A stretch of DNA of 64,000 bases from the NCBI RefSeq assembly GCF_001577265.1, contig NZ_CP014517.1, positions 1,355,001-1,419,000 on the forward strand, written 5' to 3'. Below the pieces are notes generated by a model. That model was not told where the DNA came from. It did not search any database and worked only from the letters and a program-made list of their open reading frames with translations. The translations under genes and the position numbers were made by a program. The DNA is from Variovorax sp. PAMC 28711. Its GTDB lineage: Bacteria; Pseudomonadota; Gammaproteobacteria; Burkholderiales; Burkholderiaceae_C. Below are positions 1 through 64,000 of the stretch, piece after piece. Position 1 is the first letter of the stretch, and each line of letters opens with the position of its first letter.

Positions 1-507
1 CATGCCCCGGCCGCCACCGCCGCCAGCCGCCTTGATGATGACCGGGTAGCCGATGGCGCGCGCAATGCGCTTGTTGGTGGTCGCATCGTCGGACAGTTCG
101 CCTTCGGAGCCCGGCACGCAAGGCACGCCTGCCTTGATCATGGCCTGCTTGGCCGCGACCTTGTCGCCCATCGTGCGGATGTTTTCCGGCGTCGGGCCGA
201 TGAACTGGAATCCGCTTTGCTCGACGCGCTCCGCGAAGTTGGCGTTCTCGCTCAGGAAACCGTAGCCGGGGTGGATCGCTTCGGCGTCGGTCACTTCTGC
301 CGCCGAAATGATCGCCGGCATGTTGAGATAGCTTTGGCCCGATGCCGCAGGCCCGATGCACACGGCCTCCTGGGCCAGCTTGACGTACTTGGCGTCGCGA
401 TCGGCTTCGGAATAAACCATGACGGCCTTGATGCCCATCTCGCTGCAGGCACGCTGGATCCGCAAGGCGATTTCGCCGCGATTGGCGACCAGGATCTTCT
501 TGAACAT
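1..507 (-). CDS. accC: Biotin carboxylase subunit of acetyl-CoA carboxylase, N-terminal part (cut by window edge)
   Basis: AccC performs the ATP-dependent carboxylation of biotin on AccB, the first half-reaction of acetyl-CoA carboxylase in fatty acid synthesis. The 169 visible residues start [17 protein letters not shown] and contain [10 protein letters not shown], the biotin-carboxylase N-domain signature. They end in the ATP-grasp glycine-rich loop [13 protein letters not shown]. The frame is open to base 1, so the remaining roughly 280 residues lie outside. Only 2 nt separate its ATG from the accB stop, as expected of an accBC operon. The family assignment is very secure. Confidence 0.97.
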
Positions 508-509
508 GG

Positions 510-968
510 TCACTCGATGATGAACAGCGTCTGGCCGTATTCGACCGCTTGCCCGTTTTCGCCGAGGATCTGCGTGACCGTGCCGGACTTGTCGGCCTCG
601 ATCTCGTTGAGGATCTTCATGGCCTCGATGATGCAGATGGTGTCGCCTTCGTTGACTTTGCTGCCCACTTCGACGAACGAGGGTGCGCCTGGGCTCGACG
701 AACGGTAGAAGGTGCCGACCATCGGCGACTTGACGGCGTGCCCGGTGGCGACCGCGTCGGCCGGAGCCGCCGCAGGCGCTGCTGCCAGCGGTGCCGTGGC
801 GGGCGCTGGCCCTGCGGCCTGCGGCGCGAGCGTTTGCACGTACTGAACCGGAGCGGCCTCACCGCCCTTGACGATCCGGACCTTGCCCTCGGCTTCGGTG
901 ATCTCGAGTTCGGAAATGTTCGATTCAGACACCAGGTCGATCAGTGTCTTGAGTTTGCGTAGATCCAT
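510..968 (-). CDS. accB: Biotin carboxyl carrier protein of acetyl-CoA carboxylase (BCCP)
   Basis: This 152-residue protein carries the biotin that AccC carboxylates and that the AccAD carboxyltransferase uses. It has an N-terminal domain ([13 protein letters not shown]), a Pro/Ala-rich linker at about residues 48-75, and a C-terminal biotinyl domain with the lipoylation-type motif EAMK, whose Lys118 is the biotinylation site. I chose the ATG at 968 because it gives the canonical N-terminus; an upstream in-frame ATG at 1007 would add 13 atypical residues. The 111 nt upstream hold a TAGAAT hexamer (1077-1082) that could be a -10 box, with only a weak TTGGCG match about 19 bp before it, and a CCGGC-AAA-GCCGG hairpin just before the gene. 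Confidence 0.96.
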
Positions 969-1079
969 GGGGCTCCAATTGCCGTGTTCGCCGGCTTTGC
1001 CGGTCATTCGGGATTAACTCGCCTGAACGTTGGCTTATTTCAGCGTATCGACGCCAACGCCTTCGCGTGGGGGCGGATT

Positions 1080-1628
1080 CTAACCGTGAACTTCTGCACG
1101 GCGCCAAGCCTCAAGGTCGGCGGGTTCGACCTTGCCCATTTTACGCGCCGCGATGGCGCCATCGGCGCTCAACACCAACGTGAACGGCAGCCCGCCCGCG
1201 GTATTGCCCAGCTGCTTCACCAGATCGGTCCCTTCCAGGCCGGCCAGACCGACCGGAAAGGTCACAGGCAGCTTTTCAAGGAATTTTCGGACCGCCGTCG
1301 GCTGATCGATGGCCAATCCGACAACTTGCCAGCCGTTGGACGCGTGATCCTTGTAAAAGCGATCGATCATCGGCAGCTCTTCGATGCAAGGCGGGCACCA
1401 GGTGGCCCAGAAATTGAGAAGCATCGGTTTGCCTTTCAGATCGGCCATCCGCACTTCGCCACCGTCGGGACGGGTGAAAGTTCGGCTCCAGAATGCGTCG
1501 TCCATCCGCTCGCCGGCAGCGCTGTGGGTCTGGTGCTCGCGCCACCACGCACCGCCCAGCCCTGCGCCCACCGCCACCATGGCAACGCCGCCGTAAAGCC
1601 AACGCCGGCGGCTCACTGTATCCGTCAT
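1080..1628 (-). CDS. TlpA/ResA-like membrane-anchored thiol:disulfide oxidoreductase
   Basis: This 182-residue protein has an N-terminal signal anchor (hydrophobic residues about 10-28 after SRRRW) and a periplasmic thioredoxin fold. The redox motif is WCPPC, with Cys78 and Cys81. The cis-Pro region (GLPFTLVL) and the preceding LNFWATWC are typical of the TlpA/ResA/DsbE family, which reduces disulfides, often in cytochrome c maturation or in oxidative protection. No cytochrome genes are nearby, so the partner is unknown. Its ATG overlaps the stop of the upstream hypothetical gene by 4 nt (ATGA), so the two are probably co-transcribed. SRRRW could also be a weak Tat signal. Confidence 0.88.
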   Translation of the reverse strand: MTDTVSRRRWLYGGVAMVAVGAGLGGAWWREHQTHSAAGERMDDAFWSRTFTRPDGGEVRMADLKGKPMLLNFWATWCPPCIEELPMIDRFYKDHASNGWQVVGLAIDQPTAVRKFLEKLPVTFPVGLAGLEGTDLVKQLGNTAGGLPFTLVLSADGAIAARKMGKVEPADLEAWRRAEVHG

Positions 1629-2218
1629 TCAGAATCCTTTTCGATCAGGCGACGCAGGGCGGCCAGGTCGCCCCTCGGGGTTCGACCCTGCGCATCGGGT
1701 TTCAGCGCTCCGCGCAAATCATCCAGATCGTAGACGAGCAGATGCACCCCGATCTCTTCGCCCAGCATCCGACTGTGGGCATGCACGCTGAGCGCTTCGA
1801 CCTGTTCGCCGTGAAAGCCGTTCACCATGCGCGGCTCGTAGTCAACATGGTGATCAATGAGCGCGATCTCCGCGGACTTCGAGTCATCGCAGAACATCTG
1901 GATGTAGATGTCCGACAGCCGCGTCGCCGTACCATGCCAGACAGCGCCGCCGAGATGGGGCCGAAACGCCGCCATGCGCTGCATCCATTCGAGTGCTAGC
2001 GAGCGCAACGCGTGCAACTCTTTGGGCTGGGTGTCCGCACAGAACAGCGCGATGTAGTCCCGAACCTCGGCTTCCACCTCGTCGTTGTTGGGAAGCCCGC
2101 TGCGCGAAGACAGGCCGAGATCGCGCACCGCCCGGCGCTTGGCGGGGCCGTATTCGAGCCCTTCCTCGACGACGAGACGGGCGGCGGTCGCTGCGATTTC
2201 GCGCTTGGGCGTGTCCAT
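1625..2218 (-). CDS. Conserved hypothetical protein next to mpl
   Basis: I do not recognise a family for these 197 residues. The protein is acidic and soluble, with no signal peptide or membrane segment. Visible features are an Ala/Arg-rich helical N-terminus, then HGTATRLSDIYIQMF and a conserved-looking IDHHVDYEPRMVNG segment that could contribute a metal or nucleotide site. The coding quality is good and the stop overlaps the tlpA-like start by 4 nt. It is divergent from mpl across 67 bp. Because such proteins lie beside mpl they could inherit the ligase name by position; nothing in the sequence supports that, since there is no P-loop. Confidence 0.75.
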   Translation of the reverse strand: MDTPKREIAATAARLVVEEGLEYGPAKRRAVRDLGLSSRSGLPNNDEVEAEVRDYIALFCADTQPKELHALRSLALEWMQRMAAFRPHLGGAVWHGTATRLSDIYIQMFCDDSKSAEIALIDHHVDYEPRMVNGFHGEQVEALSVHAHSRMLGEEIGVHLLVYDLDDLRGALKPDAQGRTPRGDLAALRRLIEKDSE

Positions 2219-2285
2219 CGGATCATTCTGCCCGCAGACCGCATTCCGCAGAAGTGCATGCAGGGCGCATCCCTAAAATCGGCCG

Positions 2286-3698
2286 ATGCACATTCATATC
2301 CTCGGCATCTGCGGCACATTCATGGGCGGTGTCGCCGCCCTCGCCCGCGCAGCCGGCCACCGCGTGACCGGCTGCGACGCCGGCGTCTATCCGCCGATGA
2401 GCGATCAGCTGCGCGCACTCGACATCAAACTGATCGAAGGCTTTTCGGCCGACCAGCTCGCCCTGAAGCCGGACATGTTCGTGGTCGGCAACGTGGTGTC
2501 ACGCGCCCGCCTCGCGGACGGCACGCCCAAGTTTCCGCTGATGGAAGCCATCCTCGATGCGGGTGCGCCCTACACCAGCGGGCCGCAGTGGCTGGCAGAA
2601 CATGTCCTGCAAGGTCGCCATGTGCTGGCGGTCGCGGGCACGCACGGCAAGACCACGACCACGTCGATGCTCGCGTGGATCCTGGAAATGGCGGGCAAGG
2701 CGCCTGGCTTCCTGGTCGGCGGCGTGCCGCTGGACTTCGGCGTGTCGGCCCGGCCCGGCGGCGGCTCAGCGCCGTTCGTGATCGAAGCCGATGAGTACGA
2801 CACCGCCTTCTTCGACAAGCGCAGCAAGTTCGTCCACTACCGGCCTCGCACCGCGGTGCTGAACAACCTCGAGTTCGACCACGCCGACATCTTCGACGAT
2901 CTCGCCGCCATCGAGCGGCAGTTCCATCACCTCGTGCGCACCGTGCCCGCCACCGGTCGCATCGTGGTCAATGCGACCGAGGACAGCCTGCGGCGCGTGC
3001 TGGCCCAAGGCTGCTGGAGCGAGGTCGCGCGATTCGGCGCGGGTAGCCCCGACACCGACTGGCAAGCCAAGGGTGAGCACGGCGCGTTCGACGTGCTGTA
3101 CCGTGGCGAGCGCGTCGGCCGTGTCGACTGGAAGCTCTCCGGGCTGCACAACCAGATGAATGCGCTGGCCGCCATCGCCGCAGCCGACCATGTGGGCGTG
3201 GCGCCCGCCGAGGCCGCCGCGGCGCTCGGTACCTTTCGGAATGTGCGTCGTCGCATGGAACTGCGCGGCACCGTGGCGCGCCCCGGCGGCGAGATCACCG
3301 TCTACGACGACTTCGCCCACCACCCGACGGCGATCCGCACGACGCTCGACGGCCTGCGCCGCCAGCTCGACGGCCAGGGCAAGCAAAGTGAGCGCATGCT
3401 CGCGGCCTTCGAGCCGCGCAGCAACACGATGAAGCTCGGCACGATGGCAGCGCAATTGCCGTGGAGCCTGGAGGCGGCCGACCTGGCGTTCTGCCACACC
3501 GCCGGACTCGATTGGGACGCCGCCGCCGCGTTGAAGCCCATGGGAGAGCGCGCGCAAGTCGCCGGGTCGATCGATCCGCTCGTCGCGCAGATCGTTGCAG
3601 CCGCGCGAGCCGGCGATCACATCGTCTGCATGAGCAACGGCGGTTTCGGCGGCGTGCACGACAAGCTGCTGGCGGCATTGCAGGCACAAACCCCATGA
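2286..3698 (+). CDS. mpl: UDP-N-acetylmuramate:L-alanyl-gamma-D-glutamyl-meso-diaminopimelate ligase
   Basis: Mpl re-attaches the recycled murein tripeptide to UDP-MurNAc, which short-circuits MurC, MurD and MurE. The 470 residues begin MHIHILGICGTFMGG, the Mpl form of the Mur ligase N-domain. The ATP loop [10 protein letters not shown] is at residues 118-127, followed by EADEYDTAFFDKRSKF, a signature that separates Mpl from MurC. The length matches the family (about 455-470). Its stop overlaps the start of the cupin gene by 4 nt. Recycling sits here close to rodA and mtgA and about 18 kb from the de novo mur genes. Confidence 0.95.
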   Translation: MHIHILGICGTFMGGVAALARAAGHRVTGCDAGVYPPMSDQLRALDIKLIEGFSADQLALKPDMFVVGNVVSRARLADGTPKFPLMEAILDAGAPYTSGPQWLAEHVLQGRHVLAVAGTHGKTTTTSMLAWILEMAGKAPGFLVGGVPLDFGVSARPGGGSAPFVIEADEYDTAFFDKRSKFVHYRPRTAVLNNLEFDHADIFDDLAAIERQFHHLVRTVPATGRIVVNATEDSLRRVLAQGCWSEVARFGAGSPDTDWQAKGEHGAFDVLYRGERVGRVDWKLSGLHNQMNALAAIAAADHVGVAPAEAAAALGTFRNVRRRMELRGTVARPGGEITVYDDFAHHPTAIRTTLDGLRRQLDGQGKQSERMLAAFEPRSNTMKLGTMAAQLPWSLEAADLAFCHTAGLDWDAAAALKPMGERAQVAGSIDPLVAQIVAAARAGDHIVCMSNGGFGGVHDKLLAALQAQTP

Positions 3699-4204
3699 AT
3701 TCGACGCGAGCGCACCAGCTGATCGATACGCTCCAGCTCAAGCCGCACCCGGAAGGCGGCTGGTACAGCGAAGTATTCCGCTCGACCGCCAGCGTTTCGC
3801 CGGCCGACGGCAGGTCACTGCGCAGCGCGCTCACATCGATCTATTTCCTTCTCGAGGCGCAGCAGCACTCGCGCTGGCATCGTGTTCTGTCCGACGAGGT
3901 CTGGGTCCATCTGGAAGGCGTGCCGCTGGCGCTGTGGACCTGCGACGCGGGCCTCCGAACTGCGCCGGCCCATGTGCGGCTCGGCCCTGTCGACGTGCAC
4001 GGCACGCGCCCGCAACACGTGGTGCCGGCCGGTCAGTGGCAGGCGGCGCGGCCGATCGTGAGCCACACCGCCGGCGACTTCACGCTCGCCGCCTGCATGG
4101 TCGGTCCGGGCTTCGACTTCAGCGATTTCTCGTTGATGCCCGGCGCCAGCGACGAAGCGGCTGCCATGCGTCACCACTGGCCCGATCTCGCCGTTTTGAT
4201 GTGA
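3695..4204 (+). CDS. Cupin_5 (DUF985) family protein
   Basis: This 169-residue cytoplasmic protein has the Cupin_5/DUF985 layout. LKPHPEGGWYSEVFRS near the N-terminus matches the family's signature, followed by TSIYFLLEAQQHSRWHRVLSDEVWVHLEG, where His and Glu positions of a cupin barrel are expected. Members related to yeast YML079w have an epimerase-like fold but no settled function. I used the ATG at 3695, which overlaps the mpl stop (ATGA) and gives the canonical start; a longer reading would run through mpl. It converges on aroG with an 8-nt gap and no clear terminator. Confidence 0.87.
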   Translation: MNSTRAHQLIDTLQLKPHPEGGWYSEVFRSTASVSPADGRSLRSALTSIYFLLEAQQHSRWHRVLSDEVWVHLEGVPLALWTCDAGLRTAPAHVRLGPVDVHGTRPQHVVPAGQWQAARPIVSHTAGDFTLAACMVGPGFDFSDFSLMPGASDEAAAMRHHWPDLAVLM

Positions 4205-4211
4205 TAGGCGC

Positions 4212-5330
4212 TTAACCCCGGCGCTGCTTCACGGCGTGCGACAGCGTGTCGAGCATGGCGACCGAGTCGTCCCAGCCGATGCAGGCGTCGGTGATGCTCT
4301 TGCCGTATTCCAGATCGGCGATCAGCTCCTTGCCTGGCGTGAATTTCTGCGCGCCGGCCTGCAAATGGCTTTCCACCATCACACCGAACACGCTTGTGCT
4401 GCCGCCCGCGATCTGTCCGGCGATGTCCTTCGCCACGTCGATCTGCTTTTGGTGCTGCTTCGCGCTGTTGGCGTGGCTGCAGTCGACCATCAGGGTCGGC
4501 GGCAACTTGGCCGAAGAGAGGTCGGCGCAGGCGGCCGCGACACTGGCCGCGTCGTAGTTCGGTGCCTTGCCGCCACGCAGGATCACGTGGCAGTCCGGGT
4601 TGCCGTTGGTCTGCACGATCGCGACCTGGCCGTTCTTATGGACCGACAGGAAGTGATGCCCGCGCGCCGCCGCCTGGATGGCGTCGGTCGCGATGCGGAT
4701 GTTGCCGTCGGTGCCGTTCTTGAAACCGATCGGCGCCGACAGGCCCGACGCCAATTCGCGATGCACCTGGCTTTCGGTGGTGCGCGCACCGATCGCGCCC
4801 CAGCTGATGAGGTCGCCGATGTACTGCGGGGAGATCACGTCGAGGAATTCGCTGCCGGCGGGCAAGCCGATCCGATTGATGTCGATCAGAAGCTGGCGCG
4901 CGATGCGCAGACCCTCGTCGATGCGGTAGCTTTCGTCGAGGTAGGGGTCGTTGATCAACCCCTTCCAGCCCACCGTGGTGCGCGGCTTCTCGAAGTAGAC
5001 GCGCATCACGATCTCGAGTGACTCGGCGTGCTTGTCGCGCAGCACCTTGAGCCGGCGCGCGTAGTCGAGTGCGGCAGCGGGGTCGTGGATCGAGCATGGG
5101 CCCATGACCACCAGCAGCCGGTCGTCCGTGCCGGCCATGATGTCGTGGATGGCACGGCGCGTGCCGGTGATCAGCGTTTCGACCGGCGTCCCGCGGATCG
5201 GGAAGAAACGGATCAGGTGTTCGGGAGGGGGCAGCACGTTGATGTCCTTGATGCGTTCGTCGTCGGTCTGGCTGGTTTTCTCGACGCTCGCATACCAGCT
5301 GTCGCTGGTGGGGGCGGTGTTCTGGCTCAT
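4212..5330 (-). CDS. aroG: 3-deoxy-7-phosphoheptulonate (DAHP) synthase, class I
   Basis: AroG condenses phosphoenolpyruvate with erythrose 4-phosphate, the entry step of the shikimate pathway and the main control point for Phe, Tyr and Trp. The 372-residue protein shows class I (AroFGH-type) motifs: LLVVMGPCSIHD with the metal-ligand Cys, KPRTTVGWKGLINDP, GSEFLDVISPQYIGDLISWGAIGARTTESQ, and MVDCSHANS. The length fits the E. coli enzymes (about 350-356) with a short extension. An apparent transcription attenuator with an aromatic leader peptide lies just upstream, so synthesis is probably controlled by aminoacyl-tRNA supply in addition to any allosteric inhibition. Which amino acid inhibits the enzyme cannot be read here. 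Confidence 0.96.
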   Translation of the reverse strand: MSQNTAPTSDSWYASVEKTSQTDDERIKDINVLPPPEHLIRFFPIRGTPVETLITGTRRAIHDIMAGTDDRLLVVMGPCSIHDPAAALDYARRLKVLRDKHAESLEIVMRVYFEKPRTTVGWKGLINDPYLDESYRIDEGLRIARQLLIDINRIGLPAGSEFLDVISPQYIGDLISWGAIGARTTESQVHRELASGLSAPIGFKNGTDGNIRIATDAIQAAARGHHFLSVHKNGQVAIVQTNGNPDCHVILRGGKAPNYDAASVAAACADLSSAKLPPTLMVDCSHANSAKQHQKQIDVAKDIAGQIAGGSTSVFGVMVESHLQAGAQKFTPGKELIADLEYGKSITDACIGWDDSVAMLDTLSHAVKQRRG

Positions 5331-5364
5331 CGTGTGACTCCTGGATCAACAATCAAAAGGGCAT

Positions 5365-5396
5365 AAAAAAACCGCCGGGGCGTGAGCGCCGGCGGT
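5365..5396 (-). terminator. Intrinsic terminator of the aroG leader (attenuator)
   Basis: Read on the minus strand, the hairpin has stem ACCGCCGG (5396-5389) pairing perfectly with CCGGCGGT (5378-5371), eight pairs, mostly G-C, around a 10-nt loop. It is followed at once by a run of seven T (5371-5365). It lies 34 nt before the aroG ATG and 22 nt after the leader-peptide stop. A strong terminator directly in front of a gene on the same strand makes sense as an attenuator. It may also end read-through from tldD. Confidence 0.9.
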
Positions 5397-5444
5397 CTGG
5401 GAGGGGTGTACGTTTGCTTTACGCGCTCGCCTCTGGGCCGCCGG
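5389..5444 (-). promoter_or_regulatory. Candidate antiterminator pairing of the aroG attenuator
   Basis: On the minus strand the segment CCGGCGG (5444-5438), inside leader-peptide codons 16-18, is exactly complementary to CCGCCGG (5395-5389), the 5' arm of the terminator. The seven G-C pairs would sequester that arm and prevent termination. A competing weak hairpin, CCGG-ACTT-CCGG, lies at the same upstream segment and could act as the 1:2 protector. This is inferred from complementarity only; no folding energies were computed. Confidence 0.65.
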
Positions 5445-5490
5445 AAGTCCGGAACCAAAAGTACGAAAAATAGAAAGCTGCGCGCAACAT
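5419..5490 (-). CDS. Aromatic leader peptide upstream of aroG (23 residues)
   Basis: A 23-codon reading frame, ATG to TAA, lies between tldD and aroG. Residues 6-13 read FYFSYFWF: four Phe, two Tyr and one Trp in eight codons. Such a run of codons for the pathway's end products, immediately before a terminator/antiterminator pair, is the hallmark of leader peptides such as TrpL and PheL. Stalling at Phe, Tyr or Trp codons would leave the antiterminator segment (codons 16-18) free and let transcription reach aroG. No Shine-Dalgarno sequence is visible before the ATG. The function as a translation sensor is inferred; the peptide itself probably has none. Confidence 0.82.
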   Translation of the reverse strand: MLRAAFYFSYFWFRTSGGPEASA

Positions 5491-5504
5491 GGGTGGCCAA
5501 TGTA
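5491..5504 (-). promoter_or_regulatory. Possible extended -10 element of the aroG leader promoter
   Basis: On the minus strand TGCTACATT offers an extended -10 (TGn then TACATT, 5504-5499, four of six matches). Only 8 nt separate it from the leader ATG at 5490, so transcription would start at or next to that ATG and the leader RNA would be leaderless, as reported for rhizobial TrpL. No convincing -35 is seen at 16-18 bp. The alternative is read-through from tldD. Confidence 0.35.
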
Positions 5505-5530
5505 GCACAGGGTTTTGCGCGCCGGGTTTT

Positions 5531-6991
5531 TCAGGCGGTGCCGCCGACCGTGAGACCGTCGATGCGCAGGGTGGGCTGGCCGACGCCGACCGGCACACTC
5601 TGGCCTTCCTTGCCGCAGGTGCCCACGCCCGAATCGAGCGCCATGTCGTCGCCGATCATGGTCACGCGCGTCAGCGCGTCCGGGCCGTTGCCCACGATCG
5701 TCGCGCCCTTGACCGGGTACTGGATCTTGCCGTTCTCGACCCAGTAGGCCTCGCTCGCCGAGAACACGAACTTGCCGCTCGTGATGTCGACCTGCCCGCC
5801 GCCGAAGTTGGTGGCGTAGAGGCCCTTCTTCATGCTCGCGACGATTTCTTCGGGGTTCTTGTCGCCGCCCAGCATGTAGGTATTGGTCATGCGTGGCATC
5901 GGCACGTGCGCGTAGCTTTCGCGGCGGCCGTTGCCGGTGGGCTTCACGCCCGTCAGGCGGGCGTTCATCGAATCCTGGATGTAACCCTTGAGGATGCCGT
6001 CCTCGATCAACACGTTGCGCTGGCTCGCGTTGCCTTCGTCATCGACGTTGAGCGACCCACGGCGGTCGGCGATGGTGCCGTCGTCGAGCACCGTGACACC
6101 CTTGGCCGCCACGCGTTCGCCGATGCGGCCCGAGAAGGCGCTCGACCCCTTGCGGTTGAAATCGCCTTCGAGACCGTGGCCGATCGCCTCGTGCAGCAGG
6201 ATGCCGGGCCAGCCCGGACCGAGCACGACCGTCATTTCGCCGGCCGGCGCAGGACGCGCTTCGAGGTTCGTCAATGCGGCCTTGACGGCCTGGTCAACGT
6301 ATTCGGCAATGTGTTCGTCGTCGAAGTAAGCCAGGCCGAAGCGTCCGCCGCCACCGCCTGAGCCGACTTCGCGACGGCCGTTCTGTTCAGCGATGACCGT
6401 GACCGACAAGCGCACCAGCGGTCGGACGTCGGCGGCCAGCGTGCCGTCGGCGCGCGCCACCAGCACCACGTCGTACTCGCTGGCCAACCCGGCCATCACC
6501 TGCGCCACGCGCGGGTCGCGCGAGCGGGCGAGCTTCTCGACCTTGCCGAGCAGCGCGACCTTGGCGGTGCTGTCGAGCGTGGAGATCGGGTCGACGCCGT
6601 TGTAGAGCGAGCGGCTGCCGGCGATCTTCTTGGTCGCCGTCTTCGCGCGCGCGGTGCGCCCGGCTGACGAAATCGACCGCACCGTCCGGGCTGCGTCGAG
6701 CAGCGAGGCTTCGGAGATATCGTCCGAATAGGCGAACGCGGTTTTTTCGCCGCTCACCGCCCGAACGCCGACGCCTTGGTCGATGCTGAAGCTGCCGGTC
6801 TTGACGATACCTTCTTCCAGGCTCCAGCCTTCGCTGCGCGTGTACTGGAAGTAGAGATCCGCATCGTCCACCCCGTAGCGGGTGATCTCGCCGAGCGCCT
6901 TCGACAGGTGCGACTCGTCGAGGCCAAACGGCGTGAGAAGCAGCGATTGCGCCGTGGCGAGGCGCTCGATGGTGGGTTCGCGAGAGATCAT
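5531..6991 (-). CDS. tldD: TldD metalloprotease
   Basis: TldD forms a heterodimeric zinc protease with TldE/PmbA that degrades unfolded peptides and matures microcins and the CcdA antitoxin. The 486-residue sequence carries the metal motif HEAIGH (His267, Glu268, His272) in LLHEAIGHGLEGD, and ends with the family tail GTCGKEGQSVPVGVGQPTLRIDGLTVGG. The length fits E. coli TldD (481). Its start is 28 nt from the rodA stop, so it may be read from the rodA side. tldE/pmbA is not in the window. Confidence 0.95.
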   Translation of the reverse strand: MISREPTIERLATAQSLLLTPFGLDESHLSKALGEITRYGVDDADLYFQYTRSEGWSLEEGIVKTGSFSIDQGVGVRAVSGEKTAFAYSDDISEASLLDAARTVRSISSAGRTARAKTATKKIAGSRSLYNGVDPISTLDSTAKVALLGKVEKLARSRDPRVAQVMAGLASEYDVVLVARADGTLAADVRPLVRLSVTVIAEQNGRREVGSGGGGGRFGLAYFDDEHIAEYVDQAVKAALTNLEARPAPAGEMTVVLGPGWPGILLHEAIGHGLEGDFNRKGSSAFSGRIGERVAAKGVTVLDDGTIADRRGSLNVDDEGNASQRNVLIEDGILKGYIQDSMNARLTGVKPTGNGRRESYAHVPMPRMTNTYMLGGDKNPEEIVASMKKGLYATNFGGGQVDITSGKFVFSASEAYWVENGKIQYPVKGATIVGNGPDALTRVTMIGDDMALDSGVGTCGKEGQSVPVGVGQPTLRIDGLTVGGTA

Positions 6992-7019
6992 CGAGCCATT
7001 CTAGGGAGCGGCCGCGAAT

Positions 7020-8174
7020 TCAGCTCTGCATCAATCTTTTGGCCCTGGAAATCGACATCAAAATCCCGAGCCCCAGCCCGAGCGTGACCATGGCGGTGCC
7101 GCCGTAGCTGATAAAGGGCAGCGGCACGCCCACCACCGGCAGGATGCCGCTCACCATGCCCATGTTGACGAAGGCGTAGGTGAAAAAGATCAGCGTGATG
7201 GCCCCGGCGAGCAGCCGCGAGAACAGCGTCGGCGCATCGGAAGCGATCGCGAGGCCACGAAAAATCAGAAAGATGAAGGACGCGATCAGGAAAAGGTTGC
7301 CAGCCAGGCCGAACTCTTCCGAATAGGCCGCGAAGATGAAGTCTGTCGTGCGCTCGGGAATGAACTCCAGGTGCGTCTGCGTCCCCTGCATGAAGCCCTT
7401 GCCGCCGACGCCGCCCGAGCCAATGGCGATCATCCCCTGGATGATGTGGAAGCCCTTGCCGAGCGGATCCTTGCTCGGGTCGAGCAACGTGCAGACGCGC
7501 TGCTTCTGGTACTCATGCAGGATGCGCCAATCGAAGCCATCGGCACACAGCGTCGATTCGTAGCCCACGATGAGTGCCACTGCGACCAGTCCGATGAGCA
7601 CGGGCGGCACGATGAGCTTCCAGGAGAGGCCGGCGAAAAAGATCACCGAGAGCCCCGCCGACAGCACCAGCAGCGCGGTACCAAGGTCGGGTTGTTTCAT
7701 GATGAGCCCGACGGGCACCACCAGCAGGATGGTCGCCACCGCGAAGTCGAGCGGCCGCAGCTGCCCTTCTCGCCGCTGGAACCACCAGGCGAGCATCAAC
7801 GGCATCGCGATCTTGAGAATTTCGCTGGGCTGGATCACGAACCCGACGTTGAGCCAGCGCTTTGCGCCCTTTTTCGTCAGCCCGAAGATCGCCACCGCGA
7901 TCAGCAACGCCACACCCACGGTGTAGAGCGGCACCGCAAAACTCATGAGCCGCTGCGGCGGGATCTGCGCCACCACGAACATGATGAAGCCGGCCAGCAG
8001 CATGTTGCGGCCGTGGTCCATGAAGCGGGAGCCGTGGTCGTAGCCCGACGAATACATCGTGAGCAGGCCCGCGCAGACGAGCAGGAACACCGCAAAGGCC
8101 AGGAAGCCGTCGAAGCCCTGGAACACGGGCGCAATGCGTCGCGCGAACGAGGGCTGGTTGAACACGGCTGACAT
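7020..8174 (-). CDS. rodA: Rod-shape peptidoglycan polymerase RodA (SEDS family)
   Basis: RodA is the SEDS glycosyltransferase of the elongasome and works with PBP2 and MreBCD in lateral-wall growth. The 384-residue protein is polytopic (about ten membrane segments). It has SEDS motifs such as KKGAKRWLNVGFVIQPSEILKIAMPLMLAWWF, KQPDLGTALLVLSAG, ERTTDFIFAAYSEEFGLAG and PFISYGGTAMVTLGLGLGILMS. It is distinct from FtsW encoded at 29568-30866. mrdA (PBP2) would usually lie just upstream, but here the upstream neighbour is a two-component system. Confidence 0.95.
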   Translation of the reverse strand: MSAVFNQPSFARRIAPVFQGFDGFLAFAVFLLVCAGLLTMYSSGYDHGSRFMDHGRNMLLAGFIMFVVAQIPPQRLMSFAVPLYTVGVALLIAVAIFGLTKKGAKRWLNVGFVIQPSEILKIAMPLMLAWWFQRREGQLRPLDFAVATILLVVPVGLIMKQPDLGTALLVLSAGLSVIFFAGLSWKLIVPPVLIGLVAVALIVGYESTLCADGFDWRILHEYQKQRVCTLLDPSKDPLGKGFHIIQGMIAIGSGGVGGKGFMQGTQTHLEFIPERTTDFIFAAYSEEFGLAGNLFLIASFIFLIFRGLAIASDAPTLFSRLLAGAITLIFFTYAFVNMGMVSGILPVVGVPLPFISYGGTAMVTLGLGLGILMSISRAKRLMQS

Positions 8175-8203
8175 GGGGCGGGATTATCCGCGCCCTCGCG
8201 ATC

Positions 8204-10060
8204 TCACAGCCCGAACTCGACCATTGCGACCGTCCGGCCTGGCCGGCTTTGCATGCGCAGCCGCGCGCCAATCGCCCGCGCGCGCTCGCTGAGCGCGCGC
8301 GGCGCCAAGCGCTCGGCGTCGAATCCCCGTCCGTTGTCGATCACACACAGGCGCAGCACAAGCCCGTGCTTCGCCGCTTCAATGCGCAGCACGCTGGCCT
8401 GGGCATGTTGCAGCACATTGGAAATCGCCTCAAACAGCAGGAACTGCAATTGCCGCATCGCCGCACCGTCGAGGTTGGCGACGGGGGCCAGCTCGTCGAC
8501 GGCCCATTCGAGCGAAAGGCCGGCGGCCGCGAAGCGCGGCGTCATTCGGTAGCGCAGCCCGGCAAGCAGCGCGCCGACGTCTCCGGGCGGCAGGTGAATC
8601 GAATCGATCGAGAGCTTGAGCTGGTCGAGCGAATCGCGCAGTGTGCGCAGCACCTCGGCATCGCTGCCCTGGCCGGATTGCAGTTGGCGGATGGCGGCGC
8701 TGATGTGCGAACCGACCCCGTCGTGCATGTCGCGCAGGATGCGCTCGCGCTCCTGCGTTCGCGCCTGTTCGCGTGCGCCCTGTTCGAGGCGCTCGTAAAC
8801 GAGGGCCAGCTCGTGCTCGCGGTCGGCGACCCGCGAGGCGAGCGTCTGCAGCAGGTCGCGCGCTTTGGCGCTCGCCTCGCGAAAACGGCTGATGACCAGT
8901 CCGAGCAGCGCCAAGCCGAAGAGCGTCGACGTGTAGCGCACCCACGTCGTGCTGCCGTAGGCATCCGACAGCCGGATCACCGCCCAGTCGCGACCAGCCG
9001 CAGCCACGGTGAGCACCGCCACCAGCGCGACCAGCACGCGCGGCAAGCTGGGCCGCCGAACGGTCGCCGCGACGAAGAACGACACGTACGCCACCACCGC
9101 GACGACCTCGATCGCAAGCCAGATCGTGAGCCAGTCCGGGCGCGCGCGCGAAAGCGCGAAGTAACAGACGACCACGGGAATCGTGAACACCCCGAGTGCG
9201 GCGCGCTCGAGCCAGCGCATGCCGGGTCGTCCGTGCCACCCCGCCAGGTGCTGGCAGAACATGACCACCGCGCCGGCCCAGCCGGAATAGCAGGCGGTCA
9301 TGAGGGTTCCCCATTCGACCCACGGCAGCGGCGGGTTCCTGATCGCGCCATCGGCCACGCGCATCGCCCAGCAGAACTCCGCGATCGCCGCCCACAGATA
9401 GAGATGCTCGCGGCGCGGCCGGGCCGGCACGCTGGCATCGACCTGCGTGAGCCAGAGCGCGAACGCGGTCACCCCCACGAAGAGGCTGAAGGCCGTCAGC
9501 AACACCGATCCCGTAAAGCGCCACGCGTAGGCCGATTCGTAGAGCCGGTGACGCACCAACGTCGCAGGACCGACCGTGACCGTCGACAAACCGGCACGGC
9601 GGCCGCTGTCCGCGCGCAGGTCGATCTGCAGCGTGTTGAGGCCCGGCTTCAGCAGGTCTTTTGGCAGCGGCACGTAGATCGGCGCCTTGCCATAGTCGGC
9701 GCCGCCCTCTGTCGAAAGGTCGCCGAACACCTGAAGCAGGCTGCCGTTCAGGCTGACCTCGAAGGCGCTGCCGGCACGCGGGATGAACAGGCCCCAAGGC
9801 GCCGAAGGCGGCTGACTCAGCACGAAAGGCAGCTCGAAGTGCGCTGTGCCGGGACGGCCTGCATGCTGGCGATCCCAGTGATAGGGCAGCTGCAGCGACG
9901 CGCCGCGAGTGACGCCATCCACGCGCGTGGTCACGGTAGCGGCATGCAAGGCCATGGCTTCGGGTTCGCTGGCGGCCAGCGCCCCCTGCGCCGCAAGCAG
10001 CAGCAGTGCCGCCGCACACAGGCGGCCCAGCGCGCGACGAAGTTCGTGCCTGCGCATCAC
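8204..10060 (-). CDS. Membrane sensor histidine kinase, 7TMR-DISM/NarX-DesK type
   Basis: This 618-residue sensor kinase has a signal peptide (about 1-29), a periplasmic jelly-roll-like sensor (about 30-175) and seven predicted membrane helices (about 180-395), the 7TMR-DISM architecture. A short coiled coil follows, then a HisKA_3 domain with the phosphoacceptor in ILRDMHDGVGSH (His446). The HATPase domain has an N box (Asn548, EAISNVLQHA) and a G1 box (DNGRGFD, from Asp575). The ligand is unknown; DISM sensors are thought to bind carbohydrates or other small molecules. It lies 12 nt downstream of its likely response regulator. Confidence 0.9.
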   Translation of the reverse strand: MMRRHELRRALGRLCAAALLLLAAQGALAASEPEAMALHAATVTTRVDGVTRGASLQLPYHWDRQHAGRPGTAHFELPFVLSQPPSAPWGLFIPRAGSAFEVSLNGSLLQVFGDLSTEGGADYGKAPIYVPLPKDLLKPGLNTLQIDLRADSGRRAGLSTVTVGPATLVRHRLYESAYAWRFTGSVLLTAFSLFVGVTAFALWLTQVDASVPARPRREHLYLWAAIAEFCWAMRVADGAIRNPPLPWVEWGTLMTACYSGWAGAVVMFCQHLAGWHGRPGMRWLERAALGVFTIPVVVCYFALSRARPDWLTIWLAIEVVAVVAYVSFFVAATVRRPSLPRVLVALVAVLTVAAAGRDWAVIRLSDAYGSTTWVRYTSTLFGLALLGLVISRFREASAKARDLLQTLASRVADREHELALVYERLEQGAREQARTQERERILRDMHDGVGSHISAAIRQLQSGQGSDAEVLRTLRDSLDQLKLSIDSIHLPPGDVGALLAGLRYRMTPRFAAAGLSLEWAVDELAPVANLDGAAMRQLQFLLFEAISNVLQHAQASVLRIEAAKHGLVLRLCVIDNGRGFDAERLAPRALSERARAIGARLRMQSRPGRTVAMVEFGL

Positions 10061-10072
10061 CGGGCCACACCC

Positions 10073-10816
10073 TCAGTGCAGATGCGGCAGCAGCCCGAGC
10101 CGCGTCGCCTCGTACACCGCCTCGTTCTTGGAATGCACCGCGAGCTTGCCGTACAGGTTCTTGATGTGCGTCTGCACGGTGTGCACGCTGAGGTTCTTGA
10201 GCCGCGCGATCTCGGCATAGGAAAAGCCACGCGCAATCAGCGTCAGCACCTCATGCTCCCGTCCAGATAGCAAGGCGCGACCTGCGGGCGGCGTGGTCGC
10301 AGGCGTCAGCGCGCGGGCCACCTCTGCTTGCGGCGACGCATGGGCCGCCGAGTGCAGGCTGCGGTACTTCTCGAGCACGCGGCGGGCAATCATGGGCGAG
10401 ATCGGCGACGCGCCGCCCTTCATGTCGATGATGGTTTGCGAAATGTCTTCCGGCGCCGCGTCCTTGTGGAGGTAGCCGACCGCACCGGCCTCGATGCTGG
10501 CGAGCACGTTGTCCTCGTCGCCGAAGACGGACACGACCAGCGGATCGCAGGCCGGAAAACGGGCGACCGCCGCACGGATCACATCGAGACCGCTGCCATC
10601 CGGCAGACCGAGGTCGACCAGCAGCACGTCCGGCGCGTCGCGTGTGGTCTGCAACCAGCCGATCGCCTCGCGCATCCGGCTGGCACTGCCGAGCCAGCGC
10701 AAACGATTGCAGCCGCGCACACCCGCTTCGAAAAAACTGCGTGCGCGCGGATCGTCCTCGACGACGAACACCCCCCACTTCTCTGCGGCGCTCTCCCCGA
10801 GTTGCTTGGTGTTCAT
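10073..10816 (-). CDS. NarL/FixJ-type response regulator
   Basis: This 247-residue regulator has a receiver domain with acidic pocket Asp21-Asp22 (VVEDDPRA), phosphoacceptor Asp68 (LLVDLGLPDGSG) and Lys118. A linker follows, then a LuxR-type helix-turn-helix (LSGREHEVLTLIARGFSYAEIARLKNLSVHTVQTHIKNLYGKL). It is the expected partner of the adjacent HisKA_3 kinase and probably acts as a transcription factor. I took the ATG at 10816 (MNTKQL); another at 10828 would add four residues and neither has a strong ribosome site. Target genes are unknown; the divergent lipoprotein gene 146 bp away is a candidate by position. Confidence 0.92.
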   Translation of the reverse strand: MNTKQLGESAAEKWGVFVVEDDPRARSFFEAGVRGCNRLRWLGSASRMREAIGWLQTTRDAPDVLLVDLGLPDGSGLDVIRAAVARFPACDPLVVSVFGDEDNVLASIEAGAVGYLHKDAAPEDISQTIIDMKGGASPISPMIARRVLEKYRSLHSAAHASPQAEVARALTPATTPPAGRALLSGREHEVLTLIARGFSYAEIARLKNLSVHTVQTHIKNLYGKLAVHSKNEAVYEATRLGLLPHLH

Positions 10817-10962
10817 GCCGCAGAGCATACGTCCCAGAAACAGTAAGAAACATTCTCGAACTCCCCGCTTTGTGGGATGCGCAGGCCGCCTTGCATCTTC
10901 AAACTCGCGCCCGTCAGCCTATTTTTTGTAACTTTTAGTAGATAACGAAACGGGGAAAACCG

Positions 10963-13131
10963 ATGAAGCACACGCACCTGACCCTCAAATCCGGCCTCGC
11001 CACCGCTTTGCTGGCATCGCTTGCCGCATGCGGCGGCGGGGGTGGCGGCGGAAGCGGCGGATTCTTCCTGCCGCCAGCGACGGGCAGCACGGCACCGGCT
11101 GCCGGAACGGACACCACTGCGGGAAGTGGCAACACCGACACGGGCGCCACGCTGGCCAAGCTGGACGGTGTCGTCGCCACAGGCGCCGCTTTCGCCGGCG
11201 CCACCGTGACCGTGACCGACCAGACCGGCGCGACTGTCTGCACCACGCCGACGAATGCGGACGGCACCTTCAGTTGCACCTTGCCTGCCACGACCAAAGC
11301 CCCGCTCGTCATCCGCGCCACGCGCGATGACCAGAGCCTATACAGCACCACGGCCAGCGCAGCCAGCGGCATCACGAACGTCACACCGCTCACCACGATC
11401 GTCGTTGCGCAGCTGTCGCCCGACGGCAACCCTGCGAGCCTTGCCGGCGCGATCCAAACGCAGCCTGACCTCGTCACCGCGACCACCATCCAAACCCAGG
11501 TCACCGAACTCGTCGCCGCGCTCAAGCCACTGCTCGACGCACTGGGCCAGGGCGCACTCGACGTGATGAGCGGAGCCTTCACCGCCGACGGCACGGGCGC
11601 AGACAAGGTGCTGGACTCGATCTCGGTCAGCGTGCTGCCCAACGGCACGTCCGCCAATATCGAAGTGACGGTGAAAACGGTGCCTACGGCCGATGGGGCT
11701 CCGCCCGTGTCGATCGTCTTCAACACCAGCGCACCCACGCCACCTCTCCCGACAACGGCAGCGGATCTGACCGCGTCCCTGGCGACAGACTTCCCGACGC
11801 CGACGGCTGTGGCAGCCCTGTTCCAACGCCTGACGGCTTGCTATGCCCTGCCACTCACCACGCGCGTCAATGGAAGCGGTGTCATCGACGACAACACCAA
11901 TGCCACCGGCACCGCATCCAACATCGCGGCCCCTGCCTGCAAAACGCTGTTCGTGAACGACGATCCGGCCACATTCTTCAGCAACGGTTTTCCCGTCGGC
12001 CGCGACAACAACAACAACGGATCCTTTGCCGGCATCTTCCGTTCCGGCGCCACCGGCGTGGTTTTCGATCGCGGCAACGTCGAGTACGCGCGCAGCAGCG
12101 CCGGCGAGTACGTGCTGAGCTACCGCTCGACCGACCGCTTCGGTGGCATCGACAACGACACCATCATTGCGCGCAACGTCGACGGCGTGCTCAAGCTGAC
12201 CGGCAACAACTACGCGTACCGCGTCACGCTGCGGCCGTACTCGGAAGACCGGGAGCGGATCAACTCCCCTGCCTTCAGCTCCTTCAACACCGGCTACAAC
12301 ATTTCGATCGACAACAAGCTGCTGAACTCCAATCCTGTCTTCTCGAAGGTGGAAGTCACGACGCCGTTCGACGCCCTGCCGCTCACCTACTACCCGGACG
12401 GAAATCTTTCTTTCTTGTCGATCAGCAGAAATGGGCTGCCCGGGGCGGCCAATCTGCAGTCGACCAGCATCGTGCGGCTCGCCGGCGCGTTCCAGAACCC
12501 GGCCACGCAGGGTCCCGTCAGCGCCAAGGAAACGGGCATCTACTACGTTCAGCCTGAATACACGGAAGCTCAGATCAGCGAAATACCCAACCAGAGCGTC
12601 TGGTCGGTGAAGTTCTTCCATGTGAACACGGCGATTCAGCCGATCGTGCAGACGTATCGCACCATCTCACGCGCACAAACGCTGAATGAAATCCGTCAAC
12701 TTAAGATCGCGCAACTGACCGACGCGCAGCGCGCGGAGATGGTCGCTGGCAGCAGTGCCACCGGCCGGTTCACGTTTGGCCAGGCAAGCCAAGCCGACCC
12801 CAACCTCATCGACTTCAGCTCCGAAGGAAACCTCGACGCCTGGACTGTGCCGCTGGGCGCCCTCGCCCCCACCTCCTTGAGTGCTCAGGGCAGCGCGCCT
12901 CCCATCAGCAATGTAGCCGGGGCACGATTCAACGATGGCACGAGCGTATTGAGCACGGCGCGCAAGGGCATCATCTACTGCGCCCGCCAAGGCCAGAACG
13001 ACTTGCATTGCGACCCCGCCGTGCCGTCCCAGTACGCCAACGGCACCTCGGTTGACCTGTTCGACCTCTGGGCGCGTAGTTCACGCCAGGTAGAGATCAG
13101 CAAGAAGGTGGTCACCAGAGCGCTCCCGTAA
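10963..13131 (+). CDS. Large secreted lipoprotein of unknown function with polyglycine linker
   Basis: The 722-residue product has a clear lipoprotein signal ending in the lipobox LAAC (Cys23), followed by a glycine run (about residues 24-33). Residues about 68-130 look like a carboxypeptidase-regulatory/beta-sandwich repeat (GATVTVTDQTGATVC, NADGTFSCTLP). The rest is Thr/Ser/Asn-rich and probably beta-structured, with several Cys pairs that could form disulfides. No catalytic motif is recognised. It stands alone between the divergent response-regulator gene and a strong terminator, with a GGGGA ribosome-site candidate 8 nt before the ATG. Surface or periplasmic location is inferred from the signal only. 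Confidence 0.82.
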   Translation: MKHTHLTLKSGLATALLASLAACGGGGGGGSGGFFLPPATGSTAPAAGTDTTAGSGNTDTGATLAKLDGVVATGAAFAGATVTVTDQTGATVCTTPTNADGTFSCTLPATTKAPLVIRATRDDQSLYSTTASAASGITNVTPLTTIVVAQLSPDGNPASLAGAIQTQPDLVTATTIQTQVTELVAALKPLLDALGQGALDVMSGAFTADGTGADKVLDSISVSVLPNGTSANIEVTVKTVPTADGAPPVSIVFNTSAPTPPLPTTAADLTASLATDFPTPTAVAALFQRLTACYALPLTTRVNGSGVIDDNTNATGTASNIAAPACKTLFVNDDPATFFSNGFPVGRDNNNNGSFAGIFRSGATGVVFDRGNVEYARSSAGEYVLSYRSTDRFGGIDNDTIIARNVDGVLKLTGNNYAYRVTLRPYSEDRERINSPAFSSFNTGYNISIDNKLLNSNPVFSKVEVTTPFDALPLTYYPDGNLSFLSISRNGLPGAANLQSTSIVRLAGAFQNPATQGPVSAKETGIYYVQPEYTEAQISEIPNQSVWSVKFFHVNTAIQPIVQTYRTISRAQTLNEIRQLKIAQLTDAQRAEMVAGSSATGRFTFGQASQADPNLIDFSSEGNLDAWTVPLGALAPTSLSAQGSAPPISNVAGARFNDGTSVLSTARKGIIYCARQGQNDLHCDPAVPSQYANGTSVDLFDLWARSSRQVEISKKVVTRALP

Positions 13132-13144
13132 TCGCACAGGCCCC

Positions 13145-13172
13145 AAAAAAGCCCCGTTCGCGGGGCTTTTTT
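13145..13172 (+). terminator. Strong intrinsic terminator after the lipoprotein gene
   Basis: GCCCCG-TTCG-CGGGGC (13151-13166) is a perfect six-pair GC stem with a four-base loop, flanked by six A before and six T after. It can terminate on either strand. It starts 13 nt after the lipoprotein stop and separates that gene from the esterase operon. Confidence 0.93.
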
Positions 13173-13236
13173 CCTTTTGAGAGAATCCGGCTGCAGCGCC
13201 CGTCCCGCCTGCGAGATTCGCTATCAAATTAGTAGC

Positions 13237-13833
13237 ATGAAACCCCAGCCCACCACCCACCTGCTCTACCTGCACGGATTTCGCTCTTCGCCGCAATCTG
13301 CCAAGGCGCGGCTGGTGGCCGAGCGGGTGGCAACGCGGCACCCCAAGGTGCAGTGGTGGGCGCCGCAATTGCCACCCTCGCCGCGCGAGGCGATGGACAG
13401 GGTCATGAAGGGCATCGAGGACTGGCCGCGCGACTCGATGGCCGTCATCGGCTCGTCGCTGGGCGGCTTCTATGCAACCTACGTGGCGGGCATGACGCGC
13501 TGCCGGCTCGTGCTGCTCAATCCGGCGGTGCGGCCCGCGCGCGACCTGGCGCGCCACATCGGCGACCAGACCAGCTGGCACGATCCATCGGAACATTTCT
13601 ATTTCCGGCCCGAGTACATCGCCGAGCTGCGTGCGCTCGAGGTCGGCACCCTGACGCGACCGGAACGGGCGCTGGCGATCGTCGCCAAGGGCGATGAGGT
13701 GCTCGACTGGCGCGAGATGTCGGCGCGCTATCCGGGCAGCCGCGTCAAGCTGCTGGAAGGCGGCGACCACGCGCTGTCGGATTTCGCCGGGGCGCACCTG
13801 GACGACGTGATGGCGTTCATCGACCCAGTCTGA
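13237..13833 (+). CDS. YqiA-like alpha/beta-hydrolase (esterase)
   Basis: This 198-residue cytoplasmic alpha/beta hydrolase begins with LLYLHGFRSSPQSAKA, typical of the YqiA/UPF0227 family. The nucleophile elbow is GSSLGG (Ser in G-x-S-x-G), and a C-terminal GGDHALSDF supplies the likely catalytic His; Asp in KGDEVLDW may complete the triad. The E. coli relative is an acyl-CoA thioesterase/esterase. I chose the ATG at 13237 because the longer frame from 13177 would start inside the terminator region and add non-homologous residues. It is followed 45 nt later by the RNase gene. Confidence 0.88.
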   Translation: MKPQPTTHLLYLHGFRSSPQSAKARLVAERVATRHPKVQWWAPQLPPSPREAMDRVMKGIEDWPRDSMAVIGSSLGGFYATYVAGMTRCRLVLLNPAVRPARDLARHIGDQTSWHDPSEHFYFRPEYIAELRALEVGTLTRPERALAIVAKGDEVLDWREMSARYPGSRVKLLEGGDHALSDFAGAHLDDVMAFIDPV

Positions 13834-13878
13834 AACGGCGCCGGGGCCGCGGCCGGAGCGCGCCTTGATAATCGTCAA

Positions 13879-15930
13879 ATGTTTGTATTGTTTGAAGAAG
13901 CCGGGAAATACCTCGGCGGCCGGCTGTTGTCGGAAGCCGAAGCCTCGGCACAGGTCGAGCTCGACACCGGCAAGCGCGTCAAGGTCAAGAGCGTCAACAT
14001 CGTGTTGCGCTTCGAGAAGCCGTCGCCCGCCGAATTGATCGCCGAGGCGCGCACGCTCGCCGCCACCATGGACCTGGACCTCGCCTGGGAATTCGCGGCG
14101 GACGGCGAGTTCGGCTTTGCCGACCTGGCGTCGGACTATTTCAGCGACAAGCCGACGCTCGTGCAGCAGGCCGCCGCGCTGTTCGCGCTGTTCGAGGCGC
14201 CGCACTACTTCCGGCGCGCCGGCAAGGGCCGCTTCAAGAAAGCGCCGGCCGAGATCGTTCAGCAGGCGCTCGCCGCCATCGAGAAGAAGAAGCTCGTCAC
14301 CGCGCAAATCGCCGACTGGGCGGTGCAGCTGGCCGATGGCGTCTGCCCGCCGCCGATCCGCGAGCAGCTCTACAAGATCCTCTTCAAGCCCGACAAGAAC
14401 GCGCCCGAGTACAAGGCCGTGGTCGACGCGTCGCGTGCGTCGCAAACCCCGCCGCTCGAACTGCTGGAGCGGGCGGGCGCCATCGATTCGCCCTACCAGT
14501 TCCACTGGCGCCGCTTCCTCTTCGAGAACTTTCCCAAGGGCACCACCTTCCCGGCGTTGCAGGCGCCGGTCATCGCCGACGAATTGCCCGTCGCCACCGC
14601 GCAGGCGTTCTCGATCGACGATTCGCAGACCACTGAAATCGACGATGCACTGTCGGTGCAAGGGCTGGGCAGCGGCACGGTGCTGGTGGGCGTGCACATC
14701 GCCGCGCCGGGCCTGGCGCTGGTGCCGGGCAGCGCGATCGACCAGGTCGCACGCGCCCGCATGTCGACCGTCTACATGCCGGGCTACAAGATCACGATGC
14801 TGCCCGACGACGTCGTGGCCGCCTACACGCTGCAAGAAGGCCGCGACTGCCCGGCCGTGTCGCTCTACGCCACCTTCGACGAAGCGACGCTCGAACTGCG
14901 CGGCACCGAGACGAAGCTCGAGCGCGTGCCGATCGTCGCCAACCTGCGCCATGACCAGCTCGATGCGGTGGTCACGCAGCCCTGGCTCGAAGACGGCGCA
15001 TTCACCAGCGAAAACACGCACGAAGCGGCGTCGCGACTGCGCGAGCCGCTGTCGTTTCTGTTCCGCCTGGCGAAGCACCTGAAGGCGCAGCGCGAGGTGG
15101 TGCGCGGCAAACCGGAGAACTTCAACCGGCCCGACTACAACTTCCGCCTCACCGGCAACGACGGCGAACCCCAAGGCCACGAGCCGGTGCAGATCACCAC
15201 GCGCCAGCGCGGCGCACCGCTCGACCTGATCGTCTCGGAAGCGATGATCCTGGCCAACAGCAGCTGGGGCGCCTGGCTCGGCGAGCTCGGCGTGCCCGGC
15301 CTCTACCGCAGCCAGGCCAGCATGGCGCCCGGCGTGAAGGTGCGCATGGGCACGCGTTCGCTGCCGCACGCCGGCCTCGGGGTGAAGAGCTACGCGTGGA
15401 GCACCTCGCCGCTGCGCCGCTACACCGACCTGGTGAACCAGTGGCAGATCATCGCGGCGGCGCGGCACGGCAAGACCGCTGCGCTGGCCGCGCCCTTCAA
15501 GCCGAAAGATGCCGATCTGTTCTCGATCCTCTCCGGATTCGACGCGGCCTACGCGACCTACAACGCCTACCAGGGCGGCATGGAGCGCTTCTGGACGCTC
15601 AAGTATTTGCAGCAGCAAGGCATCACCGAACTCACTGCGACCGTGGTCAAGGACATCCAGAACGGCGCGCTGGTGCGTGCCGACTCGTTGCCGCTGGTCT
15701 TCCCGGTGGCGGGGCAGCAGGAGCGCGGCGCGCACGTGCGCGTGAAGCTGGGCGAGATCGACGAGATCGCGCTCGACGTGCACGGCACGGTGATCGAACG
15801 CATCGATGTCCCGGCCGACGCCATGGCCGACGATGACGGCGGCGAGGAAGAAGAAGTGGCCGGTCCGATCGCCATCGCGGTCGACATGAGCGACAGCGAG
15901 GCCGCCTCGCCCGAGCCCGCCGCCGGATGA
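13879..15930 (+). CDS. RNB-domain ribonuclease (RNase II/R family)
   Basis: This is a 3'-5' exoribonuclease of the RNase II superfamily, 683 residues. The RNB catalytic centre is at about residues 243-258 (FSIDDSQTTEIDDALS), where clustered Asp residues bind two metals. Further family motifs include YMPGYKITMLPDDVV, EAMILANSSWGAWL and WSTSPLRRYTDLVNQWQI. The N-terminal cold-shock domains of RNase R are not evident, and the acidic C-terminal tail (DDDGGEEEE) is unusual. Its role in mRNA or tRNA turnover is inferred from the family. The last 4 nt overlap the TonB-like gene. Confidence 0.93.
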   Translation: MFVLFEEAGKYLGGRLLSEAEASAQVELDTGKRVKVKSVNIVLRFEKPSPAELIAEARTLAATMDLDLAWEFAADGEFGFADLASDYFSDKPTLVQQAAALFALFEAPHYFRRAGKGRFKKAPAEIVQQALAAIEKKKLVTAQIADWAVQLADGVCPPPIREQLYKILFKPDKNAPEYKAVVDASRASQTPPLELLERAGAIDSPYQFHWRRFLFENFPKGTTFPALQAPVIADELPVATAQAFSIDDSQTTEIDDALSVQGLGSGTVLVGVHIAAPGLALVPGSAIDQVARARMSTVYMPGYKITMLPDDVVAAYTLQEGRDCPAVSLYATFDEATLELRGTETKLERVPIVANLRHDQLDAVVTQPWLEDGAFTSENTHEAASRLREPLSFLFRLAKHLKAQREVVRGKPENFNRPDYNFRLTGNDGEPQGHEPVQITTRQRGAPLDLIVSEAMILANSSWGAWLGELGVPGLYRSQASMAPGVKVRMGTRSLPHAGLGVKSYAWSTSPLRRYTDLVNQWQIIAAARHGKTAALAAPFKPKDADLFSILSGFDAAYATYNAYQGGMERFWTLKYLQQQGITELTATVVKDIQNGALVRADSLPLVFPVAGQQERGAHVRVKLGEIDEIALDVHGTVIERIDVPADAMADDDGGEEEEVAGPIAIAVDMSDSEAASPEPAAG

Positions 15931-16775
15931 ACCTCAAGGACCTCAGCACCCTGCAGATCGCGCTCGGCCTGTCGGTCGTCGCGCATGCCGCGCTGCTCAC
16001 GGTCCGCTTCGTCGACCCGGAGGCTTTCAACCGCGTCTTCAAGGAAACGCCGCTCGAGGTGATCCTGGTCAACGCGCGCACCAACGAAAAGGCCGAGAAG
16101 GCCACCGCCATCGCGCAGACCTCGCTGGCGGGTGGCGGCGACCTTGAAAAAGGGCGCGCGACGAGCCCGCTGCCGCCCAGCGAATTCCGCACCGTCGGCG
16201 ATGCGACAGAAGATGCGCAAAAGCAGGTCGAGGCCTTGCAGGCGCAGCAGATGCTGCTGCTCGCGCAGGTCAAGCAGCAGCTCGCCGCGATGCCGATGCC
16301 CGATCCGCGGAACCAGGGCACGCCGGCCGAGAACGCGGCCCGCGAGGAGAAGCGCAAGCAACTCATCAACCTGCTGGCCGAGATCGAGCGTCGGGTCAAC
16401 GAAGAGAACGCGCGCCCGAAAAAGCGCTACATCAGCCCCGCGACCAAGGAGGCGGCGTATGCCGCCTACGTGGATGCGCTGCGTCGGCGCATCGAGGTGC
16501 GCGGGACCGAAAACTTCCCGGAAGCGGCAGGCAAGAAGCTCTACGGCCAGCTCACGATGCTGGTCACCGTCAACTTCGACGGCAACATCGTCAGCGCCGA
16601 AATCGTCGAGAGTTCGGGCGTGCCCTTGCTCGACCGGCGCGCGCAGGCCATCGTGCGCAGCATCGGCAACTTCGGCCGCTTCAGCGATGCGATGCGCCGC
16701 GAGACCGACCAGATCGCGCTGCCGTCGCGCTTCAAGTTCACCCGCGACGAGACGACCGAGCTCTCGTCCAAATAA
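15927..16775 (+). CDS. TonB-family energy transducer-like protein
   Basis: The 282-residue product has one N-terminal membrane segment (about 10-27, LQIALGLSVVAHAALLTV). A long Ala/Gln/Glu-rich helical periplasmic spacer (about 90-150) follows, then a C-terminal TonB-like domain (YGQLTMLVTVNFDGNIVSAEIVESSGVPLLDRRAQAIVRSI). TonB proteins couple ExbBD proton motion to outer-membrane receptors, but no exbBD or receptor gene is close and the Pro-rich spacer of classic TonB is missing. It may instead be a structural or envelope-linked TonB homolog. It overlaps the RNase gene by 4 nt and is 10 nt from aroE. Confidence 0.85.
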   Translation: MNLKDLSTLQIALGLSVVAHAALLTVRFVDPEAFNRVFKETPLEVILVNARTNEKAEKATAIAQTSLAGGGDLEKGRATSPLPPSEFRTVGDATEDAQKQVEALQAQQMLLLAQVKQQLAAMPMPDPRNQGTPAENAAREEKRKQLINLLAEIERRVNEENARPKKRYISPATKEAAYAAYVDALRRRIEVRGTENFPEAAGKKLYGQLTMLVTVNFDGNIVSAEIVESSGVPLLDRRAQAIVRSIGNFGRFSDAMRRETDQIALPSRFKFTRDETTELSSK

Positions 16776-16785
16776 AGACGTCGCC

Positions 16786-17622
16786 ATGGATTTGTATTGC
16801 GTGATGGGCAACCCGATCGAGCACAGCCGCTCGCCTTGGATTCATGCGCGCTTCGCCGAGCTGACGGGCGAGACGCTGCGCTACGAGCGCAGGCTGGTGC
16901 CGCTCGACGGCTTCGCGGCGACGTTGGCAGCGCTGCGTGCGGATCCCGGCGCCACGCTGCGCGGCTGCAACGTCACGGTGCCTTTCAAGTTCGATGCGGC
17001 CACGCTCGCAGAGCACATCTCGCCACGCGCCGCGCTGGCGGAAGCCGTCAACGTGCTGAGCTTTCAGGACGACGGCATCCACGGCGACAACAGCGACGGC
17101 ATCGGCCTCGTGCACGACATCACGGGCAACGCCGGCGTGCCGCTCGCCGGGCGCGACGTGCTGCTGATCGGTGCCGGCGGTGGTGCGTCCGGCGTGCTCG
17201 GCCCGTTCATCGAAGCCGGGGCCAAGCGCATCGTGGTGGCCAACCGCACACTCGCCAAGGCCATCGCGCTGGTGCAGCGCCATGCGGCGCTGGCACTTGC
17301 CCACCACGCGACGATCGAGGCGCAGTCGCTCGACACGGTCACCGGCGCTTTCGACATCGTCGTCAATGCGACAGCCTCCAGCCTCGCGGGCGGCGGCGTG
17401 CCGGTCGCGGGCAGCGTGTTGAAGCCGGGCGCACTGGCCGTGGACATGATGTACGGGCCCGCGGCGGCCGGCTTCATGGACTGGGCTCGGGCCCACGAGG
17501 CGGTGCCGCGCGATGGCCTCGGCATGCTGGTCGAGCAGGCGGCGGAAGCCTTCTCGATCTGGCGCGGCGTGCGACCGCCGGCGGCGCAGGTGCTGGCCGA
17601 ACTGCGCGCCGTGGTCGGCTGA
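16786..17622 (+). CDS. aroE: Shikimate dehydrogenase
   Basis: AroE reduces 3-dehydroshikimate to shikimate with NADPH. The 278-residue sequence has all the landmarks: the substrate-binding MGNPIEHSRSPWIH at the N-terminus, NVTVPFK with the catalytic Lys, GDNSDGIGL with the catalytic Asp, and the NADP loop GAGGGASGV. NRTLAKA and VNATASSL follow. I used the ATG at 16786, which starts directly before the conserved motif; the frame stays open upstream inside the TonB-like gene. A second shikimate-pathway gene, aroG, lies 11 kb away with its own control. Confidence 0.96.
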   Translation: MDLYCVMGNPIEHSRSPWIHARFAELTGETLRYERRLVPLDGFAATLAALRADPGATLRGCNVTVPFKFDAATLAEHISPRAALAEAVNVLSFQDDGIHGDNSDGIGLVHDITGNAGVPLAGRDVLLIGAGGGASGVLGPFIEAGAKRIVVANRTLAKAIALVQRHAALALAHHATIEAQSLDTVTGAFDIVVNATASSLAGGGVPVAGSVLKPGALAVDMMYGPAAAGFMDWARAHEAVPRDGLGMLVEQAAEAFSIWRGVRPPAAQVLAELRAVVG

Positions 17623-17641
17623 CCGGCACAGGACGCAACCC

Positions 17642-18391
17642 ATGCGCGCTTTGTTCACCTGGCTGCTTTGCCTTGTGCTGTCGGCCTGCGCGCTGCAGCT
17701 GTTCTTCGTCGGGCGCATCGCGACGATGGCGTTCGTCGATCCGCAATCGACCGCGTTCCAGCGCTCCGAGGCATGGCAGATCGACCGGCACGGCCGCACC
17801 AACGGGCCCGGCGAGTGGCGCCAGCGCTGGGTGCCTTACGGCCAGATCGCCGATTCACTCAAGCGCGCGGTGATCGCCAGCGAAGACGCCGATTTTCTCT
17901 ACCACCAGGGCGTGGAATGGGAGGCAATCGAGAAGGCGCGCGAGCGCAACGCCAGGGCCGAAGAAATTGCCGCACGGCGCGCCGCCGAAGCGACGAAGCG
18001 CGGCAAGACCTCACGCCCGCCCAAGCTGCGCGGCGGCTCGACCATCACGCAGCAACTCGCCAAGAACCTGTTCCTCTCCGGCGAACGCACGCTGCTGCGC
18101 AAGGGCCAGGAACTGGTGCTCGCCATGATGCTGGAAGTGCTGCTCGATAAGGAACGCATCCTCGAGCTGTACCTCAACAACGTGGAATGGGGCGAAGGCG
18201 TGTTTGGCGCCGAGGCCGCTGCGCAGCGTTACTTCAACAAACCGGCAGCGCGTTTGAGCGCGAACGAGGCGGCGCGTCTTGCCGTCATGTTGCCGAGCCC
18301 CAAGTTCTTCGAGCGCCGCCCGGGCTCGCCCTACATCGCCGGCCGCGCCGCGACCATCGTCGCGCGGATGCCGTCGGCCGAGTTGCCCTGA
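17642..18391 (+). CDS. mtgA: Monofunctional biosynthetic peptidoglycan transglycosylase
   Basis: MtgA polymerises lipid II into glycan strands. The 249-residue protein has an N-terminal membrane anchor (about 3-25) and a GT51 domain. EDADFLYHQGVEWEAI holds the catalytic Glu, and GGSTITQQLAKNLFLSGERT, KGQELVLAMMLE and ERILELYLNNVEWGEGVFG follow. An Arg/Lys/Ala-rich helical stretch (about 95-125) separates the first two motifs. Neither length nor motifs suggest a transpeptidase domain. The ATG at 17642 lies 19 nt after aroE, a common Burkholderiales arrangement. Confidence 0.95.
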   Translation: MRALFTWLLCLVLSACALQLFFVGRIATMAFVDPQSTAFQRSEAWQIDRHGRTNGPGEWRQRWVPYGQIADSLKRAVIASEDADFLYHQGVEWEAIEKARERNARAEEIAARRAAEATKRGKTSRPPKLRGGSTITQQLAKNLFLSGERTLLRKGQELVLAMMLEVLLDKERILELYLNNVEWGEGVFGAEAAAQRYFNKPAARLSANEAARLAVMLPSPKFFERRPGSPYIAGRAATIVARMPSAELP

Positions 18392-18423
18392 GTGCACAGC
18401 ACCGGCCCCGTATCATCGCGCCC

Positions 18424-19056
18424 ATGCTGGCGAAGCTGACGGGTTGGTTGTTGTTGGGGGTGGTGCGGTTGTTGACCGGGGCACAGGCACGCTGGTACGG
18501 CTGCCCGCCCAAAGCCGAGCAGCGCATCTATTTCGCCAACCACCAGAGCCACGCCGACCTGGTGATGATCTGGGCCGCGCTGCCGGAGGAACTGCGCACC
18601 ATCACCCGACCGATCGCGGCGCGCGACTACTGGGCCAACACGCCCTTCAAGCGCTGGATCACGACCGAGGTCTTCAACGCCGTCTATGTGGAGCGCGCGG
18701 CGCCGCCCGCGGCCGAGGGCGAGCCGCCCGGCCCGGATCCGCTCGCGCCGTTGATCGAAGCCCTCAAGAGCGGCGACTCGATCATCATCTTTCCCGAAGG
18801 CACGCGCGGCTTCGCCACCGAACCGCAGAAGTTCAAGTCGGGCCTGTTTTCGCTCGCGACCCTGTTCCCCGACGTGGTGCTGGTGCCCGCGTGGATCGAG
18901 AACATCCAGCGCGTCATGCCCAAGGGCGAAGTGGTGCCGGTGCCGATCCTGTGCTCGGTGACTTTCGGCGCCCCGGTTCAGTTGGCGCCCGGGGAAGAGC
19001 GTCGCCCGTTCCTCGACCGCGCCCGCGACGCGGTGATCGCGCTGCGCAGCGTTTGA
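18424..19056 (+). CDS. 1-acyl-glycerol-3-phosphate acyltransferase-like protein (PlsC family)
   Basis: This 210-residue membrane-associated acyltransferase has the catalytic box NHQSHAD (H-x4-D) and the phosphate-binding motif FPEGTR. It has an N-terminal hydrophobic anchor (LTGWLLLGVVRLLTG). A Pro/Ala/Gly-rich insert (about 85-98) sits between the boxes. The following gene encodes a CdsA-like cytidylyltransferase, so the pair probably makes a phospholipid precursor through phosphatidic acid and CDP-diacylglycerol. The start is the ATG at 18424, 32 nt after mtgA. Substrate chain length and whether it is the main PlsC cannot be decided. Confidence 0.87.
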   Translation: MLAKLTGWLLLGVVRLLTGAQARWYGCPPKAEQRIYFANHQSHADLVMIWAALPEELRTITRPIAARDYWANTPFKRWITTEVFNAVYVERAAPPAAEGEPPGPDPLAPLIEALKSGDSIIIFPEGTRGFATEPQKFKSGLFSLATLFPDVVLVPAWIENIQRVMPKGEVVPVPILCSVTFGAPVQLAPGEERRPFLDRARDAVIALRSV

Positions 19057-19072
19057 AGCACCCGTCGTCGCA

Positions 19073-20116
19073 ATGAACCATTTCCTGCGCGGCCTTGCGC
19101 CGACCCAGCAAGTCGCGGCCCTCTTCGTGCTCGTTTTCGGCGTGCTCACGATCGTCAGCACCGTCACGCTGATCATCAGCCTGCGCGAACGCCGCAACGC
19201 CGAACACGGCGAAGCCTGGTTGCGCGAGTTCGAAGATTTCCGCAGCCTGCTGCGCACCACCTGGTGGATGGTGGTGGTGTTCTGGATCGGCTGGGCGCTC
19301 GGCGACGGCGTGGCGACGGTGCTTTTCGCGCTCATCGCGTTCCTTGCGCTGCGCGAATTCATCACGCTCTCGCCGACACGGCGTGGCGATCATCGCAGCC
19401 TGATCCTCGCGTTCTTTGTGGTGCTGCCGATTCAGTTCATCCTGGTCGGCACCGCGCGCTTCGATCTCTTCACCGTGTTCATTCCGGTCTACGTGTTCCT
19501 GGCCATTCCGGTGGTGAGCGCGTTGTCGAATGACACCGGGCAATTCCTCGAACGCAACGCCAAGCTGCAATGGGGCATCACGGTCTGCGTCTACGGCATG
19601 AGCCACGTGCCGGCGTTGCTGCTGCTCTCGTTCCCGGGCTACGAAGGCAAGAGCGCGTTCCTCGTGTTCTTCCTGGTGTTTGTGGTGCAGACCTGCATGG
19701 TGGTGCAGCACCTGATCGCGCGTCGCTTCACGTACGAGCCGCTCGCCCCGGCCGAAGCGCGCCGCGGCCTGCAGCGCTGGCTGGCACGCGAGCCCTTCGC
19801 GCCGAACGTGAGCCGAAGCTTCAACTGGGCCAGCTGGGCGGTCGGCATGGCGATCGCCAGTTTGGTGGGCGCGGCCATGTCGTTCATCACACCGTTCGGC
19901 TTCGGTCAGGCGCTCGCGATGGCGCTCATCGCGTGCGTCGCGGGCTCGATGGGCCACTTCGTGATGAAGGCGCTCAAGCGCGATCGCGGCATTCCGAACT
20001 GGGGGCCGAAGGGCAGCGGTGTGACCGGCGCGAACGGCCTGCTGGACAAGGTGGACGCCCTGTGCTTTGCGGCGCCGGTGTTCTTTCATTCGGTGCGCTG
20101 GTACTTCGGGGTCTGA
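19073..20116 (+). CDS. CdsA-like phosphatidate cytidylyltransferase
   Basis: The 347-residue protein has about eight membrane helices and the CTP_transf_1 layout. The C-terminal family signature is recognisable but altered: [17 protein letters not shown] then [18 protein letters not shown]. In canonical CdsA an invariant Lys-Asp pair sits where this protein has Pro-Asn, while the later LD-x-x-D is kept. This suggests a YnbB-like paralogue with altered activity rather than the housekeeping enzyme. It follows the acyltransferase by 16 nt and precedes ruvC by 5 nt. Confidence 0.8.
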
Positions 20117-20121
20117 ACCGC

Positions 20122-20670
20122 ATGCGTGTGCTCGGCATCGACCCCGGCCTGAACGTCACCGGTTTCGGCGTGGTCGACGTGGACGGCCACGCGCTGCGCT
20201 ATGTGGCCAGCGGCACCATCACGACGCGCCATCTCGGCACCGGCAACCTGCCGGCGCGCCTCAAGGTGCTGTTCGACGGCATCAACGAAGTGGCGGCGCG
20301 CTACCAGCCCGACGCGTCGGCGGTCGAGATCGTGTTCGTCAACGTCAATCCGCAATCGACCTTGCTGCTCGGCCAGGCGCGCGGCGCGTGCGTGACCGCG
20401 CTGGTCACCAGCAACCTGTCGGTCGCGGAGTACACCGCGCTGCAGATGAAGCAGGCCGTCGCCGGTCACGGCAATGCGGCGAAGGCGCAGGTCCAGGAAA
20501 TGGTGAAGCGCTTGCTGAACCTGCCCGGCCTGCCCGGCAGCGACGCGGCCGATGCGCTCGGCATCGCCATCACCCACGCGCACGTCGGCCGCTCGATGGC
20601 GCGACTCGCCAGTGCCACGGCGCTCGCACCGGGCGCCACCGGCAGCTACCGTTCGGGGCGCACGCGCTGA
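20122..20670 (+). CDS. ruvC: Holliday junction resolvase RuvC
   Basis: RuvC cuts Holliday junctions within the RuvABC complex. The 182-residue protein shows the RNase H-like fold with the four metal-binding acids: Asp7 ([11 protein letters not shown]), Glu69 (VEIVFVN), Asp141 and Asp144 ([11 protein letters not shown]). The DNA-binding stretch [18 protein letters not shown] is intact. The ATG at 20122 follows the CdsA-like stop by 5 nt. ruvAB are not in the window, although ruvC and ruvAB are often neighbours. Confidence 0.97.
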
Positions 20671-20680
20671 CCACCTGTTC

Positions 20681-21334
20681 ATGACCCCTTCCACCTCCAA
20701 CTCCATTCCCCTCGCCCGCCTGTCCGGCGCGCTGCTCGCGGTCATCGCCTGGTTCTCGCTGCTGCTGCAGCTCAACCTGTCGGTCGGCATGGCGGCCGCC
20801 AACGGCAAGCCGGCGGTGATGGGCTTCGTGATCTTTCTCGGCTACTTCACCGTGCTCACCAACCTGTTCGTCGCGCTGGTGCTGACGCTGCCGCTCGTCG
20901 TGCCGTCGTCGGCCGCCGGACGCTTCGCGGCGCGGCCGGGCGTGGTGGGTTGCGCCGTCACCAGCCTGGTCGTCGTGGGCATCGGCTATCACCTGCTGCT
21001 GCGTCATGTGTGGTCGCCGCAGGGCCTGCAGTGGCTCGCCGACATGCTGCTGCACTACGTGATGCCGATCCTGTTTTTCCTGCACTGGCTGCTGGTGCTG
21101 CCCGGGCGCAGGTTGCCCGCGCTGGCACCGCTCGTGTGGTGCGTGTACCCGGTGGCCTACATCGTCTACGCATTGCTGCGCGGCGAAGTGCTGCATGCGT
21201 ATCCGTACCCGTTCATCGATGTGACGGCGATCGGCTACGGCGCGGCGCTGCGCAATTCGCTCGGGCTGCTGGCGTGCTTCGGGATACTGGGTGCGATCCT
21301 GGTCGCCGTGTCGAACGCCCGCGCCCGTGCCTGA
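20681..21334 (+). CDS. Pr6Pr family membrane protein
   Basis: The 217-residue protein is almost entirely membrane-embedded, with about six helices. The motif FLGYFTVLTNLFVAL near the first helices, a central HVWSPQGLQWLADMLLHYVMPILFFLHWL and a late VYPVAYIVYALLRG-YPYPF segment match the Pr6Pr (FAR-17a/AIG1-related) family. Its molecular function is unknown; eukaryotic relatives hydrolyse fatty-acid esters using Thr and His residues, and the His in LLHYVMP may correspond. It starts 10 nt after ruvC. Confidence 0.8.
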   Translation: MTPSTSNSIPLARLSGALLAVIAWFSLLLQLNLSVGMAAANGKPAVMGFVIFLGYFTVLTNLFVALVLTLPLVVPSSAAGRFAARPGVVGCAVTSLVVVGIGYHLLLRHVWSPQGLQWLADMLLHYVMPILFFLHWLLVLPGRRLPALAPLVWCVYPVAYIVYALLRGEVLHAYPYPFIDVTAIGYGAALRNSLGLLACFGILGAILVAVSNARARA

Positions 21335-21371
21335 CGCTCCGGCGCCGGCGCCTAGTCGCAGAAGCCTCGAC

Positions 21372-21548
21372 TCAGGCGACGCGTTCCGCGATCAGCACGG
21401 CGAAGAAGCCGAAGGCCGCGAGCAAGGTCCACTTGAGCAGGATCCAGCCGAAGCGCCGGTACTTGACCTGCCCGGTGCCGGCGTAGAACGCGAAAGACAC
21501 GCCGGCCACCAGCAGCATCAGCAGGATGGCCCAGCGAAACAGCAGCAT
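21372..21548 (-). CDS. Small two-helix membrane protein downstream of lpxC
   Basis: A 58-residue frame starts ATG at 21548, 12 nt after the lpxC stop. The first 22 residues form a hydrophobic helix (RWAILLMLLVAGVSFAFYAG). A short basic loop (QVKYRRFGW) and a second helix (ILLKWTLLAAFGFFAVLIAERVA) follow. The codon use matches the neighbours and the positive loop is well placed for an in-out hairpin. It is probably the last gene of the dcw/lpxC transcript and converges with the Pr6Pr gene. Function is unknown. Confidence 0.72.
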   Translation of the reverse strand: MLLFRWAILLMLLVAGVSFAFYAGTGQVKYRRFGWILLKWTLLAAFGFFAVLIAERVA

Positions 21549-21560
21549 CGGAAAAAGCGC

Positions 21561-22484
21561 CTACCAGGCGCGCGCGACTTCGGCAAAGCCGGCCGGCGCA
21601 CGCTTCACGTCGTCGAAGGTGACGATTTCCCACGCATCTTTTTGCGCCATCAGTTCGCGCAGCAGCTTGTTGTTGAGCCCGTGGCCTGAACGGAACGCGG
21701 TGTAGGCGCTGAGGAGCGGGTGGCCGACCACGTACAGGTCGCCCATCGCGTCGAGGATCTTGTGCTTCACGAACTCGTCGTCATAGCGCAGGCCGCCGGC
21801 ATTGAGCACCTTGGTGTCGTCCATGACGATCGCGTTGTCGAGCCCGCCGCCGAGCGCCAGGCCCTTGCTGCGCATGTACTCGACTTCCTTGGTGAAGCCG
21901 AAGGTGCGCGCACGCGCGATGTCGCGGCTGTAGGAGCCGCTGCCCAGATCGAATTCGACGCGCTGTCCGGTCGAGTTGACGACGCGGTGGTCGAAGTCGA
22001 TCTCGAAGGCCAGCTTGTAGCCGTGGTACGGCGCCAGGCTCGCCCACTTCTCGTTGGCGCCCTCGCCTTCGCGCACCTCGACCTTGCGCGTCACGCGGAT
22101 GAACTTGCGCGCCGCCTTCTGCAATTCGATGCCCGCGCTCTGCAGCAGGAACACGAAGGACGATGCGGAACCGTCGAGGATCGGCACCTCGTCGGCCGTG
22201 ATGTCGATGATCAGGTTGTCGATGCCGAGGCCGGCGCACGCCGACATCAGGTGTTCGATGGTCTGCACCTTGGCGCCGCCGGTGGACACCGTCGACGCGA
22301 GGCGCGTGTCGGTCACCGCCTCGGCCGTCATGCGGATGTCGACGGGCTCGGGCAGGTCGACCCGGCGGAACACGATGCCGGTGTCGACGGGCGCCGGCCG
22401 CAGCGTGAGTTCCACGCGCTGGCCGCTGTGCAGCCCCACGCCCACGGCGCGGCTGATCGATTTGAGCGTTCGTTGTTGCAGCAC
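21561..22484 (-). CDS. lpxC: UDP-3-O-acyl-N-acetylglucosamine deacetylase
   Basis: LpxC performs the committed step of lipid A synthesis. The 307-residue protein has the zinc ligands in [14 protein letters not shown] and [10 protein letters not shown], and the catalytic His in [16 protein letters not shown] start it at a GTG (22484), giving the canonical [22 protein letters not shown] and the usual length (E. coli 305). The longer frame upstream runs through a low-complexity intergenic element. It is the distal core gene of the dcw cluster, 170 nt after ftsZ. Regulation by FtsH proteolysis is known in E. coli, but the degradation tail cannot be judged here. Confidence 0.95.
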
Positions 22485-22564
22485 GGCCGTGATTTTAGGA
22501 GCGCGAGGCGGCAGGCGTGCCGTTCGCCTCGCTATGTCCGCAATAGTCACAGCGTAGAACCCAG

Positions 22565-22652
22565 ATGCGGCGCCGCCGGGCCGCCCCAAGGCGGCCGCGC
22601 CTCCCCCTCCGGGGGGGGCGAAGCACACGAAGTGGCAAGCCGGGGGGCCAAC
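22565..22652 (-). repeat. GC-rich hairpin element between ftsZ and lpxC, probably a dispersed intergenic repeat
   Basis: Between ftsZ and lpxC lie two nested inverted repeats: CCGCC-CCAA-GGCGG (22581-22594) and a C5/G8 hairpin (22603-22618). A CACACGAAGTGGCAAGC segment follows. No other copy is visible in this window. From general knowledge, similar hairpin-plus-GAAGTGG elements recur between genes of Comamonadaceae, but I cannot verify that here. It could attenuate transcription from ftsZ into lpxC. Confidence 0.45.
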
Positions 22653-22654
22653 AG

Positions 22655-23863
22655 TCAGTCGGCCTGGCGGCGCAGGAAGGCCGGGATTTCGAAGTCGTCC
22701 ATGCCGCCCGACGACAGCGCGTCGACCTTGGCGGCGGCCATCGTGCGGTTGGTGCGCCACACGCTCGGCACGGCCATGCCTTCGTAGTTGGGCTGGCCGT
22801 GCGCGCCGGCCTGGCCCACGCCACCGACGGCAGGCATGGCGTAGCCCACGTTGTCGGTGCCGGTGCGCAGCACCTTGAGTTCCGGCGCCTGGCGGCGAGC
22901 GTCGGCGCGCGACAGACCCGTTGCCACCACCGTCACGCGCATCTCGTCGCCGAGGCTCTCGTCGTACGCCGCACCGTAGATCACGTGCGCGTCCGGCGAA
23001 GCGAAGGCGCGGATGGTGGTCATCGCGAGCTTGGATTCGCTCAGCTTCAAAGAACCCTTCGACGCGGTCACCAGCACCAGCACGCCCTTGGCACCCGACA
23101 GGTCGATGCCTTCGAGCAATGGGCAGGCGACAGCCTGCTCGGCAGCGATGCGTGCGCGGTCCGGGCCGGCCGCAGCGGCGGTGCCCATCATGGCCTTGCC
23201 CGGCTCGCCCATCACGGTGCGCACGTCTTCGAAGTCGACGTTCACGCCACCGTACTCGTTGATGATTTCCGAAATGCCGCCGACGGCGTTCTTCAGCACG
23301 TCGTTGGCGTGCGCGAAGGCTTCGTCCTGGGTGATGTCTTCACCCAGCACGTCGAGCAGCTTCTCGTTGAGCACCACGATCAGCGAGTCGACGTTCGCTT
23401 CGAGTTCGGCCAGGCCGGCGTCGGCATTGTTCATGCGACGGCCACCTTCCCAGTCGAATGGCTTGGTCACGACGCCAACGGTCAGGATGCCCATTTCCTT
23501 CGCCACGCGAGCGATCACAGGGGCAGCGCCGGTGCCGGTGCCGCCGCCCATGCCGGCGGTGATGAAGAGCATGTGCGCACCGGCGATGGCTTCGCGGATG
23601 TCGTCCACGGCGAGCTCGGCGGCTTCACGGCCCTTGTCGGGCTTGCTGCCGGCGCCAAGGCCACTCGTGCCCAGCTGGATGATCTTGTGCGCATTGCTGC
23701 GCGTGAGTGCCTGCGCGTCGGTGTTGGCGCAGACGAACTGAACGCCTTGCACGCCGCGTTCCATCATGTGCGCGACCGCGTTGCCGCCGCCGCCGCCGAC
23801 GCCGATCACCTTGATCTGGGTGCCCTGGTTGAATTCTTCGACTTCGATCATTTCGATGGCCAT
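22655..23863 (-). CDS. ftsZ: Cell division GTPase FtsZ
   Basis: FtsZ is the tubulin homolog that forms the division ring. The 402-residue protein has the GTP-binding [17 protein letters not shown], the tubulin signature [10 protein letters not shown] and the synergy loop region [12 protein letters not shown] short variable linker leads to the C-terminal peptide [14 protein letters not shown] that binds FtsA and ZipA. A good ribosome site (AGGAG, 8 nt before ATG) precedes it. The 164 nt between ftsA and ftsZ could hold a dedicated promoter, but I find no convincing -35/-10 pair. Confidence 0.98.
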
Positions 23864-24027
23864 TTTGATAACTCCTGGAATTTGCAGTTGCCGTTTGTGT
23901 GGGAATGAATTTTTTTGTAGCGTGTCACCGGATGAACATCAGGATGGGGGCCCGGTGCGCCGCCATCGCTCGTTGAAATGACGCGGAGGCCCTGCTCGCG
24001 CCAGCCAGAGTGGGTACGCGCTCATGG

Positions 24028-25257
24028 TCAGAAGTTCCCCACGATGAAGTCCTTGAAGCGACCGAAGGCCGTCTTCACCGAACCGTTTTTCTGTGCGACC
24101 TTGAAGCCGCGCATGCGGGCGAATCGCGCTTCTTCGAGCAGGCCCATGACGGTTGCGGCACGCGGCTGAGCGACCATGTCGGACAGCGCGCTCGAGTACT
24201 TCGGAATGCCGCGTCGCACCGGTTTCAGGAAGATGTCTTCGCCGAGCTCGACCATGCCGGGCATGACCGCACTGCCGCCCGTGAGCACGATGCCCGACGA
24301 CAGCACTTCTTCGTAGCCCGATTCACGGATCACCTGCTGCACCAGCTGGAAAATTTCTTCGATGCGCGGCTCGATCACGCCGGCCAGCGCCTGCTTGCTC
24401 AGCATGCGCGGACCGCGGTCGCCCAGGCCCGGCACTTCGACCTGCGTGTCGGGGTCGGCCAGCAGTTGCTTGGCGTAGCCGTTCTCGACCTTGATGTCTT
24501 CCGCGTCTTTGGTCGGGGTGCGCAGCGCCATCGCGATGTCGCTGGTGATCAGATCGCCCGCGATCGGGATCACGGCGGTGTGGCGGATCGCGCCGTTGGT
24601 GAAGATCGCCACGTCGGTGGTGCCCGCGCCGATGTCGACCAGGCACACGCCCAGTTCCTTTTCGTCGTCGGTCAGCACGGCCTGGCTCGACGCCAGCGGG
24701 TTCAGCATGAGCTGGTCGACTTCCAGGCCGCAACGGCGCACGCACTTGATGATGTTCTCGGCCGCGCTCTGTGCGCCGGTCACGATGTGCACCTTGGCTT
24801 CGAGGCGCATGCCGCTCATGCCGATCGGCTCCTTCACGTCCTGCCCGTCGATCACGAATTCCTGCGGCTCGACCAGAAGCAGGCGCTGGTCGCTCGAGAT
24901 GTTGATCGCGCGCGCCGTCTCGACCACGCGGGCCACGTCGGCCGGCGTCACTTCCTTGTCTTTCACCGCGACCATGCCGCTGGAGTTGATGCCGCGGATG
25001 TGGCTGCCGGTGATGCCGGTGTAGACGCGGCCGATCTTGCAGTCGGCCATCAGCTCGGCCTCTTTCAGCGCCTGCTGGATGCTGTGCACCGTGGCGTCGA
25101 TGTTGACCACCACGCCGCGCTTGAGGCCGTTGCTCGGCGCGACGCCCAGGCCGGCCAGCTTGAGCTCGCCGCCGGGCAGCACCTCGGCGACCACGACCAT
25201 CACCTTGGCGGTGCCGATGTCGAGGCCGACGACGAGGTCTTTGTATTCTTTGGGCAT
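24028..25257 (-). CDS. ftsA: Cell division protein FtsA
   Basis: FtsA is an actin-like ATPase that tethers FtsZ to the membrane. The 409 residues start with KDLVVGLDIGTAKVMVVVAEV (phosphate-1 motif) and include VDIGAGTTDVAIF and GIVLTGGSAVMPGM. The C-terminus ends in an amphipathic helix rich in Phe, Lys and Val (FGRFKDFIVGNF), the usual membrane-targeting element. It lies 18 nt after ftsQ in the dcw operon. Confidence 0.97.
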   Translation of the reverse strand: MPKEYKDLVVGLDIGTAKVMVVVAEVLPGGELKLAGLGVAPSNGLKRGVVVNIDATVHSIQQALKEAELMADCKIGRVYTGITGSHIRGINSSGMVAVKDKEVTPADVARVVETARAINISSDQRLLLVEPQEFVIDGQDVKEPIGMSGMRLEAKVHIVTGAQSAAENIIKCVRRCGLEVDQLMLNPLASSQAVLTDDEKELGVCLVDIGAGTTDVAIFTNGAIRHTAVIPIAGDLITSDIAMALRTPTKDAEDIKVENGYAKQLLADPDTQVEVPGLGDRGPRMLSKQALAGVIEPRIEEIFQLVQQVIRESGYEEVLSSGIVLTGGSAVMPGMVELGEDIFLKPVRRGIPKYSSALSDMVAQPRAATVMGLLEEARFARMRGFKVAQKNGSVKTAFGRFKDFIVGNF

Positions 25258-25275
25258 GGAAATGTCCTCGGTTCT

Positions 25276-26070
25276 TTATTTCTTCTTGGGGGCGGGCTTG
25301 GCGTCGGGCGCGACCGTGGTGACGCCGCGCAGGCGCAGCGCGTAAGCATCGGTGTGGCGCAGGTCCGCGCCTTCGACAGAGGCGAGCGAGCGGCCGTACT
25401 GACCTGCCACCTGCGTCACGGTTTTCAGGAAGCGTTGCAGGCGCGCCGACACCTCTTCGCCGTGGCCGCGGCCGAGTTCGATCACGGCGCCGGTGTCGAG
25501 CGTCGCCACCCAGCTGCCGCGGCTCGAGAGCGACAGCTCGTCGATGGTCAGGTCGTACGGCTGCAGGAGCGGTTCGAGCACGCGGTACATGCCGAGCACC
25601 GAACCCGCCTGGTCGCCGGGCCCTGACAGGTGCGGCAGCGAATCGTCGACCTCGGCTACGTTGGCTTCGAACACTTCGCCGTAACCGTTGACCAGCTTCG
25701 AGTCGGCCTCGGCGTTCCAGTGCGCCACCGGCACCTGCTCGGTCAGCGTGGCGCGCAGGCGGTTCGGGAACTCGCGTCGCACCACGGCCTTGCGAACCCA
25801 CGGCACCGACTCGAAAGCCGTGCGCGCCTTGGCGAGATCGACCGTGAAGAAGTTGCCGGCCAGTTGCGGCGCGACGTTGGCGCGCAGCGTGACCGCGTTG
25901 TTGTGGGTCACTTCGCCATCGACCTTGATCGCGGCGATCGGGAAGAAGGGCTGACGCAGGACCCACCACGCACCCGCCGCCAGCAGCATGACGGCCACCA
26001 GCGCGAACATGACCGTCGCGATGGTGTTCATGAGCCGGACGTCGAAGGGCACAGGGATCGCATCGGCCAT
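25276..26070 (-). CDS. ftsQ: Cell division protein FtsQ
   Basis: FtsQ scaffolds FtsB and FtsL in the divisome. The 264-residue bitopic protein has a short cytoplasmic N-terminus, one membrane helix (about 14-38, TIATVMFALVAVMLLAAGAWWVL), a POTRA domain (FFPIAAIKVDGEVTHNN) and a beta domain (VRREFPNRLRATLTEQVPVAHW). The C-terminus is Lys/Pro-rich (PKKK). The ATG at 26070 shares one base with the ddl stop (TGATG), which supports this start over longer readings into ddl. Confidence 0.95.
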   Translation of the reverse strand: MADAIPVPFDVRLMNTIATVMFALVAVMLLAAGAWWVLRQPFFPIAAIKVDGEVTHNNAVTLRANVAPQLAGNFFTVDLAKARTAFESVPWVRKAVVRREFPNRLRATLTEQVPVAHWNAEADSKLVNGYGEVFEANVAEVDDSLPHLSGPGDQAGSVLGMYRVLEPLLQPYDLTIDELSLSSRGSWVATLDTGAVIELGRGHGEEVSARLQRFLKTVTQVAGQYGRSLASVEGADLRHTDAYALRLRGVTTVAPDAKPAPKKK

Positions 26071-27038
26071 CAGTGGCTCCCTTGAGAATCGAGCGCGGCC
26101 GACGCGAGCACGCGCAGGCACAGGTCTTCGTAGGGGATGCCCGCGGCGCGCGCCGACATCGGCACCAGCGAGTGGCTGGTCATGCCCGGCGAAGTGTTGA
26201 CCTCGAGCAGGAACGCCTTGCGGTCGCTGGCGCGGATCATCACGTCGGCACGGCCCCAGCCGCGGCAGCCGAGCGTGCGATAGGCGGCCAGCGTGATCTG
26301 CTGGATGTGGCGCTCTTCCGCCTCGGGCAGGCCGCTCGGGCAGTGGTACTTCACGTCGTCGGTGAAGTACTTGTTCTGGTAATCGTAGGCGCCTTCGGGA
26401 GCGGCGATGCGCACCACCGGCAGCGCCACCGCGTCGAGCCCGTGGCCGAGCACGGCGCAAGTCACTTCCTCGCCCTCGATGAATTCCTCGCAGAGCACGT
26501 CGCTGTCGTACTTGGCCGAGAGCGTCACCGCGTCCTGCATCTGGGAATAGCCTTCGACCTTGGTCACGCCGATCGACGAGCCTTCGCGCGGCGGCTTCAC
26601 GATCAGCGGCAGGCCCAGTACGTCGGGCACGGCACGAATCTGTTCGCGGCTCTGCTGGTCGAAGGCCAGGCGCACGTACTTCGGCGTGGGCAATCCGTCG
26701 GCTTGCCAGATGCGCTTGGTCATGACCTTGTCCATCGCGACGCTGGACGCCATCACGCCCGAGCCGGTGTACGGAATGCCGAGCAGTTCGAGGGCGCCCT
26801 GCACGGTGCCGTCTTCACCATGGCGACCGTGCAGCGCGACGAAGCAGCGCGCGAAACCTTCGCGCTTGAGCTCGACCAGGTCGCGCGTGGCGGGGTCGAA
26901 CGCATGCGCATCGACGCCGCGCGACTGCAAAGCCGCCAGCACGCCGGTGCCCGACATGTGGGAGATCTCGCGCTCGGCCGAGGTGCCGCCGAACAGCACG
27001 GCAACCTTGCCCAAGGCATGCGGATCGATCGGGCTCAT
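26070..27038 (-). CDS. ddl: D-alanine--D-alanine ligase
   Basis: Ddl makes the D-Ala-D-Ala dipeptide added by MurF. The 322-residue ATP-grasp enzyme has [48 protein letters not shown] and [17 protein letters not shown]. The ATG at 27038 overlaps the murC stop by 4 nt, which fixes the start. This is the DdlB-type copy of the dcw cluster; the sequence has no unusual insertions. Confidence 0.97.
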
Positions 27039-28495
27039 ACTGCCCTTCCCTCGCGCGTGAAGCGCTCTGATTTCGAAGACACGGTGCCCAGCTCCACGAC
27101 CTTGGCCGGCACGGCGCCGATCGAGCCCGCGCCCATGCAGATCACGACGTCGCCTTCGCGGGCGTTGTCCAGGATGGCTTGCGGCATGGCCGCGATGTCG
27201 TCGACGAACACCGGCTCGACCTTGCCCGCCACGCGCAGTGCGCGCGCTAGCGACCGGCCGTCGGCCGCCACGATCGGCTGCTCGCCCGCCGCGTACACCT
27301 CGCCCAGCAGCACCGCGTCGGCGTTGCCGATGACCTTCACGAAATCCTCGAAGCAATCCCGGGTGCGTGTGTAGCGGTGCGGCTGGAACGCCAGCACCAG
27401 CCGGCGGCCCGGGAACGCACCGCGCGCCGCGGCGAGGGTCGCGGCCATCTCGACCGGATGGTGGCCGTAGTCGTCGATCACGGTGAAAGCGCCGGCGGCA
27501 TGGGTCGTCGGCACGCCCTGTACCGCCACGTCGCCGTAGCTCTGGAAGCGCCGGCCCACGCCCTTGAAATCGGCCAGGCCGCGCTGCACGGCCTCGTCGG
27601 GCACGTTGAGTTCCACCGCCACCGCGATGACCGACAGCGCGTTCAGCACGTTGTGCTCGCCCGGCAGGTTCAGCACGATGTCCAGGTCGGGCAAGGTGAT
27701 GCCGTTGCGGCGCTGCACCGTGAAGTGCATCTGGCCGCCGACCGCGCGCACGTTCACCGCGCGCACCTGGGCGTCGTCGTTGAAGCCGTAGCTCGTGACC
27801 GGGCAAGTCACTTCCGAAACGATCTCGCGCACCGCGGCATCGTCGGTGCAGAGGATCGCCACGCCGTAGAACGGCATGCGGTGCAGGAAATCGACGAAGG
27901 CCTTCTTGAGGTTCGCGAAGTCGTGCCCGTAGGTCTCCATGTGGTCGGCGTCGATGTTCGTGACGACCGCCATGACCGGCAGCAGGTTCAGGAACGAGGC
28001 GTCCGATTCGTCGGCCTCCACCACGATGTAGTCGCCGCTGCCCAGCTTCGCGTTGGCGCCGGCGCTGTTCAGCCGGCCGCCGATCACGAAGGTCGGGTCG
28101 AGCCCGGCGGCGGCGAGCACGCTCGCCACCAGGCTGGTGGTGGTGGTCTTGCCGTGCGTGCCGGCGATCGCGATGCCCTGCTTCAGGCGCATGAGTTCGG
28201 CCAACATGAGGGCGCGCGGCACGACCGGGATCTTCTTCTCACGCGCGGCGATCACTTCCGGGTTGTCCGCCTGCACCGCGGTCGACGTCACGACCGCGTC
28301 GGCGCCCGCGATGTTCGCGGCATCGTGGCCGACGAAGGTCGCGATGCCGAGGCTCGCCAGGCGCTTGAGCGTCGCGCTGTCGGCCAGGTCGGAGCCCGAG
28401 ATGCGGTAGCCGAGGTTCAGCAGGATTTCGGCGATGCCGCTCATGCCGACGCCGCCGACGCCGACGAAATGAATGTGACGGATGGCGTGCTTCAT
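27035..28495 (-). CDS. murC: UDP-N-acetylmuramate--L-alanine ligase
   Basis: MurC adds L-Ala to UDP-MurNAc, the first step of the peptide stem. The 486-residue protein has the N-domain dinucleotide-like motif [21 protein letters not shown], the ATP loop [16 protein letters not shown] and the central [14 protein letters not shown]. The C-domain holds [24 protein letters not shown], unlike the EYDTAFFDKRSK of Mpl, confirms the MurC assignment. It overlaps murG and ddl by 4 nt each. Confidence 0.97.
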
Positions 28496-29571
28496 GCGCG
28501 GGCCTCCCGTTTCGCGGCGAGCTCTTCGCAGGCGCGAACGACTTCGCCGACGGCTTCTGTCTTCTGCATCGTCTTGGCCTTCATGGCCCGCTCGACCAGC
28601 GTGGAGCGTTCTGTTTTTTGTAGCAAGTCGGCCAGCAATTCAGGGGTGAGTTCGGACTGTTGAACGATCCAGCCGCCGCCCGCGTCGACCAGGAAGTGGG
28701 CGTTGGTGGTCTGGTGGTCGTCCACCGCCGAAGGAAAGGGAACGAACAGCGCGGCGGCGCCGACGGCTGCGATTTCGGTCACGGTGCTGGCACCGGCGCG
28801 CGCGACGATCAGGTCGGCATCGGCATACGCGCTGGCCGTGTCGTCGATGAAGGGCGTGAGCTCGCCGGTGACGCCTGCCGCGGCGTAGTTGGCACGCAGC
28901 TCGTCGATCTGCTTGGCACCGCTCTGATGGACCACGCTGGGCCGGGCGGCCGGCGCGATCATCGCGAGCGCCTTGGGCACCACCGCGTTGAGCGCTTTGG
29001 CGCCCAGGCTGCCGCCCACGACCAGCAGTTTGAGCGGGCCGCTGCGACTGGCGAAGCGCACAGCCGGCACCGGCTGCTGCAGGAACCCCGCACGCAGCGG
29101 ATTGCCGACCCAGGTCGCATTCTTCAGCACATCCGGAAACGCGGTGAAAACGCGGTTCGCCACGCTGGCGAGCACCTTGTTGGCGAGCCCGGCCACCGAA
29201 TTCTGCTCGTGCAGCACGAGCGGCTTGCCGAGCAGCACGCTCATCATGCCGCCGGGAAAAGTGATGTAGCCGCCGAGGCCGACGACCACGTCGGGCTTGA
29301 CGCGGCGCAGCACCGCGATGCTTTGCAGGAAGGCGCGCAGCAGCCGCCCCGGCAGCATGAGCAAGGTGAGCGGACCCTTGCCGCGCACGCCGCCGAACTG
29401 AACGGGTTCGAAGGCGAAACCGCGCGGCGGCACGAGCTTTTCTTCCATGCTGCCCGGCGCGCCCAGCCAGTGCACCTGCCAGCCACGCGTGCGCAATTCT
29501 TCCGCGACCGCGAGGCCCGGGAAGATGTGGCCGCCGGTGCCGCCGGCCATGACCAAGGCGGTCCGCGTCAT
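28492..29571 (-). CDS. murG: UDP-GlcNAc:lipid I N-acetylglucosaminyltransferase
   Basis: MurG converts lipid I to lipid II on the cytoplasmic face. The 359-residue GT28 enzyme has [56 protein letters not shown] and [14 protein letters not shown]. The ATG at 29571 overlaps the ftsW stop by 4 nt; the long open frame upstream is inside ftsW. Confidence 0.97.
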
Positions 29572-30866
29572 ACGCGACCCCCGCGCATCATCACGCGGTT
29601 CTCGTAGTCGATGCGCAGCACGATGGCCAGCGCGATCAGGTTGAACAGGATGGCCGAGCCACCAAAGCTCATGAGCGGCAAGGTCAGTCCCTTGGTCGGC
29701 AGCGCGCCGAGGTTCACGCCCATGTTGATGAAGGTCTGGAAGCCGATCCAGATGCCGATGCCCTGCGCCACCAGGCCGGAGAACACGCGGTCGAGCGCGA
29801 TCGACTGGCGGCCGATGTGCATGATCCGGCGCGTCAGCCACAGGAACAGTCCGATCGCGAGCAGCACGCCCACCAGACCGAATTCTTCGCCGATCACCGC
29901 GAGCAGGAAGTCGGTGTGCGCTTCGGGCAACCAGTGCAGCTTCTCGATGCTGCCGCCGAGCCCGACACCCCAGACCTCGCCGCGCCCGATGGCGATCAGC
30001 GAGTGCGAAAGCTGATAACCCTTGCCCAGCGCGTTGTGCTCGCTCCACGGATCGAGGTAGGCAAAGATGCGCTCGCGCCGCCACGAACTCGACGCCACGA
30101 TCGAGGCGAAAGCCGCCACCACCAGCATCGCGATCACGAAGAACATGCGCGCGTTCACGCCGCCGAGAAACAGGATGCCCATCGCGATGACGGCAATGAC
30201 CATGAAGGCGCCCATGTCGGGCTCGGCCAGCAGCAGCATGCCCACGACCACCACGGCGATGCCCATCGGCAGCACGGCCCGGAAAAAGCGCTCTTTGATC
30301 TCCATCTTGCGCACCATGTAACTGGCCGCGTAGAGCACCATCGCGAGCTTCGCGAGCTCCGACGGCTGGAAGCGCATGAAGCCCATCGGCAGCCAGCGGC
30401 GCGCGCCGTTCACGTTGATGCCGATGTGCGGGATCAGCACGGCCACCAGCAGGAGCAGTGACGCGACGAAAAGCCAGGGCGCCACGCGCTCCCAGGTTTT
30501 CATGGGGACCTGGAAGGTCAGGAGCGCGGCAACGACCGCGATGACGAGCGACATGGCGTGCCGACTCAGGAAGAACATCGGCCCGTAGCCCTGGCGCGCG
30601 AAGCGCGGGTTGTCCGGCAAGGCGATCGATGCCGAATAGACCATCACCAGGCCCCAGGTCAGCAGCGCGACCGTGACCCACACCAGCGCCTGGTCGAAGC
30701 CGAGCACCCGCACAGGTGCGGCCTTGGTCTGGGTTGTTCCGGCGCCGCCGAGGTGGACCGGCAGATGGATGGGCAACGCATCGATGCCGCGCTTGGCACG
30801 GCCGAACCAGCCACCGAAGCGGCTGCTTTTTTCTTCCGGCGAATTCGGGACGGCGGCGCTGTTCAT
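29568..30866 (-). CDS. ftsW: Septal peptidoglycan glycosyltransferase FtsW
   Basis: FtsW is the SEDS polymerase of the divisome and works with FtsI. The 432-residue polytopic protein has a hydrophilic N-terminal tail of about 70 residues and then about ten helices. SEDS motifs include [61 protein letters not shown] and [21 protein letters not shown]. The start at 30866 overlaps the murD stop by 4 nt. Placement between murD and murG is the classical order. Confidence 0.97.
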
Positions 30867-32707
30867 GCAGCTTCTCCAGCGTTTACGCGCGGGGCATCGG
30901 CGAGCGCCAGGACCGCTTCGCAAAAAACGTCGGCGCGGTGTTCGTAGTCGCGGAACATGTCGAAACTGGCGCACGCCGGGGACAGCAGAACGGCGTCACC
31001 GGGGTGCGCGCGGCCCGCCGCGAGCGACACCGCTTCGGGCAATGTCCCGGCGTTCAGCAACGACACGCCGGTGCCTTCGAGCGCAGCGGCGATGAGCGGC
31101 GCATCGCGCCCGATCAACACCACGGCGCGGGCGAACTGGGCCACCGGCGCAGCCAGCGGCGAGAAGTCCTGCCCCTTGCCTTCGCCGCCCAGGATGACGA
31201 CCACGCGGCGCTCGACGCCGAGGCCACCGAGCGCGGCCACCGTGGCGCCGACGTTCGTGCCCTTGCTGTCGTCGAAGTACTCGACCGCGTCGACGATGGC
31301 GACCGGCGCCACGCGGTGCGGCTCGCCGCGGTAGTCGCGCAGGCCGTAGAGCATCGGCGCGAGCTGGCAGCCCGCCGCCGTGGCGAGCGCCAGCGCTGCC
31401 AGTGCATTCAGCGCGTTGTGCTGGCCGCGAATGCGCAGCGCATCGGCCGGCAGGAACCGTTGCAGGAAAATTTCTTCTTGCACGATGGCGCCGCGCTTGC
31501 GCTTTTGCGTTTCGTCGGCTTCCAGCGCACGCACCAGCCAGCTCATGCCGTTCACGCGTTCGATGCCGTAGTCGCCCGGTCGCAGCGGCATGCCGGCGCC
31601 GAAAGTGACGTGCTCGCGGATCAGCGGACGCTGCAGCTTGGCGCGCACCGGCGGCGGCAGCATCGCCATCACGCCGGCGTCGTCGCGGTTGAGCAGCATC
31701 AGGCCGTGCTCGCCGAACACCCGCGCCTTGGCGCCGGCATAGGCAGCCATGTCGCCGTGCCAGTCGAGGTGGTCCTGTGTCAGGTTGAGCGCGGTGGCGG
31801 CGGTCGGCTCGAAACCCTGCACGCCGTCGAGCTGGAAGCTGGACAGTTCGAGCACCCACACCTCGGGCAACGTGTCGGTATCGAGGTGCGCAGCCAGCGT
31901 GTCGAGCAGCGTCGGGCCGATGTTGCCGGCGATCGCCACGGTCTTGCCTGCGCATTCGACCAACAGGCCCGTCAGCGCTGTGACGGTGGTCTTGCCGTTG
32001 GTGCCGGTGATGGCGAGCACCGCCGGGGTGTAGCCCTCGGGCGGCAGCGGTTCGGGCGCGGCGATCGGCAACGGCTTGTCGTCTTCCGGCACCGGGACGA
32101 CCGGGGCAGCCGACAGTTCGGCGATGCGGGCGACGAACGCGGCGGCGTCGCGCGCGGCGGTGTGGACGGAGTTCGCAGCAGCCGGGGCGGCGGGCGGCGC
32201 CTCCGGTTCGCTTGGAGCGAGCGCGACGGGAGGTTCGATTTCGGCTTCGACCTCGGGCTGTGGCTCGGTTTCGACCGCTGCTTCCACGACCGGCGCTTGC
32301 TCGGCCATCTCGATCTCCGCCTGCGGTTGCGGCACGGGCGCGACCGGAGGTGGCACGTCGGCTGTCCGAAGATCGCGCAACGCCAACGCGAACAGGTCCA
32401 GCTCGCCGCCCACCGTGAGGCCCGTCGCCTTCGCAGCGCCGACCACCGGTGCGATGGCCGCAGGCGAGAGGCCCGGCGAGCGGTACACCGCGCGCACCGC
32501 CGTACCGTCGACCAACGCGGCCGAGAACGGTCCGCCGACGAACACCGCCGCCGGCACGTCGTGCTGCAGCGTCGCCAGCTGCGGCGGCGCTTCGCGCGTG
32601 TCGGCCACGGTCACGTGCGCACCGTGGCGGGCGCACCATCGCGCCATGGCCAGGCCCGAGGCACCCAGGCCCAGGATCAGCACGTGAAGGTCTTGCAGAT
32701 GCTTCAT
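30863..32707 (-). CDS. murD: UDP-N-acetylmuramoyl-L-alanine--D-glutamate ligase with a large Pro/Ala/Glu insertion
   Basis: MurD adds D-Glu to UDP-MurNAc-L-Ala. The N-domain ([19 protein letters not shown]) and the ATP loop [11 protein letters not shown] (residues 235-245) are intact, as are [35 protein letters not shown] and DSKGTN. The protein is 614 residues, against 438 in E. coli. The excess is mostly a Pro/Ala/Glu/Val-rich segment at about residues 112-225 between [10 protein letters not shown] and [10 protein letters not shown], exactly where other MurDs connect the N and central domains directly. A second smaller insertion lies near residues 370-400. The frame is continuous and the ends are fixed by neighbours, so this is not a fusion error. 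Confidence 0.96.
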
Positions 32708-32711
32708 CGGT

Positions 32712-33890
32712 TCAACGCAGCTTCAGGGTCGACAGACCTACCAGGCACAGCAGCATCGTGATGATCCAGAAGCGCACGACGACCTGCGTCTCGCGCCATC
32801 CGCTCTTCTCGAAGTGATGGTGCAAGGGCGCCATCTTCAGGATGCGACGGCCTTCGCCGAAACGCTTCTTGGTGTACTTGAAGTACAGGACCTGCGCCAT
32901 CACCGAGATCGCCTCGACCACGAAGATGCCTCCCATCACGAAGAAGACGATCTCCTGCCGTACGATGACCGCGATGGTCCCGAGCGCGCCACCCAGCGCC
33001 AGCGCGCCGACGTCGCCCATGAACACCTGCGCCGGATGGGTGTTGAACCACAGGAACGCCAGCCCCGCACCCGCCATGGCGGAGCAGAACACCAGCAGTT
33101 CGCCCGAGCCCGGAATGTGCGGGAACAGCAGGTAGCGCGAGTACACCGAGCTGCCGGTGACATAGGCGAACACGCCCAGCGCCGAGCCGACCATGACGAC
33201 CGGCATGATCGCCAGGCCGTCGAGCCCGTCGGTGAGGTTCACCGCGTTGCTCGAGCCGACGATCACGAGGTAGGTCAGGATGACGAAGCCGATGCCGCCG
33301 AGCGGGTAGCTCACTTCCTTGAAGAAGGGCACGAGCAGGTTGATCTTCGGGGGAAAGCTCAGGTCGAAGCCCGAGCGCACCCACGCGTAGAACAGTTCGA
33401 TCACGCGCCAGTTCGAGCTCTCGGAGATGCTGAACAGCAGGTAGAAGCCCGCCACCAGGCCGACCACCGACTGCCAGAAATACTTCTCGCGCGAGCGCAT
33501 GCCTTCGGGGTCCTTGCGGACCACCTTGCGCCAGTCGTCGACCCAGCCGATCGCGCCGAAACCCAGCGTGACCCAGAGCACGATCCACACGAACCGATTC
33601 GACAGATCGAACCAAAGCAGGGTCGCGAAAGCGATCGAGAACAGCACCAGCACGCCGCCCATGGTGGGCGTGCCGCTCTTGGTCAGGTGCGTTTCCATGC
33701 CGTAGCCGCGGATCGGCTGGCCGATCTTGAGCGCGGTCAGGCGGCGGATCGCATACGGGCCGACCGCGAGGCCGATCAGCAGCGCCGTCGTTGCGGCCAT
33801 CAGCGCGCGGAAGGTGAGGTACTGGAAGACGCGCAGGAACCCGAATTCGGGCGACAGCGATTGCAACCATTGGGCCAGGCTCATCAGCAT
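32712..33890 (-). CDS. mraY: Phospho-N-acetylmuramoyl-pentapeptide transferase
   Basis: MraY transfers phospho-MurNAc-pentapeptide to undecaprenyl phosphate, making lipid I. The 392-residue protein has about ten membrane helices and the signatures [58 protein letters not shown] and [12 protein letters not shown] chose the ATG at 33890 ([10 protein letters not shown]), typical for Betaproteobacteria; a GTG at 33905 would add five residues and neither has a visible ribosome site. It is 18 nt from murF and 4 nt from murD. Confidence 0.96.
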
Positions 33891-33908
33891 GGTGCGTGTG
33901 TGCACGGT

Positions 33909-35345
33909 TCACGCATGACCGGCCTCCTCGTTGTGTGGGGTGGTGTGGCCGACGACGGCCTGCACGACGCGCTCCATGCGCATGAAACGCGAGCCCTTGA
34001 CCAGCAGGCTGGCGGTGTGCGGCAAGGCATCGAGCACGGCGGCATTGAGCGCATCGATGTCCGCGAAATGCCGGCCCTGTGTGTCGCCCCGACCGCGATT
34101 CGACGCGTCGACGCTGTGCCTGGATTCGTCGCCGAGCCCGAAGACCTGTTGGATGCCGCGCTCGCGCGCCCAGTCGCCCACTTCGGCATGGAAAGCCGGG
34201 CCCTGGTCGCCGACCTCGCCCATGTCGCCGAGCACCAGCAGGCGCGGCGCCGGCATGCTGGCGAGCACGTCGATCGCGGCGCGCACCGAATCCGGATTGG
34301 CGTTGTAGGTGTCGTCGACCAGCGTGAACACGCGCCCGTCGGGCAGCTTCAGGGCGCTGGCTTTGGAGCGGCCCTTGACGGGCTCGAAAGCGTCGAGCCC
34401 CTCGGCGATCGTCTCGAGCGCAATGCCGGTCGGCAGCGCACAGGCGATGGCGGCCAGCGCGTTGACCACGTTGTGGCGGCCGGCAATGCGCAACGTGCAC
34501 GACAGCGGGCCCACGGGCGTGCGGGCGACCAGCTTCCACGCGCCGTCGCGCCAGTCGGCCGACACCAGACCGATGTCGGCATCCTCGTCTTCGCCGAACG
34601 TGAGACAGCGGCGCTGCGCGGTCTCCTGTGCGAGCGAACGCCACAAGGCGGTGAACGGGTCGCCGGCGGGAAACACCGCGGTGCCGTTGTCCGGAAGCGC
34701 GTCGAACACGGCGCCGTTTTCACGCGCCACCGCTTCCACCGTGGCCATGAATTCGAGGTGCTCGCGCTGCGCGTTGTTGACCAGCGCGATGGTCGGCCGC
34801 GCGATGGCGCCGAGCCGCGCGATCTCGCCCGGATGGTTCATGCCGAGCTCGACCACGGCACGCGTGTGGTGCGCGCGCAGCCGCATCAGGGTCAGCGGCA
34901 CCCCGATCTCGTTGTTGAAATTTCCGGCGGTCGCCAGCGCGCGATCGGCGGAGGCCGTCGTCAGGATCGACGCCACCATCTGCGTGACGGTGGTCTTGCC
35001 GTTGCTGCCGGTGACCGCGACCAGCGGCAGTTCGTACTGCGCGCGCCAGCCGCCGGCGAGGGCGCCGAGGGCGACCAGCGAATCTGCCACTTCGAGCCCG
35101 GCGAGGCCGGCGGCTTCGAGCCCGCCGTGCGCGATGGCGGCCACCGCGCCGGCGGCCCGGGCATCGGCCAGAAACGCGTTGGCGTCGAAGCGCTCGCCCT
35201 TGAGCGCAACGAACAGATCGCCGGGGGCGAGCGTGCGGGTATCGGTGTGCACACGCTGGATCGGCGTCGCGGCATCGCCGACCAGCCGCGAGCCGGGCAC
35301 CCAGGCATGCGCCTGGCCGAGAGTCATCATGGCCGGCGCGCTCAT
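33909..35345 (-). CDS. murF: UDP-N-acetylmuramoyl-tripeptide--D-alanyl-D-alanine ligase
   Basis: MurF adds D-Ala-D-Ala and completes the pentapeptide. The 478-residue enzyme has an N-domain (VHTDTRTLAPGDLFVALKGERFDANAF), the ATP loop GSNGKTTVTQMVASIL, the central VVELGMNHPGEIARL and NNAQREHLEF, and the C-domain VDDTYNANPDSVRAAIDVL. The ATG at 35345 overlaps the murE stop by 4 nt. E. coli MurF is 452 residues, so the length is normal. Confidence 0.96.
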   Translation of the reverse strand: MSAPAMMTLGQAHAWVPGSRLVGDAATPIQRVHTDTRTLAPGDLFVALKGERFDANAFLADARAAGAVAAIAHGGLEAAGLAGLEVADSLVALGALAGGWRAQYELPLVAVTGSNGKTTVTQMVASILTTASADRALATAGNFNNEIGVPLTLMRLRAHHTRAVVELGMNHPGEIARLGAIARPTIALVNNAQREHLEFMATVEAVARENGAVFDALPDNGTAVFPAGDPFTALWRSLAQETAQRRCLTFGEDEDADIGLVSADWRDGAWKLVARTPVGPLSCTLRIAGRHNVVNALAAIACALPTGIALETIAEGLDAFEPVKGRSKASALKLPDGRVFTLVDDTYNANPDSVRAAIDVLASMPAPRLLVLGDMGEVGDQGPAFHAEVGDWARERGIQQVFGLGDESRHSVDASNRGRGDTQGRHFADIDALNAAVLDALPHTASLLVKGSRFMRMERVVQAVVGHTTPHNEEAGHA

Positions 35346-36853
35346 GCGGCACTCCGGCGCGTGAGCGCGTCGATTGCATGCGCGCGATCGGAAAAGGCGA
35401 TGCGTTCGCCGGCACTTTCCTGCCACGCTTCGTGGCCACGACCGGCGATCAGCACCACGTCTTCGGGGGCCGCCTGGGCCAGTGTGTCGGCGATCGCGCG
35501 AGCACGGTCGACCTCGACCTGCGCCGCATCGGGAGCGGCGAGGCCGAGCAGGATCTGACTGACGATGGCTGCCGGCTTTTCGCTGCGCGGGTTGTCGCTG
35601 GTGATGACGAGCCGATCGGCCCGCTTCTCGGCCACGGCCGCCATCAGCGGGCGCTTGACGGCGTCCCGATCGCCGCCGCAACCGAACACGCACCAGAGGG
35701 CGCCGCCGCGTTGCCGGGCCAGCGGCCGCAGCCCGGCCAGCGCCTTGTCGAGCGCATCGGGCGTGTGGGCGTAGTCGATCACGGCCAGCGGCTGCCCCGA
35801 AACGCTCACGCGCTCCATGCGGCCCGGCACGCTGCTCAGGTGCCGGCAGGCGGCCACGGCGGCGGCGAGCGGGATGCCGAGCGCGCGCATCGTGCCCACG
35901 ACGCCGAGCAGATTGTCGACGTTGTACTGGCCGATCAGCTGCGTCGCGAGACGCTCGACCGGCAGGCTGCTCTCGACGATCGAAAACTCGAGCCCGTCGA
36001 CGCCGTAGCCGATGTCCGTGGCCCTCAGGCGCGCCGGCGAACCGGCCGCCGACACGGTCCACACATCGAGCGAACCCACGCCGGATTCGACCAGGTTGCC
36101 GACCAGCGAGGCGCCGTGCACGTCGTCGAGGTTGACCACCGCCGCGCGCAGACCGGGCCAGCGGAACAGTTCCGCCTTGGCCTGCCAGTAGGCATCCATG
36201 TCGCCGTGGTAGTCGAGGTGGTCCTGCGTGAAATTGGTGAACACGGCCACCGCGATGCGCGTGCCGTCGAGCCGCCGCTCGGCGATGCCGATGGACGAGG
36301 CCTCGATCGCGCAGGCGCCGAACCCGCGCGACACGAAGGCGCGCAGTTCGCGCTGCAGCATCACCGGGTCGGGCGTGGTGAGGCCGGTGGAGACCAGCGC
36401 CGGCGGCATGCCGATGCCCAGCGTGCCGATCACGCCGCACGGCGACTGCGCGATGCGCTCCGATCGGGAGAGTGCCTCGGCGAGCCACCAGGCGGTGGAC
36501 GTCTTGCCGTTGGTGCCGGTGATGGCGAGCACATCGAGCTGCTCCGACGGCTTGCCGTAGAACCACGCGGCGATCTCGCCGGTCGCGGCCTTGAGTCCGG
36601 GATAGCAGGCGATCGCGTCGCTGTCGAAGCCGAAGGCCTCCACGCCTTCGCTCTCGACCAGGCAGGCCACCGCGCCTTGCGCCAGTGCCGATGCGACGTG
36701 GTGGCGACCATCGGTCGCGGCGCCCGGCCAGGCGATGAAACCGTCGCCCGATTCGAGGGCCCGGCTGTCGGCGTGCAGCGCGCCGCCGACGCACGAACGC
36801 AGCCAGTGCGCGGCTTCGGCCGGCGAGGAAAAGGTGGTGAGTGGCTGCGACAT
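35342..36853 (-). CDS. murE: UDP-N-acetylmuramoyl-L-alanyl-D-glutamate--2,6-diaminopimelate ligase
   Basis: MurE adds the third residue of the stem peptide. The 503-residue protein has ADSRALESGDGFIAWPG in the N-domain, the ATP loop GTNGKTSTAWWLAEAL, TNFTQDHLDYHGDM with the carbamylated-Lys region, and IDYAHTPDALDKAL. The C-domain carries ITSDNPRSEKP; the DNPR motif is that of meso-diaminopimelate-specific enzymes, consistent with dapF in this window. The ATG at 36853 shares one base with the ftsI stop (TGATG). Confidence 0.96.
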   Translation of the reverse strand: MSQPLTTFSSPAEAAHWLRSCVGGALHADSRALESGDGFIAWPGAATDGRHHVASALAQGAVACLVESEGVEAFGFDSDAIACYPGLKAATGEIAAWFYGKPSEQLDVLAITGTNGKTSTAWWLAEALSRSERIAQSPCGVIGTLGIGMPPALVSTGLTTPDPVMLQRELRAFVSRGFGACAIEASSIGIAERRLDGTRIAVAVFTNFTQDHLDYHGDMDAYWQAKAELFRWPGLRAAVVNLDDVHGASLVGNLVESGVGSLDVWTVSAAGSPARLRATDIGYGVDGLEFSIVESSLPVERLATQLIGQYNVDNLLGVVGTMRALGIPLAAAVAACRHLSSVPGRMERVSVSGQPLAVIDYAHTPDALDKALAGLRPLARQRGGALWCVFGCGGDRDAVKRPLMAAVAEKRADRLVITSDNPRSEKPAAIVSQILLGLAAPDAAQVEVDRARAIADTLAQAAPEDVVLIAGRGHEAWQESAGERIAFSDRAHAIDALTRRSAA

Positions 36854-38607
36854 CAGAAGCTTTCGTCCACGCCTTGCGTCGTGACCAGCGGCTTGACCGC
36901 GAGGTCCGGCGGCACGTTCATCATGCGCAGCGTTTGCTGCACGACTTCGCTGAACACGGGCGCGGCGGCCAGGCCGCCGAAGTACACGCCGTCGCTCGGT
37001 TCGTCGATCATCACGCCGACGATGATGCGGGTCTTCTCGATCGGTGCCATGCCGGTGAACCACGCGCGGTACTTGTTGCTCGCATAACCCTTGCCGACCT
37101 GCTTGTGCGCGGTGCCCGACTTGCCGCCGACCGAGTAGCCCACAGTCTGTGCCAGCGGTCCGGTGCCGCCGGGCGCTGCCGCCATCTGCAGCATTTTTCG
37201 CACCGCGTGCGCGTTCTCGGCCGAGAACACGCGCACGCCCACGGCGGGCACGGCGCTCTTGAGCATGGTGACCGGAATGACCGAACCGTCGTGCGCGAAC
37301 GAGGTGTACGAATGCGCCATCTGGAACAGCGATGCCGAGAGGCCGTAGCCATAGGCCATCGTGGCCTGCTCGACGGGCTTCCAGGTCTTCCACGGACGCA
37401 GGCGCCCGGTCACGGCGCCGGGGAACTGGATCACGGGTTTCTGGCCGTAGCCGAGCGCGGTGTAGGTGTCCCACATCTCGTGCGGCTGCATCTTCTGCGC
37501 GATCTTGAGCGCGCCCACGTTGCTCGATTTCTGGATCACGCCCTCCACCGTCAGCGCACCGTAGTTGTGGGTGTCGCTGATCGTGAAGCCGCCCAGCTGG
37601 TAGCGGCCGGGGCTGGTGTCGATGATGGTCGAAGGCTTCACGCGGCCGGCTTCGAGCGCCATGCCGACGGTGATCGGCTTCATCGTCGAACCGGGCTCGA
37701 AGGTGTCGGTCATCGCGCGATTGCGCAGCTGTTCACCGGTCAGGTTCTGGCGCTTGTCGGGCACGTAGCTCGGGTAGTTGGCGAGCGCCAGCACCTCGCC
37801 GGTGATCGAGTCGAGCACCACGACGCTGCCCGCCTTGGCTTTGCGCAAGATGACCGCATCGCGCAGCTTCTGGTAGGCGAAGAACTGCACCTTGCTGTCG
37901 ACGCTGAGCTGGATGTCCTTGCCGTCGAGCGGCGGAATCGTTTCGCCGACGCCTTCGACCACGCGGCCGAGCCGGTCCTTGATGACGCGACGCGAACCCG
38001 CCTTGCCGGCCAGCTCCTTGTTGAACTCCAGCTCGATGCCTTCCTGCCCGCTGTCCTCGACGTTGGTAAAGCCAACCACGTGCGCGGCCGCTTCGCCTTC
38101 GGGGTACTGGCGCTTGTATTCCTTGCGCTGGTAGATGCCCTTGATGTTGAGGTCGGCGATCTGCTTGGCGATGGGGGCGTCGACCTGCCGCTTGACCCAG
38201 ACAAAGGTCTTGTCTTCGTCTTCGAGCTTCTTGTCGAAATCCTTCTGCGACATCTCGAGCAGCTTGGCGACCTGCTTGAGCTTGGCCTTCACTTCCGGGT
38301 CGTCGCGTTCGACGTCTTCGGGAATCGCCCAGATGCTGGGCGCCACCACGCTGGACGCGAGGATGAGCCCGTTGCGGTCCAGGATGCGGCCGCGGTTGGC
38401 GGGCAGCTCGAGCGTGCGCGTGAAACGCACTTCGCCCTGGCGCTGGAAGAACGCGTTGCCGAACACCTGCACATACGCGGCGCGCGCTGCCAGCACCAGA
38501 AAGCACAACGCGATGCCGGCCACGATGAACTTGCTGCGCCAGACCGGCGTCTTGCTTGCGAGCAAGGGGCTGGAGGCGTACTGCACGCTACGACTGTTGC
38601 GCGCCAT
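36853..38607 (-). CDS. ftsI: Septal transpeptidase FtsI (penicillin-binding protein 3)
   Basis: FtsI cross-links septal peptidoglycan with FtsW. The 584-residue class B PBP has one membrane helix (about 26-44) and a pedestal domain (RGRILDRNGLILASS). The transpeptidase domain has the active Ser307 in STMK, then SSN at 361-363 and KSGT at 496-499. Length and motif spacing match E. coli PBP3 (588 residues, Ser307). The gene sits 1 nt after ftsL and shares its last base with murE. Confidence 0.97.
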   Translation of the reverse strand: MARNSRSVQYASSPLLASKTPVWRSKFIVAGIALCFLVLAARAAYVQVFGNAFFQRQGEVRFTRTLELPANRGRILDRNGLILASSVVAPSIWAIPEDVERDDPEVKAKLKQVAKLLEMSQKDFDKKLEDEDKTFVWVKRQVDAPIAKQIADLNIKGIYQRKEYKRQYPEGEAAAHVVGFTNVEDSGQEGIELEFNKELAGKAGSRRVIKDRLGRVVEGVGETIPPLDGKDIQLSVDSKVQFFAYQKLRDAVILRKAKAGSVVVLDSITGEVLALANYPSYVPDKRQNLTGEQLRNRAMTDTFEPGSTMKPITVGMALEAGRVKPSTIIDTSPGRYQLGGFTISDTHNYGALTVEGVIQKSSNVGALKIAQKMQPHEMWDTYTALGYGQKPVIQFPGAVTGRLRPWKTWKPVEQATMAYGYGLSASLFQMAHSYTSFAHDGSVIPVTMLKSAVPAVGVRVFSAENAHAVRKMLQMAAAPGGTGPLAQTVGYSVGGKSGTAHKQVGKGYASNKYRAWFTGMAPIEKTRIIVGVMIDEPSDGVYFGGLAAAPVFSEVVQQTLRMMNVPPDLAVKPLVTTQGVDESF

Positions 38608-38608
38608 C

Positions 38609-38944
38609 TCAACGCACCCGCTTCGCAGGCTGCGCGGCCGAAGCCGGTGGCGCAGGCGCCACCACTGCAGGGATCACCGAACCGTCGGGCCGCACGTACT
38701 GCGTGATGGCCGGCGTGGTCGTGCGCATCTTGAGCTGCTCCTTGGCGAGCTTCTCGACACGCAGCGGCGTGGCCTGTGCGCGTTTTTCCACTTGCAGGCG
38801 GTCGCCATCGAGCTCCAGGCGGCGCGCCTCGTTCTGCACCCGATCGAATTCGGTGAACAGCTGACGCGACTGGTACTGCGTGTGCACGAGGTAGAGCGCC
38901 GTGGCAATCACGGCGATCAGCAGGAGCAGGTTGAGGCGCGCCAT
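38609..38944 (-). CDS. ftsL: Cell division protein FtsL
   Basis: FtsL pairs with FtsB in a periplasmic coiled coil that activates FtsWI. The 111-residue protein has an N-terminal membrane helix (residues 4-20, LNLLLLIAVIATALYLV) and a heptad-like coiled coil (about 24-72, rich in Leu, Gln, Arg and Glu). A Pro/Ala/Val-rich tail follows. Position between rsmH and ftsI is canonical. The sequence is variable in general, so the call rests on topology and synteny. Confidence 0.93.
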   Translation of the reverse strand: MARLNLLLLIAVIATALYLVHTQYQSRQLFTEFDRVQNEARRLELDGDRLQVEKRAQATPLRVEKLAKEQLKMRTTTPAITQYVRPDGSVIPAVVAPAPPASAAQPAKRVR

Positions 38945-38953
38945 GTCGGTCGG

Positions 38954-39877
38954 TCAGGCGGCGGTGCGCTCGGCCACGCGCAGGATCGCGCTGCGCGAGC
39001 GCTTGTTGCCAGCGACTTCGGCGGCCGACGGCTTGATGCGGTCGAGCACGCGCAACTTCATCACCGTCGGCGCGGCGAACGGCGCACGGCGGTCGTAGAC
39101 CTCCTTCGAGTGTTTGGCGATGAACTGCTTCACGATGCGGTCTTCCAGCGAATGGAAGCTGATCACTGCGAGGCGGCCGTTGGGTTGCAGCACGTCGAGG
39201 CTCGCGTCTAGCGCCTGTTGCAACTCTTCAAGCTCGGCGTTGATGAAAATCCGAAGAGCCTGAAATGTGCGCGTTGCAGGGTTCTGGCCCTGCTCGCGGG
39301 TTTTGACCGTGCCAGCCACGAGCTCGGCCAGCTCGGTGGTGGTTGAAATTGGGCCCCGTTCTTGTCGGCGAGCATCAATCGCCTTTGCAATCTGAACAGC
39401 AAACCGTTCTTCGCCATAGTCACGAATCACCTCTGCAATCTGCTGGATTTCGGCCGTTGCCAGCCACTCGGCCACGCTCTCGCCGCGCGTGGTGTCCATG
39501 CGCATGTCGAGCGGGCCGTCGAAACGAAAAGAAAAACCCCGTGCGGGGTTGTCGATCTGGGGAGAGCTGATGCCGAGGTCCATCAACAGGCCGGCGACGC
39601 TGGCCCTGGGCAACTGCCCGAGCTCCCGGAATCCCTGGTGTCGGATGGAAAAACGCGCATCGGTGATGCGCGCTGCTTCGGCGACCGCTTCCACATCCTT
39701 GTCGAATGCGATGAGCCGGCCCTCCGGGGCCAGCCGCGCGAGGATTTCGCGGGCATGGCCGCCCCGTCCGAAGGTCGCGTCGACGAAAGTGCCCGACGCC
39801 GGCGTCGCCGCATCGGGAAAGAGCGCTTCCACCGCTTCGTTCAACAAGACGGTTGTATGGGTCCATGGCTGGGTCAC
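38954..39877 (-). CDS. rsmH: 16S rRNA (cytosine-1402-N4)-methyltransferase RsmH (MraW)
   Basis: RsmH methylates N4 of C1402 in the ribosomal P site. The 307-residue protein shows [13 protein letters not shown], the SAM-binding [48 protein letters not shown] and the C-terminal [29 protein letters not shown]. It stands between mraZ (9 nt) and ftsL (9 nt), the conserved head of the dcw cluster. Confidence 0.97.
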
Positions 39878-39886
39878 CGCTGGCTC

Positions 39887-40315
39887 TCAGAACGAGAAGT
39901 CCTGAAACACGTCGGGCATGTCGCCCTGCGTCGCTTCGGCTTCCTTGGCGTCGTAGGTCGCCTTGTCCCAGAGTTCGAAATGGTTGCCCATGCCGAGCAG
40001 CAATGCATCGCGGGTGATGCCGGTGGCGGTGCGCAGTTCGGGCGACACCAGCACGCGGCCGGTGCCGTCCATTTCGACATCCATCGCGTTGCCTAGAAAG
40101 ACGCGCTTCCACCATTGGGCCGACATCGGGAGCGCCGCGATCCGCTCGCGAAACTTCTCCCACTCGGGCCGCGGGAACACCATGAGACAGCCGTGCGGAT
40201 GCTTGGTGATCGTGAGATGGCCGGCGGCGGTCGCGCTCAGGACGTCACGGTGCCGGGTCGGCACCGATAGCCTCCCCTTGGCATCCAGACTGAGCGATGA
40301 AGCGCCTTGAAACAC
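39887..40315 (-). CDS. mraZ: Transcriptional regulator MraZ
   Basis: MraZ is a ring-forming SpoVT/AbrB-like DNA-binding protein that represses its own dcw operon in E. coli. The 142 residues contain both tandem domains with their D-x-x-x-R turns ([16 protein letters not shown] and [14 protein letters not shown]). I use the GTG at 40315, which gives the canonical [15 protein letters not shown]; an ATG at 40384 would add 23 residues and would lie inside the operator boxes. Ends NFELWD-like ([13 protein letters not shown]), as in the family. Confidence 0.95.
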
Positions 40316-40369
40316 GAAAACAGAACCCCGGTTGTGGGACGTGTCCGGCATCCAGAACGGGCGCTCGAC

Positions 40370-40404
40370 GACACTTTTTCCCACTTAACTGCACTTTTTT
40401 CCAC
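40370..40404 (-). promoter_or_regulatory. MraZ operator: four GTG boxes with exact 10-bp period
   Basis: On the minus strand GTG occurs at 40404, 40394, 40384 and 40374, each the start of a 5-nt box followed by a 5-nt spacer (GTGGA-A5-GTGCA-GTTAA-GTGGG-A5-GTGTC). This reproduces the layout of known MraZ sites, which are TGGGN-type repeats with 5-nt spacers. The period places all boxes on one face of DNA, suited to a multimeric ring. It is also a near-perfect 14-nt direct repeat (AGTGGRAAAAAGTG) 6 nt apart. Confidence 0.8.
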
Positions 40405-40430
40405 TGTAGCAGGAAACAACTCCGGCGCAA
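40403..40430 (-). promoter_or_regulatory. Candidate sigma-70 promoter of the dcw operon (Pmra)
   Basis: On the minus strand TTGCGC (40430-40425) and an extended -10, TGC-TACAGT (40408-40403), are separated by 16 bp. Transcription would begin about 7 nt downstream, inside the MraZ boxes, so MraZ binding would block initiation directly. The -35 is only a moderate match, so the promoter is a prediction. Confidence 0.55.
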
Positions 40431-40553
40431 GAAGCGACCGAGGCTATTTTTTGTAATGGAATCAACGACTTAGCACCGCTTTCGAAGACTCGAAAACGGT
40501 GAATTTCGTTGCAAATGAAGTACTTAGCTCACGCAATGAATGTGATGCGTGAA

Positions 40554-40568
40554 GCGCCGTCGCGGCGC
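40554..40568 (-). terminator. Weak hairpin after hslU
   Basis: GCGCCG-TCG-CGGCGC is a perfect six-pair stem 8 nt past the hslU stop. On the minus strand it is not followed by a T run, so it may stabilise the hslVU message rather than terminate it. The rest of 40431-40553 is AT-richer than its surroundings and shows no gene. Confidence 0.35.
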
Positions 40569-40575
40569 GCGGGGC

Positions 40576-41898
40576 TCAGAGGATGAAACGAGAGAGGTCT
40601 TCGTCGTGACTTAGTGCCGCAAGCCGGCCGTCGACGTAGGCTGCGTCGATGCGGATCGACTGGCCTTGCAGCTTCATCGCATCGAAGCTCACTTCGTCGA
40701 GCAGGCGCTCCATCACGGTCGACAAGCGGCGCGCACCGATGTTTTCGGTGCGCTCGTTCACCTCGAAGGCGATGCTCGCGAGCCGGGTGATGCCGTCGGG
40801 TGTGAAGTCCAGCGTCACGCCTTCGGTGGCCAGCAGCGCCTGGTATTGCTTGACCAGCGACGCACGCGTCTGCGTGAGGATGCTCTCGAAATCGGCGATC
40901 GACAGCGACTGCAGCTCGACCCGGATCGGAAAGCGCCCCTGCAGCTCGGGAATCAGGTCGCTCGGCTTGCTCAAATGGAACGCGCCGCTCGCGATGAACA
41001 GGATGTGATCGGTGCGGACCACGCCATATTTGGTACTGACCGCCGTGCCCTCGACCAACGGCAGCAGGTCGCGCTGCACGCCCTGGCGCGAGACCTCCGC
41101 GCCCTGCGCCTCCGACCGGCTCGCCACCTTGTCGATCTCGTCGATGAACACGATGCCGTTCTGTTCGGCGTTGGCGATGGCCTGGGCGCGGATCTCTTCC
41201 TCGTTGACCAGCTTGGCGGCCTCCTCGTCGATGAGCAGGCGCATGGCCTCGGCGATCTTGAGCTTGCGCGTCTTGCGTTGGGTCTGGCCCAGCTGGCCGA
41301 ACATGCCCTTGAGCTGCTCGGTCATTTCTTCCATGCCGGCCGGACCCATGATCTCGAGCGGGGGGCGGCTCTCGGCCAGGTCCAGCTCGATCTCCTTGTC
41401 GTCCAGCGCATGTTCCCGCAGTTTCTTGCGGAACGCCTGGCGCGTCGTGTTGCCGGTATCGACGACGGCGCTGTCGGTGGTGCGGGCGGGCGGGAGCAAC
41501 ACGTCGAGGATGCGATCCTCGGCGGCGTCTTCGGCGCGCACGCGCACCTTGACGCTCTCGCTCTCGCGCGTCTGCTTGACCGCGATTTCGGCCAGGTCGC
41601 GAATGATCGAATCCACGTCCTTGCCGACGTAGCCGACCTCGGTGAACTTGGTCGCCTCGACCTTGATGAACGGCGCATCCGCGAGACGCGCCAGACGGCG
41701 CGCAATCTCGGTCTTGCCGACGCCCGTGGGGCCGATCATCAGAATGTTCTTGGGCGTGATCTCGCCACGCAACGGTTCGCCGACCTGCTGGCGCCGCCAG
41801 CGGTTGCGCAACGCGATCGCGACCGCGCGCTTGGCATCGGGCTGACCGACGATGTGGTTGTCGAGTTCGGAGACGATTTCCTGGGGGGTCATGGACAT
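40576..41898 (-). CDS. hslU: ATP-dependent protease ATPase subunit HslU (ClpY)
   Basis: HslU unfolds substrates and feeds them to HslV. The 440-residue AAA+ protein begins [34 protein letters not shown] and has Walker [10 protein letters not shown], the pore loop GYVGKDVDS, Walker [11 protein letters not shown] and sensor and C-terminal motifs ending LSRFIL, which docks in HslV. I chose the ATG at 41898 (MSMTPQ); a second one two codons later is equally possible. It is 11 nt from hslV. Confidence 0.97.
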
Positions 41899-41909
41899 GG
41901 TGGGCAGGC

Positions 41910-42464
<555 letters not shown>

Positions 42465-42522
42465 ATGGGATGTGCTCCCACGATTGCAAGGCCGGCGCGG
42501 CCGGACGCAATGTCCGGACTTT

Positions 42523-44124
42523 TCAGTCGTGGCGAGCGGTGATCACCGCATGGTCGGCGATGCCGACCACACCGAAAAACGCGACGATCAGGCGGTGCGC
42601 ATCGATGAACTCGGCGCGATGACCGCGCCCGTCGCGCTCGGTCACCCAGGCCAGCAGGCTGCCGGCGGCGGCGAGATCGATGCGAACCAGCGCCGAGCAC
42701 GAGATTATCGGCGCATCGGCGTCTGCCAGTTCGGATTCGAGTCGTCGCCACACCGCCGACGATTCGCCGCCGAGCTCGCCGATCAGCGCCGGGTGACCGG
42801 GCTCGACCGGCGCATCGTCCTCGTCGTCCACGCCAGCCAGCGTGAATGAAGGCAGGGCCACCTTGGCCGGCCCAGGGCCAGGGGCGTCGATGGCCGCATA
42901 AAGCCCCACCGGGTCTTCCCAGGGCGGCGGCGACACTTCGTAGGTGATGCAGTAATTGAGCGCGGCCAGTTCGAAATCGTCGGCGTCGTGCATGACGCGC
43001 AAGGCTTCCATGCGCAGTTGCCACCAGTCCGCATCGACACTGCGTTCATTGGACGGTGTGGCTGCTTCGAGCACCGCCCGCAGGCGCGACGCCCCGACGA
43101 AACGAAGCTGCACGGGCGACGCAGTCCAGTGCGCAAAAAGACTCTTCAGCGGCGCGGCGGCATCGGGCTCGATGCCCGTCAGGGCGCGCCAGTCCAACGT
43201 CCAGGTCGGGCCTCCGGCGGCAGCCAATGCGCGCGTGAGTTCGCCCAATCCCTCGCGGCTCAGCCGGGCCGGGCTCACCCAGTCGACCCCTTCGGGCGAG
43301 GCGCCGTGCGCGGACGCACCTTGCGCTGCGGCGGTGAGCGCGGCCTGCTTGTCGCGCGCCAGTGCCCGCAACGAAAGCCATGGCGGGCCCTGCTTCTTGA
43401 GGCGCTGCGCGTAGCGGGTGCTGGCGGCGACGAACTTTTCGGAGTCGCCTGTCGCACGGTAGAAATCGAGCAACCCGAGCCAGGTTTCGTCGTGGTCGGC
43501 CTGCGCGCCATCGGGCGCGAGCGCTTGCAGGAAGATGGCTTCGGCACCGGGGTCGTCCCCGTGGGCAAAGCGGATCGACGCTTCCTGCAGCGCGCTGTCG
43601 TAGACCAGCTTGGCAGGATCCAGCCTGCCGAGGCTGCTGATCGCCGCATATTCCGCGGCCTTTGCGTCTTGCGCCGTGTAGGGCGCCGTATCGGCGTAGG
43701 CACGCACGTGTTCGGCCGCCATGTCCGCCGGCGCTGCGCCCTCGCCGTTGGGCCCGCGCCCTTTCCACCACTGCTGCGACATCTGCTCTTCGATCTCGTC
43801 GATCTTCTTGAGCGTGAGTGCGCGGCCGTCCGATTTGCCGTGCGTGCTGCTGACGTTGAACGACGATGGCGTGGCCGACGGGTCGCGCGCACCGGCCGCC
43901 TCGCGCTGGCGCAGCTTGCGCAGCATGTCGAATTCGCGGCGGCGCACGAAATCGTTGCGCTGCCGCCGCTCGATCATTTCCTTGAGCGCTTCACGGCTGT
44001 AACCGCCGTTGTCCGCCGCAGCCGGGTCGGAGTCCTGCTCGTCGAGTTCGGACCAGTCCTTCAGCGGATTGCGGACGAACTTCGCCACCTTGGAAAACAG
44101 ACGACTGGGTTCTTCCTTGGCCAT
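42523..44124 (-). CDS. Large cytoplasmic protein with C-terminal STAS-like domain
   Basis: The 533-residue protein has no signal or membrane segment. The N-terminal 130 residues are charged and helical ([31 protein letters not shown]). The middle (about 170-260) looks like TPR-type helical repeats ([26 protein letters not shown]). The last 90 resemble a STAS/MlaB fold ([41 protein letters not shown]). STAS domains bind nucleotides or partners in anti-sigma and lipid-transport systems, but none of those genes is here. It follows dksA by 48 nt and precedes hslV by 58 nt. Confidence 0.75.
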
Positions 44125-44172
44125 TCGGGTGTGCGGGAGGGGCGGGTCTGGGCAGGTGGCGGTTGGTGGGGA

Positions 44173-45042
44173 TCAGTCGCCGAACATCTTCTGCTTGAGC
44201 TCGCGCCGTTGCTGCGCTTCGAGCGACAGCGTGGCGGTCGGGCGCGCCAGCAGGCGGCCGACGCCGATCGGCTCGCCGGTCTCGTCGCAGTAGCCGTAGT
44301 CGCCGGCGTCGATGCGCTGGATCGATTGCTCGATCTTCTTCAGCAGCTTGCGTTCGCGATCGCGCGTCCGCAGTTCAAGCGCGTGCTCTTCTTCGATGGT
44401 GGCGCGGTCGGCCGGATCGGGCACGACGACGGTGTCTTCGCGCAGGTGCTCGGTGGTTTCACCGGCGTTTTCCAGAATGCCGCGCTTCAGCTCGATCAGC
44501 TTCAGGCGAAAGAACGCCATCTGCTTGTCGTTCATGTACTCCGAATCGGGCATCGCGATGACTTCGGCATCGACCAGTTCCTGGGCCGTCTTGGTCTTCC
44601 AGTTGTTGGCGAGCTTCGGGTCTTTCTTGACGGCCACGTGCGGCGGCGGCACCAGTGCGGTCGACACGATCTGCGTGAAGCTGGACTTCGCAGCGGTCGA
44701 CGCGATGGATTGCGGCATCGACGGCACGGTGAGTTGCGACAGGCGCGACACCCGACCTCCGCGCGCCGGCACCGGCGTCGCGGGGATGGAGGTGATCGGT
44801 GTAGGTGTCGCCGGGGCGGGAGAAGTGGCGGCAGCCGTTTTTTTCATGGGAATCGCAGGAGATTTGGAAGGAGGGGGCGGGGGGGCGGATTTGACGGCCT
44901 TGGCCGGTGAAACCTTTTTCGCCGCAGGCGCAGCCTTCTTGGCGGCCGGCGCCTTGGCGGCGGCTTTCGAAGCGGGCTTGGCCTGAACGGCAGGTTTCTT
45001 CACGGTGGCTGGATCCTTCGACGAACTGGAACGCGCTGTCAC
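44173..45042 (-). CDS. dksA: DksA-type RNA polymerase regulator with long basic N-terminal extension
   Basis: DksA binds the secondary channel of RNA polymerase and works with ppGpp. The C-terminal 140 residues form a complete DksA: coiled-coil LELRTRDRERKLLKKIEQSIQRIDAGDYGYCDETGEPIGVGRLLARPTATLSLEAQ. Only one Cys remains of the usual four of the zinc finger, a variant known in other Proteobacteria. The first 145 residues are a Lys/Ala/Pro-rich, histone H1-like tail absent from E. coli DksA (151 residues). I start at GTG 45042 because a strong GGAGGAG lies 6 nt upstream; an ATG at 45096 in the same frame lacks one. Confidence 0.92.
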   Translation of the reverse strand: MTARSSSSKDPATVKKPAVQAKPASKAAAKAPAAKKAAPAAKKVSPAKAVKSAPPPPPSKSPAIPMKKTAAATSPAPATPTPITSIPATPVPARGGRVSRLSQLTVPSMPQSIASTAAKSSFTQIVSTALVPPPHVAVKKDPKLANNWKTKTAQELVDAEVIAMPDSEYMNDKQMAFFRLKLIELKRGILENAGETTEHLREDTVVVPDPADRATIEEEHALELRTRDRERKLLKKIEQSIQRIDAGDYGYCDETGEPIGVGRLLARPTATLSLEAQQRRELKQKMFGD

Positions 45043-45129
45043 GGGTATCTCCTCCCATGGGAACCGCTCCGGGTTTATCGACCTCGCGGGCTCCACGTTG
45101 TCAGGGTGCTCGCCCCCGGCAGCTCAGGG

Positions 45130-45135
45130 GTTATA
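45130..45135 (-). promoter_or_regulatory. Possible -10 element of the dksA promoter
   Basis: On the minus strand TATAAC matches the -10 consensus at five of six positions, 87 nt before the dksA GTG, with only a T-rich segment (TTTTCG) near the -35 position. The 236-nt gap between the COG0523 gene and dksA otherwise shows no gene and no clear terminator. Confidence 0.35.
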
Positions 45136-45278
45136 CCTCTGAAATCCAGCCGAAAACGCGCGCTTTCCTGCGCCAAAAGCCGTATCTCGCCCCTTGGAGG
45201 GCAAGGCATGGCGCCGGAACAGGCGCGCGATTGTATATAGAGAAGTCGAAAGGATGGGGCGACTGTGGGGCGGTCGTG

Positions 45279-46334
45279 TCAAACAAGGCACTGATCGAGG
45301 CCTTGCTCGAGGATTTCGCGCGGCATGTCGATGCCGATGAACACCATGCGGCTCTCGCGCGCTTCCTCGGCGCCCCAGGCCGGCCCGAGATCGCTGCCCA
45401 TCAGCTGGTGCACCCCTTGGAAGATCACCTTGCGCTCGGTGCCCTTCATATTGAGCACACCCTTGTAGCGCAGCATGCGCGGGCCGTAGATATTGACGAT
45501 GGCGCCGAGGAAGTCTTCGAGCTTGGCCGGATCGAACGCCCGATCGGTCTTGTAGACGAAGCTTTTGACGTCGTCGTCGGTGTGATGGTGGTGGCCGCCT
45601 TCACCATCCGCGCCGTGTGCATGCGACGGATGGTCGCAGTGCTCGCCGTGCGCATGGTCGTGGCCGGCGTGGTCGTCTTCCTTCAGGAAGTCCGGGTCGA
45701 TGTCGAGCTTGGCGTTCAGGTTGAAGCCACGCAGGTCGAACACGCTGGTGAGCGGCACCTCGCCGAAATGCACCTTCTGCTGCGGTGCGCGCGGGTTCAT
45801 GTGCTTCAGGCGATGGATGAGCGCGTCGGTCTCTTCGGCCGACACCAGCTCGCTCTTGCTGATGAAAATCTGATCGGCGAAGCCCACCTGACGGCGCGCT
45901 TCCTGGCGGTCGTTGAGTTGCTGCGGCGCGTGCTTGGCGTCGACCAGCGTGAGGATCGAGTCGAGCAGATAGCTCTCGGCGATCTCGTCGTCCATGAAGA
46001 AGGTTTGCGCCACTGGGCCGGGATCGGCCAGGCCGGTGGTCTCGATCACTACGCGATCGAAGTCGAGCAGGCCCTTGCGCTTCTTGGCGGCCAGCATCTG
46101 CAGCGCCTCGCGCAGGTCCTCCCGGATGGTGCAGCAGATGCAGCCGTTGCTCATCTGGACGATCTGCTCCTTGCTTTCGGTCACCAGGATGTCGCTGTCG
46201 ATGTTTTCTTCGCCGAACTCGTTCTCGATGACCGCGATCTTCTGGCCGTGGGCCTCGGTCAGGATGCGCTTGAGCAGCGTGGTTTTGCCCGAGCCGAGGA
46301 AGCCGGTGAGGATGGTGGCGGGAATGAGGGCCAT
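45279..46334 (-). CDS. COG0523 (CobW/YjiA-type) metallochaperone GTPase
   Basis: The 351-residue G3E GTPase has Walker A GFLGSGKTTLL, the metal-binding CxCC motif GCICC, ETTGLADPGPV and the NKxD-like SKSE. A His/Asp-rich linker (about 223-253, DHAGHDHAHGEHCDHPSHAHG then GHHHHTDDD) and a C-terminal CobW domain follow. Such proteins insert or traffic zinc, nickel or cobalt; the His cluster suggests zinc, but no target enzyme or Zur box is evident. The absence of cobalamin genes nearby argues against CobW itself. The ribosome site is GGAG, 9 nt before the ATG. Confidence 0.9.
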   Translation of the reverse strand: MALIPATILTGFLGSGKTTLLKRILTEAHGQKIAVIENEFGEENIDSDILVTESKEQIVQMSNGCICCTIREDLREALQMLAAKKRKGLLDFDRVVIETTGLADPGPVAQTFFMDDEIAESYLLDSILTLVDAKHAPQQLNDRQEARRQVGFADQIFISKSELVSAEETDALIHRLKHMNPRAPQQKVHFGEVPLTSVFDLRGFNLNAKLDIDPDFLKEDDHAGHDHAHGEHCDHPSHAHGADGEGGHHHHTDDDVKSFVYKTDRAFDPAKLEDFLGAIVNIYGPRMLRYKGVLNMKGTERKVIFQGVHQLMGSDLGPAWGAEEARESRMVFIGIDMPREILEQGLDQCLV

Positions 46335-46402
46335 GACGTAGCTCCGGGAGAGGAAACAGGAAAACAGGAAAGGGCCGGAAGTTTAGGCCGCAACAAGAAC
46401 CC

Positions 46403-47605
46403 TTATTTGCGCACGACCACCAGCCCCTTCAAGTACTCTCCTTCGGGAAATTCGATGGTCATCGGGTGGTCGGGCGCGGCGCCGAGCCGTTCGCTGATGT
46501 AGCCGTCGACGCCCGCATCCAGCCCCGCACCGGCCACGATCTTGTGGAACAGGTCGGCACCGATGCCGCCCGAGCAGCTGAACGTGAACAGCACGCCGCC
46601 CGGCTCCAGCAGCTTGAGCGCGAGGCGGTTGATGTCCTTGTAGGCGCGCGCGGCGCGCTCGGCATGCGCTGCCGTGGGCGCGAACTTCGGCGGGTCGAGC
46701 ACGATCGCGTCGAAGGTGCGGCCTTCTTCGATGAAGCGGCGCAGAGATGCGTTGACATCCGCATCGAGAAAATCGCAGGCAACGCTCTCGAACCCGTTGA
46801 GTGCGACGTGCGCTTTCGCGCGCTCCAGCGCGAGCAGCGACGAATCGATCGACGTCAGCGTCGCGCCTTCGAGCGCGCCGGCCGCCTTGAGCCCCGCGAG
46901 CGCCGCGACCGTGAAGCCGCCGGTGTAGCAAAAGCAGTTGAGCAAGCGGCGAAATCGGCGGTGCTGTGCGATCTCGGCGAAGCGCTTGCGGCTGTCGCGC
47001 TGGTCGAGGTAGAAGCCGGTCTTGTGGCCGGTCGCGATGTCGAGCGTGAGCTGCCAGTCGTGCTCGCGGATCGCGATCTCGGTCGGCCCGTCCCCGCGCA
47101 GCCAGCCGGTGACCGGCTTCAGCCCTTCGCGCTCGCGCCCGCTCGCATCGGAGCGTTCGTAGAGCTGCGTGAGCCCGGTCGCGGCCAGCAGCGCATCGGC
47201 CAGCACGTCTTTCCAGCGCTCGACGCCGGCAGCGCCGAATTGCGCGACCAGCGTGTCGCCGTAGCGGTCGACGATCAGCCCCGGCAGCCCGTCGGCCTCG
47301 CCGTGCACGAGGCGGATGCCGTCGCTCTGCAGGTCGAAATACCGCCGCGCGTCGACAGCGCGCGTGCAGAGCGCCGCGAGAAACGCCGCGTCGATGCGCT
47401 GCGGCTCGACGAAGCTCCATGCACGCGCACGAATCTGCGACGTCGGGCTGAACGCCGCCCACGCCAGGAACTCGCCGTCGTGCGATTCCACGCGCACCGT
47501 TTCGCCGGAATCGGCGCCACCGCGTGCGATGGCGGATTCGAAGACCCAGGGATGGCGTCGCAGCAGGGATTTTTCCTTGCCGGGCTTGAGGCGGAGGGTT
47601 TTCAT
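46403..47605 (-). CDS. rlmI: 23S rRNA (cytosine-C5)-methyltransferase RlmI-like
   Basis: The 400-residue protein has an N-terminal PUA-like domain (LRLKPGKEKSLLRRHPWVFESAIARG) and a class I SAM methyltransferase domain: TGHKTGFYLDQRDSR, LLNCFCYTGGFTVAALAGLKAAGA, and DAIVLDPPKFAP with the catalytic-site DPP. In E. coli RlmI methylates C1962 of 23S rRNA, and the length (396) agrees. Its ATG overlaps the xerC stop by 4 nt; longer readings run through xerC. A related paralogue such as RlmK-N cannot be excluded without alignment. Confidence 0.88.
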   Translation of the reverse strand: MKTLRLKPGKEKSLLRRHPWVFESAIARGGADSGETVRVESHDGEFLAWAAFSPTSQIRARAWSFVEPQRIDAAFLAALCTRAVDARRYFDLQSDGIRLVHGEADGLPGLIVDRYGDTLVAQFGAAGVERWKDVLADALLAATGLTQLYERSDASGREREGLKPVTGWLRGDGPTEIAIREHDWQLTLDIATGHKTGFYLDQRDSRKRFAEIAQHRRFRRLLNCFCYTGGFTVAALAGLKAAGALEGATLTSIDSSLLALERAKAHVALNGFESVACDFLDADVNASLRRFIEEGRTFDAIVLDPPKFAPTAAHAERAARAYKDINRLALKLLEPGGVLFTFSCSGGIGADLFHKIVAGAGLDAGVDGYISERLGAAPDHPMTIEFPEGEYLKGLVVVRK

Positions 47606-48534
47606 TGGTTGATGTCTTTGACTTTGGCCCGGGGATGGAACGCGTCGTAGGTCTTGGCCAGATGCTGGAAATCGAGCCGGGTGTAGACCTGCGTCGTCGT
47701 GATGTTGGCGTGGCCCAGCAGTTCCTGCACCGCGCGCAGGTCGCTGCTGGACTGCAGGACGTGGCTCGCGAACGAGTGCCGCAGCATGTGCGGATGCACC
47801 GGCGCCGCGAGGCCGGCTTTCAGGCTGCGGTCGCGCAACAGCTTCCAGACCGCCTGGGCCGACATGCGCCGGCCTTTCGCGTTCAGGAACAGCGCCACGT
47901 CGTCGTGCGTGCCGCGCAACGCGAGCCATTCGCCCAGCGCCGCAGCGGCCTTGCTGCCGACCGGCACGCTGCGCCGCTTGCTGCCCTTGCCGAGCACGCT
48001 GGCCTCCAACGCGTCGAGGTCGACCCAGCCTTGCGCGGTGGCGCTGGCACGCGCGTCGAGCCCCGTCAGCTCGCTCACGCGCAGGCCGCAGCCATAAAGC
48101 AGCTCGACGATCGCGCGGTCGCGTGCTTCGGTTCGGGGGTCGGCGGCGGCATCGCGGTGCTCGGCCAGCTGCACCGCGTCGTCGACCGGCAGCGCCTTCG
48201 GCAACGGTCGGCCGGCCTTGGGCGCCTTCACGTCCTGCACCGGGTTGCCGGGCACCAGGCCTTCATTGCCGAGCCAGCGAAAAAAGCTGCGCCAGCACGA
48301 CAGCACCAGCGCGATGCCGCGCGGCTCGCGCCCGGCGCCGTGCATCTGCGCCATCCAGCGCCGCACGTTCGCGGGCTGCACCTTGTCGAACGCGAGGCCG
48401 GCTTCGGTCGCCTTCTCTTGCAGCGCCTGCAAATGGATCGCGTAGATGTCGACCGTGCGCGCCGCGAGCCGGCGCTCCACGCGCACATGCGCGAGGTATT
48501 TCTCGACCAGCGCGCTGTCAGTGCAAGTAGCCAT
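47602..48534 (-). CDS. xerC: Site-specific tyrosine recombinase XerC
   Basis: XerC with XerD resolves chromosome dimers at dif. The 310-residue protein has an N-terminal SAM-like core-binding domain (ALVEKYLAHVRVERRLAARTVDIYAIHL) and the catalytic domain. The active residues are Arg in YGCGLRVSELTGL, Lys in GKGSKRRSVPV, His-x-x-Arg in HPHMLRHSFASHVL, His in GHANITTTQ and Tyr in VYTRLD. It lies in the dapF-DUF484-xerC arrangement known from Gammaproteobacteria. The start (ATG 48534) lies 17 nt inside the end of the upstream ydcF-like gene. Confidence 0.95.
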   Translation of the reverse strand: MATCTDSALVEKYLAHVRVERRLAARTVDIYAIHLQALQEKATEAGLAFDKVQPANVRRWMAQMHGAGREPRGIALVLSCWRSFFRWLGNEGLVPGNPVQDVKAPKAGRPLPKALPVDDAVQLAEHRDAAADPRTEARDRAIVELLYGCGLRVSELTGLDARASATAQGWVDLDALEASVLGKGSKRRSVPVGSKAAAALGEWLALRGTHDDVALFLNAKGRRMSAQAVWKLLRDRSLKAGLAAPVHPHMLRHSFASHVLQSSSDLRAVQELLGHANITTTQVYTRLDFQHLAKTYDAFHPRAKVKDINQ

Positions 48535-49135
48535 GGCCCGCATTGTTGATGATGGCCAGCGGCTCGCGCAACGCACCCTTGAACGCCATGCCCCAGCGCG
48601 TCCAGCAGGACGATGGCGCAGCCGCGTATTGAACGTCGAATGCGCGGTCGAAACCGCTCGCCCGCACGAGCCGCTCGACGCGCCATAGGTGGTACGGCTC
48701 CGACACGACGATCACGCGCTTCACGCCCGCGGCCTGCAGCATCGGAAGCGAGAGCGAAAGGTTCTGGCGAGTCGACTGGGAAGCGCGCTCCAGCACCATC
48801 GGCCCGGTGTAGCCGGCCTGCTGTGCATGCGTCTGCATCACCTCGGCTTCGATGCGTCCGTCTTCCCGGTCGACGCCGCCAGAGAACACGAGCCGGGGCA
48901 CGCGGCCCGCCTGCGCGAGCGCCAATGCCGCGTCGACGCGGCCGGTCAGGCAGGGATTGGGGCGACCGTGCAGGTACGCGCGGTTGCCCAGCACCAGCGC
49001 CGCATCAGCGTTTCGAAGCGGCGGATTCGCGAGTCGTTCGGCCGCGGTGCGCCACACCATGAGCCAGATCGCGGCGTACCCCACGACACCGGCCGCCAGC
49101 GCCGCCAGTGCCCAGCGGCGCAAGGACCGACTCAA
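48518..49135 (-). CDS. YdcF-like DUF218 membrane-anchored protein
   Basis: The 205-residue protein has an N-terminal membrane helix (about 7-28, WALAALAAGVVGYAAIWLMVW) and a DUF218 domain: ADAALVLGNRAYLHGRPNPCLTGRVDAALALA, LVFSGGVDREDGRIEAEVM, ASQSTRQNLSLS and IVVSEPYHLWRVERLV. Relatives (YdcF, SanA, ElyC) act in envelope functions; ElyC influences carrier-lipid metabolism. I infer a TTG start at 49135 because it overlaps the DUF484 stop (TTGA); no ATG gives the membrane helix. It is wedged between DUF484 and xerC. Confidence 0.8.
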   Translation of the reverse strand: MSRSLRRWALAALAAGVVGYAAIWLMVWRTAAERLANPPLRNADAALVLGNRAYLHGRPNPCLTGRVDAALALAQAGRVPRLVFSGGVDREDGRIEAEVMQTHAQQAGYTGPMVLERASQSTRQNLSLSLPMLQAAGVKRVIVVSEPYHLWRVERLVRASGFDRAFDVQYAAAPSSCWTRWGMAFKGALREPLAIINNAGHGYLH

Positions 49136-49821
49136 GGCCGCAGCCGCGACAGCGCGCCCGAGGCCAGTTCGGCAATGCGTTCCAGGAAGTCGGTGCCCAT
49201 CTCGGCGTTGAAACGCGCGGCATCGGGCGACGCGAGGATCAGCAGGCCGAAGGCCGGTGCCTCGGGCTCGGGGCGCAGCGGGATCAGCGCAATCGACATC
49301 GCGGCGCGCGCGTCGCCCAGCCAGTTGGCCGCTTCGAAGCCCGAGTTGAGGCCGCAGTACGGTGAGGTCAGCGAGGTGGCGAGCGCCTTCACGTCGTCGC
49401 TCACCCACTGTGCATAGGCCTCGTTGAGGTAGCTGGCTTCACAGTCCCACACCTTGATCGCGACTTGCGGCACGAGAAAGATCGATTCCAACTGGTCGAC
49501 GATCTGGTAGGGCAGGCCGCGCGGGTCGCGCGTGGTCAGCAGGCCGCTCGTCCAGCGCTGCAGGCGGTCGGCGGTCACCACGTTCTCGGTACCGTGGCGA
49601 ACCATGTCCATCAGGCGATGTTCCAGCGCCTTGATCTTCTCGCGCAGCATCTCGGCCTGGCGCTCCTGCAGGCTCACGGCGCGGTTGCCGTGCGGGCTCG
49701 TGAGCTGTACCTGCGACAGCAACTGCGCGTGACGCTCGAAGAAATCGGGCGTGTTGGCGAGGTAGTTGGCGATGTCGTCTTCGGTGATCGGGTTCATGGC
49801 GTCGTTGATGTCTTGGGGCAT
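49132..49821 (-). CDS. DUF484 (YigA) family protein
   Basis: The 229-residue cytoplasmic protein shows the DUF484 pattern: IANYLANTPDFFERHAQLLSQVQL, then ERQAEMLREKIKALEHRLMDMVRHG (coiled coil). A GAF-like domain (LESIFLVPQVAIKVW to AFGLLILASPDAARF) ends in FLERIAELASGALSRL. Function is unknown, although the gene almost always sits between dapF and xerC, as here. I took the ATG at 49821; another at 49797 (MNPITEDD) is close to the conserved region and may be the real start. Confidence 0.88.
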   Translation of the reverse strand: MPQDINDAMNPITEDDIANYLANTPDFFERHAQLLSQVQLTSPHGNRAVSLQERQAEMLREKIKALEHRLMDMVRHGTENVVTADRLQRWTSGLLTTRDPRGLPYQIVDQLESIFLVPQVAIKVWDCEASYLNEAYAQWVSDDVKALATSLTSPYCGLNSGFEAANWLGDARAAMSIALIPLRPEPEAPAFGLLILASPDAARFNAEMGTDFLERIAELASGALSRLRP

Positions 49822-49834
49822 GGTGTGTCTTGGT

Positions 49835-50713
49835 TCAGGGCAGGTCGGGCACATCGATATGGCCCTCGAAAACGGTAGTGGCCGGGCCGGTCATGAACAC
49901 AGGGGTTCCTTCGCCTGCCCATTCGATGGTGAGCACGCCGCCGTGCGTCTGCACGTCGACCCGCGCATCCAGCAGGCCGAGGCGAATGCCGGCAACCACC
50001 GCGGCGCAGGCGCCCGTGCCGCACGCCAGCGTTTCGCCGGCGCCGCGTTCGTACACGCGCAGCGCGATGTGCGCGCGGGACCGCACTTGCATGAAGCCGG
50101 CGTTGACGCGCTGCGGAAAGCGCGGATGGTGTTCGATCAGCGGGCCCTGCGTGGCCACCGGCGCGGCTTCGGCGTCGGCCACGATCTGCACCGCATGCGG
50201 GTTGCCCATCGACAGCACCGCGACAGAAACGATCGCGCTTTCTGCCCGCGTGCCGAGCGCCAGGTGCCACTGGGACCATGACCCCTCGTCCGTCACCGGC
50301 GTCAGGCCGGCGGTATCGAACGGCACGCGCTCGGGCTCGAACACCGGCGCGCCCATGTCGACCGTGACGCGACCGTCGGCACCCATGCGCGGCGCGATCA
50401 CGCCGGCCAGCGTCTGGACGCGAACCTGTTCCTTGTCGGTCAGCCCGTGCTCGCGCACATAGCGCATGAAGCAGCGCGCGCCATTGCCGCACTGCTCCAC
50501 CTCGCCGCCGTCGGCGTTATGGATCACGTACTGGAAATCGATGCCGTCGGCCGGCGACGGACGCACGGTGAGGATCTGGTCGGCGCCCACGCCGAAATGG
50601 CGGTCGCCGAGAAACCGGTATTGCGCCGCGCTCAGGCCGAGCGAGCCGCGCGTTTCGTCGAGCACGACGAAGTCGTTGCCGGCGCCTTGCATCTTGGTAA
50701 AGCGGATTCGCAT
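49835..50713 (-). CDS. dapF: Diaminopimelate epimerase
   Basis: DapF converts LL- to meso-diaminopimelate for lysine and for MurE. The 292-residue enzyme has the N-terminal [17 protein letters not shown] and both catalytic cysteines in QCGNGARC and ACGTGAC, with [10 protein letters not shown] and [10 protein letters not shown] between. It is the first gene of an apparent dapF-DUF484-ydcF-xerC-rlmI operon. Confidence 0.97.
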
Positions 50714-50739
50714 CCGCGGATTATCCGCGGCCGGCCACT

Positions 50740-51363
50740 TCAGGGAGCGATCAGCGCGCCAAGGTCTCGTGCAGCGCCGGAGGACTCCCGCTGCAGATGC
50801 GCCACGATGCTGCGCCGATCGGCTTCGGTACGCTGCTGCGAAAGAAAACGCTTGCCGACGAGCTCGCTGAGATCGATCTCAAAGCCAATCAACTGGGCCG
50901 CCATCTCGTCGACGAACGACCCCGGCGCTTCCGCGAGCGACCATGGCCGATCGCGCCGCGCCTCCTGTTGCGCGGTCAGCGCGGCCAGATGAGTGACCAC
51001 CCAGTCGGCGGAATCGACGAAGCGGATGCGGCCCCGGGCCTGTACGACCACGTAGTTCCAGCTCGGCGCCACCCGCCCGCTGCGCTGGCCGTTCACATAC
51101 CAGCGAGGGGAAACATAGGCGTCGGGCCCGCGAAAGATGGCGGTCATTTCCGTCCCTTGCGGCGTCCCGGTGGCCAGCGGATGGTGGCGGGCCACATGTC
51201 CGCGCAGTCGACCGCGCGGGCCGCCCGCCGCAAATTCAAGCGGCAGCAGCTCGACGGCAGGCCCAGACGCGCAGGCGCTGACCAGGGTCGCGAGCGGGTG
51301 CCTCCCGATCAGGGCCTGCAGTTCGTGCCCGGCGGTGATGGCAAAGAGCGATTGGATGTGCAT
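50740..51363 (-). CDS. PaiB-like FMN-binding protein
   Basis: The 207-residue protein matches the PaiB/FMN_bind_2 family: [72 protein letters not shown] and the C-terminal [20 protein letters not shown]. subtilis PaiB is listed as a repressor of sporulation and protease genes, but the fold is a flavin-binding split barrel and the regulatory role is not general. It stands 108 nt downstream of an AraC regulator on the same strand. Confidence 0.87.
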
Positions 51364-51471
51364 GGATGTGAGTTCGGCGATGAGGCCAGCGATTCTGTCC
51401 GGAGAGTTTCTCCCGGCAGGCGGTCGAGGTCTTGAAAGTTCCGGCCACCCAGCGCACCCGTGCCCGTCACG

Positions 51472-52254
51472 CTATCCGACGATCGGCGCTTCCCGCGGGA
51501 GCGACGGCGTGAAGCCGCCAAAACGGCGGAACTCGCGCGTCATGTGCGCCTGATCCGAGAAGCCGGCTTCGAAAGCGAGCGCACCCAGCGTGTCGACGTC
51601 ACCCGCTTTCAAGAGCCTCATGGCACGCTGAAAACGCACAATCCCGGCGAGACAGCGCAAAGGGAGGCCGGCGGCAGCCAGGACGTCACGTCGCAACGTA
51701 CGGGACGCGACACCGTCCTGCGCGGATTGCAGGCGCGCCTCGGGCGGGGCCGCCTGCACGACTTCGATCGCGGCCATTGCACGTGCGTGCCCGGCGCCCG
51801 GTCGCGCACGAGCGCTCGCGGCACGAACTGCGGCCACCAGCGCATCGCGGAGGTCAGGCACGGTGGGCGCTTTGAGGATCGAATCCGCATCGATGCCGGT
51901 TTGACGCACCACCTCCCGGCCGACCAGCACCCGGTTGCGCAACGCAGCCGGATCGACGCGGAGACAGGCACCACCCCAGCCGATCCGGAAGCGCACGCCC
52001 AGACTGATCTGTCCGGCGCGCGCAACCATCGTGCCCGGCACGTCGCAGGGCCCGGCCAATGCGAGCCAAACTCCGGAGAGCGCGCCATCTTCGGTTGGAA
52101 GGCAATGCGCGACCAGATCCATACGACCGTCCGGCAGGACCCACTGAGGTTGGGAACTGGCCGACCGATAACACCACAGTGCTTCGACGTGCCCATCGTC
52201 CAACGGACCGCGTGGGAGTTCTTCGTAGGGTGCGCGCGCGGCCGCTGGGTTCAT
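51472..52254 (-). CDS. AraC-family transcriptional regulator
   Basis: The 260-residue protein has an N-terminal ligand-like domain (WVLPDGRMDLVAHCL, GTMVARAGQISLGVRFRIGWGGACL) of the kind preceding many HTH_18 domains. The C-terminal AraC DNA-binding pair (LASRTLRRDVLAAAGLPL-like first helix-turn-helix, then LGALAFEAGFSDQAHMTREFRRFGGFTPS) is clear. The ligand and targets are unknown. I used the ATG at 52254, because the longer frame begins inside a region of poor coding quality. The downstream PaiB-like gene is the obvious candidate target. Confidence 0.87.
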   Translation of the reverse strand: MNPAAARAPYEELPRGPLDDGHVEALWCYRSASSQPQWVLPDGRMDLVAHCLPTEDGALSGVWLALAGPCDVPGTMVARAGQISLGVRFRIGWGGACLRVDPAALRNRVLVGREVVRQTGIDADSILKAPTVPDLRDALVAAVRAASARARPGAGHARAMAAIEVVQAAPPEARLQSAQDGVASRTLRRDVLAAAGLPLRCLAGIVRFQRAMRLLKAGDVDTLGALAFEAGFSDQAHMTREFRRFGGFTPSLPREAPIVG

Positions 52255-52324
52255 GGTCCGCAATGGTAAGCATCCGGCTCGGCCGACGCGCACCGAACAC
52301 GGTCGCAACCGCCGACTTCAGCCG

Positions 52325-52525
52325 TCAGCGCAGAGTTGCCAACAAGGTCCGTGCGAATTCGACGATCGAGGTCACGGCGCCACCCTTGGACGAGACGCCT
52401 GCCGTTCGGGGCCACTGCCCGCCGGCCGTGCGTCGCGAAGCCAGCACGCCGACCAAGCCTTGAATGTCCGAGCCGGACAGCCCGCTGTCGCGGCAAACGC
52501 GAACCAAATTTGTCGAATGGAGCAT
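52325..52525 (-). CDS. Possible small hypothetical protein in a 367-nt gap
   Basis: Between the AraC and LysR genes (52255-52621) no known gene is visible. One 66-codon minus frame starting MLHSTNLVRVCRDSG ends ARTLLATLR. It has fewer GC-ending codons than its neighbours, no ribosome site, and no recognisable motif, so it may be a remnant of a decayed or transferred gene or simply chance. Bases 52526-52621 show nothing. Confidence 0.25.
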   Translation of the reverse strand: MLHSTNLVRVCRDSGLSGSDIQGLVGVLASRRTAGGQWPRTAGVSSKGGAVTSIVEFARTLLATLR

Positions 52526-52621
52526 GGTGAACTCAGGCAAAACAAAGTCTTGATGCAGGCAGATACGCGGCGCTTCAGCAGCTGGATTCACGGGCCAGCA
52601 AGAGTCAGCGTGTGACAAGGG

Positions 52622-53515
52622 TCAGGCGGATTTCTCGAGCCGCCTCGCCAGGAAATCCAGGAAACACACGATGCGCCCTGCCAGTTGGGTATTCCGGTAG
52701 TAGACGGCGTTGACCGGCTGCCGCCCATCCACCGTTTCCTTTGCCAGCACCTGCACCAGATCACCGTGTTCCCGATCGGCGCCGGTCATGAAGTCCGACA
52801 GGCATGCCAAACCGGCGCCCTGCAACGCAAGGTGCCGCAGCGTTTCGCCGCTCGACGCCCGGATGGAGGGCGCGATGTGCCACTCGTCGCCGTGCGCGCC
52901 GCGCAGCGGCCAGCGATTCAACGCCTCGGGCTGGTTGAAGCCGAGCAGCGCGTGCTGCGCCAGGTCGGCCACGCGCTTCGGCTTGCCATGCTCGGCCAGG
53001 TACGCCGGGCTCGCGAGGATGCGCAGCCGGCTGGTGCACAGCGGGCGCGCATGCAGCGTGGAGTCGCGCAGTGCGCCGATGCGGATCGCGATGTCGGTGC
53101 GCCGCGCCAGCAGATCGATGTTGAGCTCGTCGGTGTCGAGCTCCAGCGTGATCTGCGGATAGGCCTGGCGGAACGCGGGCACCAGCGGCACGATGGCATG
53201 CAGCATGAACGGCGTGGCGGCGTTCACGCGCAGCAGGCCCGACGGTTGCCGGCGGCGCGCGGCGATCTGCTCTTCGGCGTCATCGATCGACGCGAGGATC
53301 GCCCGGGTGTGCGCGAGAAAGGTCGCGCCCTCTTCCGTCAGCGCGATGCGGCGGGTGGTGCGGCGCAGCAGCGTCGTGTCGAGCTTCTTCTCCAGCCGAC
53401 CGAGCGCGCGGCTGACGCCGGAGACGGTCTGGCCCAGCTGGTCGGCAGCGGCGGTGATGGAGCCGGTGCCGACCACGGCGGCGAACGCCTGCAGTTCTTC
53501 GAGGGTGGTCTTCAT
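52622..53515 (-). CDS. LysR-family transcriptional regulator
   Basis: The 297-residue protein has an N-terminal winged helix-turn-helix (LEELQAFAAVVGTGSITAAADQLGQTVSGVSRALGRLEKKL) and a type 2 periplasmic-binding-like effector domain (LLRVNAATPFMLHAIVPLVPAF to SDFMTGADREHGDLVQVL). It is divergent from the MFS gene across 98 bp and probably controls that gene and the aldo/keto reductase. A perfect palindrome begins 1 nt before its ATG. The effector is unknown. Confidence 0.93.
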   Translation of the reverse strand: MKTTLEELQAFAAVVGTGSITAAADQLGQTVSGVSRALGRLEKKLDTTLLRRTTRRIALTEEGATFLAHTRAILASIDDAEEQIAARRRQPSGLLRVNAATPFMLHAIVPLVPAFRQAYPQITLELDTDELNIDLLARRTDIAIRIGALRDSTLHARPLCTSRLRILASPAYLAEHGKPKRVADLAQHALLGFNQPEALNRWPLRGAHGDEWHIAPSIRASSGETLRHLALQGAGLACLSDFMTGADREHGDLVQVLAKETVDGRQPVNAVYYRNTQLAGRIVCFLDFLARRLEKSA

Positions 53516-53516
53516 G

Positions 53517-53539
53517 ACTGTTGATTCTGAATCAACAGT
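53517..53539. promoter_or_regulatory. Perfect 23-bp palindrome: candidate LysR operator
   Basis: Two arms, ACTGTTGATTC and its exact complement, flank a single central T. The centre contains TTGATTC-T-GAATCAA, an extended T-N11-A type site as bound by LysR proteins. It abuts the lysR start codon (53515-53513) and lies 75 nt before the MFS start, so one site could both repress lysR and control the divergent genes. Confidence 0.8.
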
Positions 53540-53613
53540 CTTTGACCCACTACGGGGTTTTTCTGCAAGGAAGATCGGCCGACACTCCGGGCAACTTCCA
53601 CGGAGCGCATTCC

Positions 53614-54816
53614 ATGCCCATCGCCCTTCTCGCGCTGACCCTCAGCGCCTTCGCCATCGGCACGACCGAGTTCGTGATCGTCGGCCTGCTGCCCACTGTG
53701 GCGGCCGACCTCGGCATCAGCCTGCCTTCCGCGGGCCTGCTGGTCAGCCTCTACGCGCTGGGCGTGGCCATCGGCGCGCCGGTGCTGACGGCGCTCACCG
53801 GCCGCGTGCCGCGCAAGGCGCTGCTGCTCGGCCTGATGGCGCTCTTCACCGTCGGCAACCTGCTGGCCTGGCAAGCGCCGAGCTACGAGACGCTGGTCGC
53901 GGCGCGCGTGCTCACCGGCCTCGCGCACGGCGTGTTCTTCTCGATCGGATCGACCCTCGCGACCGGCCTGGTGCCCAAGGAGAAGGCGGCGAGCGCCATC
54001 GCGATCATGTTCACCGGGCTCACGGTGGCGCTGGTGACGGGTGTGCCGCTCGGCACCTTCATCGGCCAGCACTTCGGCTGGCGCGAGACCTTCCTCGCCG
54101 TCTCGGCGTTGGGCGTGATCGCGTTCATCGGCAGCTGGCTCTTCGTGCCCAAGAACATCCGCCACGCACCGCCCGCATCGCTGGCGCAACAGGCCAGAGT
54201 GCTGGCCGAGCCGCGACTGTTGCTGGTGTATGCCAAGACGGCGATCGGCTACGGAGGCTCGTTCATCCCGTTCACTTTTCTCGTACCGATCCTCACCGAC
54301 GTGTCGGGCTTCAGCGCCGGCGCGGTCGGCTGGGTGATGCTGGTCTACGGCCTCTCGGTGGCGGCGGGCAACCTCTGGGGCGGCAAGCTGGCCGACCGGC
54401 TGGGCCCGATCCCCGCGCTGAAAATCATCTTCGCGTTACTCGCCGCCGTGCTGCTGGTGTTCCAGTTCACCGCGCCGCACAAGTGGCTGGCGCTCGCCAC
54501 GGTGATGGCCTGGGGCGCGGTCGCCTTCGGCAACGTGCCGGGCCTGCAGGTCTACGTCGTGAAGCAGGCGGAGCGCTTCGCGCCGCAGGCGGTCGACGTG
54601 GCCTCGGGCCTCAACATCGCGGCGTTCAATCTCGGCATCGCCGGTGCGGCCTGGGCCGGTGGACTGATCGTCACCCACCTCGGCCTGATTCACACGCCAT
54701 GGATCGGCGCGTTGGTGGTGCTGGTCTCGCTCGCCCTCACGCAATGGAGCGGAAAACTCGACCACCGCAACGGCATTCCCGTACGCACCGACGGCGCGAT
54801 TCCGGTCGGCCACTGA
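53614..54816 (+). CDS. MFS transporter of the DHA1 (AraJ-like) drug/sugar exporter group
   Basis: The 400-residue protein has 12 predicted membrane helices. It begins [36 protein letters not shown], which is the DHA1/AraJ-YdeA signature for exporters of arabinose or drugs. The motif-A region [16 protein letters not shown] and the motif [22 protein letters not shown] are present, although the loop 2-3 Asp-Arg pattern is weak. It is divergent from lysR and 25 nt upstream of an aldo/keto reductase. The substrate is unknown. Confidence 0.9.
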
Positions 54817-54841
54817 CCACTTTTCAAAGGACAACGACACC

Positions 54842-55654
54842 ATGAACACGAACACCCTCCCCGCCTTCGGCCTCGGCACCTTCCGCCTCAAGGACCAGGT
54901 CGTCATCGACTCGGTCAGCACCGCCCTCGAACTGGGTTACCGCCTCATCGACACCGCGCAAATTTATGGCAACGAAGCCGAGGTCGGCCAGGCCATCGAC
55001 GAGAGCGGTGTGCCGCGCGACGATCTCTTCATCACCACCAAGATCTGGACCGCGAACTACGCGAAGGACAAGCTGGTGCCGAGCCTGAAGGAGAGCCTCG
55101 CCAAACTGCGCACCGATCACGTCGACCTCACGCTGATCCACTGGCCGTCGCCGAAGAACGCGGTGCCGGTCGCCGAGTTCATGGGCGTGCTGGCCGACGC
55201 AAAGGCGCAGGGGCTGACCCGGCAGATCGGCGTGTCGAACTTCACCGTCGCGCTGATGAAGGAAGCCATCGCAGCGGTCGGCGCCGACGCCATTGCCACC
55301 AACCAGGTCGAACTGCATCCGTACCTGCAGAACCGCACGGTCGCGGAGTTCGCACAATCGCAGGGCATCCGCATCACCTCCTACATGACGCTCGCGTACG
55401 GCAAGGTTCTGCACGACCCGGTGATCGAAGCCATTGCCGCTGCGCACGGCGCCACCACCGCGCAGGTCGCGCTGGCCTGGGCCATGCAGCTCGGCTATGC
55501 CGTGATTCCGTCGTCGACCCGACGCCAAAACCTCGCCGGCAACCTGAAGGCCCAGACGCTGAAATTGAGCGATGTGGAAATGGCGCAGGTCGCAGCGCTC
55601 GATCGCGGCGAGCGCCTCACGAGCCCGGAGAGCCTCGCACCGGCCTGGGACTGA
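54842..55654 (+). CDS. Aldo/keto reductase, DkgB-like
   Basis: The 270-residue (alpha/beta)8 oxidoreductase has the catalytic tetrad: Asp in [11 protein letters not shown], Tyr in the same motif, Lys in TTKIW and His in LIHWPSP. NADPH-binding features include [14 protein letters not shown]. It resembles DkgB, which reduces 2,5-diketogluconate and methylglyoxal. Its position after an MFS exporter under a LysR regulator suggests detoxification of carbonyl compounds, an inference. The ribosome site is AAAGGA, 8 nt before the ATG. Confidence 0.92.
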
Positions 55655-55813
55655 TGGCACGGGCAACGCCAAGCGCCGACATCCATCTGCCCACAACGCG
55701 CGTACTGGAATGGCGGAGTGGCGGCGTGCGCAAAAGCGCTTGTCCTACTGCGAGGTCACGCCGGCCTGTCAGGCTGGCGCCTTGAATCCACACCATCCAT
55801 CCAGGAGCTCATC

Positions 55814-56131
55814 ATGAACAAAGTACTCGCAGCATTGCTTACCGGTCTCTTCGCCGTCGGCGTCTATGCCCAATCCAGCCCGCCGGGCGTCGCCGTGCCA
55901 CCGAACACCCCGGGCGTCGCGGGGGACCGCGCCACCGCAGCTGGCGAAATGCGCAAGGACCGTCGTCCGGCCGGTATCGCGAAACCACGTTCGGGCGACC
56001 GGCCGATGGTGGCCGAAGGCGGCGCAGTGGGCGCAGACAAAGCCGCGGTCGCCGGCGAAATGCGTGCAGAAACGCGCGACGAGCGCCGCCCTGGCAAGCG
56101 TCCGTCGATGCAAGGCGGCACGCCGAAGTAA
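55814..56131 (+). CDS. Small secreted protein with an internal duplication
   Basis: The 105-residue product has a signal peptide (MNKVLAALLTGLFAVGVYAQ) cleaved after about Ala19. The mature part is short, basic and rich in Pro, Gly and Arg. Two related segments, GDRATAAGEMRKDRRP and ADKAAVAGEMRAETRDERRP, form an imperfect duplication. No family is recognised. A CAGGAG ribosome site lies 8 nt before the ATG. The 159-nt gap before it contains a ten-pair hairpin (55759-55779) with no T run, and no other gene. Confidence 0.7.
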   Translation: MNKVLAALLTGLFAVGVYAQSSPPGVAVPPNTPGVAGDRATAAGEMRKDRRPAGIAKPRSGDRPMVAEGGAVGADKAAVAGEMRAETRDERRPGKRPSMQGGTPK

Positions 56132-56137
56132 TCTGAC

Positions 56138-57328
56138 TTAAGTCAGTACGCCGGCACGCGCCACCACGCGGCCGGCGGCAATCACCAACTTGCGCACCGG
56201 TCGCTCCACGACCGCGTGCGCATTTGTTTGTGCGTCGACCAGAACCAGATCGGCGCGGTCGCCGGGCACGAGCCCGTAGTCAGCGAAGCCGCACCCGCGG
56301 GCGCCTGCATACGTCACACAATCCAGCGCCACGGCCAACTCGTCGTCGCGGCGCAGGTTGTAGCGCAGGCCGATCAGCATGGCGCGCTCCAGCATGTCGG
56401 GCTTGCCGTAGGGCGTCCAGGTGTCGCGGATGCCGTCGTTGCCGCCGAGCACGGTCACCCCCGCCTGTCGACACACCATGAGCGGCGGCACGCTGCGTGA
56501 TGGCGGGGCGCTGGTGATGAGCACCACGCCGAGCGCGGCCATGCGTGCGAGCAGCGCGTCACGCTCCAGCGCCGCCAGATCGCCGAGGCAAAAGCCGTGG
56601 CTGATCGCGACCTTGCCCTGCATGCCGAGCGCTTCGGTCCGGTCGAGGATCAGGCCCAGCGAGAAGGCACCCATCGCGCCGGGTTCGTGCAAGTGGATGT
56701 CGAGCGGCTTGCCGTGGCGTTCCGCGATGCCGAAGAGCACGTCGAGCGAGCGCACCGGATCGCCGTCGATCGCGCACGGGTCGAGTCCGCCCAGCACGTC
56801 GGCGCCCTGTGCCAGTGCGGCGTCGAGCAGTGCCGCCGTTCCATCGCGCAGCAGCAAGCCAGACTGCGGAAACGCGACGATCTGGATTTCCTGCACATCG
56901 CGCATCGCGTCGCGCGTGCGCAAGGTGCCTTCGAGGTGTTGCAGGCCGGCCTGCGTATCGATGTCGACATGCGTGCGAATCCGCGTGGTGCCGAGCGCGA
57001 GAAACGCTTTGGCCAGCGCGAGCGATTGCGCGCCCGCATCGTGTCCGCTTGCATGGCGAAACGCGCGTTCGTTGTCGATGCGATCGGTCAGTTGCGCGCC
57101 GACGGAATTCGCGTACCAGTCGAGGCCCCACATCGTCTTGTCCAGGTGCGTGTGACCTTCGACGAGACCGGGCAGCAGCAGCGCGCCGCCACCCTCTTCG
57201 ATCGGCGTATCAGGCGGTGCGGGCAGCGCGGGGCCGACGGCAGCGATGCGCCCGTCTCGCACCCATACATCGACTGCTGCGGCACCGGCCGGGCGAACAT
57301 TGCGAAGCAACAGTGCGTTGGAAATCAT
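56138..57328 (-). CDS. Cytosine-deaminase-like amidohydrolase
   Basis: The 396-residue metal-dependent hydrolase follows the CodA pattern: GHTHLDK (His59, His61, Asp63), HVDIDT (from His120), QIVAFPQSGLL, DIHLHE (His212, His214, Glu215), SHGF (His244) and GGNDGIRDTWTPYGKPDMLERAM (Asp298). These are the metal and catalytic positions of cytosine deaminase and atrazine-type hydrolases. Substrate is unknown. The ATG at 57328 lies 2 nt after the gntR stop, so the two form one transcript. Neighbouring transport and carboxyltransferase genes suggest a cyclic amide or amine nutrient. Confidence 0.87.
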   Translation of the reverse strand: MISNALLLRNVRPAGAAAVDVWVRDGRIAAVGPALPAPPDTPIEEGGGALLLPGLVEGHTHLDKTMWGLDWYANSVGAQLTDRIDNERAFRHASGHDAGAQSLALAKAFLALGTTRIRTHVDIDTQAGLQHLEGTLRTRDAMRDVQEIQIVAFPQSGLLLRDGTAALLDAALAQGADVLGGLDPCAIDGDPVRSLDVLFGIAERHGKPLDIHLHEPGAMGAFSLGLILDRTEALGMQGKVAISHGFCLGDLAALERDALLARMAALGVVLITSAPPSRSVPPLMVCRQAGVTVLGGNDGIRDTWTPYGKPDMLERAMLIGLRYNLRRDDELAVALDCVTYAGARGCGFADYGLVPGDRADLVLVDAQTNAHAVVERPVRKLVIAAGRVVARAGVLT

Positions 57329-57330
57329 GG

Positions 57331-58101
57331 CTACACCACGTGAAGTCGAAAGTCGTCGAAGGGTTCTGCCCGCGTGAGGCGCATGTGCGCGATCACCTCC
57401 TGACAGGACTCGCTCACGATGCGCCGCATGCCGGCCTCCGCGGCATCGGCATCGCCGGCGCGAATGGCCGCCAGCAAGCGCTCGTAGCCCTGCAGGCTTT
57501 CGATGCGCCGTGCCGCGCGCTCGTAGTCGAGTGGCTTGCTGTGCACCCACAGCATCTGCCAGATGGCGTCGTGCGGCAAGTTGCGATAGGTCGATGCGAG
57601 CTGCCGGTTGCCGCAATGCAGGATCAGCCCCGTGCCCATGCGGCCCACGGCCTTGACGAACTCGACGAGCGAGGTGTCGTCCTCGCCGGCGAGCTGCCTC
57701 AACTCGTCCAGCCGAGCATCGAGCGTCTCGAACGCCGCCGCATCGGGCCGGCTGGCCAGGTAGCGCGCGGCCAGGCCCATCATCGTGCCGCGGATGTTGA
57801 AGATGTCGACGACATCGTTCAGCACGAGATGCACGACAAAGGCCCCACGCCGCGGCGAGATTTCGACGAGGCCCTGCTTGTCGAGTTCGCGCAGTGCATC
57901 GCGCACCGGGCCGCGGCTCACTGAAAACAGATCGGCGATCGCCTGCTCGCCGATGCGCTCGCCCGGCGCGAATTTCCCCTGGAGGATGGCCTGGCCGAGG
58001 TGTTGCGCGATCTGTTCCGCGGGCGTGACGGTGGTCAGCCGGATCGGGCGCAAGGCCCCAGGCTTGTCGGCGGAAACGGAGGACGAAAAGAGCGCAGACA
58101 T
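57331..58101 (-). CDS. GntR-family regulator, FadR-type (FCD domain)
   Basis: The 256-residue protein has an N-terminal winged helix-turn-helix (QIAQHLGQAILQGKFAPGERIGEQAIADLFSVSRGPVRDALRELDKQGLVEISPRRGAFV) and an all-helical FCD effector domain. The domain has metal-ligand-like Asp/His positions (DDTSLVEFVKAVGRM, HDAIWQML). It is divergent from the carboxyltransferase gene and read into the amidohydrolase gene, so it probably represses this catabolic locus until its ligand appears. Confidence 0.92.
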   Translation of the reverse strand: MSALFSSSVSADKPGALRPIRLTTVTPAEQIAQHLGQAILQGKFAPGERIGEQAIADLFSVSRGPVRDALRELDKQGLVEISPRRGAFVVHLVLNDVVDIFNIRGTMMGLAARYLASRPDAAAFETLDARLDELRQLAGEDDTSLVEFVKAVGRMGTGLILHCGNRQLASTYRNLPHDAIWQMLWVHSKPLDYERAARRIESLQGYERLLAAIRAGDADAAEAGMRRIVSESCQEVIAHMRLTRAEPFDDFRLHVV

Positions 58102-58171
58102 GTCAACTTGGCGACGGGGGATAACCCGATTGTGAGTGTCAAACCTCGCTTGTAAATTGGGGTTTGTTATT

Positions 58172-58181
58172 TTGTTAACAA
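58172..58181. promoter_or_regulatory. TTGTTAACAA palindrome: candidate GntR operator
   Basis: The 132-nt gap between gntR and the carboxyltransferase contains the perfect palindrome TTGTTAACAA. It has a T-rich left flank and sits 53 nt before the carboxyltransferase ATG and 71 nt before gntR. A second inverted repeat, CAAACC-N15-GGTTTG (58140-58166), lies next to it. FadR-type regulators bind short AT-rich palindromes, so both are candidates. Confidence 0.45.
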
Positions 58182-58233
58182 TTCACCTCGATTTTGGGAT
58201 GGATTGCGCAAAGCTAACCACAAGGGTTTTCCA

Positions 58234-59775
58234 ATGTCCTGGCGTGCGAGTGTCGAAGAGCTGAATCACCGCCGCGCTCTCGTGGCGCGCATGGGTGCAC
58301 CCGAGAAGGTCGAACGCCAGCGCGCTGCGGGCAAGCTCAATGTGCGTGAGCGCATCGACCTGCTGCTGGACGAGGGCTCGTTCCGCGAAATCGGCTCCAT
58401 CACCGGCCGCGCGCAGTACGACGCCGACGGCAAGCTGGTCGACCTCGCCTCCTCCAACTTCATCTTCGGGAGCGGCCGCATCGACGCGCGGCCCGTGGTC
58501 GTCGCGGCCGACGATTTCACCGTGCGCGGCGGCGCGGCCGATGGCTCGACAGGCGGCAAGATGTCGGCGTCCGAGCAGATGGCCTGCGAGCTGCGCATGC
58601 CACTGGTGCGGCTCATCGACGGCGGCGGCGGCTCGATCCGCACCGTCGAGGAACTCGGTCGCACCTACGTGCCCGCCAACCCCGCCTGGGAATGGGTGGT
58701 GCGCAATCTCGAAACGGTGCCGGTGGCGTCGCTGGTGCTCGGCTCGATCGGCGGCTTCGCCTCGGCGCGCGCGGTGGCGAGCCACTACTCGGTGATGGTG
58801 CGCGGCACCACGCACATGTTCATCGCCGGCCCGGCGGTCGTCACCCGGACCGGTGACACCTACACCAAGGACGAGCTGGGCTCGCCCGAGCTGCATGCGA
58901 AAGCCGGCGCGGTGGACGACATTGCCGACAGCGAAGCCGATGCGATGGCACGGGCCGCGCGCTTTCTTTCTTACCTGCCGGGGTCGGTCTACGAACTGCC
59001 GCCGCGCGGACCGTGCAGCGACCCGGTGGACCGCTGTGACGATCACCTCATCGACATCGTGCCGACCGACCGCCGCAAGGTCTACAAGATGCGAGAGATC
59101 CTCGCGAAGACGCTCGATGAGGGCAGCTTCTTCGAGATGGGTTCGCGCTTTGGCCGCTCGGCCATCACCGGCCTCGCGCGGCTCGACGGCTACCCGGTCG
59201 CGGTCTTCGCAAGCGACCCGTACCACTACGGCGGCGCCTGGACGGCCGACACGGCGCAGAAGGTGAAGCGCTTCGTCGACATGGCCGAGACCTTCCACCT
59301 GCCGGTGGTGCACTTTGTCGACATCCCGGGCTTCCTCATCGGGCTCGAAGCCGAACAGGCCGCCACCATCCGCCATGGCGCCAGCGTGCTCAGCGCAATC
59401 TACCAGGCCACCGTGCCGTGGTGCTCGATTCTCGTGCGCAAGGTGTTCGGCGTGGCCGGCGCGGCGCACAGCAACGCCACGCGCTTTCGCTATCGCTATG
59501 CGTGGCCGTCGGGCGACTGGGGCTCGATCCCGCTCGAAGGCGGCATCGAGGCCGCCTACCGCAGCGACATCGCGGCCTCGCCCGATCCGGCCGCGGCGCT
59601 CGCCGAAATCACCGCGCGGCTCGAAGCCGTGCGCTCGCCGTTTCGCACCTCCGAGGCGTTCGGCGTCGAGGAAATCATCGACCCGCGCCAGACACGTCCG
59701 CTGCTCTGCGAGTTCGCCGAAAACGCGCAGCGCCTGCTGCGCCCCGAACCCACGCGCGTGCAATACCGCCCCTGA
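58234..59775 (+). CDS. Acyl-CoA carboxylase carboxyltransferase-like protein (biotin-dependent family), orphan
   Basis: The 513-residue protein has the two crotonase-like domains of the carboxyltransferase beta subunits. It begins ELNHRRALVARMGAPEKVERQRAAGKLNVRERIDLLLDEGSFREIGSI. The first active loop reads DGGGGSIRTVEEL where PccB-type enzymes have DSGGARIQEG, and GSIGGFASARAVASHYSV replaces the usual GPCAGGA segment. The second domain has YHYGGAWTADTAQKVKRFVDMAETFHLPVVHFVDIPGF. It is therefore a divergent subfamily. No biotin carboxylase or carrier gene lies within 57 kb on this side. The start is ATG 58234, with AAGGG 8 nt upstream. Confidence 0.85.
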   Translation: MSWRASVEELNHRRALVARMGAPEKVERQRAAGKLNVRERIDLLLDEGSFREIGSITGRAQYDADGKLVDLASSNFIFGSGRIDARPVVVAADDFTVRGGAADGSTGGKMSASEQMACELRMPLVRLIDGGGGSIRTVEELGRTYVPANPAWEWVVRNLETVPVASLVLGSIGGFASARAVASHYSVMVRGTTHMFIAGPAVVTRTGDTYTKDELGSPELHAKAGAVDDIADSEADAMARAARFLSYLPGSVYELPPRGPCSDPVDRCDDHLIDIVPTDRRKVYKMREILAKTLDEGSFFEMGSRFGRSAITGLARLDGYPVAVFASDPYHYGGAWTADTAQKVKRFVDMAETFHLPVVHFVDIPGFLIGLEAEQAATIRHGASVLSAIYQATVPWCSILVRKVFGVAGAAHSNATRFRYRYAWPSGDWGSIPLEGGIEAAYRSDIAASPDPAAALAEITARLEAVRSPFRTSEAFGVEEIIDPRQTRPLLCEFAENAQRLLRPEPTRVQYRP

Positions 59776-59780
59776 CGGCC

Positions 59781-60787
<1,007 letters not shown>

Positions 60788-60791
<4 letters not shown>

Positions 60792-61783
60792 GCACGCAAG
60801 CCGTCATCGAGGTGCGCGACCTGCGGGTGCTGTTCCCCACGCACGATCGCTCGCAGACCGTGAAGGCCGTCGATGGGGTGAGCTTCGACGTGCATCCAGG
60901 CGAGACCTTCGGGATCATCGGCGAGTCGGGCTCCGGCAAGACCACGCTCGGCCGTGCGCTGGTGTCGCTGGTGCCGCCCACTGAAGGGACGGTGCTGCGC
61001 GGCGGCGTCGACCCGAAGCAGCTGTCGCGCAGCGAACTGCAGGCGCACCGGCGCGATTACCAGATCGTGTTCCAGGACCCGCACTCGGCGCTGAATCCGC
61101 GGCTGCGCATCATCGATTCGGCGATGGAACCGCTGCAGGCTTCCGGCAGCAAAGACCATGCCGCCAACCGGCGCGCCGCGCTCGAAGCGCTGGCCCGCGT
61201 GGGCATTTCCGAAGAGATGTCGCAGCGCTATCCGCACCAGCTCTCAGGCGGCCAGAAGCAGCGCGCCAACATCGCGCGCGTGCTCACCTTGCGGCCCAAG
61301 CTGATCGTGTGCGACGAGGTGGTCGCGGCGCTCGACGTGTCGATCCGCGGCGACATCCTGAATCTCTTCGCCGACCTGCAGCGCGAGTTCGGTCTGACCT
61401 ACGTGTTCATCACGCACGACCTCTCGGTGGTTTCGCACATCAGCGACCGCATCGCGGTGACCTACCTCGGCCGCTTCATGGAGCTGGGGCCGAACGAAGG
61501 CGTGACCGAGAAGCCGCTGCACCCGTACACCGAAGCGCTGCTGTCGGCCGAGCCGATCCCGCTGCCGTCGCACCTGCGCACGCAGCGCCGCATCACGCTC
61601 GAAGGCGAGATCCCGAGCCCGGTCGATCCGCCGTCGGGCTGCCGGTTCCGCACGCGTTGCCCATACGCCGCCCCGCGCTGCGCGAGCGAAGTGCCGGCGC
61701 TGCGCGAGCTGCGGCCGCAGCATTGGGTGGCCTGCCACTACGCGACGGAAGCCGGGCCGCCGTCGGCCACCGCGACCGTCTGA
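60788..61783 (+). CDS. Dipeptide/oligopeptide-type ABC transporter ATPase (DppF-like)
   Basis: The 331-residue second ATPase has Walker A GESGSGKTT, Q loop IVFQDPHSALNP, signature HQLSGGQKQRANIARVL, Walker B LIVCDEVVAALDVS and H loop FITHDLSVV. The oligo_HPY tail (LHPYTEALLSAEP, then CRFRTRCPYAAPRC) is present. The usual Walker B EP(T/V)SALD reads EVVAALD, a mild variation. It pairs with the DppD-like subunit in one transporter. Confidence 0.94.
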
Positions 61784-61814
61784 CATTTCACCGTTCACAC
61801 ACCAGGAGACCCCC

Positions 61815-63392
61815 ATGAGCCACGCACAAGACGACACGGTTTCGACGATTCCCCCCAGCGCGTTCCGGCGCCGCGATGCGCTGGGCCTCATCGGCCTGGC
61901 GTTCGGCGCCACGCTCGGCCTGCCGGCCTTCGCGCAGCCCGCGCCGAAGAAAGGCGGCATCCTGAAAATCGCCAACCCGGCAAATCCGTCGAGCCTCGAC
62001 CCGGCGACGGGCGGTGCGGGCTCCGACCACCCGATCCTGTGGACCCTGTACGACACGCTGGTGGAGTGGGACTACGCCACGCTCAAGCCGAAGCCCGGCA
62101 TGGCCGAGTGGAGCTTTCCCGACGGCAACACGATGGTGCTGAACCTCAAGCCGGGCATCAAGTTCCACGACGGCACGCCGTGCGACGCCGAAGCCGTGAA
62201 ATGGAACCTCGACCGCAACCGCGGCGACGCCACCTCGAACCTGAAGGCCGACCTGGCCAGCATCACCGCCACCGCCGTCGTCAACCCGACGCAGGTCAAG
62301 CTCACGCTGAGCCAGCCCGATGCCGCGCTGCCGGCCATCCTGTCGGACCGCTCGGGAATGATGGTCTCGCCGACCGCGCAGAAGGCCGCGGGCAACGAGT
62401 TCAACCGCAAGCCGGTCGGCGCCGGCCCGTGGAAGTTCGTGAGCTGGGCCGACAACACGAAGGTGGTCGTCACGCGGCACACCGAATACTGGCGCCCTGG
62501 CATGCCGTACCTCGACGGCATCGAGTTCTCGATCATTCCGGAGCTGGCCACCGGCCTGCGTTCGGTGGTGTCCAAACAGAACGACCTGGCCTACCAGCTG
62601 GCCGCGCGGTACAAGCCGATCATCGCGCGCGAGAAGTCGCTCAAGCTGGTGACGGGACCGACGCTTTACTGCATCCAGCTCTATTTCAATTTCTCGCGTG
62701 CGCCGCTCGACAACCCGAAGCTGCGCCAGGCCATCAACTTCGCGTTGAATCGCGACACGTTCGTCAAGGCCACGCTCGAGGGCGCCGGCGAGCCCGCGCG
62801 CATGAATCTACCCAGCACGCATTGGGCATACGACAAGAGCGTCGCCGCGCTGTACCCGCACGACCTTGCAAAGGCCAAAAAGCTGATGGCGGAGGCCGGG
62901 CTTTCCGGTGGCATCGACCTGACGATCGGTGGCTACACCGACCAGGATTCGGTGCGCCGCGGCGAAATCGTGATGGAGCAACTCGGCAAGATCGGCGTGC
63001 GCCTGAAGTTCACGAACGGCACGATCCCCGAGATCAGCGGCCAGTTCTTCGGCACCGAGAAGAAGTTCGACGTGCTGCTGTCGGCCTGGACCGGCCGACC
63101 CGATCCAAGCATGAGCTACTCACTCATGTATGCCAAGGGCGCCTACTACAACGCCGGGCGCAGCGAGTTTTCGCCCGAGCTGTCGGCGCTGCTGCAGGAA
63201 AGCCGTTCGAAAGAAGACCTCGAGTTCCGCAAGGGCGTGTTCGCGAAGATCCAGCGCCTTGTGATGGAGAACGCGCTGGTGGCGCCGTTGGCCTTTCAGT
63301 ACGAGCTCGACGCGATCGCCGGCAACGTGCAGGGCTACGTGCCCAACCTGCTCGGCAAGCCGAAGTTCAACAACGTGTCGCTCGCGAGCTGA
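61815..63392 (+). CDS. Periplasmic substrate-binding protein of the Dpp/Opp-type transporter
   Basis: The 525-residue SBP_bac_5 protein starts with a twin-arginine-like signal, FRRRDALGLIGLAFGATLGLPAFA. The mature part shows LDPATGGAGSDHPILWTLYDTLVEWDYATLKPKPGMAEWSF, LKPGIKFHDGTPCDAEAVKWNLDRN and the peptide-binding region KPVGAGPWKFVSW. It delivers the ligand to the permease that follows. The ligand cannot be read from the sequence, and this family binds peptides, nickel, opines and other organics. It shares one base with the next gene (TGATG). Confidence 0.94.
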   Translation: MSHAQDDTVSTIPPSAFRRRDALGLIGLAFGATLGLPAFAQPAPKKGGILKIANPANPSSLDPATGGAGSDHPILWTLYDTLVEWDYATLKPKPGMAEWSFPDGNTMVLNLKPGIKFHDGTPCDAEAVKWNLDRNRGDATSNLKADLASITATAVVNPTQVKLTLSQPDAALPAILSDRSGMMVSPTAQKAAGNEFNRKPVGAGPWKFVSWADNTKVVVTRHTEYWRPGMPYLDGIEFSIIPELATGLRSVVSKQNDLAYQLAARYKPIIAREKSLKLVTGPTLYCIQLYFNFSRAPLDNPKLRQAINFALNRDTFVKATLEGAGEPARMNLPSTHWAYDKSVAALYPHDLAKAKKLMAEAGLSGGIDLTIGGYTDQDSVRRGEIVMEQLGKIGVRLKFTNGTIPEISGQFFGTEKKFDVLLSAWTGRPDPSMSYSLMYAKGAYYNAGRSEFSPELSALLQESRSKEDLEFRKGVFAKIQRLVMENALVAPLAFQYELDAIAGNVQGYVPNLLGKPKFNNVSLAS

Positions 63393-64000
63393 TGGGCACG
63401 AGCGCGAGCACCGGCACGACCGCCGCGGCACCCGGGCAGCCGCTGCGGCAGCTGTGGCGCCGCGTTCGCCGCAACCTGCTCGCGCGCCGGCTCCTGCAGG
63501 CGCTGCCGGTGCTGCTGTTCGCCACCTTCGTGGTGTTCGGCCTGCTCAAGCTGGTGCCCGGCGACATCGCCGTCGCGCTGGCGGGCGACAACGCGAGCGA
63601 TGCGCGCCTGGCCGAGATCCGGACCCTCTACGGCCTGGACAAACCCTTTCTCGTGCAATACGGCAACTGGCTCTGGCACGCGGCGCAGTTCGACCTGTCG
63701 AAGTCGCTGATGTCGGGCGAATCGGTCGCGACGTCGATCGCGCGCTGCCTTCCCAACACCGCGCTCATCGTCTGCATGGCGTTGCTGATCGCGCTGGTGG
63801 TGGGCATCCCGCTCGGCATGCTGGCTGCGGCCAAGCGCAACAGCTGGATCGACGGCTTCGTGATGACCATCGCGTCGCTCGGCGTCGCGGTGCCCAACTT
63901 CTGGCTCGCAATGGTGCTCATCGCCCTCTTCGCGCTGGAACTCAACTGGCTGCCCGCCACCGGATCGGCTTCGCTGAGCCAGGCACCGGTCGATGCGCTG
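63392..64000 (+). CDS. Dipeptide-type ABC transporter permease (DppB-like), N-terminal part (cut by window end)
   Basis: The first 203 residues are visible. They show an N-terminal membrane helix (about 35-55, LLQALPVLLFATFVVFGLLKLVPGD), the periplasmic loop LAEIRTLYGLDKPFLVQYGNWLWHAAQFDLSKSLMSGESV and three further helices. LDKPFLVQYGNWL and FDLSKSL are typical of DppB/OppB permeases. The EAA loop and C-terminus lie beyond the window. A second permease (DppC-like) would be expected next. Confidence 0.92.
   Translation, partial: MGTSASTGTTAAAPGQPLRQLWRRVRRNLLARRLLQALPVLLFATFVVFGLLKLVPGDIAVALAGDNASDARLAEIRTLYGLDKPFLVQYGNWLWHAAQFDLSKSLMSGESVATSIARCLPNTALIVCMALLIALVVGIPLGMLAAAKRNSWIDGFVMTIASLGVAVPNFWLAMVLIALFALELNWLPATGSASLSQAPVDAL

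Follow-up and report, generated by a model that had tools for sequence, protein, structure and literature searches.

Two attenuators of Escherichia coli, pheL-pheA and trpL-trpE, control branch-specific enzymes, sense one amino acid each and start translation at a Shine-Dalgarno site, and another E. coli leader, ilvL of ilvGMEDA, is multivalent, i.e. it carries codons for several end products. The same bacterium possesses three separately controlled isozymes of DAHP synthase, an enzyme for which aroAI-alpha is one of the gene names in use. A short leader in front of a DAHP synthase gene is known from Corynebacterium glutamicum: in the aroR-aroF system, reported alongside the E. coli attenuators pheL-pheA and trpL-trpE (PMC11802643), a Phe-Tyr-Phe leader precedes the DAHP synthase gene, and stalling raises transcription (PMC11802643, PMC7356990, PMC4046766). 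In Sinorhizobium meliloti the rnTrpL transcript is leaderless, its first bases being the ATG of the leader ORF (PMC7298713). Moreover, putative attenuators from Merino's web database have been reported before tyrA-containing operons, including Vibrio operons starting with aroAI-alpha and one operon of Bordetella parapertussis, in passages that do not use the term “leader peptide” (PMC1173090).

We analysed a window of 64,000 nucleotides (the whole stretch of DNA under study) from Variovorax sp. PAMC 28711, in which a short ORF rich in aromatic codons lies upstream of a DAHP synthase gene, referred to below as aroG. The element follows the classic attenuation logic of E. coli in what is apparently a widespread and unnamed version, and it stands out by its start, predicted to be leaderless, and by the unusual mixture of codons in its run. 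Like pheL and trpL, it combines leader codons with an intrinsic terminator and with 2:3 and 3:4 pairings that exclude each other, but it has no Shine-Dalgarno site and its codons are mixed, whereas those leaders have such a site, respond to one amino acid and precede branch-specific targets. It resembles aroR-aroF in the short aromatic leader, the DAHP synthase gene and (a prediction in our case) stalling that raises transcription. The aroR system differs in its actinobacterial host and in its answer to Phe and not to Tyr, and Trp goes unmentioned in the passages on it, whereas the leaders described here contain up to eight mixed aromatic codons, usually with Trp among them. A leaderless start, which is predicted here, is described for rnTrpL/trpL of S. 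meliloti, a system that differs in concerning Trp, trpE(G) and an alphaproteobacterium, and the presence of codons for several end products is shared with ilvL, where these are the branched-chain amino acids. Searches of an open-access library yielded no description of this aroG element; an earlier prediction for the family may exist.

Locus and leader ORF

In the window, the minus strand carries tldD followed by a leader ORF, an intrinsic terminator (5396-5365) and the DAHP synthase gene (Table 1). The first-pass annotation had placed a 23-codon leader with the residues FYFSYFWF between tldD and aroG, leaving its strand unstated; the ORF is present, 40 bases beyond the tldD stop codon, and seven of the eight codons at residues 6-13 are aromatic. 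The other features that it had listed were likewise found: the terminator stem of eight perfect pairs, the run of seven T (the first of which doubles as the last base of the stem) and, within the leader, a CCGGCGG word exactly complementary to CCGCCGG (5395-5389) of the terminator 5' arm.

Table 1. Features of the aroG leader region, in window coordinates
Feature	Position	Strand	Basis
tldD, upstream gene on the same strand	5531..6991	-	NCBIfam
Extended -10 element TGCTACATT (predicted), with its end 8 bases upstream of the leader ATG	5499..5507	-	sequence and relatives
Leader ORF, 23 codons and stop, MLRAAFYFSYFWFRTSGGPEASA	5490..5419	-	sequence and relatives
Aromatic run, codons 6-13, FYFSYFWF (4 Phe, 2 Tyr, 1 Trp)	5452..5475	-	ORF translation and stall profile
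Possible protector hairpin 1:2, CCGG-ACTT-CCGG	5441..5452	-	folds of the window only
Region 2 (CCGGCGG) within the leader ORF, antiterminator strand with the sequence of the terminator 3' arm	5438..5444	-	sequence, folds
Region 3 (ACCGCCGG), 5' arm of the terminator and alternative pairing partner for region 2	5389..5396	-	sequence, folds
Region 4, terminator 3' arm CCGGCGGT	5371..5378	-	sequence, folds
Terminator T run, 7 T	5365..5371	-	sequence
aroG, class I DAHP synthase (AroFGH type), predicted target gene	4212..5330	-	ORF and NCBIfam

Both flanking genes scored above their NCBIfam cut-offs, the DAHP synthase with model TIGR00034 (aroFGH). Since the latter protein passes the subfamily model called Trp-sensitive AroH (score 511.2, cut-off 463) and fails the AroG equivalog model (546.5 against 568), its isozyme name and feedback type are unsettled and “aroG” is used as a label of convenience. 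The only other PF00793 match of the genome, considered as a second DAHP synthase, proved to be KdsA, and neither a class II enzyme nor a second class I enzyme was found in the genome. The product of aroG is therefore the sole DAHP synthase found there.

Database searches did not recognise the element. The leader peptides of the window and four relatives had no match in Pfam, and their sole match in NCBIfam was at chance level in one relative (E = 0.18, far below the cut-off). Rfam, including Phe_leader (RF01859) and Trp_leader (RF00513), gave no match to the window element with E up to 10, and none above the cut-off in window positions 3000-8500 or at 12 further loci, the best of which (L186) scored 26 against the Phe_leader cut-off of 55. 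A consensus scan listed neither a terminator nor a promoter at this site, because its loop limit is 8 bases (the loop here has 10) and its promoter rule requires a good -35 hexamer. The folding energy of the 139-nt leader, modest evidence when taken alone, has z = -2.04, a value that three of 200 shuffles matched.

Conservation in relatives

The comparison covered 190 upstream regions (L003-L192, of which L083 is the window itself): 80 named loci, 30 loci from a further search, and 80 more among the matches listed there, which together make up a subset of those matches; strand signs and family labels outside the 80 named loci were entered manually. A locus was counted when at least five aromatics fell within eight codons of a leader and a terminator followed, its loop being allowed up to 10 bases at first and later up to 25. 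Leader and terminator occur together at 106 of the 190 DAHP synthase loci examined and at 69 of the 80 named loci, themselves the best of 592 confirmed, and the element is present in 13 of the 28 sampled families of the order. The 106 leaders encode 102 distinct peptides, some of the rows coming from close relatives. The first-pass annotation had named a lack of the aromatic codons or of the second pairing in related genomes as a refutation; most relatives within the family retain both.

Short ORFs with at least five aromatics in eight codons were found on the sense strand of 111 of the 190 upstream regions and on the opposite strand of four. A common word of at least 6 bases, placed after the aromatic run in the leader and repeated in the terminator 3' arm, is present at 86 of the 106 loci, against 9.7 expected from dinucleotide shuffles and 35.4 from synonymous recoding; for words of at least 7 bases the count is 53, against 2.0 and 14.6, respectively. 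At 20 of the 106 loci the common word has just 5 bases, and six leaders are devoid of GGCGG. In view of the excess of sense over opposite-strand runs and of the word-sharing controls, we have rejected a chance ORF.

These controls also bear on the explanation, to which we give almost no credence, that the hairpin is a plain terminator of the tldD unit and the upstream ORF an accident. In the window the element does lie directly after tldD, at the 40-base distance given above, but the aromatic run and the common word are conserved far above controls, and the element stands before aroG even where tldD is distant or its motif was not found. The C-terminal motif of TldD precedes 57 of the 69 named loci bearing the element, at gaps of 23 to 1661 bases, and the remaining 12 show no such motif within the sequence read, which was short in some cases. 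As far as these loci show, tldD is dispensable for the element, and we have rejected this explanation because of the conserved leader and the independence of the element from the proximity of tldD.

The leader sequences indicate what is being conserved. In the 100 leaders scored for frame and codons (the six without GGCGG were dropped), this core occurs in all three reading frames (61, 5 and 34 cases), which shows that it is kept as RNA and not as peptide. Phe, Tyr and Trp interchange among relatives, and the C-terminal part of the leader shifts with the reading frame (PGG, SGG, PLAE). In three loci (L065, L072 and L063) histidine codons are mixed into the aromatic run (e.g. RYHFWHFH in L065). 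A peptide that itself acts, either through nascent-chain arrest in response to a free amino acid, as in TnaC, or in trans, is very improbable in our view. The leader is strongly conserved in residue class, and a role in trans has been described for peTrpL of Sinorhizobium (PMC7298713), but the F/Y/W swaps and the changing C-terminal part fit the sensing of codons better than a single arrest sequence.

The pairing of leader and terminator was further examined at the base preceding GGCGG, scored at 99 of the 106 loci. The combination in leader and terminator arm is C-G-C in 53 and T-A-T in 14 of the 99, with misfits A-G-C in 16 and C-A-T in five; the base is paired in 74 of 99 loci against 65.8 after shuffling, and none of 2000 shuffles reached 74. 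Other offsets around GGCGG exhibit little or no covariation. Where CCGCCGG..CCGGCGG in the terminator is replaced by CCGCCAG..CTGGCGG, the word in the leader mostly switches along with it. Covariation of the two hairpins, anticipated in the first-pass annotation, is thus present and in the right direction but comprises few independent events: since only two arm switches can be placed on the AroG protein tree (84 of 86 rows), and the sign test is not significant, we regard it as support and not as proof. Consensus folding of an alignment of 34 sequences detected the terminator and not the antiterminator; as MAFFT shifts the core word by one base in rows with another frame, the pairs were counted by script on anchored words.

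Eleven of the 80 named loci did not qualify: L021, L025, L065, L066, L072, four of Polynucleobacter and two Cupriavidus copies. The contig of L021 ends, and L065, L066 and L072 have only four aromatics in eight codons. By eye, L066 looks a true variant; the bases flanking its core are atypical in leader and terminator alike (GGGGCGG and CCGCCCC). In L025 (2340-2520, a Ramlibacter MAG) the leader and region 2 are present without a terminator hairpin, which reflects either a true deletion or an assembly collapse. The two Cupriavidus copies have no leader, and the four Polynucleobacter loci (L074, L075, L077, L081) have neither leader nor terminator; about 30 bases separate tldD from aroG in L075. 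The element is nevertheless present in L052 and L062, two MAGs with Polynucleobacter in their titles.

A covariance model (R1), built from 34 of 61 diverse sequences picked, matches 146 of the 150 family genomes searched and 137 of the 141 genera among them, once per genome apart from two in which a weaker match accompanies the first. In the genome of the window the one further match (E = 7.5) is unconvincing as a second copy. Across the class, R1, which is tuned to the family, matches six of 274 genomes, three of them outside the family. One of these (G509, locus L231) has the full set before a DAHP synthase, of the CTGGCGG type, and in the other two (G357, G587) the script found no aromatic leader with an ATG start. 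Outside the family, where its distribution is patchy, an element of the CCGGCGG type also accompanies aroG in a record of Solimonas sp. SE-A11 (L032). The occurrences in L032 and G509 may result from transfer, shared ancestry or, for L032, contamination.

In another genome of the family (G227, locus L225, 260-420) the aroG model matched a leucine counterpart situated before leuA (2-isopropylmalate synthase). Its leader is MNFNFSSTLLLLLPANGQQFFCI, a promoter-like TGTGCTATATT stretch adjoins its ATG, and an arm of its terminator CCCGTTG...CAACGGG recurs in the leader. This locus suggests that leaderless attenuators may be a common design in the family.

Predicted start and switching of the leader

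The position of the predicted promoter sets the element apart from ordinary translation starts. A TAnnnT hexamer, mostly TACATT, lies 6-9 bases before the leader ATG at 87 of the 106 loci, and TG precedes it in 79 of these 87; 18 of the 19 loci without the hexamer belong to other families. The -10 hexamer test is positive for 68 of 69 named loci at the leader ATG, but for just one of the 92 aroG starts and for 45 of the 1027 remaining ATGs scored, and the pattern TGTGNTANANTN{5,9}ATG has a single match in the whole genome, at this site. Conversely, a Shine-Dalgarno-like word precedes one of the 106 leaders against 72 of the 92 aroG starts. The position of the -10 hexamer and the lack of a Shine-Dalgarno-like word predict a transcription start at the leader AUG or no more than about 2 bases away from it, and the leader ORF looks leaderless wherever the hexamer is present. 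Leaderless transcripts have been mapped in Burkholderia cenocepacia (PMC4603805).

We propose that transcription starts at or adjoining the leader AUG and that the leader would be translated without a Shine-Dalgarno site while RNA polymerase moves ahead. If charged tRNA for Phe, Tyr or Trp were scarce, the ribosome would stall within codons 6-13 with its leading edge just clear of region 2 (CCGGCGG), which could then pair with region 3 (CCGCCGG) ahead of the synthesis of region 4; the terminator would be prevented and transcription would read through into aroG. With plentiful aromatics the ribosome would cover region 2, regions 3 and 4 would form the terminator and transcription would end at 5365.

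This scheme was examined by folding the free RNA up to the terminator loop for each stall position, with the ribosome edge set 13 bases beyond the base at which the A-site codon begins. For the window sequence, a stall at any of codons 1 to 12 leaves the antiterminator as the best fold, at -22.9 kcal/mol with the ribosome at Trp codon 12; it weakens to -14.3 kcal/mol at codon 13 (the last Phe), and the pairing of region 2 is lost from codon 14 onwards. For stalls at codons 14-18 a weaker and different pairing persists, in which a later leader segment binds the terminator on its loop side. The completed terminator is more stable than the antiterminator in the window, so the switch must be kinetic, as it is in the trp attenuator.

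The same step at the end of the run is seen in the relatives. At least six pairs between leader and region 3 form at 95-98% of the 106 loci when the ribosome stalls eight to one codons before the last aromatic (101 of 106 at one codon before), at 67 (63%) when it stalls at the last aromatic and at 35 (33%) one codon past it. Further past the run the six-pair threshold is still reached at about 20-40% of loci (32-42% at two to five codons past it), and at 77 of the 106 at least one codon beyond the run reaches it; this loose threshold is weak, since shuffled segments attain it at 72.0 of 106, so the argument rests on the drop where the run ends and on the exact words, and not on the number of pairs.

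We are therefore highly confident in interpreting the element as a ribosome-mediated transcription attenuator of aroG. An aromatic-rich ORF precedes a biosynthetic gene, an intrinsic terminator lies between the two and, judging by sequence and folding, a leader strand competes for the 5' arm of that terminator, being exposed by a stall and covered otherwise. The leader, the terminator, the alternative pairing, the spacing and the conservation are read directly from the DNA, whereas the transcription start, translation, stalling, read-through and the amino acids that act are a matter of interpretation. Conservation, the word that leader and terminator have in common, and the placing of the aromatic run with respect to the fold switch strongly support the attenuator proposed in the first-pass annotation; its suggestion that all three end products are sensed is plausible but unproven.

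Amino acids that may be sensed

Phe, Tyr and Trp are all present in 78 of the 100 scored leaders, a point in favour of sensing all three, while Trp is missing from 19 and Tyr from five. Phe accounts for 441 of the 688 aromatic codons in these leaders (64%) against 526 of 1330 (40%) in AroG itself, counted over stretches from the named loci; the share of Tyr is 23% in leaders against 44% in AroG, and Trp is slightly poor (13% against 17%). This composition speaks for an attenuator that is governed by Phe alone or mainly by Phe, in which charged tRNA-Phe is what matters and the Tyr and Trp codons are passengers. The leaders that dispense with Trp point the same way, as does the C. glutamicum aroR leader (Phe-Tyr-Phe), which answers to Phe and not to Tyr (PMC11802643). 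Against this stand the 78 leaders that combine the three aromatics and the retention of Trp in 61 of 65 scored named relatives. Furthermore, Trp codons mostly sit late in the run (65 of 87 lie 15-20 bases before the core word), and a ribosome stalled on them leaves the core word exposed in 86 of 87 cases (157 of 160 for Tyr, 396 of 441 for Phe). A lone DAHP synthase also has to supply all three branches. We lean against a Phe-governed switch, while taking it as a serious contender.

The alternative is a leaderless three-in-one sensor, in which a single run of eight codons would read the charging of tRNA-Phe, tRNA-Tyr and tRNA-Trp, so that the scarcest aromatic would set the level of the sole DAHP synthase; Trp would be placed nearest the fold switch, and the arrangement would span nearly the whole family and some lineages beyond. 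We put this proposal forward tentatively, as one that falls just short of an even chance; the 19 leaders without Trp, the enrichment in Phe and the Phe-only answer of aroR count against it. By eye, the presence of Trp in the leader showed no relation to the DAHP synthase count.

To conclude, the aroG enzyme is very probably turned up when aromatic amino acids run short, as far as can be judged from the arrangement of the locus. The element predicts control of entry into aromatic synthesis across a large family (146 of the 150 genomes searched). As a compact, apparently leaderless attenuator, it would be one in which translation and transcription start together, and its mixed leader offers a natural test of whether such a sequence integrates three signals or obeys one.
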